Source: Planctomycetota bacterium
GTDB lineage: Bacteria; Planctomycetota; Phycisphaerae; Tepidisphaerales; Tepidisphaeraceae
Direction of reading: 5' to 3'
Assembly: GCA_039182125.1 (NCBI GenBank)
Contig: JBCDCH010000011.1
Span: 1-64,000 of the forward strand
DNA: 64,000 nt
Of the stretch, positions 1 through 64,000 are shown in pieces (within the stretch, counting starts at the first letter, position 1; each line of letters begins with the position of its first letter). The translations under genes and the position numbers were made by a program. Below the pieces are notes generated by a model. That model saw only the letters and a list, made by a program, of their open reading frames with translations, did no database searches and was not told the origin of the DNA.

Positions 1-95
1 AGCCACCTGCATCAGTGGTCTGTCAGCCAGCATCTACCGCAGGCGGCACCTCATCGCCGCTAGATGCGGCTCCGCCGCCACCCTCCCTCACGGTC
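1..95. repeat. Structured GC-rich element at left edge
   Basis: This stretch looks like a dispersed hairpin element rather than ordinary coding sequence. The arms GCATCTA (30-36) and TAGATGC (61-67) are complementary. A second small hairpin, GCGGC-tcc-GCCGC, lies at 66-78, and CCAC...GTGG symmetry occurs near 3-18. Read on the minus strand it supplies a Gly/Ala/Ser-rich tail and a stop codon to a symporter that should continue for several more membrane helices. That it is a mobile or multi-copy repeat is inference; only one copy is visible here. Confidence 0.35.
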
Positions 96-1528
96 GGGCC
101 TCGTGCGGCACGTCGCTTCAACCACGGCAACACCGCCGCGCTGATCGTCGTCTGCGACAATGCCGCGAGGATCGAGTCGAAGCTGCTGATCGCCGCCGCG
201 AAGATGCCGGCGATGATGAGCCCCGTCAGCCCCACCGGTATCGCGTCAGAAAGGATGAACAGCGGGAAGATGCGGTCGTTCTTCTCCACATAGAGCTCCG
301 CCGCCTCCGGCGGCAGCGGGCGGGTCCATGCATCGTTCGGCAGCGGGAATGGATCGATGACCACCTCGTCCGCCCCCAGTTCCCATGCCAAAACGGACTC
401 GTGCAACCCGATGCGATTGCCGCTGCCGTCCGTGACAGAACGCAGACGTCCACCCATAAGCCCTGGCGCTTCGGGTGCATCTTCGAACGGCACTTGACTG
501 GCGTTTAAGCGCCCATCCTCTGTCTGAACTACCAACGGCTGCTCCACCGCTACCGCCGGCTCGCCCTTGTAGTACACCCACAGCCCGATGCCGACGAGCA
601 GCATCAGCAGCGTCACACCCTCCGCAACGTAGCTTGCGAGGATGGCTTTCTTCGCTTCGCGTTGGTTCTTGCAGGTGAGCAGGCGTTGGGCGAGGAGTTG
701 GTCGGTGCCGTAGGCGCCGATGTTGCCGAAGAGCGTGCCGATGGCGGCGGTCCAGACGGTGTACTCCTTGACCGGATCGAGCTCGAGGCCGAGGTCGAAG
801 AGCTTGAACTTCTCCCCCGCCGAGCCGACGCGGACGAACTCGCTGAACCCGCCGTCGAGGGAGGTGAGAATCGTCACCAACGCGATCAGCCCGCCGATGA
901 CGAAAACGGCAAAGAGAATCACGTCGGTCCAGATGACCGTCGCGATCCCGCCCATGATCGTCCAGAGCGTCGAGATGAAGCCGATGATGATCAGCGACGT
1001 CACCAGTGGCGGCAGCGTCGTGTAAGTCTCCACCCACGCGAGTTCGTCGGCGATGATGAGTTCGAGGATGATCGCCGTGAGGTAGACGCGTGACGCCTGG
1101 GCGAGGACGCCGCCGATGGAGAAGAGCGTGGTCATCACGCCGCGCACCCCGCCGCCGAGCTGGTTGCCCATGTAGTCGTACGGGCTGAAAATGCGTTCCT
1201 TGTAGTAAGCCGGGATCAGCACGACGGCGATGAAGATCCGCGCGAGCAACCCGGCGATGAGCCCGAGCTGCAGGTAGGTCATGTCCCCTCCGACGCCGAA
1301 CGCCAGCGCCGGGACGCCGACGAACGTGACCGCCGAGATCGTCGTCGCGATCATCGACCCGGCAACGGCGTACCACGGCAGCTTGTTGCCGCCGAGGAAA
1401 AAGTCCTCCATGTCTTCCTGCTTGCCGCTGAGCAGATGGCCGATGAGCGTGGTGACGACGAAGTAGCCGACGACCACCGACCAGTCGATCCAGCCCATAC
1501 CCACCGCGAGCGGAAGAGATAGTTCCAT
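23..1528 (-). CDS. Sodium:solute symporter family protein, C-terminally truncated
   Basis: This is a cytoplasmic-membrane Na+-coupled transporter of the SSS family; the substrate (sugar, amino acid or similar) cannot be told. An ATG start gives 501 residues. Successive hydrophobic helices run from about residue 15, and the late SSS signature FAAAISSFDSILAALSQ lies near residue 445. About 85 hydrophilic residues (roughly 335-420) are inserted between two helices. SSS proteins normally have 13 helices, and three or four more should follow the signature. Here the frame instead enters a Gly/Ala/Ser-rich tail encoded by the edge repeat and stops. The gene is therefore probably truncated by a repeat, with any remnant to the left of the window. 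Confidence 0.88.
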   Translation of the reverse strand: MELSLPLAVGMGWIDWSVVVGYFVVTTLIGHLLSGKQEDMEDFFLGGNKLPWYAVAGSMIATTISAVTFVGVPALAFGVGGDMTYLQLGLIAGLLARIFIAVVLIPAYYKERIFSPYDYMGNQLGGGVRGVMTTLFSIGGVLAQASRVYLTAIILELIIADELAWVETYTTLPPLVTSLIIIGFISTLWTIMGGIATVIWTDVILFAVFVIGGLIALVTILTSLDGGFSEFVRVGSAGEKFKLFDLGLELDPVKEYTVWTAAIGTLFGNIGAYGTDQLLAQRLLTCKNQREAKKAILASYVAEGVTLLMLLVGIGLWVYYKGEPAVAVEQPLVVQTEDGRLNASQVPFEDAPEAPGLMGGRLRSVTDGSGNRIGLHESVLAWELGADEVVIDPFPLPNDAWTRPLPPEAAELYVEKNDRIFPLFILSDAIPVGLTGLIIAGIFAAAISSFDSILAALSQTTISAAVLPWLKRRAARGPTVREGGGGAASSGDEVPPAVDAG

Positions 1529-1552
1529 AAGACTCGCGAGATTGTGCCGGAA

Positions 1553-2140
1553 CTAGGTCCGCCGATCAAAGCCGGCGATGGCCAGGCACGCGATCAGTGC
1601 CCCCGTTGCGTTGGCGACCAAGTCCCACATCGCGTTATTGAAGTCACCGACGTTGGTCTCCTCGACCAGCAACGTCGCCGTGAACTCGACGATCTCGTTG
1701 CAGGCACCGAAACCTTGAGCAGCGGTCCAAGTCAGCAGGAGCGTGCCGAACGTCGGACGCGTGATGCCGAGCGACTTGAGTCCACACCAGCAGGCCCACG
1801 CGGTCACGCCGAAGCCGTAGGCGTGGATGACGTTGTCGTACTTCAAGTAGCCGGGGATGAACCAGAAGTTGTACCAAACGCGCGGCTCCAGCGCCGGCAA
1901 CCCCTCGGGCACATACAACAACCCGCCCGCCATATGCAGCGCCGCCCAGCCGACAAGCAGCCAGAGCAATGCCGACGGAAATCCGGTGCGTCGATGGGCG
2001 ACATAGATCACGACCCCGAGCACGACCGTCACGGTGGCGTAGAACGCGAACTCTGCGTTTCGGTTCACCACCGCCACGACCAGCGAAGGGATCACGATGG
2101 TGGCGGTCACGAGCGCTTGCGGCAGCGGGAAGCGTTTCAC
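1553..2140 (-). CDS. DUF2238 (YjdF-like) membrane protein
   Basis: This is a predicted inner-membrane protein of 195 residues with about six hydrophobic segments. The C-terminal half has the family pattern: a conserved D-N-V-I-H-A-Y-G-F segment near residue 105, an N-E-I-V-E-F segment near 148, and GDFNNAMWDLVANATGA near 165. DUF2238 proteins have no established biochemical role. The GTG start lies 7 bases after a TACGTT box. It is 24 bases upstream of the symporter on the same strand and may be co-transcribed with it. Confidence 0.8.
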   Translation of the reverse strand: MKRFPLPQALVTATIVIPSLVVAVVNRNAEFAFYATVTVVLGVVIYVAHRRTGFPSALLWLLVGWAALHMAGGLLYVPEGLPALEPRVWYNFWFIPGYLKYDNVIHAYGFGVTAWACWCGLKSLGITRPTFGTLLLTWTAAQGFGACNEIVEFTATLLVEETNVGDFNNAMWDLVANATGALIACLAIAGFDRRT

Positions 2141-2147
2141 GTTCGCT

Positions 2148-2153
2148 AACGTA
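2148..2153 (-). promoter_or_regulatory. -10 box of the DUF2238 gene
   Basis: TACGTT on the minus strand ends 7 bases before the GTG start, with no Shine-Dalgarno between. This fits a leaderless transcript. No convincing -35 is visible. Confidence 0.4.
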
Positions 2154-2207
2154 CAGACGCATCAGTCCCGCCGCCACGCGACGGGGTTGACGGGACGACA
2201 CTTGCGT

Positions 2208-3593
2208 TCACGTTCGGCACTGAGCGATGGCGTGGCTCCATTCGCCACGACGCTCTTCGCGCTGCCCGCTGCCGATTTCCGGATCAAAGCGGCGGACGTC
2301 GCCGCCGTCGGTATCTTCCCAGCCGCCGACCGTCAAACCAGCGAGGCGGGCGGCACCGAGTGCGGTCGTTTCGAGGTACGCCGGGCGTTCGACGGGGACA
2401 CCAAGCAGGTCGGCCTGGGTTTGCATGAGCAAGTCGTTCGCCGCCGCGCCGCCATCAACGCGCAACGTGGTGAGCCGTTGGCCGGTATCAGCGGCCATCG
2501 CTTCGAGAACGTCGGCGGTCTGGTGGGCGATCGCGTCGAGGGTGGCACGAGCGATGTGAGCGGCGGTCGAGCCGCGCGTGAGGCCGGCGATCGTGCCGCG
2601 AGCGTCGGCGTCCCAATGCGGCGCGCCCAGCCCGGCGAGCGCGGGAACGAAAGTCACCCCCCCGCTATCGGAAACACTTGCCGCAAGCGGCTCGACATCG
2701 GCGGCGTTCGCGATGATGCCGAGCCCGTCACGCAGCCATTGCACCGCGGCCCCGGTGGTGAACACGCTGCCCTCGAGGGCGAAACCGCCGTTGGCGGTGG
2801 CCGTGGCGAGAAGTTGATGCTCGCTACGCACCGGCGCGTCGCCGACGTGCTGGAGCAGGAAGCAGCCGGTGCCATAGGTGTTCTTCGCCATGCCCGATTC
2901 GGTGCAGTGTTGGCCGAAGAGCGCCGCCTGCTGATCGCCGATGACTGCGGCGACCGGCACGTCATAACCGAGCACGTTCGTCGTTCCGAACACGCCGCCG
3001 CTGGCCCGGACCTCCGGCAACATTCCGAGCGGCACACCGAGCATCTCGGCCATGTCTTCCGACCATCGCCCCGCCGCCAGATCCCACAGCAACGTCCGGC
3101 TCGCGTTGGTCACGTCGGTCGCATGCACGCCACACAAGTGCCAGAGCAGCCAGCTGTCGATCGTGCCGAACTTCGCGTCCGCCGGTGGCTTCACTTTGTC
3201 GAGCAGCCATCGCATCTTCGTCCCGCTGAAGTACGGGTCCGGCGGACAACCAGTGATGCGGCGAACCGTGTCGGCGTCGAGCGAGCGGCAGAAGTCGGCC
3301 GTGCGGCGGTCCTGCCAGACGATCGCGCGATGCAGCGGCTCGCCGGCTTTGTCCCAGAGCACCACCGTCTCACGCTGATTGGTGATACCGATCGCATCAA
3401 TGCGGTGGCCGGCCGCGGCCTCACGCATGACGGCGATGCCGTGGTCGAGAATCTCGGTCGCGTCATGTTCGACGTGGCCGGGCTTGGGAAAGTGCTGGGG
3501 CAGTTCGCGTTGTGCTGCCGCGAGAGGCCGGCCGGTCGGGTCGAACACGATCGCGCGGGTGCTTGTCGTGCCTTGGTCGAGGGCAAGGAACAT
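2208..3593 (-). CDS. glpK: Glycerol kinase
   Basis: It phosphorylates glycerol with ATP to sn-glycerol 3-phosphate in the cytoplasm, feeding lipid synthesis or glycolysis. It belongs to the FGGY kinase family. The N-terminal phosphate-binding motif [16 protein letters not shown] starts at residue 3, followed by ITNQRET near 70 and IVWQDRRT near 90, both classic for GlpK. The C-terminal ATP domain has [15 protein letters not shown] near residue 375. The length of 461 is somewhat below the usual ~500, mainly through short loops and tail. ATG start; a TACGGT box ends 6 bases upstream. No glycerol facilitator or GlpD lies nearby. Confidence 0.95.
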
Positions 3594-3599
3594 GCGTCA

Positions 3600-3605
3600 A
3601 CCGTA
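3600..3605 (-). promoter_or_regulatory. -10 box of glpK
   Basis: TACGGT on the minus strand lies exactly 6 bases before the ATG. There is no Shine-Dalgarno, so a leaderless message is likely. Confidence 0.45.
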
Positions 3606-3647
3606 CCGCGCGATGCGTGCCCGCTGAAGTTGACACGCCCCGCGCGA

Positions 3648-5165
3648 TCAAATCAATCGGAGTTTGTTCATACCGTTGAGGGCGGCGACTTTGTATGTCT
3701 CGGCGAGCGTCGGGTAGTTGAAGACGTTGTTGACGAAAAAGTCGACCTTGCCGCCCAAGGCCATTGCGGTCTGGCCGATGTGAATGAGCTCGGTCGCGCC
3801 GGTACCGATGGCGTGGACGCCGAGGATGCTCCGGTCGTCCTGATGGATGAGCAGTTTGAGCATGCCTTGTTCATCACCGAGGAGTTGACCGCGTGCGATC
3901 TCCTTGTAGTTGGCGATGCCGGCCTCGTAGGGGATGCCCGCCTCGGTGAGTTGTTCCTCGGTTTTGCCGACCATGGAGATCTCGGGGATCGCGTAGATGC
4001 CGAACGGGAAGAGCTCGGGGATCGAGTGGGCCTCGACATTGAACGCATGACACGCGGCGAGCCGACCCTGCTCCATGCTCGTCGAAGCCAACGCGGGGAA
4101 ACCGATGACGTCGCCCATCGCGTAGATGTGCGGCACATCGGTCTGGAAGTGTTCGTTGACCTTGAGTCGCTCGCGGTCGGACGCTTCGAGGCCGGCCTTC
4201 TTCACGTTCATCGCCGTGACAGTGCCCTGGCGACCAATGGCGTAGAGCAGGCTTTGGGCGCGGAGTTTCTTACCGCTTTCGAGTTTCGCTTCGACGAGCG
4301 GCATGTCGGGGATGCCGTCGCCGTTGGTGTCGCCGGGCACGACGGGCTGACCGATGTCGTTGGCGTGGGCTTTGAACTCTTCGTTGGCCACTTTGGCCGA
4401 CTTCTTGGCAGCGTCGGACTTCATCTTGTCCGGGTCGATCATGCTGATTTCCTTGACCTTTTCGCCAAGGCGCATGGTGATGCCGTTCTGCCGCATGTGA
4501 TACTGCATGGCCTCGGTGATCTCCTCGTCGACGAAGCCGAGCACTTGTCGGCGACCCTCGACGAGCGTCACCTTCACGCCGAGCGTCGCCATCATGCACG
4601 CGTACTCGGTACCGATGACCCCGCCGCCGACGACAATCATCGACTTGGGCAGGCGATCGAGATGCAGCAGGCCATCGCTGGTGAAAACGCGATTGGCTTC
4701 GAACGGCACCGACTCGGGCATGGCGGGCTTGGTGCCGGTGGCGATGAAGAAGAAGTCGGCCTTGATCCGTTCGGTCTGCTCGGTGTTCTCGACCGTCACC
4801 TGATGTGAGTCGTCGAAGCGGGCGAAGCCTTCGATGAGTTCGACGCCGTTGCGGAGAAGATGGCTGCGGGCGACCTCGCGCTCGTGCATCATCACCTGCT
4901 GGCTCACGCCGATGAGATCGGAGAGCGTCACCTTCTTCTGCACGCCGAACGTCTGGCCGAAGAGCCCGCGCTTGCTCGCGCCGGTCAGGTGAAGCACGGC
5001 CTCGCGCAGGGCCTTGCTGGGAATGGTGCCGGTGTTGATCGCGGCACCGCCGACGACGCGCTCTTTCTCGATCGCGGCCACGCGCTTTCCAAGTTTCGCG
5101 GCCTGGATGGCAGCGCGTTGGCCCGCGGGCCCGGTTCCGATCACAACTGCATCAAACTGTCGCAT
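3648..5165 (-). CDS. sthA: Soluble pyridine nucleotide transhydrogenase (Si-specific) with an extra loop
   Basis: This FAD enzyme exchanges hydride between NAD(H) and NADP(H) in the cytoplasm. The FAD-binding GTGPAG motif is near residue 10, the GTIPSKALREAV segment near residue 48, and the second Rossmann motif VVGGGVIGTEYA near 178. The C-terminal dimerisation domain is intact. The disulfide position of the related lipoamide dehydrogenases reads GGAAINTGT, without cysteine, as expected for a transhydrogenase. At 505 residues it is about 40 longer than usual. The excess is an insertion at about 240-287 that is charged and contains D-T-N-G-D-G-I-P-D, a dockerin/TSP3-like calcium loop. The in-frame upstream extension is rejected: this ATG begins the Rossmann fold and has TACGCT 6 bases before it. 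Confidence 0.92.
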   Translation of the reverse strand: MRQFDAVVIGTGPAGQRAAIQAAKLGKRVAAIEKERVVGGAAINTGTIPSKALREAVLHLTGASKRGLFGQTFGVQKKVTLSDLIGVSQQVMMHEREVARSHLLRNGVELIEGFARFDDSHQVTVENTEQTERIKADFFFIATGTKPAMPESVPFEANRVFTSDGLLHLDRLPKSMIVVGGGVIGTEYACMMATLGVKVTLVEGRRQVLGFVDEEITEAMQYHMRQNGITMRLGEKVKEISMIDPDKMKSDAAKKSAKVANEEFKAHANDIGQPVVPGDTNGDGIPDMPLVEAKLESGKKLRAQSLLYAIGRQGTVTAMNVKKAGLEASDRERLKVNEHFQTDVPHIYAMGDVIGFPALASTSMEQGRLAACHAFNVEAHSIPELFPFGIYAIPEISMVGKTEEQLTEAGIPYEAGIANYKEIARGQLLGDEQGMLKLLIHQDDRSILGVHAIGTGATELIHIGQTAMALGGKVDFFVNNVFNYPTLAETYKVAALNGMNKLRLI

Positions 5166-5171
5166 GACCCG

Positions 5172-5177
5172 AGCGTA
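5172..5177 (-). promoter_or_regulatory. -10 box of sthA
   Basis: TACGCT on the minus strand is exactly 6 bases before the chosen ATG. It supports the short start and a leaderless transcript. Confidence 0.45.
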
Positions 5178-5200
5178 ACGAAAACCGGGCCATTTCGCGT

Positions 5201-6094
5201 TCAGTTGCTTTGAAGTTCTTTTCGGCCGATCACGTCGAACACCGCGCGAAACACCGCGTCGCGATTGAAGGTCAATGCCTCGAGACACGGCGTCCCGCGC
5301 GCATCATCGCGCATCATGGGCGGCTTGACATCATTCCAAATCGGGCGATCGGTGGACCGATAGGTGCCGCCATTTTCGACGCCACCGAGCCAAACCAGCG
5401 GGGCCAGGTCCCACAAGACTTTGCTCTGCCAGTTGGCGTCGCCGACGTGATCATGGAAGCGATCAATGAGGAAGTCACAGAGCGGGTTGTTTCCGCCGAC
5501 CTCGGACTTGAGTTCCATCGTCGTGGTCAACAAGTGGGACGACGCCCCGCCACACGGGAACCATGCGAGTTCGACCCCGCTCTCGAAGACAACCTTGCTT
5601 GCTTTGATGTCCTGCTGGTGGTTGAACTCCCAGTGTGTCTCATGGATCGACGAGTGGGCTCCCAGCCAGGCGACGGAGAGACGGTCCTTGAGCGTCGGAT
5701 CAGCGAGCAGGGCCGACGCGACGTTGGTGATCGCACCGATGGCAACGACCCAGAGATGTCCGGATTTCGAGCGTTCGATGATCTGATCGACCGCGTCGGA
5801 CTTGACCGGTGTTTGCATATCAGCGAGATACTGCGTCGACCCGCGGTATGCCGGGATGTCGGTCCGCTTGCACAGTTCCAACACGCGTCCGATCTCCTCG
5901 TAGGAAAGCTCCATCCCCCGCCCCGGCGTGTCGGCGAGTTCGTTGCTGAACGGTGCCGCCGTGACCGCCTCGAGGGTAAACCGATCGGTGTCGAGCGCGG
6001 CCCAGGACAAGGCGAATTGATCGTCGACCTCGTTGAACGTGTCAGTGTCGAGGATCATGCGGACAGGCGTCGTCGGTTGGTTGGGCGCGGACAT
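5201..6094 (-). CDS. Nucleoside hydrolase family protein
   Basis: This is an inosine/uridine-preferring nucleoside hydrolase-like protein of 297 residues. The family splits the N-glycosidic bond of nucleosides, with calcium bound by an aspartate cluster. The N-terminal cluster is seen as ILDTDTFNEVDDQFAL from about residue 13, an expanded form of the usual D-x-D-x-x-x-D-D. The middle has WVVAIGAITNVASALL near residue 115, matching the family core. Substrate specificity cannot be read off, and this D-T-D-T-F-N-E-V-D-D subgroup is poorly characterised. The ATG chosen lies 7 bases after TATAAA. It is divergent from the mannosidase gene, 80 bases away. Confidence 0.85.
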   Translation of the reverse strand: MSAPNQPTTPVRMILDTDTFNEVDDQFALSWAALDTDRFTLEAVTAAPFSNELADTPGRGMELSYEEIGRVLELCKRTDIPAYRGSTQYLADMQTPVKSDAVDQIIERSKSGHLWVVAIGAITNVASALLADPTLKDRLSVAWLGAHSSIHETHWEFNHQQDIKASKVVFESGVELAWFPCGGASSHLLTTTMELKSEVGGNNPLCDFLIDRFHDHVGDANWQSKVLWDLAPLVWLGGVENGGTYRSTDRPIWNDVKPPMMRDDARGTPCLEALTFNRDAVFRAVFDVIGRKELQSN

Positions 6095-6101
6095 ATGGAT
6101 G

Positions 6102-6107
6102 TTTATA
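6102..6107 (-). promoter_or_regulatory. -10 box of the nucleoside hydrolase gene
   Basis: TATAAA on the minus strand ends 7 bases before the ATG. It sits in the 80-base divergent intergenic region shared with the mannosidase promoter. Confidence 0.45.
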
Positions 6108-6137
6108 CCGGCAAGGCACAACGAAGCCAGCCGTCCG

Positions 6138-6165
6138 TTGTGAGGCGGATCGCGCCCGGTATGCT
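6138..6165 (+). promoter_or_regulatory. Promoter of the GH38 gene
   Basis: TTGTGA (6138-6143), a 16-base spacer and TATGCT (6160-6165) form a sigma-70-like promoter. The -10 ends 9 bases before the ATG, leaving almost no 5-prime leader. Confidence 0.45.
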
Positions 6166-6174
6166 CGTACGTCC

Positions 6175-9100
6175 ATGCTCCCACGCACGCCCTTCGACCA
6201 GTTCACCGCCCCGCGGCTTTCGGGCCTGCGCGACCGGATGCAGACACTCATTTGGCATCACGCCGGTGATGTCGATGCGATTGCACGAACCACGCCCACC
6301 GCCAAACACTGCAACCCTGATGACGCCATCGCACTCGACTACGAACCGGTCGGCGAACTTCCGATGACGTGGGACCGCAAGTTCGACCAGATGTGGTGGA
6401 AGGTTGGCATCCCCGGGCGCGCCCGTGACGGCCGGCACTGGATGAAATGGGACGACGACGCCGAATCGACGGTGTACATCGCCGGCGGCAATGGGCTCGT
6501 CGCACACGGCGCGTTCGACCCCGGCCACATCCGTTGCCCGATTCCCGAAGGCTGTGATGCGTTCTACATCGAGGGTTGCTGCTTGCGGACGGGCATCTGG
6601 GTGCCGGGCAACAACCACGGCCTCACCGGCAAGGGCAGCGTGTTCAGGGGTGCCTCGGTCTGGACACGCGACGACGATCACTTCCACGCGTTTCACGACC
6701 TGGCCGTGCTGATCGACACGGCCGCGATGTTGCACGAGCCGCCCGGCAAGACCGTGCGCGGCGGCAACTACCGGCCGGACATCCTCGACCCCGGCGGCTA
6801 TCGCGCACCGGTCGAGCAAATCTCGCCGCTGTTCCGCCAGCTCATGCGCCGGCTCGACGGCGCCGCCGACGTGTACGAACGCGAAGGCGCTGCCGCGTTT
6901 CGTAAGGTCATGGCGGAGATCTACGCCGACTTCAAGGCCGAGTCATGGCAGATCGACGCCACCCTCACCGGGCACGCCCACATCGACCTCGTCTGGCTCT
7001 GGCCGGAGAACGTCGGCGAGTTCAAGGCCGTCCACACCTTCGCGAACATGCTCCGCATGATCGACACCTACCCGGAGTTCGTCTTCGGCTACACCCAGCC
7101 CGCGAGCTACCAGGCCGTCGAGCGCAAAGCGCCGGAGATCATCGAGCGGGTCAAGCAAGCCACCGCCGCCGGACGCTGGGAGCCGACCGGCGCGATGTGG
7201 GTCGAGAGTGACACGCAGCTGCCCTGCGGCGAGGCACTCGTCCGCGCCGTCGAGCTCGGGCAAAAGGGCCTGGCCAAGTACCGCGGCGGGTCGGAGTCAC
7301 GCGTGCTCTGGATTCCTGACGTCTTCGGCTACTCGCCGTGCATGCCGCAGATCCTCGCCGGCTTCGGCGTGCCGTACTTCTACACGACCAAACTGCACTG
7401 GTCGTCGGGCACGCAGTTCCCGCACTCGTCGTTCAAGTGGGTCGGCCACGACGGCTCGGAAGTGCTCACGCACATCTCGTTCAACCCGTACAACAACCGC
7501 AGCACGCCCGAGGAGATGAAGTTCTTCGGCGAGACCCACCGCAACAGCGGCGTCCACCCGGACACGCTCGTCGCCACCGGCTTCGGCGACGGCGGCGGCG
7601 GCACCACCGAAGACATGTGCGAACGCGCCCGCCGGCTTGGCGATCTGGTCACGATCCCGAAAACCAAATGGGGCACGATCGAGGGCTTCTTCGATCGCAT
7701 GGCCGAGGTGGCGGACGATCTGCCGAGTTGGTACGGCGAGATTTACCTCGAGTACCACCGCGGCGTGCAGACGACCCACGGAGACCTCAAGCACGCCTAC
7801 CGCCGGGCCGAGCGAGGGCTGCAGGTTCACGAAGCGGTGCGCTGCGCGACAGGCGGCGGCGCGATCGACGACACGCCATGGGAGCGGGTGTGTTTCGCAC
7901 AGTTCCACGATGCGTTGCCGGGAAGCAGCATCCATGAGGTGTACGCGGAGATGGTGCCGGAGCTGAAGAGCATCGCCGACGGCCACGAACAAGCCGGGGC
8001 GGACGAACTCGCGGGCGACGGTGAGGCATGCATCTTCAACCCACTACCGACGGAAGCACTCGCGAAGGTCGGCGACGACATCGTGAAACTGCCGCCGCTG
8101 ACCGGCGTGACGATCGCATCAGCCGAGCGCGTCGGCGACGAGGTCACGGTTAATGGCATGACGATCCGCAATGGCCGAGTGTCGGCAACGCTGACCGAAG
8201 ACGGTCGTGTGTCGGCGTTGTCGGTCGACGGCAAACCCGTCGCGATCGCCGAGCCGCTCGGACAGTTGCACTACTTCCGTGACCTCCCCGCCCGCTACCC
8301 CGCGTGGGACATCGACCGTGGCACGCTCAGCAACGCCATCAATGTCGAGAGCGCCGTCGAGATGAAGCCGACCGACAACGGTCTGGCGTTCACCCGCAAG
8401 GTCGGCGACGCGTCGAATGTCACCCTCACCTACGCACTCAGCCCCGGCGGCAGCGTCCTCGAAGTCACCGCCGACATCGACTGGCAGGACACCGACGCCC
8501 TGCTCAAGATCGCGTTCCCCACCGACTACCGCGGCCAGGACTCGCGTTACGGCGCGCCGTTCGGATCCGCCCCACGTGCCCAACAGCCCGGCGGCATCAA
8601 GGAGGACGCCCTCTTCGAAGTCCCCGGATCGCGCTGGGCCGTCGTCGCCGACGACGGCGAGCGCGACGGACTCATGCTCATCACCGAAAGCAAGTACGGG
8701 TTCGGCTGCCACCGCAGAACGCTGCACCTCTCGCTGCTCCGCTCGGCCTTCGTGACCAACGCCGACCACGACCGCTCCATCCGCGACCTGCCCGACGGCA
8801 AGGCGGGCACGCACAGCGACATCGGCCGACATTCCATTCGGTTCGCGATCGGGCACTACGATGCGAACGCCGATCGCGCCGATCAGCCGGCCGTGCTTTG
8901 CGATACGCTCTTTGCACGAGTGATCGAGTACACCGGCACGCCGGTGAACGCCGGACTGCTCGGCATCAAAGGCGGCCCGTCACTCGTCGCGACGTGGGCG
9001 CGTCCGACTGACGACGGGTTCATCCTGCGTCTCAACGAAACCCTCGGCCGACGCGGCAACGCGAAGCTCCGTCTCGCCGATGGCCTCGACACCGAGTACG

Positions 9101-9189
9101 TCGATCTCAAAGGCAAGACACTCGGACCGTGCGACGGAACGATCACGTTCAAGCCGTACGAACTGATCAGCGTCCGCCTGAGACGGTGA
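6175..9189 (+). CDS. GH38 alpha-mannosidase
   Basis: This is a glycoside hydrolase family 38 enzyme that removes alpha-mannose residues by a retaining, zinc-dependent mechanism. It has 1004 residues. The N-terminal ~250 residues form the beta-sandwich extension seen in bacterial and class II enzymes. The catalytic domain begins near 258 with GHAHIDLVWLWP, whose H-x-D binds zinc. WVESDTQLPCGEALVR near 342 and LWIPDVFGYS follow, D382 being the expected nucleophile. The C-terminal beta domains run to the end. No signal peptide is visible, so it probably acts in the cytoplasm on imported glycans. It converges on mlaD with only one base between the genes. Confidence 0.93.
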   Translation: MLPRTPFDQFTAPRLSGLRDRMQTLIWHHAGDVDAIARTTPTAKHCNPDDAIALDYEPVGELPMTWDRKFDQMWWKVGIPGRARDGRHWMKWDDDAESTVYIAGGNGLVAHGAFDPGHIRCPIPEGCDAFYIEGCCLRTGIWVPGNNHGLTGKGSVFRGASVWTRDDDHFHAFHDLAVLIDTAAMLHEPPGKTVRGGNYRPDILDPGGYRAPVEQISPLFRQLMRRLDGAADVYEREGAAAFRKVMAEIYADFKAESWQIDATLTGHAHIDLVWLWPENVGEFKAVHTFANMLRMIDTYPEFVFGYTQPASYQAVERKAPEIIERVKQATAAGRWEPTGAMWVESDTQLPCGEALVRAVELGQKGLAKYRGGSESRVLWIPDVFGYSPCMPQILAGFGVPYFYTTKLHWSSGTQFPHSSFKWVGHDGSEVLTHISFNPYNNRSTPEEMKFFGETHRNSGVHPDTLVATGFGDGGGGTTEDMCERARRLGDLVTIPKTKWGTIEGFFDRMAEVADDLPSWYGEIYLEYHRGVQTTHGDLKHAYRRAERGLQVHEAVRCATGGGAIDDTPWERVCFAQFHDALPGSSIHEVYAEMVPELKSIADGHEQAGADELAGDGEACIFNPLPTEALAKVGDDIVKLPPLTGVTIASAERVGDEVTVNGMTIRNGRVSATLTEDGRVSALSVDGKPVAIAEPLGQLHYFRDLPARYPAWDIDRGTLSNAINVESAVEMKPTDNGLAFTRKVGDASNVTLTYALSPGGSVLEVTADIDWQDTDALLKIAFPTDYRGQDSRYGAPFGSAPRAQQPGGIKEDALFEVPGSRWAVVADDGERDGLMLITESKYGFGCHRRTLHLSLLRSAFVTNADHDRSIRDLPDGKAGTHSDIGRHSIRFAIGHYDANADRADQPAVLCDTLFARVIEYTGTPVNAGLLGIKGGPSLVATWARPTDDGFILRLNETLGRRGNAKLRLADGLDTEYVDLKGKTLGPCDGTITFKPYELISVRLRR

Positions 9190-9190
9190 G

Positions 9191-10441
9191 TTACTCGGCG
9201 ATCTTTTCGTACAGGTCGCGCTCGACTTGCCGGAAGTCGGCGAACTTGCTCTCGATCTCGGTGAGCAGCGCCTCGACACGCTCGGGATTGGCGTTCGGAT
9301 CGGCGGCGGTGACACGTAGCTCCTCGGCGGCCGCGTTGAGATCGTTGGCACCCTCGGCGAACCGGCGGGCCGTATCGTAGAGATCAAGCTGCTCGGACTG
9401 TGTCTTGTCCGGACGGTAAAGCAACCGCCACGGGCTGCGACGAATTTCGCTGGTGGCCAGATCAAGTGTCGCCGTGGCATCACGGACATTGCTGACGATG
9501 TTGTTGATCCGGCCACGATTCTCGGCAAGCAGATCCTGCGCCGAGCCGGCTGCCCCTCTGGCATTGGCCGCGAAACCCTGCACCTCTTCGAGTAGCCTTT
9601 CCGCCTGTTTGACACGCAGCGTGGTGTCGTCGATGAGCACTTCGATCTTGTCGAAGGCAACGGGCAAACGCTCTCTCGCGGTTCCGGTGACCTCCGCAAC
9701 GTTGCTCAGCGTCGACTTGAGATCGCGCGTTCCGCCGTCGCCCAGAACGTCGGCGGTTTCTTCCAGAACGTCGCCGCCCGCATCGGCAAAACGATCGACC
9801 TTGTCCAGCGTGGTTGGCAAACGCTCGTTGAGCGAATCGGCCAACTTCTCGGCACTGCCCGCGGCGTTGGCGACCGGCTCCGCGATCTCGCGGTCAATCC
9901 GCTGGGCAAGTGCGGTGAAGGTGTCGACCGAGTCGTTGATCTTGGGCACCGTGACTTGGCGGACATCGCGGACCGTGCCGGTCATCTCCGGGGCGAGTTC
10001 GTTGAGCGAGTTCAACAACTGCGTCAACGTGTTGGGCGTGCCATCGAGAAAGTCGTTCGGCCCGATCAGCTGCGTGGAATCACCCAGGCCGGCGACGTTG
10101 AGCCAGCTCACGCCGGTAACGGTGGCCTGGATGCCGACGTCCGCCCCCTCGCCCATCGGCACGTCCGCCGGCAGCGTGAACCGGGCCAGCACGACCGGCT
10201 TGTCGACCTCGTCGGTGGTGAATGTGATCGACCTCACCGTCCCGAGCCGAAGCCCGCCGACCCGCACATCGCTGCCCGGTTTGAGCCCGCCGACATCGTC
10301 GCTGATGTCGAAGACGACGGCGTACTCCTTGCTGTCGGTCATCAACCCCTGCGCCCCACGAACACCGACGACCACGCCGAACACGAGCAGCACGCTCACC
10401 AGGATAAACCCGCCGGCGATGAGGGAGTTTTTGTCGGACAT
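9191..10441 (-). CDS. mlaD: MlaD-like MCE-domain lipid-binding protein
   Basis: This is the membrane-anchored substrate-binding subunit of an Mla-type phospholipid transporter between inner and outer membranes. One N-terminal transmembrane helix (about residues 7-29) is followed by an MCE domain with YAVVFDISDDVGGLKPGSDV and VGGLRLGTV at about 38-65. A long helical, coiled-coil-rich C-terminal region of about 280 residues follows, much longer than E. coli MlaD and like the tunnel-forming or tether regions of larger MCE proteins. The ATG is preferred to an in-frame TTG 30 bases upstream because the helix starts right after it. It is the last gene of the thioesterase-mlaE-mlaF-mlaD operon. Confidence 0.92.
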   Translation of the reverse strand: MSDKNSLIAGGFILVSVLLVFGVVVGVRGAQGLMTDSKEYAVVFDISDDVGGLKPGSDVRVGGLRLGTVRSITFTTDEVDKPVVLARFTLPADVPMGEGADVGIQATVTGVSWLNVAGLGDSTQLIGPNDFLDGTPNTLTQLLNSLNELAPEMTGTVRDVRQVTVPKINDSVDTFTALAQRIDREIAEPVANAAGSAEKLADSLNERLPTTLDKVDRFADAGGDVLEETADVLGDGGTRDLKSTLSNVAEVTGTARERLPVAFDKIEVLIDDTTLRVKQAERLLEEVQGFAANARGAAGSAQDLLAENRGRINNIVSNVRDATATLDLATSEIRRSPWRLLYRPDKTQSEQLDLYDTARRFAEGANDLNAAAEELRVTAADPNANPERVEALLTEIESKFADFRQVERDLYEKIAE

Positions 10442-10492
10442 GGCCTGGACGTTACCGGATTCGTTGGTCAATGGGGAAATGTCGGACGGGAA

Positions 10493-11341
10493 TCAAACGC
10501 CTGCTCCTTCGAGCAGATCGCGTTCGTATTCGCCGCCGCGGCGGCGTTCGGTGAGCGGGCCCTCGGCGAGACCGTGTACGAACTGACGAACCAGCGGATC
10601 GGTGCTGTCGCGGAACTCGATCGGCCTGCCGGAGGTGATGAACTTGCCCTGATCCAGCAGCACCATGCGGTGGGCGATACGAAAAGCCGAGTCCATCTCG
10701 TGGGTGACGATGACGCTGGTCACGCCGAGGCGTTGGTTGAGGTCGATGATGAGTTCGTCGATCTCGGTGGATGTGACGGGGTCGAGCCCGGCCGAGGGTT
10801 CGTCGTAGAACAGGATGCGCGGATCAAGTGCGAGTGCCCGGGCGAGTCCGGCGCGCTTTTTCATCCCGCCTGAGATCTCGCTCGGCAGCAGGTGCCCCGC
10901 ATGACGCATGTTCACCAACTCCAACTTGATCTTCACGATGATGTCGATGTTCTCTTCCGGCAGGTCGGTGTGCTCACGCAGCGGCAGTGCGACATTGTCG
11001 GCCACGCTCATCGAGTTGAACAACGCCCCTGACTGGAAGAGAACGCCGATGGTCTTCCGATAGTCGTCGCGGTCCGCCGACGACATCGAGCAGACGTCGT
11101 CGCCATGGACTTTGACCATGCCGTCGGTGGCGGCAATCGCGCCGGTCATGAGGCGCAGCAGCGTCGATTTGCCGCTACCGGAGCCGCCAAGAATCACCAG
11201 CGTTTCACCTTCATAAACGTCGAGATTCACGTCCTCGAGCACGACCTTGTCGCCGAACTTCTTACGGACGTGCTCGGCCCGGACGGCGATCCGATCCGTC
11301 GGGGGAAAGTCATCACGCAATGGCACTTCGGGCAGCGGCAT
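10493..11341 (-). CDS. mlaF: MlaF-like ABC transporter ATP-binding protein
   Basis: This ATPase powers the Mla/MCE lipid transporter at the cytoplasmic face of the membrane. It has 282 residues. The Walker A GGSGSGKST is near residue 49. The signature reads SEISGGMKKRAGLARALAL, and the Walker B ILFYDEPSAGLDPVTS with a following VTHEMDSAF is typical of the MlaF/Mkl subfamily. The ATG overlaps the mlaE stop as TGATG, which implies translational coupling. A ~15-residue hydrophilic N-terminal tail precedes the nucleotide-binding domain. Confidence 0.95.
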   Translation of the reverse strand: MPLPEVPLRDDFPPTDRIAVRAEHVRKKFGDKVVLEDVNLDVYEGETLVILGGSGSGKSTLLRLMTGAIAATDGMVKVHGDDVCSMSSADRDDYRKTIGVLFQSGALFNSMSVADNVALPLREHTDLPEENIDIIVKIKLELVNMRHAGHLLPSEISGGMKKRAGLARALALDPRILFYDEPSAGLDPVTSTEIDELIIDLNQRLGVTSVIVTHEMDSAFRIAHRMVLLDQGKFITSGRPIEFRDSTDPLVRQFVHGLAEGPLTERRRGGEYERDLLEGAGV

Positions 11342-12171
11342 CAGACTCCGAGGAAGAAGAAGGTGGCCGTGAACAACAGGTCCACGAAGATCAAAGCGAC
11401 GATGGTGTAAACGACCGTAAGCGTGGTGTTGCGGCCCACCCCCATCGCCCCGCCGCGAACACTCAGTCCCATATAGCACGCAAGTCCGCTGATGATCGCG
11501 CCGAAGACCGCCGCCTTGACCAAACCCGTGCCGAAATCCAACAGCGTGATTGCCAGCAGTGTGTCGCCGATGTAGCGCTGGATCGAAAGCCCGAGAACGT
11601 ACCGCCCGACCAACATGCCGCCGACGATGCCCATGACGTCCGCAACGACCGCGAGACATGTCGTCATCACCGTCGTCGCCACCACGCGCGGCAACACGAG
11701 GAATCGCACCGGGTCGATGGCGTGCGTCCGCATCGCCTCGATCTCCTCCGACACTTCCATCGTCCCAAGTTCGGCAGCAATTGCCGCCCCGGCATAGCCC
11801 GTCAAAACAATCGCCCCGACGAGCGGGCCGAGTTCGCGGGTCATTGCGATGCCGATGATGCGGGCGACTTCCTCGACGACGCCGAAGTCTTCGAGGATCG
11901 GCGCGATCTGTAGCGTGAGGATGGCCCCGATGCAGAACACGACCAGCGACACGATTCCGATGGCCTTGACGCCGACGCGGACCATCTGGGCCCAAAGATT
12001 GGACCAGCCGAGTTTGCGACCGCGCCCGGTGACGAGGCCGCGCTTGGCCGACTTGCCGGCCCCTGTGATCAGTAGCCCAACGCCCCCGATGGTGCTCAGG
12101 GTGCCGAGCGCCACCTCACCCACCCATCGGACCGGCTGCAGCAGCACACGCATGTCCACAAGGATGGTCAT
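11341..12171 (-). CDS. mlaE: MlaE-like ABC transporter permease
   Basis: This is the integral membrane permease of the Mla-type lipid transporter. It has 276 residues with about five or six hydrophobic helices. Family landmarks are the TRELGPLVGAIVLTGYAGAAIAAELGTM stretch near residues 110-138 (including the conserved E-L-G-T-M), followed by E-A-M-R-T-H-A-I-D-P near 146, and a C-terminal V-x-x-T-x-x-V-V-Y-T segment. It overlaps the upstream thioesterase gene by 4 bases (ATGA) and the downstream mlaF by one base, so the four genes form one operon. Confidence 0.95.
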   Translation of the reverse strand: MTILVDMRVLLQPVRWVGEVALGTLSTIGGVGLLITGAGKSAKRGLVTGRGRKLGWSNLWAQMVRVGVKAIGIVSLVVFCIGAILTLQIAPILEDFGVVEEVARIIGIAMTRELGPLVGAIVLTGYAGAAIAAELGTMEVSEEIEAMRTHAIDPVRFLVLPRVVATTVMTTCLAVVADVMGIVGGMLVGRYVLGLSIQRYIGDTLLAITLLDFGTGLVKAAVFGAIISGLACYMGLSVRGGAMGVGRNTTLTVVYTIVALIFVDLLFTATFFFLGV

Positions 12172-12596
12172 TCGCCGCCGCGCGACAAGTCACCTCGTGA
12201 CAAGTCGTCAGGGATTTGCCGAACCGCCCCGTCCCGACCGACGCAGGCAATCGTGGTCGCGCCGGTGGCCAGCAACAGCCCGCCGCGCTTGATCTCGTAT
12301 TCATGGTCGTAGCGGACGTGGGTTTGCTTGACGAGCCGGGTGATGACGGTGACCTCGTCGTCGTACCGGGCCGGCTGCCGATAGCGGAGCTCGGCTTTGG
12401 TCACGACGAAAAACACCCCCGCCCGCTCCAGATCGGCGTAGCTCTGGCCCAAATCCCGCAGCAACTCCACTCGGCCCATCTCGAAGTACTGCAGGTATCG
12501 GCTGTGATGCAGATAGCCCATCGCATCGACCTCGGGGTAACGAACGCGGAGGGTCAGGACGTTTTCGGCGAGGGGCTTGGGATCGGTGTCGGCCAC
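12168..12596 (-). CDS. YbgC/4HBT-type acyl-CoA thioesterase
   Basis: This is a single hotdog-domain thioesterase of 142 residues, expected to hydrolyse acyl-CoA thioesters in the cytoplasm. The family motif is seen as VRYPEVDAMGYLHHSRYLQYFE, with D24 as the likely catalytic residue followed by G27 and H30-H31. It heads the Mla operon, overlapping mlaE by 4 bases. In proteobacteria ybgC heads the tol-pal cluster, so its link to an outer-membrane lipid system here is suggestive. GTG start. Confidence 0.88.
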   Translation of the reverse strand: MADTDPKPLAENVLTLRVRYPEVDAMGYLHHSRYLQYFEMGRVELLRDLGQSYADLERAGVFFVVTKAELRYRQPARYDDEVTVITRLVKQTHVRYDHEYEIKRGGLLLATGATTIACVGRDGAVRQIPDDLSRGDLSRGGE

Positions 12597-12618
12597 GCAT
12601 GGTTGTTAGCCGACCCGG

Positions 12619-12647
12619 TTGGCCTGTTCAAGGGGCGTGGCTATCAT
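12619..12647 (+). promoter_or_regulatory. Promoter of rpsU
   Basis: TTGGCC (12619-12624), a 17-base spacer and TATCAT (12642-12647; five of six match TATAAT). The predicted start near 12654 gives rpsU a leader of about 60 bases, unlike many leaderless genes here. Confidence 0.5.
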
Positions 12648-12655
12648 GTCGGCCC

Positions 12656-12691
12656 GCCGCGGGCCGCGCTGCCCGCGGCTTTCTCTGTTTT
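12656..12691 (+). promoter_or_regulatory. Attenuator-like hairpin in the rpsU leader
   Basis: GCCGCGGGC (12656-12664) pairs perfectly with GCCCGCGGC (12671-12679) around a 6-base loop. The T-rich TTTCTCTGTTTT follows, the form of an intrinsic terminator. It lies just after the predicted transcription start and before rpsU, so it cannot end an upstream gene. An alternative stem, GGCCC (12651-12655)/GGGCC (12661-12665), is mutually exclusive with it. Control by attenuation or by ribosomal-protein feedback is inference. Confidence 0.45.
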
Positions 12692-12713
12692 GCACCCGAG
12701 CCTGAAAACGCCC

Positions 12714-12875
12714 ATGTTGAAGATCAAGAGCCGCGGCAGCGAGTCCGCCGAACAACTTCTCAAACGCTTCAAGAAGCTTTGCGAAAAGGAAGGTCTGACC
12801 AAGGACCTTAAGAAGCGTGCGTATTACGAGAAGCCCAGCGAGATCAACCGCCGCAAGGTTCGCAAGCGTCGCTGA
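12714..12875 (+). CDS. rpsU: 30S ribosomal protein bS21
   Basis: This is a small-subunit ribosomal protein of 53 residues. It is highly basic, with the bS21 pattern: [13 protein letters not shown] in the middle, then [16 protein letters not shown] and an arginine-rich tail VRKRR. The length fits the short bS21 form. The ATG chosen begins MLKIKSRG. An in-frame upstream extension is rejected because it carries no family sequence and crosses the leader hairpin. It is transcribed away from the thioesterase-mla operon and followed 26 bases later by an ABC ATPase gene. Confidence 0.93.
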
Positions 12876-12901
12876 TTCCCGGACGCCGCGAAAGGTGCCG
12901 C

Positions 12902-13828
12902 ATGACCGTCGCCGAAGACCCCGCCGATCCTGCCCCGACCTCGCCCCCAGCCGGCGAGGCCGTCGTGGATATTCGGGGGCTGTCGAAGGTCTACAAGGAC
13001 TTCTGGGGGCGTGACAAAGTCCGCGCCCTGTCCGACCTCACCCTCGATATCAAGCCCGGCGAAGTCTTCGGCCTGCTCGGACCCAACGGCTCGGGCAAGT
13101 CGACCACGATCAAGCTCCTGCTCGGGCTGATCTTCCCGACCGCCGGCACCGCGACGATCTTCGGCAAGCCGATCGGTGACCCGGCGATCAACGAACGCGT
13201 CGGCTTCCTGCCGGAAGAGTCGTACCTCTACCGCTTCCTCAATGGCGAAGAGACGCTGCGGTTCTACGGCCGATTGTTCAAGCTCGATCGCAAGACGCTC
13301 AACAAGCGCATCCCGCAGTTGCTCGACGCGGTCGGCCTCGATGCCAAGGCCCGTAAGCGCAAGCTCCGCGAGTACTCCAAAGGAATGGCCCGCCGCATCG
13401 GTCTGGCCCAAGCGTTGATCAACGACCCGGAGTTGGTCGTGCTCGACGAGCCGACCACCGGCCTCGACCCGGTCGGCACGCGGGAGATGAAAGACCTCAT
13501 CGCATCCCTCCGCGATCAGGGCAAGACCGTGATCCTCTGCAGCCACCTGCTCGCCGACGTGCAGGACGTGTGTGACCGGATCACGATTCTCTTCCGCGGC
13601 GAGATGCAGACGCTCGGTCAAGTCCGTGACCTGCTCCAGGTGAAAGACACCACGCTCCTCGAAACACACGGCCTCACCGCCGACCAGCAAGCCGAGCTCC
13701 GCCAGTTCGCCGACCGCCTCGGGGCCAACGCCTCGCTGACGCACCCGACCACGACACTCGAAGAACTGTTCGTGCGGATCGTCCGCGACAACACCAACGA
13801 GGGTGAATCCTCGGTCGGCAGCGGATAA
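12902..13828 (+). CDS. ABC-2 type transporter ATP-binding protein
   Basis: This is a cytoplasmic ATPase of an ABC-2/CcmA-like exporter. It has 308 residues. Walker A is GPNGSGKST near residue 62, followed by the short Q-loop region [19 protein letters not shown], signature [15 protein letters not shown] near 160, and Walker [16 protein letters not shown] near 179. A ~75-residue tail follows. No permease gene lies next to it: the neighbours are rpsU upstream and an ICMT-like gene 5 bases downstream. Its membrane partner must be encoded elsewhere or be unrecognised. Confidence 0.9.
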
Positions 13829-13833
13829 TCGCC

Positions 13834-14469
13834 ATGACCTCCCTCGGACCGCTCGACATCCCGGCCGCCGTCACGTTCCTGATCGTCGGGTTCTACTGGT
13901 ACCGCGTGGTCCGCATGGTTCGCAAACAGAAGAAGCAAACCGGTCGGGCCGGCAACTTCGTCCCGCGCGAGACGATCGGCCGCATCCTGCGTGTCATCTG
14001 GTATCCCACCGTCATCATCTGGATCGTCGCACCGGGCATGGCCATGTGGACGCGCTCCCTGCCGGGCCTGCAGCTGTTTTACGACCTGCCGATTCTGCGG
14101 TACCTCGCGGTGGTTGTGGCGGGTGTGGCGCTTTGGCTCACCATGATCTGCTGGCGGGAGATGGGCAAGAGTTGGCGGATGGGCATCGATCCTGACGAAA
14201 AGACCGAACTCGTCGTGCAAGGGGCGTTCGGCTACGTCCGACATCCCATCTACGCACTGCAAATGCTTCTCGCGATCGTCAGCTTCCTCGGGGTGCCGAC
14301 CGTCGCCATGGCCGTGGTCGCGACCCTGCTGCTGGTATTCCTCTCATGGGAAGCGATCCGTGAAGAGCGTTACCTCGTCCGAACCCACGGCGACGCTTAC
14401 GGAACGTACTACGCCAACGTCGGGCGGTTTGTGCCGCGCTCGGTCCGTCCGTACAAGCAGGGCTCGTAA
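13834..14469 (+). CDS. Isoprenylcysteine methyltransferase-like (ICMT/PEMT) membrane protein
   Basis: This is an integral membrane methyltransferase-like protein of 211 residues. It has several helices and the family C-terminal core: W-R-M-G-I-D near residue 112, then LVVQGAFGYVRHPIYALQML (about 122-141) and an EERYLVRTHGDAY segment near 172, which together form the SAM and substrate pocket in ICMT/PEMT proteins. The natural substrate is unknown; lipid or small-molecule methylation is possible. It starts 5 bases after the ABC ATPase gene and is probably co-transcribed with it. Confidence 0.82.
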   Translation: MTSLGPLDIPAAVTFLIVGFYWYRVVRMVRKQKKQTGRAGNFVPRETIGRILRVIWYPTVIIWIVAPGMAMWTRSLPGLQLFYDLPILRYLAVVVAGVALWLTMICWREMGKSWRMGIDPDEKTELVVQGAFGYVRHPIYALQMLLAIVSFLGVPTVAMAVVATLLLVFLSWEAIREERYLVRTHGDAYGTYYANVGRFVPRSVRPYKQGS

Positions 14470-14480
14470 ACTCCGGCCGC

Positions 14481-15692
14481 TTGTTCGACCATCGCCCAAA
14501 CCTCTTCGCCCGCGTCTTCAAATCCTGGAGCCGGGTACACCCCTACAACGCGGCCCAGGCCATGCGGCTCAGGCACGGTAACGCCGTCGAGCTCGCCGAC
14601 CATTTCGAGCAAGCCATCGCTCCGCTCGGCAAGTGCCGACGCATCGAGGTGCTAAGCCCCGACACGAGCCTCGATCGGTATCTCACCGGCTGCATCAACC
14701 GTGGATTTGAAGACGACGATGTGTTGCCGATCCGTCCGTTCGTGCAGCCCGGGGGCGACAGGACGCACGCCTGGGCCGGGCTGACTTACGACCATTGGAT
14801 GGCCGACAGCGTCGCGATCCGGCTCGTCATGCGGCGCTGGATCCAGGCCGCGACAGGCCGATCGCTCACCCCGATCCCGCGGTTCGAGCTGGTCCCTCCG
14901 CCGACAAAGCTCGGGTTCATGCGAAACCTGGCGCTGGTGACGCGGACGCTACGCTGCCGTCGATTGCCGAGGGAAGTACTCGGCAGCGACTCGTGCTATC
15001 TGCACTTCGATCTGGACAAGGGGCTGTGCGGCAAACTCCGCGCGGCGGCACGACGACATGGAGCGAAAGTCAACGACATCTTCCTCGCTGCCGCCGGGGT
15101 CGCTGCCGCTCGCCACATTCCGACCGAGCGGAGCGTCAAGCGCGTCGATGTGGGCGTCGGCTCGATTGTCGACACCCGCCGCTTCCTGCCCAAGTCCCAG
15201 CGCGAAGCGTTCGGGCTCATGCTCGGGTTCATTCGTGTGGTGCTCCGACCCCACCACCTCGGCCACCCCGCAGACGCGCTGGCCGCTGCCGCTTATCAAT
15301 CTCGACTGGCGATGGAGAACCATGACCCGATCAGCGGGTCGGTCACGCTCCGGCTCGGCCTGCTCGCATCAAGGTACCTCGACGCCGAGGGGCTTCGTCG
15401 GTTTTACCGCAAACGCATGCCGCTACTCGCCGGGGTCAGCAACGTCCGGCTCGACGGCACGGCGCTCGGCGAGGAGCACCCCGACGTCCTGGAAAAGTAC
15501 GTCCGCGTAAGCCCGCTCGGCCCGGCCACGCCGATCGTGTTCACGCCGACAACCCTTGGCGGCGAACTGTCGCTCGGAGTGACCTACCGCGTTGCCGCCA
15601 TGGGTGCCAAGGGCGCGGAGCGGTGCATCGAGACGTTCGTGCAGACACTGGAAAAGCTCACCAAACTACCGCCGTCCGACGCAAAGCGTTGA
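14481..15692 (+). CDS. Condensation/wax-ester-synthase-fold acyltransferase
   Basis: This is a CoA- or carrier-dependent acyltransferase-like protein of 403 residues. The HxxxD catalytic motif is seen as DHWMADS near residue 109. The second half has the usual VNDIFLAAAGVAAARH and GFIRVVLRP segments of the chloramphenicol-acetyltransferase superfamily. A start at TTG (14481) keeps the family N-terminus VHPYNAAQAMRLR; the first ATG, 28 codons in, would remove it. It follows the ICMT-like gene by 11 bases, so ABC ATPase, methyltransferase and acyltransferase may form one operon, perhaps modifying and exporting a lipid. That role is inference. Confidence 0.72.
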   Translation: MFDHRPNLFARVFKSWSRVHPYNAAQAMRLRHGNAVELADHFEQAIAPLGKCRRIEVLSPDTSLDRYLTGCINRGFEDDDVLPIRPFVQPGGDRTHAWAGLTYDHWMADSVAIRLVMRRWIQAATGRSLTPIPRFELVPPPTKLGFMRNLALVTRTLRCRRLPREVLGSDSCYLHFDLDKGLCGKLRAAARRHGAKVNDIFLAAAGVAAARHIPTERSVKRVDVGVGSIVDTRRFLPKSQREAFGLMLGFIRVVLRPHHLGHPADALAAAAYQSRLAMENHDPISGSVTLRLGLLASRYLDAEGLRRFYRKRMPLLAGVSNVRLDGTALGEEHPDVLEKYVRVSPLGPATPIVFTPTTLGGELSLGVTYRVAAMGAKGAERCIETFVQTLEKLTKLPPSDAKR

Positions 15693-15693
15693 G

Positions 15694-17070
15694 TCAGGCG
15701 TTCATCCACGGCGTATCGCGATCGAACCTCTCAACGATGTCACGCAACTCGAGCGCGACATCACCCTCGTCGGCCAGTTGATTCATCTGCAGCGGATCGG
15801 CGTCGAGATCGTGGAAACGGCTGACGGTGTCGCCGAGCTTCGGTTCGCTGTCCCAGCCGATGCCGTACAAGTGAGACATCGTCCGCACGCCGACGCCATC
15901 GGGCGTCGACTCGATCATGGCGTGTTGTGGGCCGACCGCCGCATCGCGGAGGGTGGACAGCAGCGACGTGCCGTGCATGTGACTTGGTGCCTCGACGCCG
16001 GCGGCTTCGAGAAAAGTCGGCCCAATGTCGACCAGCGATCCGATCGTGTCGGTGCAGTGCCGCGCTTGCACGCCCGGTCCGCGGATCGCCATCGGGATGC
16101 GGTAGCTTTCTTCGATCAGTTGGGCCTTGCCCCAAAGCCCGTGGCTCCCGAAGTTGTCACCGTGGTCGGCGGTAAACACCACGACCGTGTCGTCGGCCAT
16201 CCCGCTTTCGTCGAGACTCGCCAGCACACGGCCGAGCACGTCATCCACCCACGTCGTCGCCCCGTAGTACAACGCAAGCAGGTGCTCGATCGTGAAGCCG
16301 TCTTCGAGCGTCTTGGCATGCGGAAGGTGAGCGAAGTAGTCGCGGTAGTCCCAAAGGTAAGTCGTAAATTTGTCATGGGCCGCAGCGTTGTCGAACGGCG
16401 TCGGCACGTTGCCCCGCATCACCGTGTCGGCCGCTTCGTACATCGTCAGGTACTTCTCGGGCATCTCCGCGAGCGGCATGTGCGGCGGGCTGATGTTGTA
16501 GTACATCATCCACGGCTGCGACTCTCCGGCGCGACGCTGGAAGAACTCGCCGACCCTCTCCGCCTCGAAGTCGACGCTGAACCCCGGCGCTGCGAACTCG
16601 GGACCGCCGTTGTGCGTGAAGAGCTGCGCGTCGTGGGCGTGGTGAGCGCGGGGAATGAGCCAGTCGTCGAAGCCGAGGTGGTGTGGCCAGGCGTCGACGT
16701 GCCACTTACCGATCGCGGCGGTGTGATAGCCGGTCGCTTTGAGTAGTTCCGGGTACGCCGGGTCGGGGAAGGCTTCCTTGTTTCGTGGAGCATACGGGTA
16801 GAAGCACCAACCCTCGTTACCGCGATGGTCGGTGAAGCTACAACCCCCGTTGCTGGTTTGGCCGTGGCAACGGCGGGCGTACTGACCGCTAAGAACGATG
16901 CTCCGCGCCGGAACGCAAACGGCGCAGTTGCTGACCGCCCTCTCGAACCGCGTACCCTGGGCGGCGAACCGATCGAAGTTCGGCGTTTTCACCACCGGAT
17001 GTCCGTAAGCACCAACTTCCGACCAGCGGAGTTCGTCGCACATGATGTACAGCAGATTCGGTCGGCTCAT
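15694..17070 (-). CDS. Formylglycine-dependent sulfatase
   Basis: This is an arylsulfatase-family enzyme that hydrolyses sulfate esters, commonly on polysaccharides in planctomycetes. It has 458 residues. The metal-binding N-terminus has D12 and E13. C52 in the C-V-P-A-R motif is the residue expected to be converted to formylglycine by a separate maturase. The second metal site is the VFTADHGDNFGSHGLWGK segment near residue 292. No signal peptide is visible, so a cytoplasmic location is more likely than periplasmic. It ends one base from the acyltransferase gene (convergent) and lies 9 bases downstream of lptD on the same strand. Confidence 0.93.
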   Translation of the reverse strand: MSRPNLLYIMCDELRWSEVGAYGHPVVKTPNFDRFAAQGTRFERAVSNCAVCVPARSIVLSGQYARRCHGQTSNGGCSFTDHRGNEGWCFYPYAPRNKEAFPDPAYPELLKATGYHTAAIGKWHVDAWPHHLGFDDWLIPRAHHAHDAQLFTHNGGPEFAAPGFSVDFEAERVGEFFQRRAGESQPWMMYYNISPPHMPLAEMPEKYLTMYEAADTVMRGNVPTPFDNAAAHDKFTTYLWDYRDYFAHLPHAKTLEDGFTIEHLLALYYGATTWVDDVLGRVLASLDESGMADDTVVVFTADHGDNFGSHGLWGKAQLIEESYRIPMAIRGPGVQARHCTDTIGSLVDIGPTFLEAAGVEAPSHMHGTSLLSTLRDAAVGPQHAMIESTPDGVGVRTMSHLYGIGWDSEPKLGDTVSRFHDLDADPLQMNQLADEGDVALELRDIVERFDRDTPWMNA

Positions 17071-17079
17071 ACCGATGGT

Positions 17080-20034
17080 TTACCGGCGACCGGTGGCGTT
17101 CTGCAAATCGAGCGTGTCGATGCCGTAGCCGATGCCTTTCGGGAACAACGTAAACCGGAACCCGCCCTCGTCGTCGACCTCGTCGAAGAAAGCGCGAAAG
17201 CCGATGACCAAGCGGTCGAGGTTGCGATTGATCCCGATGTCGATCGTCCGGGACTCGCCCTCGGAAAAGTCGATGGTGATGCCGCCGTCGAGGGTGTACT
17301 TGTCGCCGAGCGCGTAGGTGCCGTAGATCGTGGAGATCGCGGTGTTGATCTCGCCGATGTAACGCACGCCGACGAAGTAGGAAAGGCGTTGCCCGCGCTG
17401 CGCGGCAAAACCGATCGCGCCGGTCGCAAGTGCCCCTTCCTCGATGTTGTGCGACGCGTCTGCGAGGATCACGGTCGTGTCGCTCACCCGCCAGAGCAGG
17501 TCGGCGTTGAACGTGTCGCGTGGGATCGAATTCTCCGGACGGGTCTCGAAGAACGCTCCGCGGAAACCGTCGGTCGTGAGGTTGGTGAGAACGCTGTCGA
17601 CCTCGCGGTAGTCTTCTTCCTCGTCGAAGAAATCGACGCTCGTATTGAGCACGAGGAAGTCGACGTTCCGCTCGCGTCCCGGAGCGCCGCGTTTGGTCTG
17701 CCAACGCTGACGCACGCCGACGCTCAGGGCGTTGAGCGCCTGATAGTCGTCGGTCTCGGTGTCGTAGATCGGTGCGTCTTCGCGGTCCTCGCTCGCCAAT
17801 GAGCCGAAGACATGCAGGTGCGGCTCGACGATGTGGCGGATGCGATTGATATCGAGAAACTCGCTGCGGGCGGTGTTGTCGGTTTTGACCAGCGACATCG
17901 ACAACCGCACGCCCGCCGCACCCAGGAAGCGGAAGAGGTTGTCGTCGTTCGGGCTGTCGGAGTACGCGGTCAGTCGGCCGACGATGTACGGCACGAACTT
18001 CACCGGCCCCGCCGCGAGGGGCAGATCGAACTGCTGGCGGAAGTCGAGGCGGCCGGCGTAGTTGTCGTCGACGCCGGTGAAACCTTGCCCCGGCACGCCC
18101 GGGAAGCGCGGATCGATATCGGCATCCGGATCGCTTCGGCTAAAGCCCAGATCGGTCACGAGGTCAGCCTCGCTCGGCTCGAACTGCACGCCCCCGATCC
18201 GGTTCTCGCTGAAGAACGTCGCGCGGTCACCGATCGCATCCGCCGTGCGGAAATAGCCGACTTCCGGCGCGCGAATCACGTCGAAGTTCTCCTGAATCTG
18301 GCCGCTCGTTGTAACGAAGTCGGTCGTCGGCGTCTCGGCGAGCACGGTCAGGGCTTCGGTGCCACGCTGGCGCTTGGCGTAGAACGAAGCGTTGGTCGGC
18401 AGCCCGTCGCGCCAGGTCCGCTCGTACCACTCCTCGATGAACGTCTCGTCGCTGGAGACGCCGATCCGCAACTGCCCCTGCCAATCGGAGGCGAAGTAGT
18501 GCTGGTGCTCGAGCAGCGCGAGGCCACGGAAGCCGTCCTGTTCGATCTTGCCCCGGCTGCTACCGAGATCGTCGACGCCCTCGTCGAACACGCCGTAGGC
18601 GGTGATATCGCCCTCGAAGCTTGTCGGATCACCGGCGGTGTTGATGGAGCCGCCCTGGTAGGAGAAATCGAACCCGACCGCCGGCCCGCGCTCGGTGAAG
18701 TAGTCGAGCCTGTACGAGGCATCGACACCCGGCGGCGGATCACCTCCGAAGGTCTCGAACACGCCCCAACGTGTGAGAATGCCGAAGCCGAAGTTGTCGC
18801 TGCCTTCGAGCGCGATTTGCTCGAGTGGGCTGTTCCGCTCATCGACTGACCCGCCCGCGCGCGGCAGGTAGATGAACGGCTTGCCGAACGCCCGGACCGT
18901 GAGGTTGTCCGCACGGAAGCGGGTGCGGTCGCCGAGTTCCGGGTTGCCGGTGCTTTCGGTGCGGACGTAAATCTTGCTCGCGTTGATGCTGTAATCCGGC
19001 ACGGCAAAGCGGCTGGTCGAAAGCTCGGCCCGCTCGGCCTCGAACTCGCCGTTGCTCAGTTGCCGCAACGTCTCGGCCCGCACCGTCACCGGCAAATTCA
19101 GCCGCGGCTCGATCGTTCGCAGGACCGCCTCGGTCAGCACCGCCTTGTCGGATTTGAAGTCGTAGAAAACGCGCTCGGCTTCGAGCGACTGCTCGGCCAA
19201 CGTGCGATCAACGCGGCGATTGACGCGTGGCTGGACCGCCGCCGGGGTGAAGCGCACGCGAACATCGCCTTCGAGGTAGGCCGACTCGATCGCGTTGGCT
19301 GCTTCCTCGCCCTGAAGGTCGGCCATCTCCGTCAGGTCGGCCAGCGTCGTGTAGAGCACGGCCCGCTCGCCCTGGAGTTCGGTGATGTCCCCGTTGGGCG
19401 CGGTGCGGAGCATGAACACGCCATCGCTCAGGATCAGCGCGGTGCCGCCGTCCTCGGTCGGGCGGGTTTCGATCGACTCGGCGTTGAACGAGAAGCTTTC
19501 TCGCGCGACCGGGCGCGGCCTGGCCGGCCTACGGGGACCTTCCGCGACCGGCGGCGTCTCACCGGTCACCGCTTGACGCAGGTTCGCCGCGGCGGTGTAG
19601 ATGACGCTCTGGTCGGCGTTGATCATCAGCCGATCTTCGGCGACGAGCCGCACGCCCTGCCGGACGTTCAAGCGGACCAACAATTGCCCGCCGCGGCGTG
19701 TGGCCTGCGGGGTCTTCGCGGCGGCATTGCCAAGCAAAGCGACCTGTGCGGTGACCGCCCCGTCCACCGTGTCGAGCCAAATCGTCGCCGCATCGGACGT
19801 GAGGACGGCGTCGCCCGCCGTGATGGTGACCGGGCCCTCCAGCAAAAGCACATCGCCGGAACCCTCGGGCCAGGTGTAGGCGGTGGTGCCTTCGACGCGC
19901 AGGTTGTCGGCGGTCGTCTGGACGACGGCGTCTGTTTCCTGGGCGGCGGTGAATGCAGGGGTGGCGGCCAGGACGGCGGCTGCGGCGAGCGACAACGGGA
20001 GCCGACGGAGCGATTTCAGGGGTGAGACTGCCAC
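17080..20034 (-). CDS. lptD: LptD-like LPS-assembly outer-membrane protein
   Basis: This is the outer-membrane barrel that inserts lipopolysaccharide or a similar glycolipid. It has 984 residues. A signal peptide (about 1-31, ending A-x-A) is followed by an LptA/OstA-like jelly-roll region with repeated beta strands (about 40-330), then a large beta-barrel part. The end of the barrel, FRFTLFPKGIGYGIDTL, resembles the closing strand of LptD proteins. No cysteine occurs anywhere, so the disulfide maturation of E. coli LptD cannot apply. GTG start. LptE and the other Lpt genes are not in the window. Confidence 0.82.
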   Translation of the reverse strand: MAVSPLKSLRRLPLSLAAAAVLAATPAFTAAQETDAVVQTTADNLRVEGTTAYTWPEGSGDVLLLEGPVTITAGDAVLTSDAATIWLDTVDGAVTAQVALLGNAAAKTPQATRRGGQLLVRLNVRQGVRLVAEDRLMINADQSVIYTAAANLRQAVTGETPPVAEGPRRPARPRPVARESFSFNAESIETRPTEDGGTALILSDGVFMLRTAPNGDITELQGERAVLYTTLADLTEMADLQGEEAANAIESAYLEGDVRVRFTPAAVQPRVNRRVDRTLAEQSLEAERVFYDFKSDKAVLTEAVLRTIEPRLNLPVTVRAETLRQLSNGEFEAERAELSTSRFAVPDYSINASKIYVRTESTGNPELGDRTRFRADNLTVRAFGKPFIYLPRAGGSVDERNSPLEQIALEGSDNFGFGILTRWGVFETFGGDPPPGVDASYRLDYFTERGPAVGFDFSYQGGSINTAGDPTSFEGDITAYGVFDEGVDDLGSSRGKIEQDGFRGLALLEHQHYFASDWQGQLRIGVSSDETFIEEWYERTWRDGLPTNASFYAKRQRGTEALTVLAETPTTDFVTTSGQIQENFDVIRAPEVGYFRTADAIGDRATFFSENRIGGVQFEPSEADLVTDLGFSRSDPDADIDPRFPGVPGQGFTGVDDNYAGRLDFRQQFDLPLAAGPVKFVPYIVGRLTAYSDSPNDDNLFRFLGAAGVRLSMSLVKTDNTARSEFLDINRIRHIVEPHLHVFGSLASEDREDAPIYDTETDDYQALNALSVGVRQRWQTKRGAPGRERNVDFLVLNTSVDFFDEEEDYREVDSVLTNLTTDGFRGAFFETRPENSIPRDTFNADLLWRVSDTTVILADASHNIEEGALATGAIGFAAQRGQRLSYFVGVRYIGEINTAISTIYGTYALGDKYTLDGGITIDFSEGESRTIDIGINRNLDRLVIGFRAFFDEVDDEGGFRFTLFPKGIGYGIDTLDLQNATGRR

Positions 20035-20200
20035 GAGTTGTTGATGATGCTTACGCGGCGGGTCGGCGTCAATTTCGCTGGCCCTCGGTCTTTCGCAACT
20101 TCACCGGAAAAAGCGCATACGCCCGGCAACGAGATTTCTTATCATCTGCCGATAACGCACCGCCCGCCGTTCGGGCCCATTCCACCTTGTAGGAGAATCG

Positions 20201-22066
20201 ATGAAGTCCAGCCTCGCCGTTGCCGCCGTTGCCGCTCTGTCCTTTGCCACGTTGACCTTCGCCGAAGGGACCAAAGCCGACGCGGGCGACTTCCCGACGC
20301 CGGCCGAACTTGTCGCCAAGATGAAGGCTCAGAAGGAAGAGACCGCCAGCAAGCTGCAGGTCGCCTACTTCGACTTCACCGGGCCGATCGCCGAGGCGCC
20401 GTCCGGTCCGTCGCTCTTCGGCGGCGGTGCGACGACGATGCGCGATCTGACCGACCGTCTGCGTGCGGCCCGGTATGACGACGAGGTTGGCGCGGTTTTG
20501 ATGACGTTCAAACCCGGTGCCGGGTTTGGTTTTTCGCAAGCCGAGGAGATCGTTGCCCAGATCAACGGCCTCAAGGAAGCCGGCAAGCGCGTTTTCGTCT
20601 ACGCCGACAGCTACGACCCGAGCACGTACCTCGTCGCCAGTGCCGCGACGGACGTGTGCCTCATGGAAGGCGGCGAGGTGTTCCTGCCCGGCATCTCGGC
20701 CGAGTTGATGTTCTACCGGGGCATGTTCGACAAGTTCGGCATCAAGCCCAGCTACGTCCAGGTAGGTGAGTACAAGGGTGCCGACGAGTCGTACATGAAC
20801 ACCGAGCCCTCGCCGGAGATGACCGAGGAGATGAACAAGCTCGTCGACGCGATCTACGACCGCATGGTGACCAAGATCGCCGGCAACCGCTCGCTAAGCA
20901 AAGAGGACGTCCGCAAGACGATCGACAACGTCGTGCTCCTCGCGTCCAACGCCAAGGAAAAGGGCTACGTCGACCACCTCGTCGACGCCGACGGTATCCG
21001 TGACATCATCGCCGAGACGATGGAACGTGAGGGCCGCGACGACATCAATCTGATCGGCAACTACGCCCAGGAAGCGAAGGAAGAAGTCGACTTCTCCAAC
21101 ATCTTCGCGGTGCTTGCACAGATGAACAAGCAGGAGCCGGAAACCGACGCCGAGAAGGTCGCGCTGGTGTACGCCACCGGGACGATCGTTGATGGCGAGT
21201 CGAGCAACGGCGGCGGCTTGCCGATCCCGTTCATCGGCGGCGGCGGGCAAACCGTCGGCTCCGAAACCATCCGTCGGGCCATGCGCGAGATCGAACGCGA
21301 CGACCTGATCAAGTCCGTCGTCATTCGCATCGACTCCCCCGGCGGCAGCGCGTTGGCGTCCGAAGCCATGTGGCAGTCGGTCCGCCGCGTCGCCGCGGAA
21401 AAGCCGGTCATCATCTCCGTCGGCGGCATGGCGGCTTCGGGCGGTTACTACCTGCTCGCAGCCGGTGACCACGTTTACGCCGACCCATCGGCCATCGTCG
21501 GCTCCATCGGCGTCGTCGGCGGCAAGCTCACCTGGGGCGGCATCTACGAGCAGCTTGGCCTCACCACCGCCAGCTTCAACCGCGGTGCCCACGCCGACCT
21601 GTTCAGCTCGACCGAACCGTGGGACGAGCGCGAGGAGGCGATGGTCCGCTCTTGGATGCAGCAGACTTACGACCAGTTCGAAAGCCGCGTGATGGCAGGG
21701 CGCGGCGATAAAATCGAAGACTTCGACGCGATCGCCAAGGGCCGTATCTTCCTCGCTGGCGACGCGATCGATCTCGGCATGGTCGATGAACTGGGCGGCC
21801 TCGAAGATGCCATCGCCCACGCCGCCGGTGCTGCCGGCTTCACCACGACCGACTACGAGATCAAGGTCGTCCCCCAGCCGAAGTTCAACCCCAACAGTCT
21901 CTTCGGCGGCCTCGTCCAGACCCCTGTCTCCGCCGAGACGCAAGTCATCTGGTCGATGCTCCCCGACAACGCGAAAGTGCTGATCACCCGCCAGTTGAAA
22001 ATGACCATGCTCATGCAGGACCGCCCTGTCGTGCTGCTGAGCCCCTGGATCGTGAACATCGACTAA
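20201..22066 (+). CDS. sppA: Signal peptide peptidase SppA (67 kDa type)
   Basis: This is a membrane- or envelope-associated serine protease that degrades leftover signal peptides. It has 621 residues with two tandem S49 domains, the length of the proteobacterial long form. K192 in VGEYKGADES (first domain) and S413 in GGMAASGGYY (second domain) match the Ser-Lys dyad of E. coli SppA (K209/S409). An N-terminal signal peptide or anchor covers residues 1-21. A good Shine-Dalgarno, AGGAGA, lies 4 bases before the ATG, and a terminator hairpin follows the gene. Confidence 0.95.
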   Translation: MKSSLAVAAVAALSFATLTFAEGTKADAGDFPTPAELVAKMKAQKEETASKLQVAYFDFTGPIAEAPSGPSLFGGGATTMRDLTDRLRAARYDDEVGAVLMTFKPGAGFGFSQAEEIVAQINGLKEAGKRVFVYADSYDPSTYLVASAATDVCLMEGGEVFLPGISAELMFYRGMFDKFGIKPSYVQVGEYKGADESYMNTEPSPEMTEEMNKLVDAIYDRMVTKIAGNRSLSKEDVRKTIDNVVLLASNAKEKGYVDHLVDADGIRDIIAETMEREGRDDINLIGNYAQEAKEEVDFSNIFAVLAQMNKQEPETDAEKVALVYATGTIVDGESSNGGGLPIPFIGGGGQTVGSETIRRAMREIERDDLIKSVVIRIDSPGGSALASEAMWQSVRRVAAEKPVIISVGGMAASGGYYLLAAGDHVYADPSAIVGSIGVVGGKLTWGGIYEQLGLTTASFNRGAHADLFSSTEPWDEREEAMVRSWMQQTYDQFESRVMAGRGDKIEDFDAIAKGRIFLAGDAIDLGMVDELGGLEDAIAHAAGAAGFTTTDYEIKVVPQPKFNPNSLFGGLVQTPVSAETQVIWSMLPDNAKVLITRQLKMTMLMQDRPVVLLSPWIVNID

Positions 22067-22069
22067 GCG

Positions 22070-22216
22070 ATGATCTCGACGGCTGACTGCAGCAGCGGCG
22101 CACCCGCCGGCCCACTCGGATGTGGCGGCGGGTGCGTCGTTTTGCTGATCACGCTTTTGTGCATCGCGGCGTTCGGTGCGGTAGTGATTTCGCTGATGCG
22201 AGACATCGGTAGTTGA
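22070..22216 (+). CDS. Possible 48-residue membrane peptide
   Basis: An ATG-initiated frame of 48 codons starts 3 bases after the sppA stop. It encodes a Cys/Gly-rich N-terminus (D-C-S-S-G, then G-C-G-G-G-C) followed by one strong hydrophobic helix (about 23-43) and a short charged end. The close spacing to sppA and the clean membrane helix favour a real gene. Against it, a terminator-like hairpin lies inside the frame and there is no clear Shine-Dalgarno. I recognise no family. Confidence 0.3.
   Translation: MISTADCSSGAPAGPLGCGGGCVVLLITLLCIAAFGAVVISLMRDIGS
22099..22146 (+). terminator. Terminator-like hairpin after sppA
   Basis: CGCACCCGCC (22099-22108) pairs with GGCGGGTGCG (22127-22136) across an 18-base loop and is followed by TCGTTTTGCT. 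The position, 32 bases after the sppA stop, fits transcription termination. The long loop and overlap with a possible small gene lower the confidence. Confidence 0.45.
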
Positions 22217-22220
22217 TGAC

Positions 22221-24296
22221 CTACTTCGCCCTGCCTCTTCCGCCACGTTTCTTTTTGGACTTCGGTTCCCAGATGCCGGGGGCGTGGTCGCTGGGTTTGC
22301 TGGCTTCGAGGCCGTCTTTGGTTTCGATGTCGGGCATGCCTTTGAGTTCGTTGACCTTGTCGCGCAACTGGGCGGCGCGTTCGAACTCCAGGTTCTGGGC
22401 GGCTTCGAGCATCTCTTTTTCCAGCAACGCGATCAGCTCGGTCTTGTCGTAGTTCTCGCTGTCCTGTTTGACGGCGTCGCGGACGGTGCGGCGGGCTTTG
22501 ATCTCGCTTTCGATGCCGCGGCGGATTTCCTTTTTGATCGTCTTGGGCGTGATGCCGTGGGCTTCGTTGTAGGCGATCTGCTTTTCCCGGCGGCGTTCGG
22601 TTTCCTCGATGGCGTCCTTCATCGCCGGCGTGGTTTCGTCGGCGTAGAGGATGACCTTCGACCCGGCGTTGCGGGCGGCTCGGCCGATGGTTTGGATCAG
22701 GGACGTCTCGCTGCGGAGGAAGCCGGTCTTGTCCGCGTCGAGAATCGCGACCAGCGTCACCTCGGGCAGGTCCAACCCTTCGCGTAGCAAGTTGATCCCG
22801 ACGAGCACGTCGAAGTCGCCCTTTCGCAGGTCGTTGAGAATCTCGACGCGTTCGATGGTGTCGATCTCGCTGTGGAGGTAACGGGTGTTGAGTTCGTTTT
22901 CCTGCAGGTATGCCGAGAGGTCTTCGGCAAGGCGTTTGGTCAGACAGGTCACGAGCACCCGACCACCGTCGGCGATGCGTTGTTTGACCTGCTCGAGCAG
23001 GTGCGGGACCTGGCCGGTGGCGGGGTGGATTTCGATGACCGGGTCGAGCAGGCCGGTCGGGCGGATGACCTGCTCAACGACCTCGCCGCCGGTGTATTCG
23101 AGCTCGGCCTTGCCGGGGGTGGCGGAGACGAACAGGGCCTGGTTGAGCAGTGACTCGAACTCGGGGAACTTGAGCGGCCGGTTGTCGAGCGCGCTGGGCA
23201 AGCGGAAGCCGTGTTCGACGAGCGTTTCCTTGCGCATCCGATCGCCGTTGTACATGGCGTGGATCTGCGGCAGCGTGACGTGCGACTCGTCGATCATGAG
23301 CAGCCAGTCGTCGGGGAAGTAGTCGATCAGGCACGCCGGCCGATCGCCGGGCTTTCGGCCGTCGAGGTGCAGCGAGTAGTTCTCGACACCGCTGCAGTAG
23401 CCGACCTCGACCATCATCTCCAGGTCGTACTTCGTCCGCGCAAGCAACCGCTGCGCTTCGAGCAGCTTGCCCTCGGAGCGGAGGGTCATGACGCGAGCGT
23501 CGAGCTCTTCCTTGATGTCGGCGACGGCCCGGGTCATCTGGTCCTCGGGCATGACGTAGTGGACGGCCGGGTAGATGAAAATCTGCTCCTCTTCCTTGAT
23601 CAGTTCGCCGGTGAGCGGGTTCACCGCGTTGATCTCGGTGACCTCGTCGCCGAAGAACTCGATGCGGTACGCGAACTCCTCATAGCTGGGCCATAGCTCG
23701 ACGACATCGCCGCGGACGCGGAAGGTGCCGCGCTTGAAGTCGATATCGCTGCGGGCGTATTGCAAGTCGAGCAGCTTGCGGAGCATCTCGTCACGGTCCG
23801 ATTCGACATCGGTACGGATGGAGAGGACGGCCTTGCGGTAGGTGTCGGGCGAGCCGATGCCGAAGATGCAGGAGACCGACGCGACGATGACGACGTCCTG
23901 CCGCGTGGACAGGTTGGACGTGGCCGAAAGACGCAGGCGGTCCAAGTCGTCGTTTCGGCTCGAATCCTTCTCGATGTAGATGTCCCGCTGGGGGATGTAC
24001 GCCTCGGGCTGGTAGTAGTCGTAGTAGCTGACGAAGTACCCCACCGCGTTGTTGGGAAAGAGCTGCTTCATCTCCTCGTAAAGCTGGGCGGCGAGGGTCT
24101 TGTTGTGGGAGATGAGCAGCGTCGGCTTGCCGAGGTTCTGGATGACGTGAGCCATCGTGAACGTCTTGCCAGTCCCCGTGGCGCCCATGAGCGTCTGGAA
24201 CTTCTCGCCGCCACGCAAGGCGTTGGTGATTTTCTCGATCGCGGCGGGCTGATCGCCGGCCGGCTGGAACTCGCTGACGACCTGGAAGTTCGGCAT
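22221..24296 (-). CDS. uvrB: Excinuclease ABC subunit B
   Basis: This is the damage-verifying helicase subunit of the UvrABC nucleotide excision repair complex. It has 691 residues. Walker A GATGTGKT is near residue 38, and the beta-hairpin region reads [19 protein letters not shown] near 88-106. Helicase motifs include [29 protein letters not shown] and QTIGRAARN. The UvrA/UvrC-binding UVR domain is at the C-terminus (about 625-660), followed by a lysine/arginine-rich tail. TACAAT lies 5 bases before the ATG, inside the end of the comEA-like gene, suggesting its own leaderless promoter. Confidence 0.98.
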
Positions 24297-24299
24297 CCG

Positions 24300-24656
24300 T
24301 TATTGTATGCCAAACTCCATGTACGGCTCGGTTTGTTCCACCAACGCCGGGCCCCACCCCGGAACGGCGAGCAGGTCGGCCGAGGTGCGAAACGGTTTTC
24401 GGTCGCCGCGATACTCGACGAGTGCCGCCGCTTTGCTCGGGCCGATGCCGGGCAATGCCGCTAGCTCACCGGCCGTCGCCGTGTTCGGATCGATCGGCGG
24501 CCCAAGCTCGCCAGCCCGCACACCCGCCGGCGGCAGCTCACCTGGTACATGCACCCCATCGCGCACCAACAGCACGGCGAAAACCGCGCAGAGAATCAGC
24601 CCAACGACGGCGAGGTACTTCTGATGGCGCGACGAGAGCAACCGCTCACCCCCCAC
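24300..24656 (-). CDS. ComEA-like helix-hairpin-helix protein
   Basis: This is a small membrane-anchored DNA-binding protein of the ComEA type; in competent bacteria ComEA binds incoming DNA at the cell surface. It has 118 residues: one N-terminal transmembrane helix (about 12-31), a proline-rich linker, then two helix-hairpin-helix motifs (IDPNTATAGELAALPGIGPSKAAAL at about 54-78 and a second ending near 110). The GTG start overlaps the end of the upstream GH10-like gene by 11 bases, and uvrB starts 3 bases after its stop. No other competence genes are nearby, so a competence role is uncertain. Confidence 0.8.
   Translation of the reverse strand: MGGERLLSSRHQKYLAVVGLILCAVFAVLLVRDGVHVPGELPPAGVRAGELGPPIDPNTATAGELAALPGIGPSKAAALVEYRGDRKPFRTSADLLAVPGWGPALVEQTEPYMEFGIQ
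24302..24307 (-). promoter_or_regulatory. -10 box of uvrB
   Basis: TACAAT on the minus strand ends 5 bases before the uvrB ATG and lies within the last codons of the upstream comEA-like gene. I see no LexA-type palindrome here. Confidence 0.4.
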
Positions 24657-26136
24657 GCAGGATCACCGTGCTCGGTTGCTCGGCTTCGCGATGTGAGCGT
24701 AGATTCTGCCGAAGATTCTGCAGCCGTTTGAACGCCGGCTTGGGCGTAAGCATGTCGTCCAGCAAACCGCCGCCGGCGACCTGCGCCCCGTCATCGCCGA
24801 GGTCACTCCAGGTGACGCTGTCAACGAACGGCTTGCTGAGCGCGATGTGGTAGAACGACTCGAGCCACTCGGCCTGCACGTCGCGATCGAAGCCGTGCCG
24901 CCAAGAGCCGTTGCTCACTTGCTTCCCAGGACAGCCGACGGCCGTGAGGTACAACGGCTTGCCCAACGCACCGTAACGGTCGAGCATCTGACTGAGCTGA
25001 AACAGATCGCGCACTTCGCCCTTCGCGCTGCCGAGGTCGATGTTCAAACCGAAGGCGTCGCACGCCACGCCGCTCTGGGACACCATTTCCGCATACAACA
25101 ACGGCGGCGTCCCTTCACCGCTGGCTAGGTACAACCCGAAAGGCTCGGTCACCGTCACGAGCGTCCGCGCCGACGGCAAGAGTGTCTTGACCTGACCGAC
25201 CAAAAGCCGCGTGAGTTCGACCAACTGCTCGAACCCGCCGTCGAAGGTGCCGGGCAGGTGCAGGCCGCCGACGACGTTCCAGGCGGAGATCTTGCCGCGA
25301 TACCTGCCGACGATCTTGCTGACGTAGCGGAACGCCAGGTCACGCACGGTGTCGAAGTCGTCCTCGTAAAGCGCGAGCCAGTTCGGCAGGCACTTGTCCG
25401 AGATGTCGATCAACGGCCCGCCGATGATCGGCAGACGACGCTTGTGCAACTGCTCGACCAACTCGTCGGCATCCTCGGTCGCGAACTCGTCTTCGTCGGG
25501 CTGCAACTGGTTCCATGGCAACGGGAGCGAAACGAAGTCGAACTTGCCGGCGAGCGTCTCGCGGTACTTGGCGTTGCGCACCGAATGATCGCCGCGGACG
25601 CCAAGCAGGTTCTTCGGCATCGTCGCGAGTTGCACCCGCCGGCCCAGCAGCAGTTCGGCGTGTAGCGAGGCGATCGCCTCGGAGATGTCAACCGCGTCGG
25701 CCAGCGCCTGGTCGGCGACCTTGGCCGCCTCGCCCGGTTCGTCGAGCAGGCCCAGCGCGATCGCGAAGTCGGCCTTGAGCTTGTCGAGCCGCTCCTGCAG
25801 ATTGCCCTCGGCGCGGGACAGGTCGAACATGGCCCAGTCTTCCTGCTTCTGCAGGATCCGCATGAGTCGATGGCGGACGACCTCGACGTTGAGCAGGTAC
25901 GGCTCGGGACGCGGCTGGAGTCGGCAGGTTTCCAAGTGCAACGTCCCCATCACACCGGCGTCCCAGCGGACCGCGACGCCGGCCGCCTGGTCATCGACAT
26001 CGACGCGCAACATCCCACCGGTGAAGCGCACCTCGCCGGGCATGGGCACGCTCTCGGGCCCCATGGCCACGGCGCCGCCAACGTCAAACGACTCGACCCG
26101 CTCCCCGTCCCGATAAATTTCAAATAGAACCGGCAT
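24646..26136 (-). CDS. GH10 (xylanase)-like protein lacking both catalytic glutamates
   Basis: This 496-residue protein has an N-terminal beta-rich domain (about 1-160) and a C-terminal TIM barrel like family 10 endo-xylanases. The barrel is recognisable by YRGKISAWNVVGGLHLPG, which corresponds to the family W-D-V-V-N-E segment, and by the late PLYLTAVGCPG strand, which corresponds to I-T-E-L-D. In both the catalytic glutamate is replaced (N-E by G-G; E by A). It is therefore probably not an active xylanase and may bind carbohydrate or another ligand. The ATG chosen begins MPVLFEIYRDGERV. No signal peptide is seen. Confidence 0.65.
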   Translation of the reverse strand: MPVLFEIYRDGERVESFDVGGAVAMGPESVPMPGEVRFTGGMLRVDVDDQAAGVAVRWDAGVMGTLHLETCRLQPRPEPYLLNVEVVRHRLMRILQKQEDWAMFDLSRAEGNLQERLDKLKADFAIALGLLDEPGEAAKVADQALADAVDISEAIASLHAELLLGRRVQLATMPKNLLGVRGDHSVRNAKYRETLAGKFDFVSLPLPWNQLQPDEDEFATEDADELVEQLHKRRLPIIGGPLIDISDKCLPNWLALYEDDFDTVRDLAFRYVSKIVGRYRGKISAWNVVGGLHLPGTFDGGFEQLVELTRLLVGQVKTLLPSARTLVTVTEPFGLYLASGEGTPPLLYAEMVSQSGVACDAFGLNIDLGSAKGEVRDLFQLSQMLDRYGALGKPLYLTAVGCPGKQVSNGSWRHGFDRDVQAEWLESFYHIALSKPFVDSVTWSDLGDDGAQVAGGGLLDDMLTPKPAFKRLQNLRQNLRSHREAEQPSTVILRGG

Positions 26137-26222
26137 CGCGCGAGCGCCAGCATAGCCGGGAGGCCTCGCCGTAGCGAGAACCGCCGGCTGACACCGACGC
26201 TGAAACCGGATCGGGACTCGGC

Positions 26223-26228
26223 TACGCT
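26223..26228 (+). promoter_or_regulatory. -10 box of the two-helix membrane protein gene
   Basis: TACGCT ends exactly 6 bases before the GTG start; no Shine-Dalgarno is present. Confidence 0.4.
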
Positions 26229-26234
26229 CGGCGT

Positions 26235-27035
26235 GTGGCCGATGAAACCGACATGTCGACCGATGCCCCGTCCGACACCGACGCCGACACCCGCGCCGCC
26301 GACGCCCCGCCACGTCGGCTGACGAGCAAGGCCAAACGCCGGGCGTGGGCCGAGAGCTCGGTCCGCCTTTGGCTGGTCCTTGCGGCGGTCCTGGTCATCA
26401 TCGCCGGCATCTTCGTGGCCACCAGCGTCGGCGACTACCTCGACGAACGCGACCTGATCCTCAACGGCGAGAAGAAAATCGCCACCGTCGTCACCATCCA
26501 GGGCGATCGCGGCCGATACGACATGCCGCGTGAACTGGTTCTGCCCGCCGAGGTGCAATTCGAACGCGACGACGGCTCGCTCTACACCGAGCGGATCAAT
26601 CTCATCAGCCGGCCCGGCGAAATCGTGAGCGTCGGAGACGCGATCGAAATCCGCATCCGCCTGCGGGCCACGCGCTACGAAACCACCGACCGGCTTGAAC
26701 CCCCGCCGTTGTTGGAAAAGTTCCTGCCGCTGCCGATCCTGCTCGGCATGGCGGGCGTTTCGTTTGCCTTGGCGTCGGTCCGCCGGGGCGCGATCGTCGG
26801 CCTCGCGACCCATGGCGAACGCCGCACCGCGCGGGTCGTCGAGCAGAAGACCTCGCCCCTGGCCCCCGCGAGCAAGTTGCTGCGTTTTCATTACGCCGAC
26901 GACGATGCACGGCGGGTTCATGGACTGCTCCACCCCAACCCTGCACCGGCCAAGGGCGAGAGCTTCGACGTGTATGCCCGCCCGGGTAAGCCCGGCAAGG
27001 CGGTCGCGGCCGATCTGTACCCGACCGAGATGTGA
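26235..27035 (+). CDS. DUF3592-like two-helix membrane protein
   Basis: This 266-residue protein has an acidic, disordered N-terminus, a transmembrane helix at about 43-64, a beta-rich extracytoplasmic loop of about 110 residues, a second helix near 177-193 and a cytoplasmic beta domain. This arrangement resembles DUF3592 proteins, which have no known function. The GTG start follows a TACGCT box by 6 bases; an ATG six codons further in is an alternative. It faces away from the GH10-like gene and precedes the cyclase-repeat gene on the same strand by 82 bases. Confidence 0.6.
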   Translation: MADETDMSTDAPSDTDADTRAADAPPRRLTSKAKRRAWAESSVRLWLVLAAVLVIIAGIFVATSVGDYLDERDLILNGEKKIATVVTIQGDRGRYDMPRELVLPAEVQFERDDGSLYTERINLISRPGEIVSVGDAIEIRIRLRATRYETTDRLEPPPLLEKFLPLPILLGMAGVSFALASVRRGAIVGLATHGERRTARVVEQKTSPLAPASKLLRFHYADDDARRVHGLLHPNPAPAKGESFDVYARPGKPGKAVAADLYPTEM

Positions 27036-27117
27036 CCCGAACATTTTCCGTTTATTCACCTTGACAGTATCGGACGCATGCCCGAACATCAACCGCACTC
27101 GAACGGAGATCGCGGCC

Positions 27118-27654
27118 ATGATGACGGCGAAGCAGATTGAACGGTGGTGGCGAGCCCAGCGGTACGGAAAACTCCTGGCCGGTATCACGGCCGGGCGAAC
27201 CGGGCCGGCGTACGACCGACTGACACGCAACCCCACGCCAACCGCCGCAGCCGCACTGGGGCTTGTCCGACTTTGCGAACTAGGACAACAGTTCGCACCG
27301 ATCACAGGGCTGTTGGTGCGCGAGCTTGTCGAAAGCCAACGGGCCGACGGCGGCTGGGGCGATGATGTCGCAGTGACAGCGGCGGCCGTGCGCGGCCTGA
27401 TGCTCACCGGCGGCGGAATCTCGGCCGAGCGAGGTGTGGAACACCTCCGTCGTGTGCAACGCGAGGACGGCCCTTTCCCCGACCCGGCAGTGCGGCGCAT
27501 GCCGGCCCACGGAGAGGCGACCGCCGCGGTCGTGGGGCTGCTCGTGGATCTGCCGGTGGACATCGACCTCGACGCCGCCTTGGACTGGCTCGGTCGCGAC
27601 GGGAAATCGGTGGACGCGTGGCGGGTTCGCCGGGCGATGCTGGCGTTGAACTAA
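27118..27654 (+). CDS. Prenyltransferase/squalene-cyclase repeat-like protein
   Basis: This is a 178-residue all-helical protein. Residues around 70-90 read ESQRADGGWGDDVAVTAAAV, the Q-x-x-D-G-G-W-G (QW) repeat of the terpene cyclase and prenyltransferase alpha-alpha barrel fold, and a second, weaker copy with R-E-D-G-P-F follows near 118. It is far too short to be a complete cyclase (about 630 residues) and lacks the D-x-D-D catalytic motif. It is more likely a small scaffold-like member of the fold than an enzyme. Two consecutive ATGs are possible starts; GGAG lies 10 bases upstream. Confidence 0.6.
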   Translation: MMTAKQIERWWRAQRYGKLLAGITAGRTGPAYDRLTRNPTPTAAAALGLVRLCELGQQFAPITGLLVRELVESQRADGGWGDDVAVTAAAVRGLMLTGGGISAERGVEHLRRVQREDGPFPDPAVRRMPAHGEATAAVVGLLVDLPVDIDLDAALDWLGRDGKSVDAWRVRRAMLALN

Positions 27655-27679
27655 CGGCGTCCGTCCGCAGGTGGCGGGT

Positions 27680-28663
27680 TCACAACATGAACACGAGCCA
27701 AAGCGGTGTCGTCACGATCGAAAGGAGCACCGTCCCCAAAACCGCACGCACCGCCGTTGCCGTGTCAGCCCCGTACAGCCGACAAAGCACGATCGGAAAC
27801 AACGCACAGGGCATCGACGCCTGGATCACGATCGCATCACGCACGGCGTCACGCTGACCCTCGGTGACATCCGTCAGGAGATACGCAGCCCCCACCATCA
27901 TCACCGGCAACACGCCAAGCCGAATCGCCGAAGCCCCGACGATCGTCGGCAAGCCACGCCGGAAGTCCGCCTCGTCCCAGGCCTCCGCCACCGAGCCGCC
28001 GATGAGGAACAGAACGACCGGAATCGCCGCCCCGCCGATGAACGTGCCGGTGCTCAGAATCCAGTCGTTGATGCGTGGCGCGGTTTCGGCCAAACCATCG
28101 GCTGCGCCGGTGAGGTTCATGATCAGCACGAGCGCGACCGTGATGAGCGGTGCGTTGAGCAGCTTCTTCCACGAATCCCGCTGGAAGTGCCCGCTGGCGA
28201 GCATCACGCCGATGGACCAGAACGCGATCTCGACGCCGATGTTGTGAACGAAGATGGCCGGCACCGTGTCCGGATGCACGAGCCCGGCCGACCCGAGCGC
28301 GGTGGCGAGCGGGATGGGCAGGAAGCCGAAGTTGAACACGCCGACCACCAGCGCGAACGCCCGGCGTGATCGCGGCTGCGTCAGCCCGAGCCAAGGTGAT
28401 GCGAGGTATGCCACGGCAAAACCCACCACGAGCGAGCCGAACCCGATGGCCGGCGCGACCGCAGCCGCGTCGGGCATGTTGCCGAGTAGTTTGGAGATGA
28501 TGAACGCCGGGAACAGGACGTTGATCACCAGCCGCATCATCGGCACGTCGACGCTCGACGAGAAGAACCCGTAGCGTCGCAGCAGAAAGCCGCCGGCCAT
28601 CGTGCCGTACACGGTGACCACCGCCGGCAACAGCGTAAGCAGTGTCGGCAGCTTCTCGCCCAT
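27680..28663 (-). CDS. AEC family transporter (auxin efflux carrier superfamily)
   Basis: This is an inner-membrane permease of 327 residues with about ten hydrophobic helices in two inverted halves. Landmarks include the N-terminal YGTMAGGFLLRRYGFFS, the first half's VFNFGFLPIPLA near 110-121 (with the conserved N-x-G-F-x-P), and the C-terminal ASMPCALFPIVLCRLYGAD (about 284-302). Bacterial AEC proteins export or exchange small organic acids or amino acids; the substrate here is unknown. It starts 6 bases downstream of the beta-propeller lipoprotein gene on the same strand and is probably co-transcribed. Confidence 0.88.
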   Translation of the reverse strand: MGEKLPTLLTLLPAVVTVYGTMAGGFLLRRYGFFSSSVDVPMMRLVINVLFPAFIISKLLGNMPDAAAVAPAIGFGSLVVGFAVAYLASPWLGLTQPRSRRAFALVVGVFNFGFLPIPLATALGSAGLVHPDTVPAIFVHNIGVEIAFWSIGVMLASGHFQRDSWKKLLNAPLITVALVLIMNLTGAADGLAETAPRINDWILSTGTFIGGAAIPVVLFLIGGSVAEAWDEADFRRGLPTIVGASAIRLGVLPVMMVGAAYLLTDVTEGQRDAVRDAIVIQASMPCALFPIVLCRLYGADTATAVRAVLGTVLLSIVTTPLWLVFML

Positions 28664-28669
28664 GGAAGA

Positions 28670-29935
28670 TTACAACTTCTGTCCGGTGCCGCCGGGTCTG
28701 AGGTTGGCTCGGGCCCGAACCACCTCGCCATCGCGGGTAACGGCATAAATCGTCGCGTCGTCAGTGTTCACTACCGCATCGACAAAGTCATTGCGGTCAC
28801 TGGCAAACTTGACCGCCCCAGTGTTCTTGTCGAGCCCGAGCAAACGGCCATCGTTGCCAAGGGCGTAGACGTGTTTGTCGTCCTCGGAGATGAACAGCTT
28901 CGCCGCCGAAGCGGACCAGACCGGCTCACGCACGATCTGACCGGACGCCTTGTCAAGCGCGGCAAGCCCGAGACCGTTGACCGGCTGGTACACCATGTCG
29001 TCCGTGACGGCCGGCGGATGTTCCAGCGGCGAGCCGGCGTAGAACCGCCAACGCAACGAGCCGGAGTTTCGGTCGAGAACGTACAACTGCGTGTCGTCGC
29101 TGGCGACGTAGAGCCCGAAATCATCGGCGACCAAGTCGACGGTGTTACCGGCGAAGGTCTCGAAGTAGCTCTCGTTGAGCGCGGTGTTCCAGACCGCCGT
29201 CTGCTTGTCGACCGAGATGGCGTAGACACGGCCTCGGTCGCTGCCCTGTACCACGCTGGTCGGCACGAACACCACGCCATCGAACACGACCGGGCTGGCG
29301 AGCACTTGTCCGAACACGACGCGTCGCCAGTCGATGTTGCTGTACGGACGCAGCGGGTCGATCGCGCCGACCTGTCCGGCGACCCCGCTGGCGGCCACGC
29401 CGGCGTAGAGCATGCCGTTGGCTTCGGCAGCGGGCCCCGTCACGGCGAAGTTCAATGTCGCCGCCGAGAGCGACTGACCACCGGTCGTGATCAGATAGAT
29501 GTTGGCCGCCGACGGGAATGCGATGAGATCGTCAGCGGGCGCCGTGGTGGCACTGCCGGTCCGCTCAATCAACACCGGCGGCTGCAGGGTTTCGCCCTCG
29601 TCCACGATCGGCCGGGCAAAGGTGAGCGTCCCGCCGCCAGCCGTGAGCGAGTAAGCCCGGTTGACCGAGTCGGTAAGCAGGACATGATCGCCGAGCAACT
29701 CGAGATGGACCGGTTGGGCACCATCGAGCCGCAGCGGCGCGGACCACTCCGCAACGAACGATCCGGCCGGCAAGACCTCGACCACGTCGGCCGACAGGTC
29801 GTCGTCGGACGAAGGGGCCACGCATCCGCCGAGGCTGATCCCGGCGACGACAACCCCCGCAGCGAGCAGGGATTTCAAGCCAGCGGCCCTTAGTTTGAAC
29901 TGTGAATCGGCATGCGAGCGATCAGACAACGTCAC
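28670..29935 (-). CDS. PQQ-like beta-propeller lipoprotein
   Basis: This is a secreted lipoprotein of 421 residues. A signal sequence ends in the lipobox L-G-G-C near residue 38. The mature part has repeated beta-propeller blades with the PQQ/YVTN-type pattern: VYAISVDKQTAVWN, LYVLDRNSGSLRWRF and LLGLDKNTGAVKF. The fold is that of BamB, but neither the BAM complex nor quinoprotein residues are evident, so no function is claimed. The GTG start has an excellent AAGGAG Shine-Dalgarno 9 bases upstream, unlike many neighbours. Confidence 0.82.
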   Translation of the reverse strand: MTLSDRSHADSQFKLRAAGLKSLLAAGVVVAGISLGGCVAPSSDDDLSADVVEVLPAGSFVAEWSAPLRLDGAQPVHLELLGDHVLLTDSVNRAYSLTAGGGTLTFARPIVDEGETLQPPVLIERTGSATTAPADDLIAFPSAANIYLITTGGQSLSAATLNFAVTGPAAEANGMLYAGVAASGVAGQVGAIDPLRPYSNIDWRRVVFGQVLASPVVFDGVVFVPTSVVQGSDRGRVYAISVDKQTAVWNTALNESYFETFAGNTVDLVADDFGLYVASDDTQLYVLDRNSGSLRWRFYAGSPLEHPPAVTDDMVYQPVNGLGLAALDKASGQIVREPVWSASAAKLFISEDDKHVYALGNDGRLLGLDKNTGAVKFASDRNDFVDAVVNTDDATIYAVTRDGEVVRARANLRPGGTGQKL

Positions 29936-30105
29936 CGGTGGACTCCTTCGTTATCCCAGTGGGGTGCGGGCACGGGCATCCGGACGCGGGTCCGATCCTC
30001 GATCATGCCCGCAGTCGGCGGGACGATCAGCGTAACCGGGCTGGCCGCAAGCGGCAAATGAGCAGCCTCCCCACCGCCAACCGCAACAAACACCCCCGAC
30101 GACGA

Positions 30106-30111
30106 TACCGT
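30106..30111 (+). promoter_or_regulatory. -10 box of rodA
   Basis: TACCGT ends 9 bases before the ATG. No Shine-Dalgarno is visible. Confidence 0.35.
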
Positions 30112-30120
30112 GCGTGACGC

Positions 30121-32292
30121 ATGGCAGGCCACTGGTCCCCATCCTTCTCGCCTTCGATCTCCGCCGCCCTGCGTCGGCTGGCGATCCGGCGCACGTGGCC
30201 GATCCTTGCGTCGGCCGGCGGGCTCACGGGCCTGGGCATCCTCTCGATCGCCGCGGTCGATCCCGCCGCCGCCGGTAAGCAGGTCCAATTCCTCGTCCTC
30301 GCCGTCGCGGCACTCGGCGTTTTCCAACTCATCCACTACCGCTCACTGCTGCAATTGGCCTGGCCGATCTACGTTCTCGGGCTGCTGTTGGTCGCTTACA
30401 CGGTGCTCGACAAGAAGGTGGACCTGCCCTGGGTCAACCCGGTCAAGGGTGCACGGAACTGGATTCAGGTTCCGATCATCGGCTCGCTCCAGCCGGCCGA
30501 GATCCTCAAGGTCGGCTTCATTATGGTGCTCGCGGGCTACCTGCGGTTTCGTGATGATCAGCGGACGCTCAAGGGGTTGCTCGTGCCGGGGTTGATCGGC
30601 CTGTTCCCGGTCGCGCTGATCCTGCAACAGCCGGACCTCGGGACGGCGTTGGTGTTCATCCCGACACTCGGCGCGATGCTGTACGTCGCCGGGGCAAAGG
30701 TGCAGCATTTCCTGCTGGTCGCGGCGGTGATGGGGGCGGTCCTGCCGGCGGCGTGGTTCAGCGGGATGGACCTGCCGGTTTTCCGCAACATGCCAGCCTT
30801 TGTGAAGGACTACCAACGTGACCGCGTGCTGGCGATGTTCAAGAGCGACGAGGAAACGCTCATGAACACCGGCTTTCAGCAGCAGTGGGCGCTGGCCGCC
30901 ATCGGCACCGGCGGCGTCTTGGGCAAGGGCGTTCACGACGTGCCGGCCGGGCGGAAGGTGCCCGAAGCGCACAACGACATGATCTTCGCGCTCGTCGGCG
31001 AACAGTTCGGCCTGTGGGGCGCCGGGTTGGTGATCGGGTGCTATTTCGTGTTGGTCACGACGGGCTTTCTCGTCGCGATCGACAGCCAAGAGCCGTTCGG
31101 TCGCCTAGTCGCCGTCGGCATCGTCACGCAACTCGCGGCCCAGGCGGTGCTCAACATGATGGTCGCGCTCAAGATCATGCCGGTGACCGGGATCACGCTT
31201 CCGTTCGTCAGCGCCGGCGGCACGAGCCTGATCGCCAGCTACATGGCCGCGGGGATTTTGCTGAACGTCGGGCAGTACCGGCCGCGAAGTCTGGCGCGGG
31301 AGTCGTGTGAGTTCTGTCCCAAAGCCCACGCCGTCAGCCGTGGGCGTTCGGTCGCGGTCGATTACAGTCACGCCATGTCCTTACCTGCCCTCCCGTACAC
31401 CGACTGGAAAGACACGAAACAAACGCTGCACCTTTACACGCAAATCGTCGGCAAGGTGCGGATGGCTTTGTGTCATCCGCAGAATCACTGGTGGCATGTG
31501 CCGTTGTATGTGACGCCGCGTGGACTGACGACGGGGCCGATGCCGTACGAGGGGCGGACGATCACAACGATGTTCGACTTCCGCGACGACGAACTCGTCA
31601 CCGAGTGCAACATGAACGGTTCGCGAGTGATCGACTTGGGAATGCGAGGCGATGTCGCCGAACTGTACAAGTTCTACATGGAGTCGCTCTCCGAACTGGG
31701 CGTCGACGTGGACATCGTCGCCAAGCCGTACGAAGCGCCATGGGCCCCTGACCACTTCACCGAGTGCAGCGACTTCGCCAGCAACGATGGGCTCCACATC
31801 TCCCGCTGGCATCGCATCCTCTGCTGGGTCGAGCAGGAGTTCTGGAAGTTTCGCAGTGCCGACGGCATCGGTTTCCTCGGCAAAGTAACGCCGCCGCACT
31901 TGTTCTGGCACTCGTTCGACCTCGCCCTCACCCTCTTCTCTGGCCGGCCCAGCGGGAAGAAGCCGAGCGACTTCCGCAATCCGCAGGACGCCGAGGCGTA
32001 CAGCCATGAGGTGATCTCCTACGGCTGGTGGCCCGGCGACGATGACGTGCCCGACCCGCACTTCTACGCCTACCTCGCCCCCATGCCCGACGGCTTCGCC
32101 GACACGAAACTCCCGCTCGGGGAGATCGGTGACAACGGCACCGCCCTGCTCCCCTACGAAACCGTCCGCACCGCCGACGACCCGTCCGCGACGCTGCAAA
32201 AGTTCCTCGCCGATTTCTACGACGCCGCCACGAAAGCCGCCAACTGGCCGGCGTTGAAACGCACCGGCCCGTTCCCGCCGGATCCGAAATGA
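30121..32292 (+). CDS. rodA: RodA/FtsW (SEDS) protein run on into a DUF5996 protein
   Basis: One uninterrupted frame of 723 codons holds two unrelated modules. Residues 1-390 are a SEDS peptidoglycan glycosyltransferase with about ten helices. Landmarks are ARNWIQVPIIGSLQPAEILK (about 116-135), a G-F-Q-Q-Q-W-A-L-A-A-I-G segment near 252, EAHNDMIFALVGEQFGLWGAG near 284, and LPFVSAGGTSLIASYMAAG near 360. SEDS proteins end shortly after this point. The frame instead continues through a hairpin repeat (residues ~400-412) into DUF5996 (residues 419-723). The stop codon of rodA may have been lost when the repeat inserted. Whether the fusion protein is made, or two proteins, is unknown. Confidence 0.8.
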   Translation: MAGHWSPSFSPSISAALRRLAIRRTWPILASAGGLTGLGILSIAAVDPAAAGKQVQFLVLAVAALGVFQLIHYRSLLQLAWPIYVLGLLLVAYTVLDKKVDLPWVNPVKGARNWIQVPIIGSLQPAEILKVGFIMVLAGYLRFRDDQRTLKGLLVPGLIGLFPVALILQQPDLGTALVFIPTLGAMLYVAGAKVQHFLLVAAVMGAVLPAAWFSGMDLPVFRNMPAFVKDYQRDRVLAMFKSDEETLMNTGFQQQWALAAIGTGGVLGKGVHDVPAGRKVPEAHNDMIFALVGEQFGLWGAGLVIGCYFVLVTTGFLVAIDSQEPFGRLVAVGIVTQLAAQAVLNMMVALKIMPVTGITLPFVSAGGTSLIASYMAAGILLNVGQYRPRSLARESCEFCPKAHAVSRGRSVAVDYSHAMSLPALPYTDWKDTKQTLHLYTQIVGKVRMALCHPQNHWWHVPLYVTPRGLTTGPMPYEGRTITTMFDFRDDELVTECNMNGSRVIDLGMRGDVAELYKFYMESLSELGVDVDIVAKPYEAPWAPDHFTECSDFASNDGLHISRWHRILCWVEQEFWKFRSADGIGFLGKVTPPHLFWHSFDLALTLFSGRPSGKKPSDFRNPQDAEAYSHEVISYGWWPGDDDVPDPHFYAYLAPMPDGFADTKLPLGEIGDNGTALLPYETVRTADDPSATLQKFLADFYDAATKAANWPALKRTGPFPPDPK
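31321..31348 (+). repeat. Hairpin repeat (GTCAGC-centred) between RodA and DUF5996 modules
   Basis: GCCCACG (31324-31330) and CGTGGGC (31339-31345) form a stem around CCGTCAGC, flanked by AAA and GTT. It has the same architecture and central GTCAGC as the hairpin at 59569-59595. Such palindromes are common dispersed elements in planctomycete genomes. This copy is translated in frame. Confidence 0.6.
31363..31368 (+). promoter_or_regulatory. -10 box before the DUF5996 start
   Basis: TACAGT ends exactly 6 bases before the ATG at 31375. This is the spacing seen at other apparent leaderless starts here and supports separate expression of the DUF5996 module. Confidence 0.35.
31375..32292 (+). CDS. 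DUF5996 protein (alternative, independently started)
   Basis: This is the C-terminal module of the run-on frame read from its own ATG, giving 305 residues. It begins SLPALPYTDWKDTKQTLHLY, the natural N-terminus of DUF5996 proteins, and includes QNHWWHVPLYVTPRGLTTGPMP near 40-61 and HLFWHSFDLALTLFSGR near 175. The family has no assigned function; it is soluble, and the conserved His/Trp residues suggest an enzyme or ligand-binding protein. A TANNNT box sits 6 bases upstream. I consider this start more likely than the fusion, because the link is a repeat rather than a designed linker. Confidence 0.6.
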   Translation: MSLPALPYTDWKDTKQTLHLYTQIVGKVRMALCHPQNHWWHVPLYVTPRGLTTGPMPYEGRTITTMFDFRDDELVTECNMNGSRVIDLGMRGDVAELYKFYMESLSELGVDVDIVAKPYEAPWAPDHFTECSDFASNDGLHISRWHRILCWVEQEFWKFRSADGIGFLGKVTPPHLFWHSFDLALTLFSGRPSGKKPSDFRNPQDAEAYSHEVISYGWWPGDDDVPDPHFYAYLAPMPDGFADTKLPLGEIGDNGTALLPYETVRTADDPSATLQKFLADFYDAATKAANWPALKRTGPFPPDPK

Positions 32293-32342
32293 CGAAGCCC
32301 GAGCTCCCGAATAGCGGATGAAACCCGAAGGCCGAAGTTTAT

Positions 32343-32377
32343 TCATTCGGATTTCGGGAACTCGTCATTCGGATTTC
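32343..32377 (+). repeat. Tandem 13-base direct repeat upstream of nuoA
   Basis: TCATTCGGATTTC occurs at 32343-32355 and again at 32365-32377 (22-base period). A partly complementary, decayed copy (CGGATGAAACCCGAAGG) precedes it at about 32314. It resembles the short A/T-richer intergenic repeat strings of planctomycetes. The second copy overlaps the putative nuoA -35. Confidence 0.55.
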
Positions 32378-32403
32378 ACCACAACGTGTTTCCCCGCTAT
32401 CCT
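32375..32403 (+). promoter_or_regulatory. Putative nuoA promoter
   Basis: TTCACC (32375-32380), a 17-base spacer and TATCCT (32398-32403). The -10 ends 9 bases before the chosen ATG, leaving almost no leader. Confidence 0.4.
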
Positions 32404-32412
32404 TCCGCCCGC

Positions 32413-32838
32413 ATGCTCAACCCCACCGAAATGCCCACCGGTGCCGGCAACTGGTTGCCGATCGCGTTGCTGCTCGTCGTCGCGATCGGCTTCGCGGTAT
32501 CCAACATCGCAGCCTCGCTCATCGTCGGCCCCAGCCGCGAGGGTGACGGTAAGTCCACCACCTACGAGTCCGGCATGCTCCCGGTTGGCAACACCCGGCA
32601 ACGGTTCAACGTTCGCTTCTACCTCGTCGCGATCTTGTTCGTCGCGTTCGACGTCGAAGTCGTGGTCATGTACCCATGGGCGACGGCGTTTGCCCAGGCA
32701 TTGCAGGCCGACAACGCCGGCGTCGCCGCCGCGAGCGGTCTGGGCTTGACCATGCTCATCGGCATCGCGATCTTCACCCTGCTACTACTCGTCGGCTACG
32801 CCTACGACATCGGCAAGGGCGTGTTCGAGTTCGAGTAA
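32413..32838 (+). CDS. nuoA: NADH-quinone oxidoreductase subunit A
   Basis: This is a membrane subunit of respiratory complex I at the junction with the peripheral arm. It has 141 residues and three transmembrane helices. The NuoA loop is clear: YESGMLPVGNTRQRFNVRFY near 45-64, followed by VAFDVEVVVMYPWA (about 71-84) with the conserved F-D-x-E. The ATG is preferred to a GTG 27 bases upstream because it fits the family start and the promoter. nuoB lies about 15 kb away and no other nuo gene is present, so the operon is split. Confidence 0.95.
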   Translation: MLNPTEMPTGAGNWLPIALLLVVAIGFAVSNIAASLIVGPSREGDGKSTTYESGMLPVGNTRQRFNVRFYLVAILFVAFDVEVVVMYPWATAFAQALQADNAGVAAASGLGLTMLIGIAIFTLLLLVGYAYDIGKGVFEFE

Positions 32839-32872
32839 ATGACATCGCGAGACATCGAAGCGAGGCCTTGAC

Positions 32873-33958
32873 GTGATCGCCAAGCAACGTGACCCGCTCC
32901 CGGAAGCATCCGAGGCCGACAAGCGTCGTCAAGCCGGCGCGCGTGCCGAGGATCAGGCCGCGTTCTACATGCACCGGGCTTTCGCCGATGAGCCGAACAT
33001 TCATGTTGTTCACGACCTACGGCTGGTCGATCCTGAGCAGCCCAACCCCGACGGGTCTCCCGGTGTTGCACAGATCGATCATCTCATCGTTCACCGACGT
33101 GCCGTTTTCATCATCGAGAGCAAAAGCGCCGTTGGCACGATGACCGTCACACATGACGGCAGTGGCGGTGATCTCTGGGATCGGTCCTACAAACGTCGCC
33201 GCCAAGGCCTTCAGTCGCCCATCCAACAGGCCCGGCAACAGGGCGAGTTTTTGCGTAACCTGCTGCAACGCAACCGGGAAATGCTGCTCGGCAAGATACC
33301 GATCGGCACCCGGACGCTTTCCAAGGTGCTTGCCGGAACCGACAATCGAGGCTTCAGCCACCTGCCAATCCATGTCATCGTGGCCGTTTCCGACCGTGGT
33401 GCGGTTCAGTTCAAGAACAACTGGAAACCGAAAGCCAAGCCATTCAACCCGCATGTGACCAAGGCCGATCAAGTGCCGCAAAAAGTGCTTGACGAACTCA
33501 AGCGACATGATGGCGGCCTGCTTCACAAGCGCGAACCGGAAGACCCGTATGGGCGTTGGTCGATGAAGCGGGAAGAAGCGGTCGATGTTGTGCGGTTTCT
33601 TTTGCGAATGCACACGCCTGCCGCCCGGCCACCGGAACCACCCCCACTCCCGGCACCTGAGCAGCAGCCGATCCCAACACCCGAACCAGCCCGACCATCC
33701 GCACCTGCTTCAAGCAGCCCCACCTGCCGCAAGTGCGGCGGGACCGAACTTCAGCCGAAACCTGGCAAACGCGGCCTTTCCCCTTACTGGAAGTGCGCCT
33801 GCGGCGGCAACACACCCATGTCGCACACCTGCGCCGCCTGCGGCCACGAGGGCAGCCACAAAGCGGGCGATGTCCCCATCCATCATGTTGACGGCGAGTT
33901 CGTGCGGAAGTGCAGCAAGTGCGGGCTCTCGGAAGTCGTCGCCGCACGGCAATCGTGA
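32873..33958 (+). CDS. NERD-domain protein with C-terminal zinc ribbons
   Basis: This is a nuclease-related-domain protein of 361 residues. The N-terminal NERD domain (about 20-200) has a PD-(D/E)xK-like core: D69 in AQIDHLIV and E82-S-K84 in FIIESKS. A proline-rich linker (about 243-282) leads to two zinc-ribbon-like units with C-x-x-C, C-x-C, C-x-x-C and C-x-x-C pairs (about 286-352). NERD proteins are often linked to DNA processing or defence; no target is known. The start is GTG, with no clear Shine-Dalgarno. It opens the accessory block between nuoA and nuoB. Confidence 0.8.
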   Translation: MIAKQRDPLPEASEADKRRQAGARAEDQAAFYMHRAFADEPNIHVVHDLRLVDPEQPNPDGSPGVAQIDHLIVHRRAVFIIESKSAVGTMTVTHDGSGGDLWDRSYKRRRQGLQSPIQQARQQGEFLRNLLQRNREMLLGKIPIGTRTLSKVLAGTDNRGFSHLPIHVIVAVSDRGAVQFKNNWKPKAKPFNPHVTKADQVPQKVLDELKRHDGGLLHKREPEDPYGRWSMKREEAVDVVRFLLRMHTPAARPPEPPPLPAPEQQPIPTPEPARPSAPASSSPTCRKCGGTELQPKPGKRGLSPYWKCACGGNTPMSHTCAACGHEGSHKAGDVPIHHVDGEFVRKCSKCGLSEVVAARQS

Positions 33959-34004
33959 GATTTCGTGACCGCTGCCATGACCGGCCGACGCGACTGTGGG
34001 TGTC

Positions 34005-37000
34005 ATGTGCATCCACACCCGCCCCGTCGTTGAATCCCTCGAGAATCGCCGATTGCTGTCCGTGAGTGCGTCCGGCGGCATCGTTTCCGTCACCGGCACC
34101 GGCAACGCCGACGCCATCTCGACCGAGACGTACACCCGCACGTCAGATGGACGGGACATCCTGCGGGTCTTCCTCAATGGCGACTTCTTCGACTATGTGC
34201 TGAGCGACGTCGATGGCGTGAGCGTCAACGCCGGCGGCGGCGATGACATCATCGACGCGACCGCTGACATCCCCCACACCCTCAGTGGCTCGGCCGGCCG
34301 GGACAACATCTTCGGCTCACCCAATAGGGACGTCATCGCCGGCGGCTCCGACGGCGACGCCCTCTACGGCCGTGGCGGCAACGACAACATCTCCGGCAAC
34401 AGCGGCAACGACACGCTCTACCCGGGCCTCGGCGACGACGACGTCTTCGGCAACGGCGGCGCGGATTTCGTCGCCTACTCCGACCTGCCCGACCACCGCA
34501 TCGTCACCGACCTCGCCGACGGTGACACCGAAATCTACGACAGCAACGGCAACACCCAACGCGCCACCGACACCCACGCCGAGGTCAGCGGCGTCATCGG
34601 CACGCCCAACAACGACGACATCTTCGGCGACGACTTCCGCAACACCCTCGCCGGCGGCGCGGGCAACGACGAACTGCGCGGCCGCGGCGGCGACGACCTG
34701 CTCCGCGGCGAGGCCGGCTCCGACGACGTCTTCGGCGACGACGGCGAAGACTACTTCGAGATCGGCAACAACGACGAAGGCTACGGCGGCGACGGCAACG
34801 ACCGACTCCTCGCCATCCCCGGCACCGACCAGCGCATCAGCATGTTCGGCGGCAACGGTGACGACACCCTCACCGGTGGCGAGGGCAACGACAGCCTCAA
34901 CGGCGGCGAAGGCGACGACCTCATCCGCGGTCTCACCGGACCCGACTCCATCCTCGGCCAGGGCGGCAACGACACCCTCCGCGGCGAAGGCGGACGCGAC
35001 ACCATCGACGGCGGATCCGGCGACGACCTGCTCGACGGCGGCGGCGACTACGACATCATCTCCGGCGGATCCGGGGAGGCCGACACCGCGTTCTACGGCG
35101 ACTTCACCAGCCGTGTACGCGTCGAGATCGGCGGCGGCGGACAGGGCTTCGAGGACGGACTCAACAACGCCATCGAAGCCATCGTCGGCGGCAGCGGTAA
35201 CGACTCGCTCTCCACCGGCGGCAACGCCGGCGTCACGCTGGTCGGCGGCGCGGGTGATGACTTCCTCGATGCCGACAGCGTCGTCGCCACCCTCATCGGC
35301 GACGACGGCGACGACCGGTTCAACGACGTTCAGGGCGGCACCGTCATCGGCGGCGCCGGCAGCGACGACTTCTCCGCCTCGCCCACGCTCACCACCATCG
35401 ATGCCAACGACTTTCCCGATGTCGAGCGCTTCTTCGGCGGACGCCGCATCTCGCGCTTCATCGGCACCGACGGCCCCGACTTCTACTCCGGCTGGCTCGA
35501 CTCGTCCGACTCCGGCGTCGCCCAATCCAACATCGACGGCTTCGGCGGCAACGACACGCTCTCCGGCTCCAGTGCCGCCGACACCATCAACGGCCACGAG
35601 GGCGACGACGACCTCTACGGCAACAACGGCGGCGACCTCATCCAAGGCATGGCCGGCAACGACACCCTCGACGGCGGCTCCGCCCACGTCGGTACTTCCG
35701 ACACACCGCTGGGCACCGGTGATTTCGTCAACGGCGGCTCCGGCGACGATGAACTTCGCTGGAGCATCGGTGGAAATGACACCCTTGAGGGAAGCGACGG
35801 CGATGACTTCTTCGATCTCGTCAAGAACAACACCCGCGGCGGCGACTTCCAGGCCTACGGCGGCGCCGGCAACGACCGCTTCCTCTCCGAAGGCGGCGAC
35901 CAGAACACCATGAACGGCGAAGCGGGCGACGACACGTTCGAGTGGACGGAAGGCGCGATACGACTCCGTGCATCGGGTGGTGACGACGATGACGTGTTCA
36001 TCGCGCCAAACCGCTCGGCAGAGCTCGCGACCCAGCCGTTCGTTAGCTTCACCGATTCGCTCAGTGGCGGTGGCGGTCGCGATACGCTCGACTACTCGGC
36101 CGAAACCACCAGCCTCGCGGTCGGCACCGCGCTCACCACCGGCCAGATCGGCATCCAGCTGCCCACCAACCCGGGTGAAGTGCTCATCCTCGGCTCCGGC
36201 AAAGACCGCTTCTTCAACATCCGCGGCTTCAGCGACGTCTTCGGCGGGCCCGGCAACGACAACCTCAGCGCCGACACCGACCCCGTTCGCTTCTTCGGCA
36301 TGGGCGGTGACGACTACCTCTTCTCCAACGGCGAGGACGACCTGCTCGAAGGCGGCTCCGGCAACGACACCATGCAGGGCAACGGCGGCGACACCACCAT
36401 GGTCGGCGGGCGCGGTGACGACGAGATGCGCGCCTTCGACGGCGACGAACTCATCGGCGGCGGGGCCGGTTACGACATCGTCACCTACGAAAACTGGGTC
36501 AGCGGCATCGAGGCCAACCTCGACAACGAACGCAACGACGGGCCCTCCGGCTTCACCCTCATCGACTCCACCAACGAAGAACTCCGCGGCACCAACTTCA
36601 ACGACACCCTCACCGGCAGCCAACGCCCCGACGTCCTACGCGGCCTCGGCGGCAACGACCAGCTTTTCGGCGTCGGCGGTGATGACAACCTCTACGGTGA
36701 CGAGATCGGTGCGAACACCAACGGTTTCGACCTCGTCGACGGCGGCAGCGGCAACGACTTCCTGAGCGGCGGCCCGCGCGAAGACACCCTTCGCGGCCAG
36801 TCCGGCGACGACACCCTCCAGGGCGGCCAAGCCAGCGACCAACTCAACGGCGGCTCCGGCAGGGACACCGGCGACTGGTCCGACCGAAATGACGCCTTCT
36901 ACGTCATCAATCTCTTCGATGGCGAAGCCTCTGCGGGAGGGGCCGACTCCGGCGACCGCGACACGATTCAGTTCGTCGAGAACGTCATCGGCACCGAAGA

Positions 37001-37250
37001 ACCCGACACGATCACCGGCACCAGCGGCGACAACCACCTCATCGGCCTCGGCGGCAACGACCGCATCTTCGGTGCCGGCGGCAACGACGTCCTCGAAGGC
37101 GGAGCCGGCAACGACTACCTCCAGGGCGATCGCGGCAACGACACCTTCACCGGCGGCACCGGCATCGACGAAATCTTCGGCGGCAGCGACACCGACACCG
37201 CCGCCCGCGACGACGAAGATACGTTCAACGATGTCGAACGGTTTGTGTGA
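34005..37250 (+). CDS. Large RTX-type calcium-binding repeat surface protein
   Basis: This ~1081-residue extracellular-type protein consists almost entirely of glycine/aspartate-rich nonapeptide repeats (G-G-x-G-x-D-x-x-x), as in G-G-N-G-D-D-T-L-T. In RTX proteins these bind calcium and fold into parallel beta-rolls after export. The N-terminus has the planctomycete motif ESLENRRLLS at about 10-19 instead of a classical signal peptide. Several non-repeat islands (about 125-175, 330-345, 620-690, 825-850) interrupt the rolls. There is no catalytic domain, so an adhesin or surface-layer role is likely but inferred. A GTG 9 bases upstream is an alternative start. No type I secretion genes are nearby. 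Confidence 0.85.
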   Translation: MCIHTRPVVESLENRRLLSVSASGGIVSVTGTGNADAISTETYTRTSDGRDILRVFLNGDFFDYVLSDVDGVSVNAGGGDDIIDATADIPHTLSGSAGRDNIFGSPNRDVIAGGSDGDALYGRGGNDNISGNSGNDTLYPGLGDDDVFGNGGADFVAYSDLPDHRIVTDLADGDTEIYDSNGNTQRATDTHAEVSGVIGTPNNDDIFGDDFRNTLAGGAGNDELRGRGGDDLLRGEAGSDDVFGDDGEDYFEIGNNDEGYGGDGNDRLLAIPGTDQRISMFGGNGDDTLTGGEGNDSLNGGEGDDLIRGLTGPDSILGQGGNDTLRGEGGRDTIDGGSGDDLLDGGGDYDIISGGSGEADTAFYGDFTSRVRVEIGGGGQGFEDGLNNAIEAIVGGSGNDSLSTGGNAGVTLVGGAGDDFLDADSVVATLIGDDGDDRFNDVQGGTVIGGAGSDDFSASPTLTTIDANDFPDVERFFGGRRISRFIGTDGPDFYSGWLDSSDSGVAQSNIDGFGGNDTLSGSSAADTINGHEGDDDLYGNNGGDLIQGMAGNDTLDGGSAHVGTSDTPLGTGDFVNGGSGDDELRWSIGGNDTLEGSDGDDFFDLVKNNTRGGDFQAYGGAGNDRFLSEGGDQNTMNGEAGDDTFEWTEGAIRLRASGGDDDDVFIAPNRSAELATQPFVSFTDSLSGGGGRDTLDYSAETTSLAVGTALTTGQIGIQLPTNPGEVLILGSGKDRFFNIRGFSDVFGGPGNDNLSADTDPVRFFGMGGDDYLFSNGEDDLLEGGSGNDTMQGNGGDTTMVGGRGDDEMRAFDGDELIGGGAGYDIVTYENWVSGIEANLDNERNDGPSGFTLIDSTNEELRGTNFNDTLTGSQRPDVLRGLGGNDQLFGVGGDDNLYGDEIGANTNGFDLVDGGSGNDFLSGGPREDTLRGQSGDDTLQGGQASDQLNGGSGRDTGDWSDRNDAFYVINLFDGEASAGGADSGDRDTIQFVENVIGTEEPDTITGTSGDNHLIGLGGNDRIFGAGGNDVLEGGAGNDYLQGDRGNDTFTGGTGIDEIFGGSDTDTAARDDEDTFNDVERFV

Positions 37251-37256
37251 GCGAAA

Positions 37257-37886
37257 TCAAACACATCGGCTGGTGATTGCCACTGCCAAAAGCGGACAAC
37301 CTCCGCCATCGCCCCGTGTCATCCGAGGGATGAGCTTGGTCAAGTTTGTTGTCGTCGTAGTACCAAACTTCGTCGTCTTTGGGTTCTTGGATCGGGCCAG
37401 TTCACGCAAGTCATCCTGCGTCCTCGTCAGAATCACACCCACGTCGATAATGCCTGCATGATAAAGCGCCCGATATGCCCCAATGTCACGATCGAGATTC
37501 CCATCCTTGGCATTCCATTCGACATCGAGAGCGACGCGCCCTTTCACATTGTCGACCTTGTAACCTTCGTTAATGACTTCGGAAGCTGTCACGCGCACGT
37601 CCCGTTCTCCCGCTGGCCGATAGGGCATCAGTCGCAAAGCTGACTCGATACGGGTGTCGTGGCGACCTTCACGCCAACCCAACTCACGGAATCGTTCGTC
37701 AATCCGAGCAGCTAGATCGCTCTTATTACCACCAGCGCCGGTGATGTCCGCATTACTAAGTCGAAACCACTCAAGGACGGAAATGAGGTCTTGCAGTTCC
37801 GTTGCGTTCGTTGCGGCAATAATCGCGGAAGCATTTCGCGTTTCCCGGAATTCATAACGGTCTTTCACCACGGCCGGAAAATACAC
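37257..37886 (-). CDS. BglII/BstYI-family type II restriction endonuclease
   Basis: This is a probable type II restriction enzyme of 209 residues. The C-terminal half matches the BglII/BstYI group: a V-D-N-V-K-G-R-V-A-L-D-V-E-W-N-A-K-D core with D112, D121 and E123 in the positions of BglII D84, E93 and Q95, followed by LDRDIGAYRALYHAGIIDVGVILTR. Members typically cut sites containing GATC. The start is GTG. It is divergent from an HTH-methyltransferase fusion about 100 bases away, which together make a restriction-modification module. The gene is clearly poorer in G+C than its neighbours (29 of 60 bases from 37741, against 42 of 60 from 35041 in the RTX gene), a sign of transfer. Confidence 0.8.
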   Translation of the reverse strand: MYFPAVVKDRYEFRETRNASAIIAATNATELQDLISVLEWFRLSNADITGAGGNKSDLAARIDERFRELGWREGRHDTRIESALRLMPYRPAGERDVRVTASEVINEGYKVDNVKGRVALDVEWNAKDGNLDRDIGAYRALYHAGIIDVGVILTRTQDDLRELARSKNPKTTKFGTTTTTNLTKLIPRMTRGDGGGCPLLAVAITSRCV

Positions 37887-37946
37887 TCGAAGCTCTGGGT
37901 TAGGTCCATTGCCAGAGCATAAGGAGGGGTGTCACCTGCTAGCCAA

Positions 37947-37974
37947 TTGATCGACGTAACACAAAAGTTACACT
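37947..37974 (+). promoter_or_regulatory. Promoter with operator-like inverted repeat for the methyltransferase gene
   Basis: TTGATC (37947-37952), a 16-base spacer and TACACT (37969-37974) precede the ATG by 11 bases. The inverted repeat GTAAC-N6-GTTAC (37956-37971) covers the spacer and overlaps the -10. Its position suits repression by the HTH part of the methyltransferase. Regulation is inferred. Confidence 0.5.
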
Positions 37975-37985
37975 ACGCTCTGCGC

Positions 37986-38867
37986 ATGGACGTACTCGAA
38001 GCACTGGACCGCGAACGCGACCGGCAAGGGCTGACAAAGCAAGAACTAGCAGTCCGTGCGGGATTGCAAGCTCCAGCAGTTCGACGAGTTCTAACCGGAC
38101 GTGCCAATCCGACGCTCTCGACGCTCTCGATATTGGCCGACGCGCTAGGTCTTGAGATATCTCTCCAACCCGGTTCATCGACGACTTGGCAGATCACCTC
38201 GAAACATGAAGTTCTGTCACCGGTGTGCAGTGACTTGCTTGGCCTCGGGCTGCCAGATATCAGCACGGTACTCGCCGACCCGCCGTGGCAGTTCCAAAAT
38301 CGCACGGGTAAGGTCGCGCCGGAGCATAAACGCCTTTCGCGTTACGACACGATGTCGCTCGACGAGATTTGCGCGTTGCCGGTTTCGCAACTCGTCACGC
38401 CAAAAGCACACCTGTATCTCTGGGTTCCGAATGCCCTGATTAATGAGGGACTGCGTGTAATGGCATCATGGGGCTTTCAGTACAAGGCCAACCTCGTCTG
38501 GGCGAAACGGCGCAAGGACGGTGGCCCAGACGGTCGCGGCGTGGGATTTTATTTTCGCAACGTGACGGAGTTGGTGTTGTTTGGCGTCCGCGGTTCGCTA
38601 CGGACACGGTCCGCCGGCCGACGGCAGGTCAACATGATTGAGACAAGAAAACGCGAGCACTCTCGTAAACCTGATGAACTGTACGACATCGTCGAGGCTT
38701 GCTCGCCAGGGCCTTATCTTGAACTTTTCTCGAGACACCCACGCCAAGGCTGGCATGTGTGGGGGCACGAATCGGATCACAACGTCAAGCCAAGAGGCAA
38801 ACAGCACGCCGGCTATCGCGGCGGTGAGATCAATGCCCCGCTCTTTGCGGGGTCTGGCCGGCGATAG
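37986..38867 (+). CDS. HTH-MT-A70 fusion: DNA adenine methyltransferase with XRE-like N-terminus
   Basis: This is a probable N6-adenine DNA methyltransferase of 293 residues, partner of the adjacent BglII-like nuclease. Residues about 1-60 form an XRE-type helix-turn-helix (LTKQELAVRAGLQAPAVRRVL). Residues 85-285 form an MT-A70 domain with the catalytic D98-P-P-W101, LYLWVPNALI near 145 and PGPYLELFSRHPRQGWHVWG near 247. The N-terminal HTH suggests the enzyme also regulates its own operon, as known for some cytosine methyltransferases such as M.SsoII. The ATG is chosen because the promoter leaves room only for it; an upstream GTG would overlap the promoter. Base composition is lower in G+C than the surroundings. 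Confidence 0.85.
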   Translation: MDVLEALDRERDRQGLTKQELAVRAGLQAPAVRRVLTGRANPTLSTLSILADALGLEISLQPGSSTTWQITSKHEVLSPVCSDLLGLGLPDISTVLADPPWQFQNRTGKVAPEHKRLSRYDTMSLDEICALPVSQLVTPKAHLYLWVPNALINEGLRVMASWGFQYKANLVWAKRRKDGGPDGRGVGFYFRNVTELVLFGVRGSLRTRSAGRRQVNMIETRKREHSRKPDELYDIVEACSPGPYLELFSRHPRQGWHVWGHESDHNVKPRGKQHAGYRGGEINAPLFAGSGRR

Positions 38868-38868
38868 T

Positions 38869-39717
38869 CTATCGCACTTCACGTATTGCCCGTTCACTGA
38901 CAAGCGCAATGATGATCGCCAGTTCCGGGTCCTCCGGGTCGGCCAGCGTTCGCATGACTTGGCCGTGGTCCTCGCTGGTGGTTTCGACGGTGCGTTTCTC
39001 GACGTTCGCTGGCAGTGCTTCGAAGAGCAGGCGGGTTTGGTCGGCGGAGCGTTGGCGGCCGTCAGCGAGGATGCTTAGCCAGTGGCCGGTGACGTTTTCG
39101 GCGACGTTGTGAGCGGGCGAGGCGTCACGCCAAACAGTTTCGTCTTCGCCGAAGGCGCGACGGAAGAGGCGTTGGCCTCGTCGGCCGACGGTGGCCAGGG
39201 TGTCGATCAGGTCGTAGCCGGCCCCGTCGAGCAGGACGATGCCAGCGAGGTCAGCCGGCGAGCGGTCATGGGCCGCAAGCCAGCGTTCGTCCGCACCAAG
39301 GCATGCGATCAGATGCGCCCCGGCGGAATGGCCCATGAGCGTAATGCGGTTCGGATCGATGCCGAGTGACTCGGCGTTGTCGAAGATCCAATCGACCGCC
39401 GCGGCGACGTCCTCGACGTTGACCGGCCATTTCACGTCGGGCACGAGCCGATAGCCGACGCTGATCACGTCGACGCCGGCGTCGGTGAAGTTGTCGGCAA
39501 AAATCCTCGCGACTTCCCGCCGCCCGAACTGCCAGCCGCCGCCATGGACAAATACGACCACCGGGCGCGGGTCATCGGACTCCGCGGTGTAGTGATCGAG
39601 ATGCTGACGCGGCTCAGCGTCGTCGACGTAAGCATGGGTCACCGGCTCTTTCGCCCATGAGCTGGCCGCGAAGAGCAGGACGAACACGATCGCGAGCATC
39701 GGGATGGCGATTCTCAT
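38869..39717 (-). CDS. Secreted alpha/beta-hydrolase (carboxylesterase/BD-FAE type)
   Basis: This is a secreted esterase-like enzyme of 282 residues. It has a signal peptide (about 1-22, ending S-W-A), the oxyanion motif HGGGW at 58-62 and the nucleophile elbow G-H-S131-A-G. The acid and histidine are expected near D-G-R (about 238) and E-D-H-G near 259. This pattern is that of hormone-sensitive-lipase and feruloyl-esterase relatives; the natural substrate is unknown. It ends one base after the methyltransferase gene (convergent). Confidence 0.88.
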   Translation of the reverse strand: MRIAIPMLAIVFVLLFAASSWAKEPVTHAYVDDAEPRQHLDHYTAESDDPRPVVVFVHGGGWQFGRREVARIFADNFTDAGVDVISVGYRLVPDVKWPVNVEDVAAAVDWIFDNAESLGIDPNRITLMGHSAGAHLIACLGADERWLAAHDRSPADLAGIVLLDGAGYDLIDTLATVGRRGQRLFRRAFGEDETVWRDASPAHNVAENVTGHWLSILADGRQRSADQTRLLFEALPANVEKRTVETTSEDHGQVMRTLADPEDPELAIIIALVSERAIREVR

Positions 39718-39826
39718 ACCGGTGCAACGGACGAACCGGGTGAATTGTTGCGGGGGCCGGTTAGTTGCAACCTGACGCGTCGGCTCCCATGATTTGAACG
39801 TGCCGACTGCCCGATCCGCCTCCGCC

Positions 39827-41881
39827 ATGCCGATCCCGCGACGCGAGTGGCTTGCATTGTTCGGGATCACGTTGCTGGCCGCAGGGCTGCGATTTTTCAT
39901 GATCGACCAGCCGGCGATCTGGGGTGATGAGGCGGCGACCTGGTCACGCGTCTGCGGCACTTGGGACGAGCTGCTCGAACAGCTCGGCGAGGACGGCTTT
40001 GTCCCGATCCACTACGAAATCTACTGGCTCTTACACCAGTGGCTCGGCGAGCTCACGCCCTTCACGATGCGACTGGTCCCGGCGATCGCGGGGACGCTCA
40101 CCGTGCCGGCGATCTGGTGGGTCGGTCGGCAGCTGCTCGGGCCACGCACCGGACTGCTGGCCGCCCTTCTGCTGGCGTGCTCGGCGTACATGCTCGTGTA
40201 CAGCCGCGACGCGAAGATGTACGCACTGCTTTGGTTCTTCGTCACCGTGCACGTCGGTTGTCTGTTGGCGTGGGTGCGGACGCGGGATCGGCTTTGGTGG
40301 TGGGCGTGGGTGCTAGCCGGGTGTGCGATGCTCGGCACACATGCGCCGTCGATGTTCATCCTGCCGGTGGACGCGGTGATCATCGCCGCATCGTCTTGGC
40401 GGCGCGGCGACCGGTGGCCGAACCTCGCGCTCTTCGCCGGCGGCGTCGTTATCGGCGCGCTCATCATGTCGCTCGGCCCGATCAAGCACTATGGCATCGG
40501 CGACGAAAACGACTGGTACGAAGTGGAGGGTTTCAGCAAGTTCTTCGCCCAGCGCGAGGCGACCGAGAACCTCATCGGCATCTTCTGGGTCCGCGAATAC
40601 AACCGCTTCCGCACCGGCGAGGACATGGTCCTGCTCAGCGCTTCGGCGTACATGACCGGCTGGGAGTGGCCAGCGCCGGAGCCGACTGACGAGGAGCTTG
40701 CGAGCTTCCGGCGACAAAACTGGGATCAAGGACAGCTGGCGATCCAATCGCACCGACGTCTGGCCGAGTGGCCCAACGATGCGCTGCGGTTTGCGACGAC
40801 CGCTTTGCTCGTCGGGGCGGTTCTCGGTGCGTTGCCGTGGCCGCGAAGATGGACGGGCTTACGTAAACATCACCGCGGCGATTTCGGTCGGGGGCGTGTG
40901 GTGTTCTGGCTCGGGACGTGGATCGGCGTCCCTATCTTCGCCGCGTACTGCCTGAGCTTCGCCCGACGAGAGCCCGGCGGCACCGCGCGACTCGATCACA
41001 TGATCGAGGTTGCACGCGACAACCTCGGCTCAACGCCCGGCCTGATCGCGCTCGTTGCCCTCGCGCTGTGCATCGTCGGCTGGGTCTGGCACAGCGGCAG
41101 CCGGCCCGCGACACGTGGGCTCCGCGCCGTCGGCTGGGTCGCCGGTGCGCTGGCGTTATGCGGCATGCTGATACTGACCAACTACATTATCGCCGAGCCC
41201 GAAGAGCATTCGGTCTGGATGGCACGCTACTTCGGCGTGGTCGCGCCGGGGTTTCTGCTGCTGCTAGCGTGGCTCTGGTTGCGGCTGCCTTCCAAGCCGC
41301 TGCGGGTCGGTGTGCTGGTCCTGTTCATCGCGACCAACCTCGGTCAGTTCACCGGGAGATTGCTCACCAGCGAGCCACCGACCGACCGACTCGCCACCGA
41401 CGTCATCAAGTCCAAGGCCGACCCACGAACCCACGTCTTCCACGACCACGACGGCCGCATCGGCAATGGCGGCCCGGCCGGCGGTTGGGAAGGAAGCTGG
41501 TGGACGACCTTCCCGGTGTCCTACTACCTGCTGACCTTCGACCCCGACCCGCCGGAGCACGGCCCGCCCGACATCCGCGGCGGCCGCAGCGGCAACCTCA
41601 TCGCCCGCGAGTACCGAGAAGCCTACACCCGCCGCAACGCCGCCCGTGAGCTGACCCAACGCGCTGACGAACTCGACCGCGTGATCTTCTGGACCAGCCG
41701 GCTAAAGCTCGTCGACGAACTGCCCGATGCCGGCACCGATGTGCGACGGATCCTCGCAAGGCGTGGATTCATGCGTGTCGAATCCGAGACGTTCGACATC
41801 ATGGACCATTGGCGTTGGAGCTATTGGGCCATCGCCGAGCGCGAGGTGTGGGAGCGCCCGGACACCACGTCAGGCGAGTAG
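39827..41881 (+). CDS. GT39-like (PMT/ArnT family) membrane glycosyltransferase
   Basis: This is an integral membrane protein of about 684 residues with roughly ten helices. The first extracytoplasmic loop contains the acidic W-G-D-E-A-A-T-W motif near residue 33, as in dolichyl- or undecaprenyl-phosphate-sugar mannosyltransferases, where it binds metal and substrate. S-R-D-A-K-M-Y-A-L near 125 is another family signature. It probably transfers a sugar from a lipid carrier to protein or a surface polymer. Its position next to four surface proteins hints that these may be targets (inference). A TTG or GTG up to 33 bases upstream are alternative starts. Its 3-prime end overlaps the next, convergent gene by 12 bases. 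Confidence 0.8.
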   Translation: MPIPRREWLALFGITLLAAGLRFFMIDQPAIWGDEAATWSRVCGTWDELLEQLGEDGFVPIHYEIYWLLHQWLGELTPFTMRLVPAIAGTLTVPAIWWVGRQLLGPRTGLLAALLLACSAYMLVYSRDAKMYALLWFFVTVHVGCLLAWVRTRDRLWWWAWVLAGCAMLGTHAPSMFILPVDAVIIAASSWRRGDRWPNLALFAGGVVIGALIMSLGPIKHYGIGDENDWYEVEGFSKFFAQREATENLIGIFWVREYNRFRTGEDMVLLSASAYMTGWEWPAPEPTDEELASFRRQNWDQGQLAIQSHRRLAEWPNDALRFATTALLVGAVLGALPWPRRWTGLRKHHRGDFGRGRVVFWLGTWIGVPIFAAYCLSFARREPGGTARLDHMIEVARDNLGSTPGLIALVALALCIVGWVWHSGSRPATRGLRAVGWVAGALALCGMLILTNYIIAEPEEHSVWMARYFGVVAPGFLLLLAWLWLRLPSKPLRVGVLVLFIATNLGQFTGRLLTSEPPTDRLATDVIKSKADPRTHVFHDHDGRIGNGGPAGGWEGSWWTTFPVSYYLLTFDPDPPEHGPPDIRGGRSGNLIAREYREAYTRRNAARELTQRADELDRVIFWTSRLKLVDELPDAGTDVRRILARRGFMRVESETFDIMDHWRWSYWAIAEREVWERPDTTSGE

Positions 41882-43720
41882 CTCTTCGACGCTGCTGTAG
41901 GTGTCGAGCACGTCGTCCTCGGCGCGGTCAAAGCCAGCGCCGCCGCGATTGTCGTCGGACTCGCCAAGACCGCCGAAGAGCGTGTCGTTGCCGCCGGCAC
42001 CGTTGAGCGTGTCGTTGCCGGCTTGACCGAAGAGACGGTCGCCCTGGGCGTTGCCATTGAGGCTGTCGTTACCGTCGCCACCGAGGAGCTCGTCGTCGTC
42101 GTCGCCACCGAAGAGAAAATCGTTGCCATCGCCGCCGCGGAGTTGGTCCTCACCCCCGTTGCCGTACAGAAAATCGTCTCCGACGTCACCCTCCAGCACG
42201 TCGCGCACGTCACCACCGCGCAGGGTGTCGTTGCCGGCATCACCGTTGGCCGTTACCTGGCCGACACCCGCCGCGAGCAGCAGCTCGTCGTCGCCTGCAC
42301 CTAGCTCCACACGAAAGATCGCGGTCGGTGGCGGGAAGGACTGAATCTCACCGTTGGCTCGGACGACATAGCGACCATCGCTCGCGCGAATGGAGACGCG
42401 CACGGCGTCAGCGTCTGCACTGCCGGTAACGACAGCGATGCTGCTGCTGCGATCGACCGTAACGCCGCCGCTGGGGCCGGTGCGACCGATGCCGGTCTGT
42501 ATCAGCCCGATCAACGCATCGCCCCCGTCGGCCGGTGTCTCGTCGACGTGGACGACGCCGCTATCGCTCATGACGATCGGGCGTCCCTCGAACTCCGTGA
42601 AGCCGTTGAAGCCGTATGTGAGGTCGACCTCGCCGTTGGCGAGGTAGCGGGTCGATGCGAACGGCACCGGCTCGCCGTCACGCAGGCCGACCAGTGTCGT
42701 CTCGCCCGAGAAGTTCAACTCCCCGCCGATCGCGTAGACGAAGTCGGTCATGTCTTGTAGGAACTGCCCGGTCGGCAGCATGAAATCTTCGAACACCTCC
42801 GCAACCAGCACCGCCTCGAACGACGTGCCCGGGGACGTGACGTCGCTGTCGATCGCCTCGTCGGACACGATACCGATAAGCGCGCGGACGCCGTCGATAG
42901 TCTGTGCGAGGTCCAGCACACGCGAGCCGGTGACCGACAGGTCGACGAAGCTGTCGAAACTGCCGGCGACGGTGGGAATGCGGTCGGGAGCGAGGCGGTA
43001 GACGAAGGCATGTTCGATGCCGCCATCGAAAGTCGTGCCGCCGATGAACGCGGTGTCGTCAGTCTGGAACTCAAGGTAGTCGAGACGTCCGTCGGCGGTG
43101 ATGATGGTCGTGGTGAGCGTGGCCGAACCTGCCTGCGTGACCTCGCCGAGGACGACGGTGTCGGAGGCGTCGATACCGCTGTAGCCGATGACGCCGTTGT
43201 CGGCGAAGTCGAGGTTGAACGCGGTCACGCCGGCGGGAATCGCGAATCGACCGTCGGTATCGAAGTCGCCGATGAGGTTGCCGTCGATGTCGAACAAGCG
43301 GATGAACTGGCTGCCGCTCTCGACGGTGAGCGTGGCGATGCGGCCGGTGGCTCCGTCGAACGTCGCGTCCTGCAGTTCGACGTCCAGCCCCAACGCGACG
43401 TCGAGGTCGAGCCCGCCGCCATTGCCGAAGTCGGTCACGAGCCGGCCGCCGATGTCCATGCGGACGAGCTTGTCGTCGTTGAACCGCAACAACGTATTGC
43501 CGAGACCCGTGTCAGGATCGGTAAACTCGCTGAAGTCGGCGGCGGTGTCGGCGATGATGTCGCCCGGACCGAATCCCGGGATCGCGCTCTCGCCACCAAC
43601 GCCGAAGATGGTTTCGGCTTGGCCGGCGAACAGAAGTCGGCGAACCTCGAGAGGCTCGATCATCGAATCGGAAGTACGTCTCATCACCATGTCCTGAACC
43701 ACGCGAACAACGAAGGGCAT
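41870..43720 (-). CDS. Delta-60/RTX-repeat surface protein, copy 1
   Basis: This 616-residue protein has the N-terminal motif EPLEVRRLLFAGQ at about 22-34, then FGVGGE. A beta-propeller-like region (about 35-430) with delta-60-type repeats follows (L-V-T-D-F-G-N-G-G-G; V-D-L-T-Y-G-F-N-G-F). A linker domain contains V-R-V-S-I-R-A-S-D-G-R-Y-V-V-R-A-N-G (about 450), and the end is an RTX block of G-G-x-G-N-D-x-L repeats (about 485-600). It is one of three tandem paralogues. Later ATGs (for example 30 or 36 bases in) are also plausible starts. Secretion and calcium binding are inferred from family; the function is unknown. Confidence 0.8.
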   Translation of the reverse strand: MPFVVRVVQDMVMRRTSDSMIEPLEVRRLLFAGQAETIFGVGGESAIPGFGPGDIIADTAADFSEFTDPDTGLGNTLLRFNDDKLVRMDIGGRLVTDFGNGGGLDLDVALGLDVELQDATFDGATGRIATLTVESGSQFIRLFDIDGNLIGDFDTDGRFAIPAGVTAFNLDFADNGVIGYSGIDASDTVVLGEVTQAGSATLTTTIITADGRLDYLEFQTDDTAFIGGTTFDGGIEHAFVYRLAPDRIPTVAGSFDSFVDLSVTGSRVLDLAQTIDGVRALIGIVSDEAIDSDVTSPGTSFEAVLVAEVFEDFMLPTGQFLQDMTDFVYAIGGELNFSGETTLVGLRDGEPVPFASTRYLANGEVDLTYGFNGFTEFEGRPIVMSDSGVVHVDETPADGGDALIGLIQTGIGRTGPSGGVTVDRSSSIAVVTGSADADAVRVSIRASDGRYVVRANGEIQSFPPPTAIFRVELGAGDDELLLAAGVGQVTANGDAGNDTLRGGDVRDVLEGDVGDDFLYGNGGEDQLRGGDGNDFLFGGDDDDELLGGDGNDSLNGNAQGDRLFGQAGNDTLNGAGGNDTLFGGLGESDDNRGGAGFDRAEDDVLDTYSSVEELLA

Positions 43721-43747
43721 GCCACCCGATATCGGCCAAACCCTGGG

Positions 43748-45406
43748 TCAAAGCAGCACTTCGACCGAGAGATAAAGGTCGTCAAGATCGTCTTCGACAG
43801 CGCTATCGGTGCCGCCGGCACCGTTGAGGGTGTCGAAGCCACCATTGCCCAGAAGGGTGTCGTTCTGTGCGTTGCCGTTGAGGCTGTCGTTACCGGCCCC
43901 GCCTTCGAGATAATCACGGTCGTTGCCGCCGAAGAGGAAATCGTTACCCGCCCCTCCGAAAAGATTGTCGCGGCCAAGGATGCCGTAGACGAAGTCGTCG
44001 CCCGCGCCGCCCAGCAACACATCGTCCGCAATACCGCCACGAATCGTGTCATTCCCGTCGGCACCATCGGCGAAAAGCCCGAAGTCGTTGCTCGCGCCGA
44101 GCTCGATCAGATCATCGCCGCCCTTGCTGAGAACGTCGATGCTGCGTCCGCCGGAGGTGGGGAAGGAGCGGATTTCGCCGTTGGCACGGACGACGAACCG
44201 AGAGCCGTCCGGCTTGAGCGTGACGCGGATGGCATCGCCGTCGTCGGTGCCGTCGACGCGTAGCTTGCCGTCGGCGAAGCCCATCCAAACCGGCCCAGGG
44301 AGCGCCCGTGACGACCCGCCGGTAATGCGTTGCAGTGCGACATCGTTGTCGTCAGGCGCGAAGGTGAGCACGCCGCCTTCGTTTGCCGCGAGCGGTTGGC
44401 CGGCAAGTTCGACGTATCCGCCGTTGGCATAGCCGAGGTCGATCGCGCCGGTGTCGTCGAACCGAGCCGCCCCGAAGCCGAGCGCCTCGCCGACGCGTTC
44501 GCCGAAGAGCGTAACCCGCCCCCCGCTGTCGACGCTCGCACCGGGGTAGCCGGCGACCGGCCGCGTGACGAAGTCCGTCGCGTTCGCCAGTTCGACCGTG
44601 TCGTTGTCGAACGGGTCCGCGAAAAAGTACGACTCGCCGTTGGTGTAGACCACACGCGGGTCACCGTTGGCAAGTACCCCGCCGCCGGCGTAGGTCAGTT
44701 CGATGCCTTGGGCTTTGTTGATCGTCGCGAAGTTGGCGGCGGTGTTCGAACCGGTCGGGGAAACGACCACGACCGAGTAGACGAACGACGCGCCGATGTC
44801 GGCCTTGGTGACGATGAACAGGTTGCCGCCGTCACCGCCGAAAGCGTCGAGGACTTCGATGCCGTCGACGAAGGTGGTGACATTGAGCGTGCCGAACGCC
44901 CCGGCGATGTTGCCGTTGGCGTCGTACCGGGTGACCGTGACGGCGTCGAAGCCGGTGTCGGTGCGGATGCCGACGAGATATACGTTAGCCGAAACGTCGC
45001 CGACGATCCGCTCGGGCTCGACGCCGGCCGGGAAGCTCGCCAGCCCGTCGCCACCGCCGTACGCGGCGATCACGTCGCCCGATCCGTCGATCTGTCGCAG
45101 CCCGAAATCGGTGAACAGCGCAGCCCGATCAACGCCGACCAAGACGTCGACATCGTTGACGTTTTCCAAGGTCCGAAAGAACCCGTCACCCGAAAAGCCG
45201 GTGTCCGGCCGGCCGGCGATGTCGAGCCGGGTTAAGCCGTCGTCGGTCCGGATGAGCGTGCCCGCCGCACCGAGGTCGAGCACTTCACGTAGCTCCGTCG
45301 CATCGGAATCCGGCGTGGAGATCACCGTCTCGCCCCCGACGCCGAAAATCAGGTCCGGCTGACCGGCCGCAAGCAACCGACGCTGTTCCAAAGCTTCGCA
45401 CGACAT
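43748..45406 (-). CDS. Delta-60/RTX-repeat surface protein, copy 2
   Basis: This is the second tandem paralogue, 552 residues. The start ATG gives MSCEALEQRRLLAAGQ followed by IFGVGGETV, matching copies 1 and 3. The middle is a beta-propeller-like region with D-L-G-Y-A-N-G-G-Y and similar repeats. V-R-V/I-T-L-K-P-D-G-S-R-F-V-V-R-A-N-G precedes a C-terminal RTX block (about 430-535). It is about 60 residues shorter than its siblings, mostly in the propeller region. It ends 27 bases upstream of copy 1, and a terminator separates it from copy 3. A longer in-frame start is rejected because the motif would then lie 40 residues in. Confidence 0.8.
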   Translation of the reverse strand: MSCEALEQRRLLAAGQPDLIFGVGGETVISTPDSDATELREVLDLGAAGTLIRTDDGLTRLDIAGRPDTGFSGDGFFRTLENVNDVDVLVGVDRAALFTDFGLRQIDGSGDVIAAYGGGDGLASFPAGVEPERIVGDVSANVYLVGIRTDTGFDAVTVTRYDANGNIAGAFGTLNVTTFVDGIEVLDAFGGDGGNLFIVTKADIGASFVYSVVVVSPTGSNTAANFATINKAQGIELTYAGGGVLANGDPRVVYTNGESYFFADPFDNDTVELANATDFVTRPVAGYPGASVDSGGRVTLFGERVGEALGFGAARFDDTGAIDLGYANGGYVELAGQPLAANEGGVLTFAPDDNDVALQRITGGSSRALPGPVWMGFADGKLRVDGTDDGDAIRVTLKPDGSRFVVRANGEIRSFPTSGGRSIDVLSKGGDDLIELGASNDFGLFADGADGNDTIRGGIADDVLLGGAGDDFVYGILGRDNLFGGAGNDFLFGGNDRDYLEGGAGNDSLNGNAQNDTLLGNGGFDTLNGAGGTDSAVEDDLDDLYLSVEVLL

Positions 45407-45522
45407 ACCTGTAGAACGTCGCAGGCTGGGCGTAGGTTTCAACCCAATAAATTCACGGCCAACCGCGACGAATCGCCGAGGCGGAAAACGCGACATCAAG
45501 GAGTTGCCGAAGGCCCAACGCA

Positions 45523-45561
45523 CCACGGGATCGGACGGAGATGATCCGCCCGATCCCGTGG
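45523..45561 (-). terminator. Strong hairpin terminator after surface-protein copy 3
   Basis: CCACGGGATCGG (45523-45534) pairs perfectly with CCGATCCCGTGG (45550-45561), and an inner CGGA/TCCG stem continues it across a single mismatch, giving a GATGA loop. It is 38 bases beyond the copy 3 stop. The T-run is weak on the minus strand. It likely isolates copy 3 from copy 2 transcription. Confidence 0.7.
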
Positions 45562-45598
45562 GGTTACGTCGTCGAGTCAGGGGGTGACCAACCCGACG

Positions 45599-47449
45599 CT
45601 AGATCAGCACCTCGATCGAGCTGTAGATATCATCGTCGTCATCCTCGGCCCGGTCGGTGCCGCCACCGCCGCGGTTGTCGTCGGCGCCGGAGCCGCCAAA
45701 GAGGTCGTCGTTGCCGCCGGCCCCGTTGAGCGTGTCATTGCCGGCGTTGCCCTGGAGCTGGTCGCCTTGGGCGTTGCCGTTGAGCGAATCGTTACCGGAG
45801 CCGCCTTCGAGGAAGTCGCCGCCGTCGTTACCGAAGAGGAAGTCATCGCCGGCAGCACCGAAGACCGAGTCGACATCGCCGCCGCCAAAGACGAAGTCGT
45901 TGCCGGCCCCGCCGTTGAGGTTGTCGGCAGCGTCGCCACCCCGGAGCGTGTCGTTACCGTCACCACCATCGGCGATGATCTGGCCGACGCCCTCGCGGGT
46001 GATCAGTTCGTCGTCACCGTCGCCGAGGTTGACCACGAGATCAGCGTCGAAGGGAATGGACTGGGTGACGCCGTTGCCGCGAACAACCAATCGGCCGTCG
46101 GAGGCGCGAAGTGAGACGCGGACCGAGTCGTTGCCGCCCGAGCCGTTGATGGTGGTCTGGTCGCCGGAGCGTTCGAAGGTCACCGCGCCGCCCACGACCT
46201 GCCCGGCCCCGCCTTGAAGCAGGCCCAGGATCGTGTCGTCGCCGCCATCGGCAGGCGTGGCGTCGGCGTTGATAATCCGGTCATCCGGCAGGAAGTGCGG
46301 AGCGCCGAAGAACTCGGTGAAGCCGGCCGAACCGTATGAAAGGTCGTAGGTACCCGCCGAGGTATACCGGGCCGAGGCGAACGGCAGCGGCTCACCGGGA
46401 CGCAAGCCAACGATGATGACCTCGCCGGCGTCATTGATCGACGCGCCCGTCACGAACACGAACTCGGTCGGATCCTGAAGCTCGATGGTGTTGGTCTGGA
46501 AGGCGTCCTCGATGAACAGGCGGTTGCCGGTGAAGTCGAAGTTGGCCGCTTCGGGACTGCTGAAGGAAAGCCCCTCGTCAAGGCCGCGAACGACGCGGAC
46601 TTGGCCGGCGACGCTGTCGATCGCGAGGACGCGATCGTGGGCCCCGGCGGTTTCATAGCTGTCAAAGTCGGTCGCGGGGTTGAACGCACCGAACTGGGTG
46701 GTCTGGAACAAACGAGCGACCTCGAAGCCATCGCCGCCGACGTCGGTGAGACCGACGAACAGCACGGCCCGCTCGTCGGAGTAGGTCGCGGTCACACCAG
46801 TGCCAACGACGCCGGCGAAGCTGCGGCTGGAGGTGAACTGGGCGGTTTCGCGGCCGTCCTCGGTGAGGACACCGATGTTCAGCGTGCCCTGAACCTCGCC
46901 GCCGGACAGCGTGGTGGTGTTGGTAAAGCCAATGATGGCCATCGAGCCGTCGGGCAGCGGATCGTTGCGGTAGACGATTCGCTCGACGACCTCGAAGTCG
47001 GTCGAGAGGACGAAGAGACCGTTGCCCTCGTTGAAGGTCGTGTCGAGATTGCCGCCGGTGTCGATGGCGCGGACGACGAAGCGGTCTGTGCCGCTGATGT
47101 TCTCCGTGCCAACGAGCGCGATTTGTTCGTTCTCGGAGTTGTACGCGGCGTCGATGAGCGTGAAGCCCGGAATGGTGGCCGAGAGGTCGAGGATGCCGCC
47201 GGTGCCGAAGCCATCAACGAGTCGGCCGCCGATGTCGAAGCGAGCGAGCTGGCTGTCCTCAAGCCGGAGAATGATGTTCTGGAACCCGGTGCTGGGGTCG
47301 ATGAAGCTGGGGCCGCCGGCAACGACTTCCACGACTTCCTCGGCCGCCCCTGCGGTCGGGATCGACGTCTCGCCGCCGACGCCAAATACGGTTTCAAACT
47401 GACCGGCAAAAAGCAGGCGACGAGCTTCGAGGGTTTCGATGGTTTTCAT
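45599..47449 (-). CDS. Delta-60/RTX-repeat surface protein, copy 3
   Basis: This is the third tandem paralogue, 616 residues, close to copy 1 in length and ending (DDNRGGGGTDRAEDD against DDNRGGAGFDRAEDD). The ATG gives MKTIETLEARRLLFAGQ and then VFGVGGETS. Delta-60-like repeats (L-V-D-G-F-G-T-G-G-I; D-L-S-Y-G-S-A-G-F) fill about 35-430. V-R-V-S-L-R-A-S-D-G-R-L-V-V-R-G-N-G follows, then the RTX block to about 600. An upstream in-frame extension of 68 codons is rejected because it would bury the motif. The family probably arose by tandem duplication and may give antigenic or adhesive variety (inference). Confidence 0.82.
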   Translation of the reverse strand: MKTIETLEARRLLFAGQFETVFGVGGETSIPTAGAAEEVVEVVAGGPSFIDPSTGFQNIILRLEDSQLARFDIGGRLVDGFGTGGILDLSATIPGFTLIDAAYNSENEQIALVGTENISGTDRFVVRAIDTGGNLDTTFNEGNGLFVLSTDFEVVERIVYRNDPLPDGSMAIIGFTNTTTLSGGEVQGTLNIGVLTEDGRETAQFTSSRSFAGVVGTGVTATYSDERAVLFVGLTDVGGDGFEVARLFQTTQFGAFNPATDFDSYETAGAHDRVLAIDSVAGQVRVVRGLDEGLSFSSPEAANFDFTGNRLFIEDAFQTNTIELQDPTEFVFVTGASINDAGEVIIVGLRPGEPLPFASARYTSAGTYDLSYGSAGFTEFFGAPHFLPDDRIINADATPADGGDDTILGLLQGGAGQVVGGAVTFERSGDQTTINGSGGNDSVRVSLRASDGRLVVRGNGVTQSIPFDADLVVNLGDGDDELITREGVGQIIADGGDGNDTLRGGDAADNLNGGAGNDFVFGGGDVDSVFGAAGDDFLFGNDGGDFLEGGSGNDSLNGNAQGDQLQGNAGNDTLNGAGGNDDLFGGSGADDNRGGGGTDRAEDDDDDIYSSIEVLI

Positions 47450-47753
47450 GGTTGGTTTAGGGGGATTGGGCCTGGGACAGGCCGGAGATACGGTGCCACA
47501 CTTACGAATCATGCAACGTGAATGGCGTTCGGCCAATCGGGAACGGACAATTCCCTCGTCCGAGCCGCAAGTACGACGTCGCCCGGGTCGCATTTGTTCC
47601 ACGAACGCAACAAACGACCAATCCGGGTGAACCGGTGGATCACTTTGGGCCAATACTGCGGGGGCTGTTACTCCCGGGGAACCGTTTCAAACTCCCACGC
47701 ATTTACCGATCCGTCCTGCACAATCAGCCCGGCTTGGCGTATGATCTGACGAG
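47450..47753. other. Intergenic region between surface-protein copy 3 and nuoB
   Basis: This is 304 bases without a convincing gene. The short frames here have no coding character. The right end holds the nuoB promoter; the left end should hold the promoter of the surface-protein gene, where I see no clear -10 box or Shine-Dalgarno. It marks the right boundary of the accessory block. Confidence 0.6.
47717..47745 (+). promoter_or_regulatory. nuoB promoter
   Basis: TGCACA (47717-47722), a 17-base spacer and TATGAT (47740-47745; five of six match TATAAT). The -10 ends 8 bases before the ATG, so the message is close to leaderless. Confidence 0.5.
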
Positions 47754-48320
47754 ATGCTCGACACCCAGAAACTTCCCGACAACGTCCTAACCACGCAGCT
47801 CAAGAAGGTCGTCAATTGGGCACGGCGTAGTTCGCTGTGGCCGATGCCGTTCGCGACGGCCTGCTGCGGGATCGAACTGATGGCGACCGCGTCATCGCGG
47901 TACGATGTGTCGCGGTTTGGGTGTGAAGCGATGCGGTTCTCGCCACGGCAGTCGGACCTGATGATCGTGGCCGGCCGGGTGACGATCAAGATGATGCCGG
48001 TGCTTCAGCACATCTACCAGCAGATGACCGAGCCTAAATGGGTCATCAGCATGGGTGCCTGCGCTTCGACCGGCGGCGTGTTCGACGCCTACGCCACCGT
48101 GCAGGGCATCGATCAGTTCATGCCCGTCGACGTCTACGTCCCCGGCTGCCCGCCGCGGCCCGAGACGCTTATCGAAGGCATCATGGCCATCCAGCGCAAG
48201 ATCGACGAGGACGGTCTTCCGCCCGCCGGCCCGCGTCGGGCTCTGAACCTCGCCGTCCAACCCAGCTACGTCCCCGCCCCGCAGCCGGTCCCGCTGTCCA
48301 TCGGCGGCTCGACGGTGTAG
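47754..48320 (+). CDS. nuoB: NADH-quinone oxidoreductase subunit B
   Basis: This is the complex I subunit that carries iron-sulfur cluster N2, next to the quinone site. It has 188 residues. The cluster ligands are C37-C38 in A-C-C-G-I-E-L, C103 in M-G-A-C-A-S-T, and C132 in P-G-C-P-P-R-P-E. The proline-rich C-terminal tail (about 160-188) is not conserved. It has its own promoter and is followed by a Uma2 gene rather than nuoC, so complex I genes are dispersed in this genome. Confidence 0.97.
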
Positions 48321-48330
48321 GCGTTTCCGG

Positions 48331-48336
48331 TAGGAT
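48331..48336 (+). promoter_or_regulatory. -10 box of the Uma2 gene
   Basis: TAGGAT ends exactly 6 bases before the ATG. There is no Shine-Dalgarno. Confidence 0.4.
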
Positions 48337-48342
48337 CCTCAC

Positions 48343-48966
48343 ATGCCCGCAGTGCTCGAAAATACGGACGCAGTCGTCTGGAGAGATGCGTCGTGGGCGT
48401 TCTATGTGCAAACCCGTGACGAGGTGCCGGACGCCATTCAGGTGACGTTCGATCGGGGGAGGATGGAAGTGATGTCGCCGGTTTCGTACCGCCACGATGA
48501 CGACCTACGTCTGCTGACCATGCTATTGGACTTGTTCCTCTTCGAGCATCGAGTGAAGTTTCGCAGTGTTGGCGGACTAACGCTGGCTTCGCCGTTGGCC
48601 GAACGTGCAGCCGAACCTGACAATGCGTACTACATCGCCAACACACCACCGCCGGGCGGGACGCGGAACATCGATCTTGCCGTCCACGATGCACCGGACC
48701 TGATCATCGAAGTCGATCTGAGCAGCCATACGGTGAGCAAGGAGCCGATCTACGCGGCATTCGGCGTGACCGAGCTTTGGCGCTGGGAAGACGACCTCCT
48801 CACGATCCGACAACTCAACGAACAGCGAACCGGCTACGCCGATTCAGCCGAGAGTATTCTTTTGCCGAAGCTGCCAATCACCCGACTCGGCGAGCACATT
48901 CTCGCCGGCCGAGATCAGGCAGACAACAACCTGATCCTCGCGTCCTGGCAGCAGGTCATCAGCTAG
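48343..48966 (+). CDS. Uma2-family (DUF820) putative endonuclease
   Basis: This is a PD-(D/E)xK-fold protein of 207 residues, of the Uma2 family that is abundant in cyanobacteria and planctomycetes. The core is seen as D-A-P-D-L-I-I-E-V-D near residue 119, followed by SKEPIYAAFGVTELWRWE (about 134-151), which is diagnostic. The N-terminal domain has RGRMEVMSPVSYRHD near 35. Family members are expected to be nucleases but their biological role is not established. The box six bases before the ATG suggests expression independent of nuoB. Confidence 0.85.
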   Translation: MPAVLENTDAVVWRDASWAFYVQTRDEVPDAIQVTFDRGRMEVMSPVSYRHDDDLRLLTMLLDLFLFEHRVKFRSVGGLTLASPLAERAAEPDNAYYIANTPPPGGTRNIDLAVHDAPDLIIEVDLSSHTVSKEPIYAAFGVTELWRWEDDLLTIRQLNEQRTGYADSAESILLPKLPITRLGEHILAGRDQADNNLILASWQQVIS

Positions 48967-49638
48967 TTACTTTGACTTGGCCAAGGCTTTGCGAGCTTTG
49001 TCGCGAACTTTGCGTTTCTTCTTCTGTTCCTTGTACTGCGTTTTCGGCGTGACGTGGAACGTGATCTCGGCCTTGCCGACCCGTTTGTCGCGCTGGTCGC
49101 TCTTGAACCCCTGCTGGCGGACGTCGATGTCGAGCGTGATGTTGAACTCGGTGCCCTCGGCGACGAGTTGCTTGAGATTCTCACGCGGCGTCATGCGGTA
49201 GATCGCGGGGCCGAAACACGGGCGCATGAACTGGTAGTCGAGGTGCTTGCAGACGACGGTGTAGTCGCCGCCGGCCTCGCCGAAGACGTACATGCCGCCG
49301 GCGATCTCGGTGTTGGCCAGCAAGCTCGCCCCGGCCATCGCGTTGTACCAGTTCTTATTGAACTTCTTGAACGGCAGCACCGCACTGAACTCGTTCTCGC
49401 CCTCCTGTTTCATCCGCACCCCCGACCAGAACGCCAGCGGCAGGAACAGGAAGCTGAAGATGCGATGCCAGAAATGGTCGCGGCTGGAGAGCCGACTCAA
49501 GAACGCCTCGGCACGGTCCACCCACGACGTCTCGACAGGCTTTTGCACCGGGACCGGTCGTAGCAGCCGTGAGTCGGTCACCGAAAAATCTTCGGCCACG
49601 TCTTCGGTCGGCAGTGAATCGGCAACTTGGGTTGACAT
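48967..49638 (-). CDS. DUF4442 hotdog-fold protein
   Basis: This 223-residue protein is related to acyl-CoA thioesterase-type hotdog proteins (DUF4442). After a ~65-residue hydrophilic N-terminus come a hydrophobic segment (FSFLFLPLAFWSGVRM) and the family core NWYNAMAGASLLANTEIAGGMY near 98-119. The C-terminus is extremely basic (about 190-223: KEQKKKRKVRDKARKALAKSK), probably a nucleic-acid or membrane-contacting tail. An enzymatic role is unproven. A TATGAT box is 10 bases before the ATG. It converges with the Uma2 gene. Confidence 0.7.
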   Translation of the reverse strand: MSTQVADSLPTEDVAEDFSVTDSRLLRPVPVQKPVETSWVDRAEAFLSRLSSRDHFWHRIFSFLFLPLAFWSGVRMKQEGENEFSAVLPFKKFNKNWYNAMAGASLLANTEIAGGMYVFGEAGGDYTVVCKHLDYQFMRPCFGPAIYRMTPRENLKQLVAEGTEFNITLDIDVRQQGFKSDQRDKRVGKAEITFHVTPKTQYKEQKKKRKVRDKARKALAKSK

Positions 49639-49648
49639 CGCTCAATCG

Positions 49649-49654
49649 ATCATA
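49649..49654 (-). promoter_or_regulatory. -10 box of the DUF4442 gene
   Basis: TATGAT on the minus strand ends 10 bases before the ATG, within the 134-base divergent region shared with the M3 peptidase gene. Confidence 0.4.
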
Positions 49655-49760
49655 CGCGAACGGCAAGCTCGGGGTGCGAAACCCCTTCACATAACGACCG
49701 GCAGGCGAACATCGACCAGTGCCAACCATTCCAGGCGTGTGAAATGGGAACTCCAAGCCC

Positions 49761-49766
49761 TACCCT
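49761..49766 (+). promoter_or_regulatory. -10 box of the M3 peptidase gene
   Basis: TACCCT ends exactly 6 bases before the ATG, with no Shine-Dalgarno. Confidence 0.4.
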
Positions 49767-49772
49767 ATCGAC

Positions 49773-51500
49773 ATGGAAGCTATCCCCTCCGCCGTCGCCG
49801 CACGTCGCCGTCAACGCACCTTCGTTCCCGCCGATTTCGATGCGTCGGATTGGGGACAGATCGAACCTCTCGGTCAGCAACTGCTCGACGCCAAACTCGG
49901 CACCGCCGATGAAGCGGAGGCGTGGGTCAACCGGCTCAGCGAGCTATATGCGGCCATCGACGAATACGGCAGTCGCAAGTACATCGAGAAGTCCTGCAAC
50001 ACCGAAGATGAGGCGATCAAGAAAGCCTTCCTGCACTTCGTCGAGAACATCGAGCCCAAACTCAAGCCGATGATGTTCGAAATGAAGAAGAAGTACCTCG
50101 CCGCCGACGCTCGGCCGACCGGCGAGCGCTACACGATCCTCGAACGCCAGTGGGCTGCTGACGTCGAACTGTTCCGCGAGGAAAACGTCGCGCTGCAAAC
50201 CGAGGAAACCAAACTCGTCACGCAATATGACGAGATCTGCGGTCGGATGGCCGTCGAGTTCCGCGGCAAGACGTACACGATGCAGCAGATGGCCAAGTTC
50301 CAGGAGGAAACCGACCGTGACACGCGGGAGGAAGCCTGGGAAGCAACCGTCAATCGCCGCATGGAGGACCGCGAGGCGATCGAGGACATCTTCGACAAGC
50401 TGCTGCCGCTGCGTCAACAGATCGCCGAGAACGCCGGCTTCGATAACTACCGCGACTACACGTTCAAAGCGTTGCACCGCTTCGATTACACCCCCGACGA
50501 CTGCCACCGTTACGCCAAGGCGATCGAGCAGAGCGTGGTGCCGGTGATCCATCAGCTCGACAAGGAGCGTGTGGAGAAGCTGGGCATCGATTCGCTGCGG
50601 CCGTGGGACGCGTCGGTTGATGTACTCGGGCGTGGGCCTTTGCGGCCGTTCAACGAGGACGACATCGACGGCTTTGTCGCGACCACCAAGGGCGTCTTCG
50701 AAAAGCTTGACCCGACGCTCGCCGAGGGCTTCGATCTACTACGCCAAGCGGGCAACCTCGACCTCGACAGCCGGCACGGCAAGCAGCCTGGCGGTTACCA
50801 GGCCAACCTCGAAGAGACCGGCATCCCGTTCATCTTCATGAACGCCGCCGGCACGCAACGGGATGTCGAGACGCTCCTCCACGAGGGCGGCCATGCGTTC
50901 CACACACTGCTGTCGCATGAAGAGCCGCTCGCGTTTCTGCGCCACGCACCGATGGAGTTCTGCGAGGTCGCGAGCATGAGCATGGAGCTGCTGGCCCTGC
51001 CGTACATGGACGACTTTTTTGAAGACAGCTCGGACGCCAACCGCGCCCGGCGACACCAACTCGAAGGCGTCGCCGTCCTTGCGTGGATCGCGACGATCGA
51101 CCAGTTCCAGCATTGGCTCTACACCAACCCCGGCCACACACGTGAACAGCGCGCCGAAAAGTGGGTCGAGATCTTCGACAAGTTCGGTCATGGCACGGAT
51201 TGGTCCGGCTACGAAGACGTCAAGCGCTCGCTCTGGCAGCGTCAGCTTCACCTGTTCCACGTGCCGTTCTACTACATCGAATACGGCATCGCGCAACTGG
51301 GCGCGCTTCAACTCTGGCTTCAATCCAAGCGTGACCCGAAAGCCGCACTGGCCAACTACAAGCGGGCACTCACGCTGGGCGGCACCAAGCCGCTACCGGA
51401 CTTGTTCGCGGCGGCGGAGTTGAAGTTCGACTTCTCCGAAACCACCGTGGCCCCGCTCATGAAGGCGGTCAGCGACGATCTCGCCACGCTGCCGGCATGA
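49773..51500 (+). CDS. M3-family oligoendopeptidase
   Basis: This is a zinc metallopeptidase of 575 residues, related to oligoendopeptidase F. The family degrades short peptides in the cytoplasm. The zinc motif is H370-E371-G-G-H374, followed by the third-ligand region EFCEVASMSMELL about 25 residues on. The preceding I-P-F-I-F-M-N-A-A-G-T-Q-R-D-V-E-T-L-L segment is also typical. The C-terminal helical part has FHVPFYYIEYGIAQLGALQLW. Its stop overlaps the trpF start by 4 bases, so the two are translationally coupled. Confidence 0.92.
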   Translation: MEAIPSAVAARRRQRTFVPADFDASDWGQIEPLGQQLLDAKLGTADEAEAWVNRLSELYAAIDEYGSRKYIEKSCNTEDEAIKKAFLHFVENIEPKLKPMMFEMKKKYLAADARPTGERYTILERQWAADVELFREENVALQTEETKLVTQYDEICGRMAVEFRGKTYTMQQMAKFQEETDRDTREEAWEATVNRRMEDREAIEDIFDKLLPLRQQIAENAGFDNYRDYTFKALHRFDYTPDDCHRYAKAIEQSVVPVIHQLDKERVEKLGIDSLRPWDASVDVLGRGPLRPFNEDDIDGFVATTKGVFEKLDPTLAEGFDLLRQAGNLDLDSRHGKQPGGYQANLEETGIPFIFMNAAGTQRDVETLLHEGGHAFHTLLSHEEPLAFLRHAPMEFCEVASMSMELLALPYMDDFFEDSSDANRARRHQLEGVAVLAWIATIDQFQHWLYTNPGHTREQRAEKWVEIFDKFGHGTDWSGYEDVKRSLWQRQLHLFHVPFYYIEYGIAQLGALQLWLQSKRDPKAALANYKRALTLGGTKPLPDLFAAAELKFDFSETTVAPLMKAVSDDLATLPA

Positions 51501-52150
51501 AGCGGACACGCATCAAGTTCTGTGGCATGACCCGCCCGGACGACGTGAAGTTCGCCGCCGATCTTGGCGTCGACGCGATCGGCGTGATTCTCCACGCTCC
51601 CGGCAGCACGCGTGAGATCGAGTTGTCCCGCGCGGATGAGCTCTTCCGTTCGCTGCCGCCGTTCGTCGCGCGGGTCGGCGTGTTCGTCGATGCACCCGCC
51701 GACACGATCCTCGACGCGGCCGACCGGTTGTTCCTCGACTACGCCCAAGTCCATGGTGAGCCGAGTGCCGAACTCATCCATGACATCTGCGCGGTCAAGC
51801 TGCTGTTGTCGGTCCCCGTTGACGAGAACATCACGACCGCGCTGGAGAACTGCAAGATCTTTCCCGACAAATCCCAAATCGCCGTCGCGCTCGACAGCGG
51901 CAAGGTCGGCGGCACCGGAAAGGAAGCCGACTGGAACCGAATCGCGGATCTCGATCTGGATCAATGGGCGAGCGTGATGTTCGCAGGCGGGCTCGATCCG
52001 GACAACGTTGCCGACATCGTCACACGTTTCCGCCCCAACGCGGTCGACGTTTCCAGCGGGATCGAATCCGGAGTTCGAGGCTTCAAGGACATTGAAAAGA
52101 TGCTTGCATTCGTGAAAGCCGTGCGCGCCGCCGACAGCGCTAACCTGTGA
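51497..52150 (+). CDS. trpF: Phosphoribosylanthranilate isomerase
   Basis: This is the third enzyme of tryptophan synthesis, converting phosphoribosylanthranilate to CdRP by Amadori rearrangement. It is a TIM barrel of 217 residues. The N-terminal K-F-C-G-M-T-R-P-D-D carries the catalytic cysteine (C9). The acid is the aspartate in A-V-A-L-D-S-G near 132. The phosphate site is seen as MFAGGLDPDNVADI near 160, followed by VDVSSGIESGVRGFKD (about 180-195). No other trp gene is nearby. Start and stop overlap the M3 peptidase and the oxidase subunit genes, forming a three-gene run. Confidence 0.95.
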   Translation: MKRTRIKFCGMTRPDDVKFAADLGVDAIGVILHAPGSTREIELSRADELFRSLPPFVARVGVFVDAPADTILDAADRLFLDYAQVHGEPSAELIHDICAVKLLLSVPVDENITTALENCKIFPDKSQIAVALDSGKVGGTGKEADWNRIADLDLDQWASVMFAGGLDPDNVADIVTRFRPNAVDVSSGIESGVRGFKDIEKMLAFVKAVRAADSANL

Positions 52151-52806
52151 ACATGTCCGCCGACAGTCCAACCACGCCGCTTGGATACGACCCATTCACA
52201 CGCCCTGACCACCACGTCAGCCAAAAGACACAGAAGCTCGGAATGATCCTGTTCCTGGTGTCGCTGGGCGTGCTGTTCGCGTCGACGATGCTGGTCTACG
52301 TTCTCGTCCGGCTTGTTTTCGGTGCCGAGAAGCCCGAGATCGGCTACATGCGTGACGAACTCGCGAACTGGAAGCTGTTCCTATCGACGATCGTGGTCTT
52401 GGCGGCGAGCGCGACGATCCATTTCAGCGTCAAGGCGATCCAACGCGAGCGGCGTGAACCCTTCATGCGTTGGCTGCTCGTCACCGACCTGCTCGCCGTG
52501 GCGTTCGTTGCGATTCAGATCCCGGCGATGATCGCCATCCTGCAATACCACGGCGGCAGCACCAACACCGACGGCGAACTGATCGCATCACCAGATCGCT
52601 TCTTCGGCGTCACCATGTTCCTGATCCTGCTCCACGCACTGCACGTGGTCGGCGGGATCATTTATCTCCTGATCGTCACCGCCAAGGCAGCGAGCGGGAA
52701 GTACGACCACGAAAACTATCGCGGCGTCGCCCATGCGGCGCTTTACTGGCACTTCCTCGACGTAGTCTGGATCATCATGTTCGGCACACTCCTCATCCTC
52801 GGCTAG
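52147..52806 (+). CDS. Heme-copper (cytochrome c) oxidase subunit III
   Basis: This is the accessory membrane subunit of an aa3-type terminal oxidase. It has 219 residues with five transmembrane helices (about 31-57, 74-97, 105-128, 153-180 and 196-218). The family residues are visible in LLHALHVVGGIIYL and in A-L-Y-W-H-F-L-D-V-V-W at the end. The five-helix form lacks the first two helices of seven-helix subunit III, as in many bacterial oxidases. The GTG start overlaps the trpF stop by 4 bases; an ATG two codons on is equally possible. Subunits I and II are not in the window. Confidence 0.9.
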   Translation: MNMSADSPTTPLGYDPFTRPDHHVSQKTQKLGMILFLVSLGVLFASTMLVYVLVRLVFGAEKPEIGYMRDELANWKLFLSTIVVLAASATIHFSVKAIQRERREPFMRWLLVTDLLAVAFVAIQIPAMIAILQYHGGSTNTDGELIASPDRFFGVTMFLILLHALHVVGGIIYLLIVTAKAASGKYDHENYRGVAHAALYWHFLDVVWIIMFGTLLILG

Positions 52807-52829
52807 CAGGCCTGACGAATGCAACGTAA

Positions 52830-52861
52830 AACGACCCGGACGTTCGCACGTCCGGGTCGTT
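52830..52861. terminator. Bidirectional hairpin terminator
   Basis: AACGACCCGGACGT (52830-52843) and ACGTCCGGGTCGTT (52848-52861) form a perfect 14-bp stem with a TCGC tetraloop. It sits between the convergent oxidase subunit and lipoprotein genes, 24 bases after one stop and 26 bases before the end of the other, so it can serve both. Confidence 0.85.
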
Positions 52862-52887
52862 GGATTGCTGGAAGATTCGCTTGCAGC

Positions 52888-53403
52888 TTACTTGCCGCCG
52901 CCGAGCGCACCGCCGATGTCGCCGAGCTTGCCTGCGGCGTCGGCCGCTCCTTGGGCTTTGTCGAGCATGCTGGTCAGGCTCTCGAGCCTCGCGGCCATGG
53001 GTTCGGGCAGCTTGTCCTTGAGGGCGATGAGCTTGTCGAGGATTTCCTTCGCTCCGGCGAAGTTCTTCTCGGTGATCATCGTCTCGGCCTGGCCGAGCAT
53101 CTCTTCGGCCTTGGCCGCGAGTTCCGGACCGGCCAGGCTTTCGAGGGCTTCACCGGCCTTCTCCTTCATGGCGTCGACCGCACCATCGGTGATCTCCTCA
53201 CCACGAGCAGCGGCCTCGTCCTTGATGCTGTCCAACATGCTGCTGCCCTCGGCCGCGGCTTCATCGGCGGCTTCGTCGACCGCGTCGGTCACGTCGTCCG
53301 TCGTGGACGACTCTTCACAACCGACGCCGACAAAAGCCACACCGCTCACGGCGGCGGCCAACATCAACGACTTCAACACGTTTTGCAGTTCTTCACGATT
53401 CAT
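52888..53403 (-). CDS. Helical lipoprotein of unknown function
   Basis: This is a secreted lipoprotein of 171 residues. A basic N-region and hydrophobic helix end in a lipobox V-G-V-G-C at residue 29. The mature part is Ala/Glu/Asp-rich and almost wholly helical with heptad-like spacing (for example AAKAEEMLGQAETMITEKNF), ending in a Gly-rich tail. I recognise no family. The N-terminal MNREELQNVLKSLML resembles a short leader ahead of the hydrophobic region. GGAGA lies about 6 bases before the ATG. Confidence 0.75.
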   Translation of the reverse strand: MNREELQNVLKSLMLAAAVSGVAFVGVGCEESSTTDDVTDAVDEAADEAAAEGSSMLDSIKDEAAARGEEITDGAVDAMKEKAGEALESLAGPELAAKAEEMLGQAETMITEKNFAGAKEILDKLIALKDKLPEPMAARLESLTSMLDKAQGAADAAGKLGDIGGALGGGK

Positions 53404-53519
53404 GGTTGGTTCTCCAAATGGTTCGGTTTCATCAGTCAGGCTTCACGCCTAAGGATATCTGATGCTAACGGGACACCTGATGCATGTCACGGTTGGAACT
53501 TGTTGCGATCGAGCCAAGC

Positions 53520-54635
53520 TCAATCGAACGCAATCCCTGTCTGCTTGCTGATATCCCGCAGTTCTTCGACAACGGGCAGGATCAGCGGCACGCCGTTCAT
53601 CTTGCGATCGGCCTCAGCGGCTCGCTCGGGATCACCGGGCAGCAGGACCGCATCTTGTCCCGGCGTGGGCGGGGTGGCGGTCATCGTGGCGCGGTAGTCG
53701 TCGAGTTGTTTCTTGAACTCGTCGGGGTCGATGAAGCCGTCGAGCCGCATGGCACCGAAGAAGTGACCGATGCCCTTGCCGACGGACTTGCTCGGGATCT
53801 CCTGCCGCAACGCGAACGGCGGTGCCCACGGCCCCCAGTTCGCACCGCTGAGCACGCAAGTAAAAACGTCCACCGCAACCGCGAGCGCCCAGCCCTTGTG
53901 CCCGCCGTGCTCTCTGCGGCTACCCAACGGGAGCAGTGCCCCGCCGTCGACCATGTCGTTCGGGTTCGGCGACTCGGCACCCTCCTTGTTCTGGAGCCAG
54001 CCCATCGGCACCTCTTCGCCACGCCGCCGGGCCATCTCGATCTTGCCGTATGCCGCCGCGCATGTCGCAAGGTCAACGACGACGTCCGTCGAGCCGTTCG
54101 CGCCGCCGCCGGGGAAGCCGATCGCGATCGGATTGGTGCCGGTCATGCGGTCCTTGCCCCAGAGCGGCGCGACAAGCTTGGTGGTGTTGGTCATCGACCA
54201 ACCGATGAGGTCACGCTTGAGCGCTTCGAGAACATAGTACCCCGCGATGCCGTAGTGGTTGGTGTTGCAGACGCTCACCCAGCCGCTACCGACGTCATCC
54301 GCCTTGTCCATGGCGATGCGGTTGGCCTTGGGTCCCACGACCAAGCCGAGGCCGTTGTCGCCATCGACCGTCGCGCACGTCTTGTTCTCACGGACGATCG
54401 TCAGCTTCGGCGTCGGGTTGATCCGGCCGAGTTGGAGCATGTCGAAGTAGGTGTGCAGCCGCGCGACACCGTGTGTTTCGATACCGCGCAAGTCCGAAGC
54501 GGCCAGCACATCCGCCGCGAGGTGGGCATCTTCGTCGGAGATGCCGAAGTGCTTGAAAGTTTGCACGGAGAAGTCGTGGAGCTTCTCGATCGGAAACGTG
54601 ATCGTCTCGCTGCTGGGGGCGGTGTCGATGTTCAT
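53520..54635 (-). CDS. Malate/L-lactate dehydrogenase-family oxidoreductase (Ldh_2)
   Basis: This is an NAD(P)-dependent dehydrogenase of the type II malate/lactate/ureidoglycolate family, acting on 2-hydroxy acids in the cytoplasm. It has 371 residues. Signatures are SDLRGIETHGVARLHTYFD near 47-65 (with the catalytic H), a V-x-N-T-N-H-Y-G-I-A-G-Y segment near 121, DRMTGTNPIAIGFPGG near 162 and a H-G-G-H-K-G-W-A-L-A segment near 245. The exact substrate cannot be inferred. The ATG is chosen over an upstream in-frame start because it fits the family N-terminus, with TACACT 9 bases upstream. Confidence 0.9.
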   Translation of the reverse strand: MNIDTAPSSETITFPIEKLHDFSVQTFKHFGISDEDAHLAADVLAASDLRGIETHGVARLHTYFDMLQLGRINPTPKLTIVRENKTCATVDGDNGLGLVVGPKANRIAMDKADDVGSGWVSVCNTNHYGIAGYYVLEALKRDLIGWSMTNTTKLVAPLWGKDRMTGTNPIAIGFPGGGANGSTDVVVDLATCAAAYGKIEMARRRGEEVPMGWLQNKEGAESPNPNDMVDGGALLPLGSRREHGGHKGWALAVAVDVFTCVLSGANWGPWAPPFALRQEIPSKSVGKGIGHFFGAMRLDGFIDPDEFKKQLDDYRATMTATPPTPGQDAVLLPGDPERAAEADRKMNGVPLILPVVEELRDISKQTGIAFD

Positions 54636-54644
54636 GGGCACGAG

Positions 54645-54650
54645 AGTGTA
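54645..54650 (-). promoter_or_regulatory. -10 box of the Ldh_2 gene
   Basis: TACACT on the minus strand ends 9 bases before the ATG. It supports the shorter start of this gene. Confidence 0.4.
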
Positions 54651-54766
54651 ACGAATGGGGCCGACATTCGATGGCCCGCACGGCATATGCCGGAAACGCC
54701 CGAAGATTTGTAGAAAGAAGCTTCGCGCCGGTCCGACTTCTTCACACACTCTCACGAGGTACCCCC

Positions 54767-55483
54767 ATGAAACTCACCATCCTGATCGTGCTCGTCGGTT
54801 CACTCGCCCTGCTGGCTTTCGGGGCAACCGGCGAGAAATCCGACACGCGGCGCCCCGTCATCGTCGAACTGTTCACGTCCGAGGGTTGCAGCAGTTGCCC
54901 GCCGGCCGAGGCCGTGCTCAACGATCTGCACCAAGGCCAACCTATCGACGGCGTGGACGTCATCGCGATCGCTTGGCATGTCACCTATTGGGATGATCTC
55001 GGCTGGGTCGACCCGCTCGGCGACAGACGTTTCACCAAGCGCCAGCGTGAGTACGCTCGGACGTTCGGACGGGGCAACGTGTACACGCCGCAGATGATCG
55101 TCGGCGGGACCGAGGAGTTCGTCGGCAGCAACCGGTCTCGCGCCGCATCGTCGATCGCGTCGGCGGCCGAGGTCGATCCGATCCACGTCACCATCACGTC
55201 GAACGACCACGACGTCCTCTGCGGCACGGTCGAAGGTGTCGAAGGACCGATCACGCTCGTCGTCGTCGAGGACGGCCTGACATCCAAGGTCCAGCGTGGC
55301 GAAAACCGTGGCAAAACGCTGACCCATGACGGCGTTGCGCGGACGTTCGATCGCGTTGAAGCCGGAGCGTTCGAGATCGCCGTGCCATCGGACGTGAATC
55401 TCGCCAACGCCCGACTCGTCGCGTTTGCCCAGTCCGACTCGCTCGGCCCGATCACCGCCGTTGGCGTTGCAGGCCTGGAGTAG
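54767..55483 (+). CDS. Secreted DUF1223 protein
   Basis: This is an exported protein of 238 residues with a thioredoxin-like core. It has a signal peptide (about 1-20), then VELFTSEGCSSCPPAEAVL near 34-52 with a C-S-S-C pair, and A-W-H-V-T-Y-W-D-D-L-G-W near 70, both hallmarks of DUF1223. The family's function is not established; the C-x-x-C suggests redox or metal chemistry. An ACGAGG Shine-Dalgarno lies 7 bases before the ATG. Its 3-prime end overlaps the convergent pdeM gene by 32 bases. Confidence 0.85.
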   Translation: MKLTILIVLVGSLALLAFGATGEKSDTRRPVIVELFTSEGCSSCPPAEAVLNDLHQGQPIDGVDVIAIAWHVTYWDDLGWVDPLGDRRFTKRQREYARTFGRGNVYTPQMIVGGTEEFVGSNRSRAASSIASAAEVDPIHVTITSNDHDVLCGTVEGVEGPITLVVVEDGLTSKVQRGENRGKTLTHDGVARTFDRVEAGAFEIAVPSDVNLANARLVAFAQSDSLGPITAVGVAGLE

Positions 55484-56111
55484 TCGGCACCTCACACACA
55501 CGCCCGGCGGCAACGGCAAACAGCCGACGACCCGGGCGGGGTTCCATCACGCAACCGCCGGTGAAACTGCCGAACGCCGGCAGAACGAGCACGTCCTCAT
55601 CCACGCACACACACGGTACCCGGACATGGCTGCCGTCGTAATCGGGCAAGCGCACGGCCGGATGCAGATGACCGCAAAGTGTCGGCGTATCGGGCGCTTC
55701 GGGCGGATGGTGGGCGAAGTTCAGCCCGGCTTCGGCGAATTCGCCACGCACATCGAAGCCCAGCGAGTCCGGTGGCCGACCCGCATGGCGGTCGTGGTTG
55801 CCGAGGACGAGCGACACGTCGAGGTCCGTGTGTCGGTCACGCCACGCCGTCAATGCCACATGCACCGCTTCGCTCTGACTCGCCTTGGCGTGAAAGAAAT
55901 CGCCGAGAATGATCAGGCGTTTGGCATCGCCGAGCGCCTCGTCGAGTCGTTGCAAGTCCGCGGCGGTGTTGCCATCGGGGATCGGCATGCCGGCCGCGCG
56001 AAACACGTCCGCCTTCCCGAAGTGGGGGTCGGCGATCAACGTCGCATCCCCCCACCGCAACGCTCGCTGTGGCAAGGCGGTGAACTCGTGTTGGGCGAAC
56101 GTGAATCGCAT
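55452..56111 (-). CDS. pdeM: Ligase-associated DNA-repair metallophosphoesterase PdeM
   Basis: This is a calcineurin-like phosphoesterase of 219 residues, annotated in many bacteria as a ligase-associated DNA damage response endonuclease. Motifs run in order: D-P-H-F-G-K (metal site 1, near 28), L-G-D-F-F-H-A near 69, L-G-N-H-D-R-H near 102, and a C-G-H-L-H-P segment near 145. It lies 14 bases downstream of the Lhr-type helicase gene, the usual pairing. The ligase and the beta-lactamase-fold exonuclease that commonly accompany the pair are absent here. Confidence 0.9.
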   Translation of the reverse strand: MRFTFAQHEFTALPQRALRWGDATLIADPHFGKADVFRAAGMPIPDGNTAADLQRLDEALGDAKRLIILGDFFHAKASQSEAVHVALTAWRDRHTDLDVSLVLGNHDRHAGRPPDSLGFDVRGEFAEAGLNFAHHPPEAPDTPTLCGHLHPAVRLPDYDGSHVRVPCVCVDEDVLVLPAFGSFTGGCVMEPRPGRRLFAVAAGRVCEVPTTPGLQRQRR

Positions 56112-56125
56112 CCGTGCGACCGATC

Positions 56126-58576
56126 CTAGCCGGCCGCGCGTTCGAGTTGGCGCATCATCCGCTCGATCCGGTCGGCGGCTGCTTCGACGCGGATCGTTTG
56201 GCTGCTGATCCGCTGGGCCCAGATCGGAAACGCCATCGGCGTCAGTCGCCCCGGCTCGGTCAGGATCAACTTCTGGTTCCGCAAGTCGGCCAACGCCGCG
56301 GCGAGCCGGTCGATCTCGAGCTGGCGTTCGAGCACCTCACGTCGCGCCTGCTCGAGCAACAGGTTTTGCGGATCGAACTCGATGAAAACGTCGAAGAACA
56401 ACTGCGCGGAGGCTTGCAACTGCCGCGTGGACTTCGGCGCGCCCGGCGAGGTGGCCAGCACCAACCCCGCCACGCGTGAGATGTCACGGAACTGCCGCTT
56501 GGTCAGCTCGCCGGCATTGAGACACGCCAGCAGATCGTCGAGCAACCCGTCGGCCGAGAGCAGCGATCGCCACGTCGGTTCATCAAGCTTCAACGGCCCG
56601 GACGCGAGCAGTTCAATACCGTAATCGGTGAACGATGCGGTGATGCTCACGTCGAAGCGTCGACCGATGCGATGAGCGATCACACTGCCGAGGCCTTCGT
56701 GAACGAGCCGACCAAGCAGCGGATAAAGAAAGTGATGATCGCCTTCGCGGGTGTGGATCGATTCGATGAGCAGTTCACCGTTGCCCGGCAGATGGCTCCA
56801 CGCGTGCTGCACGTTCAGCAGCGGCGCGATTGTTCGCATCTCCAGGTCCGCATGATCGCCTTCGCGGGCCGACTCGAGTCGATCACGCACGGCGTCGGCC
56901 AGCAACGTACTCAGCGGGAAACGCCCGCCCGCCCAGCTCGGCACGCTGCCGCGCTTGCTCTTGGCCGGCCGAACCGTCGCGGCCATGTCACGCATGCTCA
57001 CGAACTCCAACGGGCGCCCGGCGAACGTGAACGTGTCACCCGGCTTGAGCTTGCCGATGAACGCTTCCTCGATCGTGCCCAGCCGCTTGCCGTTGCGCAA
57101 CTGCAGTGCGACGACACCGTCGGACGTGATGGTGCCAATCCCGAGGCGGTGCAAGCGGGCAAGCTTGTCGTCGCCGATGACATAGCGGCCATCTGGCCGG
57201 CGGACGACCTTGCGGAACTGCGGGTAAGCGTCGAGCGTCGGACCGCCGCGTTCGACGAAGTCGAGTACCCACTGCCATTCCTCGTCGGTCAATTCGGCGA
57301 ATGCCGCGGCGGTGCGCACTTCGGACAGCAGTTCATCCGCGTCGAACCCACCTCCCGCCGCCACGGTCACGACATGCTGGGCCAGTACGTCCAACGGCTT
57401 GCGCAGCGGCAACCGTGGCTCGACCGACTTCCGCTCCACGCCCTCCCGCGCGGCGGAAAACTCGACCAACTCGAACGCATGCGTTGGCACACAGATCACC
57501 GTGCTGGTGAGCCCCGGCGTATGGCCACTGCGCCCGGCACGCTGGATCAACCTGGCGATGCCTTTCGGGCTGCCGATCTGGACGACGCGATCGACCGCCG
57601 GGTAGTCGACGCCGAGATCGAGGCTGCTGGTGCAGACGACCGCGCGCAGTCGCCCCTCGCGCAAGAGACCTTCGACCTCGATGCGAATCTTGCGGTCGAG
57701 GCTGCCGTGATGGATGGCGATTTCGCCAAGCCAATCGGGACGTTTGGCGAGGATCGTGCGGAACCACACCTCGACCTGAGCGCGCGTGTTGGCAAAGACC
57801 AGCGACGTGCCGCCCCGCTCGAGTTCGGCCACGACGGCGTCGGCCATCCGCAGCCCCATATGCCCGCCCCACGGGAAGCGCTCGATGCTCTCCGGCAGGA
57901 GTGTCCGCACTTCGATCGGCTTGCTCGCGTCACCATGCACCATGACGCCGCCATCGGGACAAAGCGTGGCGAGCGCCTGATCGAGATTGCCGAGCGTGGC
58001 GGAGAGGCCCCAAGTTCGTAGTTGTGGGTTGAACTGCCGCAGTCGCGCGATGCCAAGCTCGGCCTGGACGCCGCGCTTCGTGCTCATCAGTTCGTGCCAC
58101 TCGTCGACGATCACGCTTTGCAGGCCGGTGAACGATTGCCGGGCATTCGGGTAGCTCAGCAGCACACTCAAGGACTCGGGCGTGGTCACCAAGACTGTCG
58201 GCAGCCGGTCACGCTGACGCTTGCGGACCGACTGGGACGTGTCGCTGGTACGCAGCTCGACCGACCAGTCCAGCCCGGCCGCTTCGATCATCCGTGTCAG
58301 TGCGTGGGCCGTGTCGTTCGCCAACGCCCGCATCGGCGTGATCCAAAGCACCGCGTGCGGCTCACCGCGCGAGCGCTTTCGCGGTGGCGTGACTTCACGC
58401 TGCAATCGTTCCGCCAACGGTCCGCCAAACACGCTGAGCGTCTTGCCGCTGCCCGTCGGCGCATGCACGAGCCCACTGCGGCCATCGAGGAAGTACCGCC
58501 ACGCTTCGAGTTGAAATACAAACGGCGTCCACCCACGCTCGGCGAACAACTTCTCGAGTGGCGCGGTCGCGGACAC
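56126..58576 (-). CDS. Ligase-associated Lhr-type DExH helicase
   Basis: This is an ATP-dependent DNA helicase of 816 residues, the Lhr-core type linked to a DNA ligase/nuclease repair set. Walker A is P-T-G-S-G-K45-T. The DExH box is D-E-W-H near 157, with S-A-T-L-G-N after it. Motif V/VI reads IARLIQRAGRSGHTPG near 340. The Lhr-specific winged-helix and beta-barrel C-terminal half follows (KLKPGDTFTFAGRPLEFV near 515). GTG start. It forms an operon with pdeM and is preceded 15 bases upstream by the DUF58 gene, probably in the same transcript. Confidence 0.93.
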   Translation of the reverse strand: MSATAPLEKLFAERGWTPFVFQLEAWRYFLDGRSGLVHAPTGSGKTLSVFGGPLAERLQREVTPPRKRSRGEPHAVLWITPMRALANDTAHALTRMIEAAGLDWSVELRTSDTSQSVRKRQRDRLPTVLVTTPESLSVLLSYPNARQSFTGLQSVIVDEWHELMSTKRGVQAELGIARLRQFNPQLRTWGLSATLGNLDQALATLCPDGGVMVHGDASKPIEVRTLLPESIERFPWGGHMGLRMADAVVAELERGGTSLVFANTRAQVEVWFRTILAKRPDWLGEIAIHHGSLDRKIRIEVEGLLREGRLRAVVCTSSLDLGVDYPAVDRVVQIGSPKGIARLIQRAGRSGHTPGLTSTVICVPTHAFELVEFSAAREGVERKSVEPRLPLRKPLDVLAQHVVTVAAGGGFDADELLSEVRTAAAFAELTDEEWQWVLDFVERGGPTLDAYPQFRKVVRRPDGRYVIGDDKLARLHRLGIGTITSDGVVALQLRNGKRLGTIEEAFIGKLKPGDTFTFAGRPLEFVSMRDMAATVRPAKSKRGSVPSWAGGRFPLSTLLADAVRDRLESAREGDHADLEMRTIAPLLNVQHAWSHLPGNGELLIESIHTREGDHHFLYPLLGRLVHEGLGSVIAHRIGRRFDVSITASFTDYGIELLASGPLKLDEPTWRSLLSADGLLDDLLACLNAGELTKRQFRDISRVAGLVLATSPGAPKSTRQLQASAQLFFDVFIEFDPQNLLLEQARREVLERQLEIDRLAAALADLRNQKLILTEPGRLTPMAFPIWAQRISSQTIRVEAAADRIERMMRQLERAAG

Positions 58577-58591
58577 GCACCATGGTACGGA

Positions 58592-59512
58592 TCACCGCAG
58601 AAGCCCGCGCTCACGCAGGTAGTTCAGCACCAGCGTGTCGAAGCCGACGGCGGTGGAGGTGAACAGGTACGTGCCGCCACGGCGGGTGACGTAGTCCTTG
58701 ACCGCGAGGCAATAGGCGTTGAGGTTGGCCTTGTACTTTTTCATCAGCGGACCGTTGACGCTGATCTCGGCGGTATCGCCGTCTTCGAGGTCGACGAGTT
58801 TCAGGTCACCCTTGAGCTCTGGGTCGATCTCCTGCGGGCTCAGGGCGTGAATGGCATAGAGGTCGAGGTTGCGCGTGGCGAGGTACTTCAGGCCGGACTC
58901 GAAGCCTTGCTTGTCGAAGAAGTCGCTGATGACCACGCACACGCCCTTGCCGCGGTTGGCGAGGGCGAACCGCTTGCACGCCGCGGCGAAGTCGCCGCCG
59001 TCGGTCGGTTGGAGCTTGTCGAGGAAGTCGACGACGCGGCGGACCTGCCGCCGACCGCGCAAGTGGCCGGTGTCCGACTCGACGCCGTCGCCGAGCGCGA
59101 CGACCTTCACGCGGTTGTAGTTCACCAGCCCGACGTACCCGAGGGCCGCGGCGACCTGCTTCATGTAGAACGCCTTGTTCGGCTCGCCATAGTCACAGCT
59201 CTTGCTCACGTCGACCAGCACGTACAACGCCAGATCTTCTTCCTCGAGAAACAACTTGAGGAAAAGCTTGTCGAGGCGGGCGTAGATGTTCCAGTCGATG
59301 AAGCGCAGGTCATCGCCGATGACGTAGTTGCGAAAGTCGGCGAACTCGACTGACTGCCCCCGGCGCTTGCTGCGGCGTTCGCCCTTGAGTTTGCCATTGA
59401 GAATCTTGCGCGACATGACGTCGAGCCGATCGAGCTTGGCCATGAAGCCCGGATCGAGGGCAAGCTTCGGCTGCTTGGAAATCGGAAGGGTTGACGTGTC
59501 GAGCTGAGTCAT
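58592..59512 (-). CDS. DUF58-domain protein
   Basis: This is a von Willebrand A-related protein of 306 residues. The DUF58 signature is seen as GQSVEFADFRNYVIGDDLRFIDW (about 52-74), followed by L-Y-V-L-V-D-V-S-K-S-C near 96-106 with the D-x-S-x-S metal-site pattern. DUF58 genes usually sit with a MoxR AAA+ ATPase and BatA/B-like proteins, but none is here. Its role (chaperone-like assembly or envelope maintenance) is inferred from the family. A hairpin repeat lies 56 bases upstream, between this gene and purB. Confidence 0.87.
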   Translation of the reverse strand: MTQLDTSTLPISKQPKLALDPGFMAKLDRLDVMSRKILNGKLKGERRSKRRGQSVEFADFRNYVIGDDLRFIDWNIYARLDKLFLKLFLEEEDLALYVLVDVSKSCDYGEPNKAFYMKQVAAALGYVGLVNYNRVKVVALGDGVESDTGHLRGRRQVRRVVDFLDKLQPTDGGDFAAACKRFALANRGKGVCVVISDFFDKQGFESGLKYLATRNLDLYAIHALSPQEIDPELKGDLKLVDLEDGDTAEISVNGPLMKKYKANLNAYCLAVKDYVTRRGGTYLFTSTAVGFDTLVLNYLRERGLLR

Positions 59513-59568
59513 ACGGCGTGGGCGTCAAGGTACAGCATGCGCTTCGCGAGGAAAGTTGCGTCTCCCTT

Positions 59569-59595
59569 GAGCCGCGGGCTGTCAGCCCGCGGCTC
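59569..59595. repeat. Palindromic hairpin repeat (GTCAGC-centred)
   Basis: GAGCCGCGGGCT (59569-59580) pairs perfectly with AGCCCGCGGCTC (59584-59595) around GTC. The centre reads GTCAGC, as in the hairpin at 31321-31348, so both probably belong to one dispersed family. It sits between the purB stop and the DUF58 gene and could also act as a terminator for purB. Confidence 0.7.
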
Positions 59596-59600
59596 GGACA

Positions 59601-61043
59601 TCACACGTTCAAATCGGCATCGTGCTTGATCTCGTACCGGTCGCGGATCGGTTGCACGACTTGCTCGACGAAGCGCTGGGTTTGCAGCGGAGCGCGGCCG
59701 ATGTACTTGCTCGGGTCCATGACGTTGGCGAGGTCGACGCCGGCGAAGGCGGCGTCGCCGCAGAGACGGTCGAGGAGGTCGTTGGGTTTGCCGTGTTGCT
59801 TGACCTGCTCGGCAGCGGCCATGCTGTGTTGGCGGATCTTCTCGTGCAGTTCCTGGCGATCGCCGCCCTGCTGGACGGCGGCCATGAGGATGTCCTCGGT
59901 GGCCATGAACGGCAGTTCGTCGTGGACGTAGCGCGTCACCGTGGCCGGGTAGACGGCCATGCCGCGGGCGACGTTGAGGACGATCCGCAGGCAGCCGTCG
60001 ATCGCGAGCAGCATCTCCGGCAACGCGAGGCGTTTGTTTGAACTGTCATCGAGCGTCCGCTCCATCCACTGCTCGGCGGCGGTTTGAAATGGACTATCCA
60101 TCAGGCTGATCACGAACCGCGCCAGGCCCGTCGCACGCTCGCAGCGCATCGGGTTGCGTTTGTACGCCATCGCGCTGCTGCCGATCTGGCTTGTCTCGAA
60201 CGGCTCCTCGACCTGCTTGAGGTTCGCGAGCAGGCGGATGTCGTTGGCGAACTTGTGGACACTCGCCGCGATCCCACCGAGGTCGGCGGCGATGCGGTGG
60301 TCTACCTTGCGCGGGTAAGTCTGCCCCGTCACCACGAACGACTTTTCGAAGCCGAACTCGGCAGTCACGCGGCGGTCGAGCTCGTCGACCTTGTCACCGT
60401 CGCCGTTGAAGAGAGAAAGGAAGGACGCCTGCGTGCCGGTCGTCCCTTTGACGCCGCGGAACTGGAGCGCGTCGATGCGGTGTTCGATCTCGGCCAGATC
60501 GTCGGCGAAGTCCTGAGCCCAGAGCGTGGCGCGTTTGCCCACGGTCGTGAGCTGGGCCGGTTGGTAGTGCGTGTAGCCGAGCGTGGGCAGGTCCTTCCAC
60601 TCCAACGCGAAGTCACCGAGCGCTGCGACGACCGACGCGAGTTGCTGCGCGACGTGTCGCAACGCTCCGCGCAGAATGATCAGCTCCGCATTGTCGACGA
60701 CGTACTGGCTTGTCGCGCCGAGGTGGATGATCCCCTTGGCCGCCGGGGCGGCCTCCTCGAAGGTGTGGACGTGGGCCATCACGTCGTGCCGCAGCTTCTT
60801 CTCGAACTCCGCCGCACGGTCGAAGTCGATGTCGTCTTTTGCCGCTTCCATCTGCGTGATCGCGTCGGCGGAGATGCGTTCAATGCCGAGTTCGCGCTCG
60901 TGCTTCGCCAACGCGATCCACAGCCGCCGCCAAAGCCCGATGCGATGCCGGGCCGAGAGCAGCTTGAGCATCTCCGGCCCCGCGTTACGAGCCGCCAGAG
61001 GTGAGACGAACGTGTCGTGCGAATCTTGGTGTGCATCCGGCAT
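59601..61043 (-). CDS. purB: Adenylosuccinate lyase
   Basis: This is the cytoplasmic lyase acting twice in purine synthesis, on SAICAR and on adenylosuccinate, releasing fumarate. It has 480 residues of the fumarase/aspartase superfamily. H-L-G-A-T-S-Q-Y-V-V-D-N near 108, TLGYTHYQPAQLTTVGKR near 165 and the flexible catalytic loop G-S-S-A-M-A-Y-K-R-N-P near 288-298 are all present. It resembles the eukaryotic-like branch (Y-K-R-N-P). The ATG is chosen over a long in-frame upstream extension that would overlap the divergent neighbour. The start lies 10 bases from a TAAAGT box inside a palindrome. Confidence 0.95.
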   Translation of the reverse strand: MPDAHQDSHDTFVSPLAARNAGPEMLKLLSARHRIGLWRRLWIALAKHERELGIERISADAITQMEAAKDDIDFDRAAEFEKKLRHDVMAHVHTFEEAAPAAKGIIHLGATSQYVVDNAELIILRGALRHVAQQLASVVAALGDFALEWKDLPTLGYTHYQPAQLTTVGKRATLWAQDFADDLAEIEHRIDALQFRGVKGTTGTQASFLSLFNGDGDKVDELDRRVTAEFGFEKSFVVTGQTYPRKVDHRIAADLGGIAASVHKFANDIRLLANLKQVEEPFETSQIGSSAMAYKRNPMRCERATGLARFVISLMDSPFQTAAEQWMERTLDDSSNKRLALPEMLLAIDGCLRIVLNVARGMAVYPATVTRYVHDELPFMATEDILMAAVQQGGDRQELHEKIRQHSMAAAEQVKQHGKPNDLLDRLCGDAAFAGVDLANVMDPSKYIGRAPLQTQRFVEQVVQPIRDRYEIKHDADLNV

Positions 61044-61047
61044 GGGA

Positions 61048-61064
61048 GCGGCTACTTTAGCCGC
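61048..61064. promoter_or_regulatory. Palindromic divergent promoter between purB and the ACP-like gene
   Basis: Only 21 bases separate the two divergent ATGs. They hold GCGGCT (61048-61053), ACTTT and AGCCGC (61059-61064), an exact inverted repeat. TACTTT (61053-61058) ends 6 bases before the plus-strand ATG, and TAAAGT on the minus strand ends 10 bases before purB. The two -10 boxes overlap, so the promoters should compete or be bound by one symmetrical regulator. Confidence 0.5.
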
Positions 61065-61718
61065 ATGGGTTTGGACACCGTTGAACTTGTGATGTCGGTC
61101 GAGGAGCGGTTCGGGATTTCGATTTCTGATCCGGTGGCCGAACGTGTCATGTCCGTCGGCGATCTGTTCGTGCTGGTTTGCCAACTCACCGGCGCGCAGG
61201 CAAGCATTGTCTGCCCGTCGGCAGCTGGGTTTCGCGCGCTTCGACGTGACATGCCAATGGTCGGTCGACACCGGCCCGGCCAATCGATCGATACAGCCGT
61301 TCCGCGTCGACATCGACGAGAGATCTGGGATCGCCTAGAGGCCAAGCACGGCAAATCGCTCCCAAAACTCACTTGGCGTCGGCACTGGGCATATGCATTG
61401 GGATTAGCCTTGCTCGCAGCAGTCACCGGGTTTCTCTGCATGGCGGCCGTCGGATCGACATACGGAATGACGGCGTTTCTCCTGGGGGTGCCGATCGCTG
61501 TGGGGCTTTGGCTGGTCGGAACTGCGACAGCCGACCAACCGCCTCACAATGTGGCGACGCTCGGCGATCTCGCGCGACGCTGGCCGTTGCCGAAGGGTTC
61601 ATGGACACCCAATGGCGTCTGGCCAGAACTGCGTCGACTTGTTTCCGAGCAGGTCGGCATTTCGGAGGAGAACATCACGTCGGAGAAGCAGTTCGTCCGC
61701 GATCTCAACATGGACTGA
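61065..61718 (+). CDS. Membrane protein with circularly permuted acyl-carrier-protein halves
   Basis: This 217-residue protein begins M-G-L-D-T-V-E-L-V-M-S-V-E-E-R-F-G-I, which matches the second half of an acyl carrier protein from the attachment serine onward (residues 1-40). A basic linker and two transmembrane helices (about 108-128 and 133-154) follow. The C-terminal 33 residues (VWPELRRLVSEQVGISEEN, then F-V-R-D-L-N-M-D) match the first half of ACP and end exactly at the aspartate before the serine. The serine itself is glycine (G2), so phosphopantetheine attachment is not expected. Both halves should lie on the cytoplasmic side and could fold together. Function is unknown; a scaffold or sensor for acyl metabolism is conceivable. 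Confidence 0.65.
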   Translation: MGLDTVELVMSVEERFGISISDPVAERVMSVGDLFVLVCQLTGAQASIVCPSAAGFRALRRDMPMVGRHRPGQSIDTAVPRRHRREIWDRLEAKHGKSLPKLTWRRHWAYALGLALLAAVTGFLCMAAVGSTYGMTAFLLGVPIAVGLWLVGTATADQPPHNVATLGDLARRWPLPKGSWTPNGVWPELRRLVSEQVGISEENITSEKQFVRDLNMD

Positions 61719-61724
61719 TCCATC

Positions 61725-62360
61725 GTGCCGCGCACCCCTTACCTTGACGCCGAAGTGAAGCGGATTGCGCGGCGGCACCGGCGGCTGCGTCTGATGAAGC
61801 TCTGCGTTGTTGCGTTGCTCGTCGGCGGATTGGTGCTGTCGTTTTGGCTGGGGCGCGGCGGCACCGTCTATGACGACGTGGCGCGGTTTGATGGGCACTG
61901 GTTCCCGGTCGATCGGGTGGTCGATGGGGACACTTTGCGTGTGCTCGACGGCGGTGAAAGTGTGTCGGTGCGGTTGCTCGGGATCGACACGCCGGAGCCG
62001 GGGGCACCGGGCGGAGATCAGGCGACCGACGCGGTGAAACGTGTGCTTGGGGATCGGGTGCTCCTGGACGTGCATGGTCCGCGCACCCGTGACAAGTACG
62101 GGCGACTGCTCGCATACGTGTATCTATCCGAGAGCGAGATGCTCAATCGCTTGTTGATCAATGAAGGCTTGGCGTATGCGTATCGACCAAAGGCACACGC
62201 GTTCTCCCGGGACTTCGGCACGGCCGAGGCGCGGGCACGAAAGAAGCAACTCGGTCTGTGGGCGACCATCACCGACGAGCAGCAACCGGTTTGGCGGCAG
62301 AAGTGGTTGAGCAAGGAAGAGGAGCGACGGAAAGCGGCGCTGATGCCTTGGCAGCGGTGA
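61725..62360 (+). CDS. Membrane-anchored thermonuclease (SNase family)
   Basis: This is a staphylococcal-nuclease-like protein of 211 residues. One N-terminal helix (about 24-43) anchors it, with the nuclease domain outside. V-D-G-D-T-L near 66, V-R83-L-L-G-I-D-T-P-E91 and D-K-Y-G-R127 give the catalytic Arg/Glu/Arg triad and calcium aspartates. LNRLLINEGLAYAYR near 145 completes the OB-fold. It probably degrades extracellular nucleic acid. GTG start, 6 bases after the ACP-like gene stop, so the two are likely co-transcribed. Confidence 0.9.
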   Translation: MPRTPYLDAEVKRIARRHRRLRLMKLCVVALLVGGLVLSFWLGRGGTVYDDVARFDGHWFPVDRVVDGDTLRVLDGGESVSVRLLGIDTPEPGAPGGDQATDAVKRVLGDRVLLDVHGPRTRDKYGRLLAYVYLSESEMLNRLLINEGLAYAYRPKAHAFSRDFGTAEARARKKQLGLWATITDEQQPVWRQKWLSKEEERRKAALMPWQR

Positions 62361-62406
62361 AGCGGGCATTTACATGGGCGGTTGTGGGGCAGCCTCGAAA
62401 CTGACT

Positions 62407-62766
62407 TCAATGCCGTCCGTTGGCCGCGTTGAGGCTCGTGGCTGACGGGGGTGTGTCGTGCGCTTCGATCTTCTGTTTCATCAGCCGGCCGACCTTGAAC
62501 TTCACGGTACGCTTCTCCGGGACGGCGACCGGTTCGTTGGTCTTGGGATTCTTCGCGCGGCGGGCTGCACGCATCTTGCACTCAAAGACGCCAAAGTCGC
62601 GAAACTCGAGTCGATTGCCCTCGGCGAGTTCTTCAATAACCTCGTCGAGAAAGAGCTGAACGACCTGCTTGACGCAAGTCCGCTTCTGTTGCGTCGCGTC
62701 GGCGATGCGGTCGATGAGTTCTTTTTTCGTGATCGTCGTGGTGCCATCGTCGCGGACACTTCCCAT
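62407..62766 (-). CDS. HU/IHF-family DNA-binding protein
   Basis: This is a nucleoid-associated protein of 119 residues that bends DNA as a dimer. The core is seen as T-I-T-K-K-E-L-I-D-R-I near 11, NRLEFRDFGVFE near 51-62 and the DNA-contacting arm RAARRAKNPKTNEPVAVPEK (about 67-86) with the conserved proline. A ~20-residue C-terminal tail is not conserved. The very strong Shine-Dalgarno GGAGGTGA (62770-62777 on the minus strand) is the best in the window and fits high expression. Confidence 0.93.
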   Translation of the reverse strand: MGSVRDDGTTTITKKELIDRIADATQQKRTCVKQVVQLFLDEVIEELAEGNRLEFRDFGVFECKMRAARRAKNPKTNEPVAVPEKRTVKFKVGRLMKQKIEAHDTPPSATSLNAANGRH

Positions 62767-62920
62767 GAATCACCTCCGCCTGAAAGCGGTTGTCGAAATT
62801 CATTGGCGACCGTTGCGAGAGAATCATCCCGCTCGGCCGGCAAGCCATACCCCTAACCAGAGCATGGTGTACCGCGCCGCGATGGCAATTTCTAGCCACG
62901 AGCGATTCCGTGCATGATTC

Positions 62921-63253
62921 TTAGCGCGTCTGGACAAACACCCGCGTCGAGATCGTGCGTCGGTCGGTGCGATCGAAGTTGCCCCGCCGGCTCTGGCGCT
63001 GACGGTCATCGAGGCGAATCACGTTGTAAGTCACCACCTCCGAACGGAACCCGGCGAACGCCGCTTCGTCACGATCGGTGCGATCAAACCGGCTCGCCTC
63101 CTGCACCGGTCCGAACAACGCGACCTCCGGCGTGAACACCAGGGACCGCGACGGAATCCCCGGCAAATGCTTCACGGCCGCCGGCTCGGCCGGAGGCTGG
63201 GCACAGCCGGCAACGGCACACAAACCGAGGAGCATCGCGGTGAGCACTTTCAT
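62921..63253 (-). CDS. Small lipoprotein of unknown function
   Basis: This is a predicted lipoprotein of 110 residues. It has the signal sequence MKVLTAMLLGLCAVAGC with lipobox A-V-A-G-C (C17). The mature part is short, with F-T-P-E-V-A-L-F-G-P-V and a basic, Arg/Asp-rich end. I recognise no family. The ATG chosen starts a proper signal peptide; an in-frame upstream extension with a second hydrophobic stretch is less likely. Confidence 0.6.
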   Translation of the reverse strand: MKVLTAMLLGLCAVAGCAQPPAEPAAVKHLPGIPSRSLVFTPEVALFGPVQEASRFDRTDRDEAAFAGFRSEVVTYNVIRLDDRQRQSRRGNFDRTDRRTISTRVFVQTR

Positions 63254-63371
63254 GCCCGACACCATCAACGACGATGCCACCGCCACGGAAGCCACAAAAC
63301 CGAAGCCCAAGGCACGCTTATCGCCGACCGGATGCGCCGGATGATGTCATGATGCAACGCCGCCTGTCGGA

Positions 63372-64000
63372 TCAGATTTGGTAGTCCATCACGACGAGCG
63401 TCTCCGCCTCGTCCTTGCGGCGTTTCTTGCCGCGCTCCCGGTAACGCAGGCTCGGTGGCTCGGCGGTGACGGTCGTGCGCGGCGGGACGCTCTCGGTAAT
63501 GAACACGTTGCCGCCGATCGTGCAACCCTGCCCGATGACCGTATCACCCCCGAGAATCGTTGCGCCGGCGTAGACGACGACATTGTCCTCGATCGTCGGA
63601 TGACGCTTGGTACCACGGATCATCTGGCCGAAGGCCGGCGCGAGCGCCCCCAGTGTGACGCCCTGATAAACCTTGACGCCTGTCCCGATCGCGCAGGTCT
63701 CACCGATGACAACGCCGGTGCCGTGGTCGATGAAAAAGCTGTCGCCGATGGTCGCGCCGGGGTGAATGTCCACGCCGGTGCGTGAGTGGGCGTACTCGGT
63801 CATCACCCGCGGCAACAGCGGAACGTTGAGCAGGTACAACTCGTGCGCGAGCCGCTGCACGGCGATCGCGAGCAGGCCCGGGTAGCTGAAAATCGTCTCA
63901 TCCGTGCTGGTCGCGGCCGGGTCGGAATCGAAGGCCGCTTGCACGTCCGTCGCGAGCTTCGCCCGTACCGCCGGCAGCAAGTCGAAGAACTTCTGCACGA
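63372..64000 (-). CDS. cysE: Serine O-acetyltransferase (EpsC/CysE type), 5-prime end outside window
   Basis: It makes O-acetylserine from serine and acetyl-CoA, the precursor of cysteine. At least 208 residues are visible. After a helical N-terminal domain comes the left-handed beta-helix of hexapeptide repeats: [19 protein letters not shown] (about 76-94), [20 protein letters not shown], then [20 protein letters not shown] and a [13 protein letters not shown] segment near 158-170. The first possible GTG at 63998 would give a short protein. EpsC-type enzymes of this clade are about 300 residues, so the true start is probably to the right of the window. Confidence 0.9.

Follow-up and report, generated by a model that had tools for sequence, protein, structure and literature searches.

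The stretch of DNA analysed here (the window; 64,000 nt) carries on its forward strand a single open reading frame, 30121-32292, in which a rodA gene runs without interruption into a DUF5996 gene. The frame extends from an ATG at 30121 to a TGA at 32290-32292 and comprises 723 codons with no internal stop. Both Pfam domains are complete in the 723-residue protein. FTSW_RODA_SPOVE covers residues 51-386 (9e-71), and the score against PF01098 (239.1 bits, cut-off 26.4) places the protein among the SEDS proteins; DUF5996 (PF19459) covers residues 421-711 (2.4e-90) at 303.1 bits, against a cut-off of 25. The features of the locus are as follows.

30121..31314, + strand: complete body of a RodA-type SEDS protein, codons 1-398 (Pfam; orthologue alignment)
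31315..31320, + strand: codons 399-400, TGT CCC, within the region in which the relatives terminate (stop positions in 20 relatives)
31321..31348, + strand: REPIN-like element of 28 bp, one hairpin carrying both outer ends (AAAG ... CGTT), coding KAHAVSRGR (family alignment and counts)
31349..31374, + strand: remaining linker, in frame up to the DUF5996 ATG (sequence)
31363..31368, + strand: TACAGT, candidate -10 box for a leaderless DUF5996 transcript (6-base gap to the ATG)
31375..32292, + strand: DUF5996 protein with its own ATG, 305 aa and stop (Pfam; relatives)

The preliminary description had placed RodA and DUF5996 in one frame without a stop, and this is what the locus contains. It also had the frame running past the end of the SEDS domain, which holds, at about residue 390, which does not: the relatives place the end of the RodA body near residue 398. 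The linker has a codon score of -0.101 per codon, whereas the halves on either side score 0.262 and 0.243; it thus does not resemble a sequence that has been coding for long, although its 20 codons are few. A single-sequence structure model of the 723-residue protein had a mean pLDDT of 39.8 and was set aside.

The two halves and their relatives

The same-family sample consisted of 25 other genomes, 21 with a RodA-grade match and four with a weaker FtsW-like match. Twenty of these RodA loci (L020-L039) were aligned; the 21st (L040), whose RodA ends NVARNQRKLMF, was omitted as more distant. The RodA half of the window keeps 82 of the 86 residues invariant in the 20 orthologues, and one of the four changes, F396 to C, adjoins the stop zone. 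All 20 aligned proteins terminate just past a motif (EF, EY or a close variant) that ends at window residue 398, with stops, in the numbering of the window frame, at codon 399 (one protein), 400 (11), 401 (seven) or 403 (one). The E-F is in frame in the window, where the RodA end reads E397 F398 C399 P400 and the repeat starts at codon 401. Comparison of the rodA 3' ends, the check put forward in the preliminary description, thus puts the start of the repeat within the span of codons (399-403) over which all 20 relatives stop. In eight further RodA relatives, drawn from other families (L041-L048), the stop comes no more than about 10 residues from the same motif, and none of the eight is fused. 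Like other RodA proteins, then, the window protein has the whole family body; it differs in its C-terminal DUF5996, found in none of the relatives examined, and in scoring below the NCBIfam cut-off for the RodA equivalog (TIGR02210, the top of six SEDS models listed, 242.7 bits against 336.7). Its closest named relatives are records from Phycisphaerales and other Planctomycetota, and in a scan of named genomes, from which 80 of 103 loci were kept, the best segment listed lay in the RodA part in all 80.

Of 65 residues that 11 relatives share without exception, the DUF5996 half retains 59 (six differ); it scores 303 bits, against 325-489 bits in ten other full-length matches from the class. Because these residues and the 82 of 86 in RodA are kept, both halves look functional. 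The literature searched yielded no described function for DUF5996, and no solved structure related to it by sequence was found.

DUF5996 was matched in 12 of 397 genomes of the class and 13 of 392 of the phylum, 21 distinct genomes in all, of which 19 were above the cut-off. Among these 19, no RodA-DUF5996 fusion was found beyond the window; the other 18 matches lie, at best match, in open frames of 282-458 aa. One sub-cut-off match (G524) is within a 699-aa frame. A conserved fusion was thus not seen in the genomes searched. Nor was a conserved rodA/DUF5996 neighbourhood: in the three same-family genomes with DUF5996 the two genes are on different contigs, although these are draft assemblies and adjacency is not strictly excluded. 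The loci of 29 rodA relatives, with up to 1.5 kb on each side, held no DUF5996 match, and the genomes searched included none of the same genus. A conserved fusion lacking the repeat, which the preliminary description had named as evidence against its own account, was seen in none of the relatives examined.

The same genome encodes a second RodA of 399 aa with an ordinary end, directly behind a PBP-type transpeptidase gene (L175:6244-9779, G000:C74), and has transpeptidase matches on two further contigs; given these, the fused protein need not be its only RodA. The window RodA is closer than the C74 RodA to those of the family (46-55% vs 34-41%, L020-L039). Elsewhere in the window, 26235-27035 encodes a 266-aa protein without a Pfam match; of the 29 relatives whose rodA loci were searched, 10 have a homologue there, nine on the upstream side of rodA and L029 on the downstream side. 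The segment 34005-37250 encodes a predicted 1081-aa protein rich in GGxGND-type repeats with an LESLENRRLLS motif near its start.

The hairpin repeat and its genomic family

The 28-bp hairpin at 31321-31348 is AAAGCCCACGCCGTCAGCCGTGGGCGTT. The window has a single occurrence of the 22-bp core, where 100 shuffles gave 0.01 on average (one shuffle had a match), and no further copies with up to three mismatches were found in the 64,000 nt. At the same tolerance the 4.13-Mb genome gives 48 + 42 matches, some sites being counted on both strands, and a backwards control 1 + 0; the hairpin, reported in the preliminary description as a repeat between the genes, is therefore a member of a genuine dispersed family. 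The family consensus gives 75 + 77 matches against 3 + 2 for its control, palindromic sites being able to score on both strands. The family is near-private: with one mismatch allowed it was found in two of 26 same-family genomes, the second of which (G019) has mostly a variant form.

Sixty distinct elements, a subset of all copies, were examined in 73 partly overlapping loci drawn from pattern-search places, single-hairpin places and 20 stretches chosen by hand, with the surrounding genes predicted by a codon-usage script. The family is REPIN-like and consists of paired hairpins of 68-78 bp, most often 72 bp (the length of 18 among the 32 distinct strings), with AAAG or AACG at one outer end and CTTT or CGTT at the other. 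The paired form is seen in 35 of the 60, whereas the window copy is a single hairpin, and it is for this reason called a remnant of a REPIN-like element. It resembles the 28-bp copies with both outer ends on one hairpin (10 of 60), a form that would be expected had an internal deletion reduced a pair to one hairpin. Its stem deviates from the family consensus, and the exact 28-bp sequence is unique in the genome. The 28 nt fold at -14.3 kcal/mol with a z-score of -3.3; over a 42-nt stretch around them the z-score is -1.8. Such a degenerate single hairpin is not fresh-looking, and the suggestion that an insertion had been "caught in the act" is not supported. Four loci (L207, L177, L186 and L208) have 28-bp hairpins whose outer ends match or resemble the family's (AAAG/AACGCCC...) but whose inner stems differ, either a second repeat class or terminators; the 28-bp copies may thus include a separate single-hairpin or terminator-like class.

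The elements are concentrated at gene ends. For 47 of the 60 a stop codon is no more than 30 bp away, where random placement within these loci would give 4.05. Seventeen include a stop or approach one to 3 bp or less (3.1 random), and only two, the window copy included, are wholly intragenic (48.9 random). In eight other genes (L007, L009, L146, L192, L206, L187, L188 and L193) the stop falls 11 bp or more within the element, which codes for two to about 20 residues ahead of it. At the far end of this range stands rodA, whose stop-free element hands the frame on to the next gene. In one of the eight (L192:54-1526), the last 20 residues of a predicted 490-aa protein are repeat-coded (KAHGFSGGSPATSDHALTHA; KAHGFSGG...THA*) in the same register as in rodA. 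Another locus, L147:1476-1600, has a 68-bp paired element that is read in frame in the N-terminal region of a predicted 212-aa protein, just before an apparent lipoprotein signal (IVFACTLVGC); this repeat would supply the front part of the protein, unless the true start is further downstream.

The GTAG- and CGTC-tagged REP and REPIN repeats are described, in the part of PMC3733652 that deals with them, as short high-copy palindromes, many in inverted pairs, near gene 3' ends; some code for residues inside genes and some supply the stop codon of a flanking gene. The window family is likewise a dispersed, high-copy, short palindrome, extragenic and near gene 3' ends. In contrast, the window copy bridges two complete genes as one unpaired hairpin, and the family ends carry no GTAG or CGTC tetranucleotide. 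It also differs from RAYT-mobilised REPs in that neither of two Y1 transposase-like genes (L173:3536-4249, G000:C11:66535-67248, and L174:2043-2687; one is about 2.5 kb beyond the window end) is flanked by the family: with up to five mismatches, the two stretches around these Y1_Tnp genes held no copy except one five-mismatch hit in L174. Rickettsia palindromic elements, which the same part of PMC3733652 presents as palindromic repeats read in frame within protein genes, share with the window repeat this in-frame reading; they are described as inserts within genes, whereas the window repeat is a linker between two.

Probable loss of the rodA stop

The repeat was removed in silico at five assumed boundaries, and the rodA frame stayed open to codon 454, 455, 456, 536 or 715. 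Insertion alone, by which the preliminary description explained the missing stop, is thus not supported as its cause, since every excision leaves the frame open for at least 454 codons; the ancestral stop lies in neither flank and must have disappeared either through a substitution or because flanking bases were lost. We infer an order of events, to which as a whole a probability of roughly 55% is given. A remnant of a dispersed REPIN-like element would occupy the former rodA stop site or the position directly behind it, and the stop would have been lost most simply through a substitution at codon 399 (TGT here, TGA in the relative L032); this single step would suffice if the repeat already stood behind the stop, the usual place for the family. 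Because the remnant is stop-free in the rodA frame and of a length that phases rodA with the next gene, rodA translation would then continue through 20 linker residues, nine of them repeat-coded, into a complete DUF5996. What else is needed, one phase in three and about 20 stop-free codons at 64% G+C, can by our estimate be attained by chance.

A rather unlikely variant of this history is that the repeat itself inserted at the stop codon and destroyed it, a few bases being lost at that point or when a full pair shrank to one hairpin. The element starts at codon 401, the stop position in seven of the 20 relatives, and has both outer ends, as would be expected of a pair shortened by internal deletion; the eight genes with an in-element stop suggest that such elements can define gene ends, the overwriting of native stops there being putative. 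Read-through would be permitted by most full elements, 28 of 32 strings being stop-free in the rodA frame, though these 32 mostly represent each element twice, once per strand. Against this, the five excisions restore no nearby stop, so that an additional loss is required. An error of sequencing or assembly, with a true stop near codon 399 or a contig misjoined at the repeat, is quite improbable. The assembly is a draft of 131 contigs and a single wrong base at codon 399 would be enough, as might an indel in the last codons that reached the out-of-frame TGA at 31308-31310. This TGA, however, would sacrifice the in-frame E-F that closes the RodA body here and has a counterpart (EF, EY or a close variant) in the 20 relatives, and beyond it neither other frame has a stop for the next 110 bases. 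A misjoin is unlikely at a 28-bp copy that is unique in the genome; codon usage is similar on both sides, and the left flank matches relatives through the homologue of 26235-27035 in 10 of 29 rodA loci.

That the hairpin is an ordinary rodA terminator, and no fused transcript exists, is very improbable, even though 28-bp hairpins with similar outer ends and other inner stems also occur at gene ends and some, such as those in L207 and L185, are followed by T-rich stretches. Just two T follow the stem in the window and no terminator-like site was called at the hairpin; moreover, transcripts ending there without a stop would be non-stop messages, and ribosomes crossing the hairpin would be expected to disrupt it. 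The frame and the repeat are real and correctly placed, the mechanism first proposed finds only partial support, and the fused product is a prediction; a stop lost by substitution beside a REPIN-like remnant is the favoured reading.

Predicted tethered and free forms of DUF5996

The predicted product of the stop loss is a 723-aa RodA-DUF5996 protein. The C-terminus of RodA is cytoplasmic, and DUF5996 would be held on the cytoplasmic face of the membrane. A free form may also arise. As had been pointed out for this locus, DUF5996 has its own ATG (31375) and a TACAGT box (31363-31368) that ends six bases before it. TANNNT stands at a gap of 5-9 before 11 of the 44 predicted gene starts of the window, against three hits across the 30 gap positions 10-39 and one at gap 3; rodA itself has TACCGT at gap 9. 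These boxes suggest that leaderless transcription is common in the window and, with 11 of 44 genes having one, a separate leaderless DUF5996 transcript is credible. Planctomycetes, represented by one species in the tables, are among the phyla with few Shine-Dalgarno genes in the part of PMC5397173 concerned, where the base bias of such phyla is attributed to leaderless mRNA and/or ribosomal protein S1. A membrane-tethered DUF5996 alongside a free one is thus a reasonable prediction.

Repeats at gene ends are already on record in the relevant part of PMC3733652, and a repeat that links two entire genes varies this theme; the literature searched yielded nothing on bacterial gene fusion by stop codon loss. 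It is possible, but unlikely in its full extent, that REPIN-like elements repeatedly take over gene ends in this lineage, where they create fresh stop codons and short extensions (8 of 60 elements), and that one processed, stop-free copy has made a working bifunctional, membrane-anchored protein from two unrelated genes, with the leaderless promoter kept and free and tethered forms coexisting. Annotation may label the 723-aa product simply as RodA. If real, the fusion would tether DUF5996 to the cell-wall machinery by accident and not through a conserved partnership. The locus would then be an example of a small dispersed palindrome serving, on loss of a stop, as a ready-made linker that creates a new domain fusion with no visible damage to either gene.
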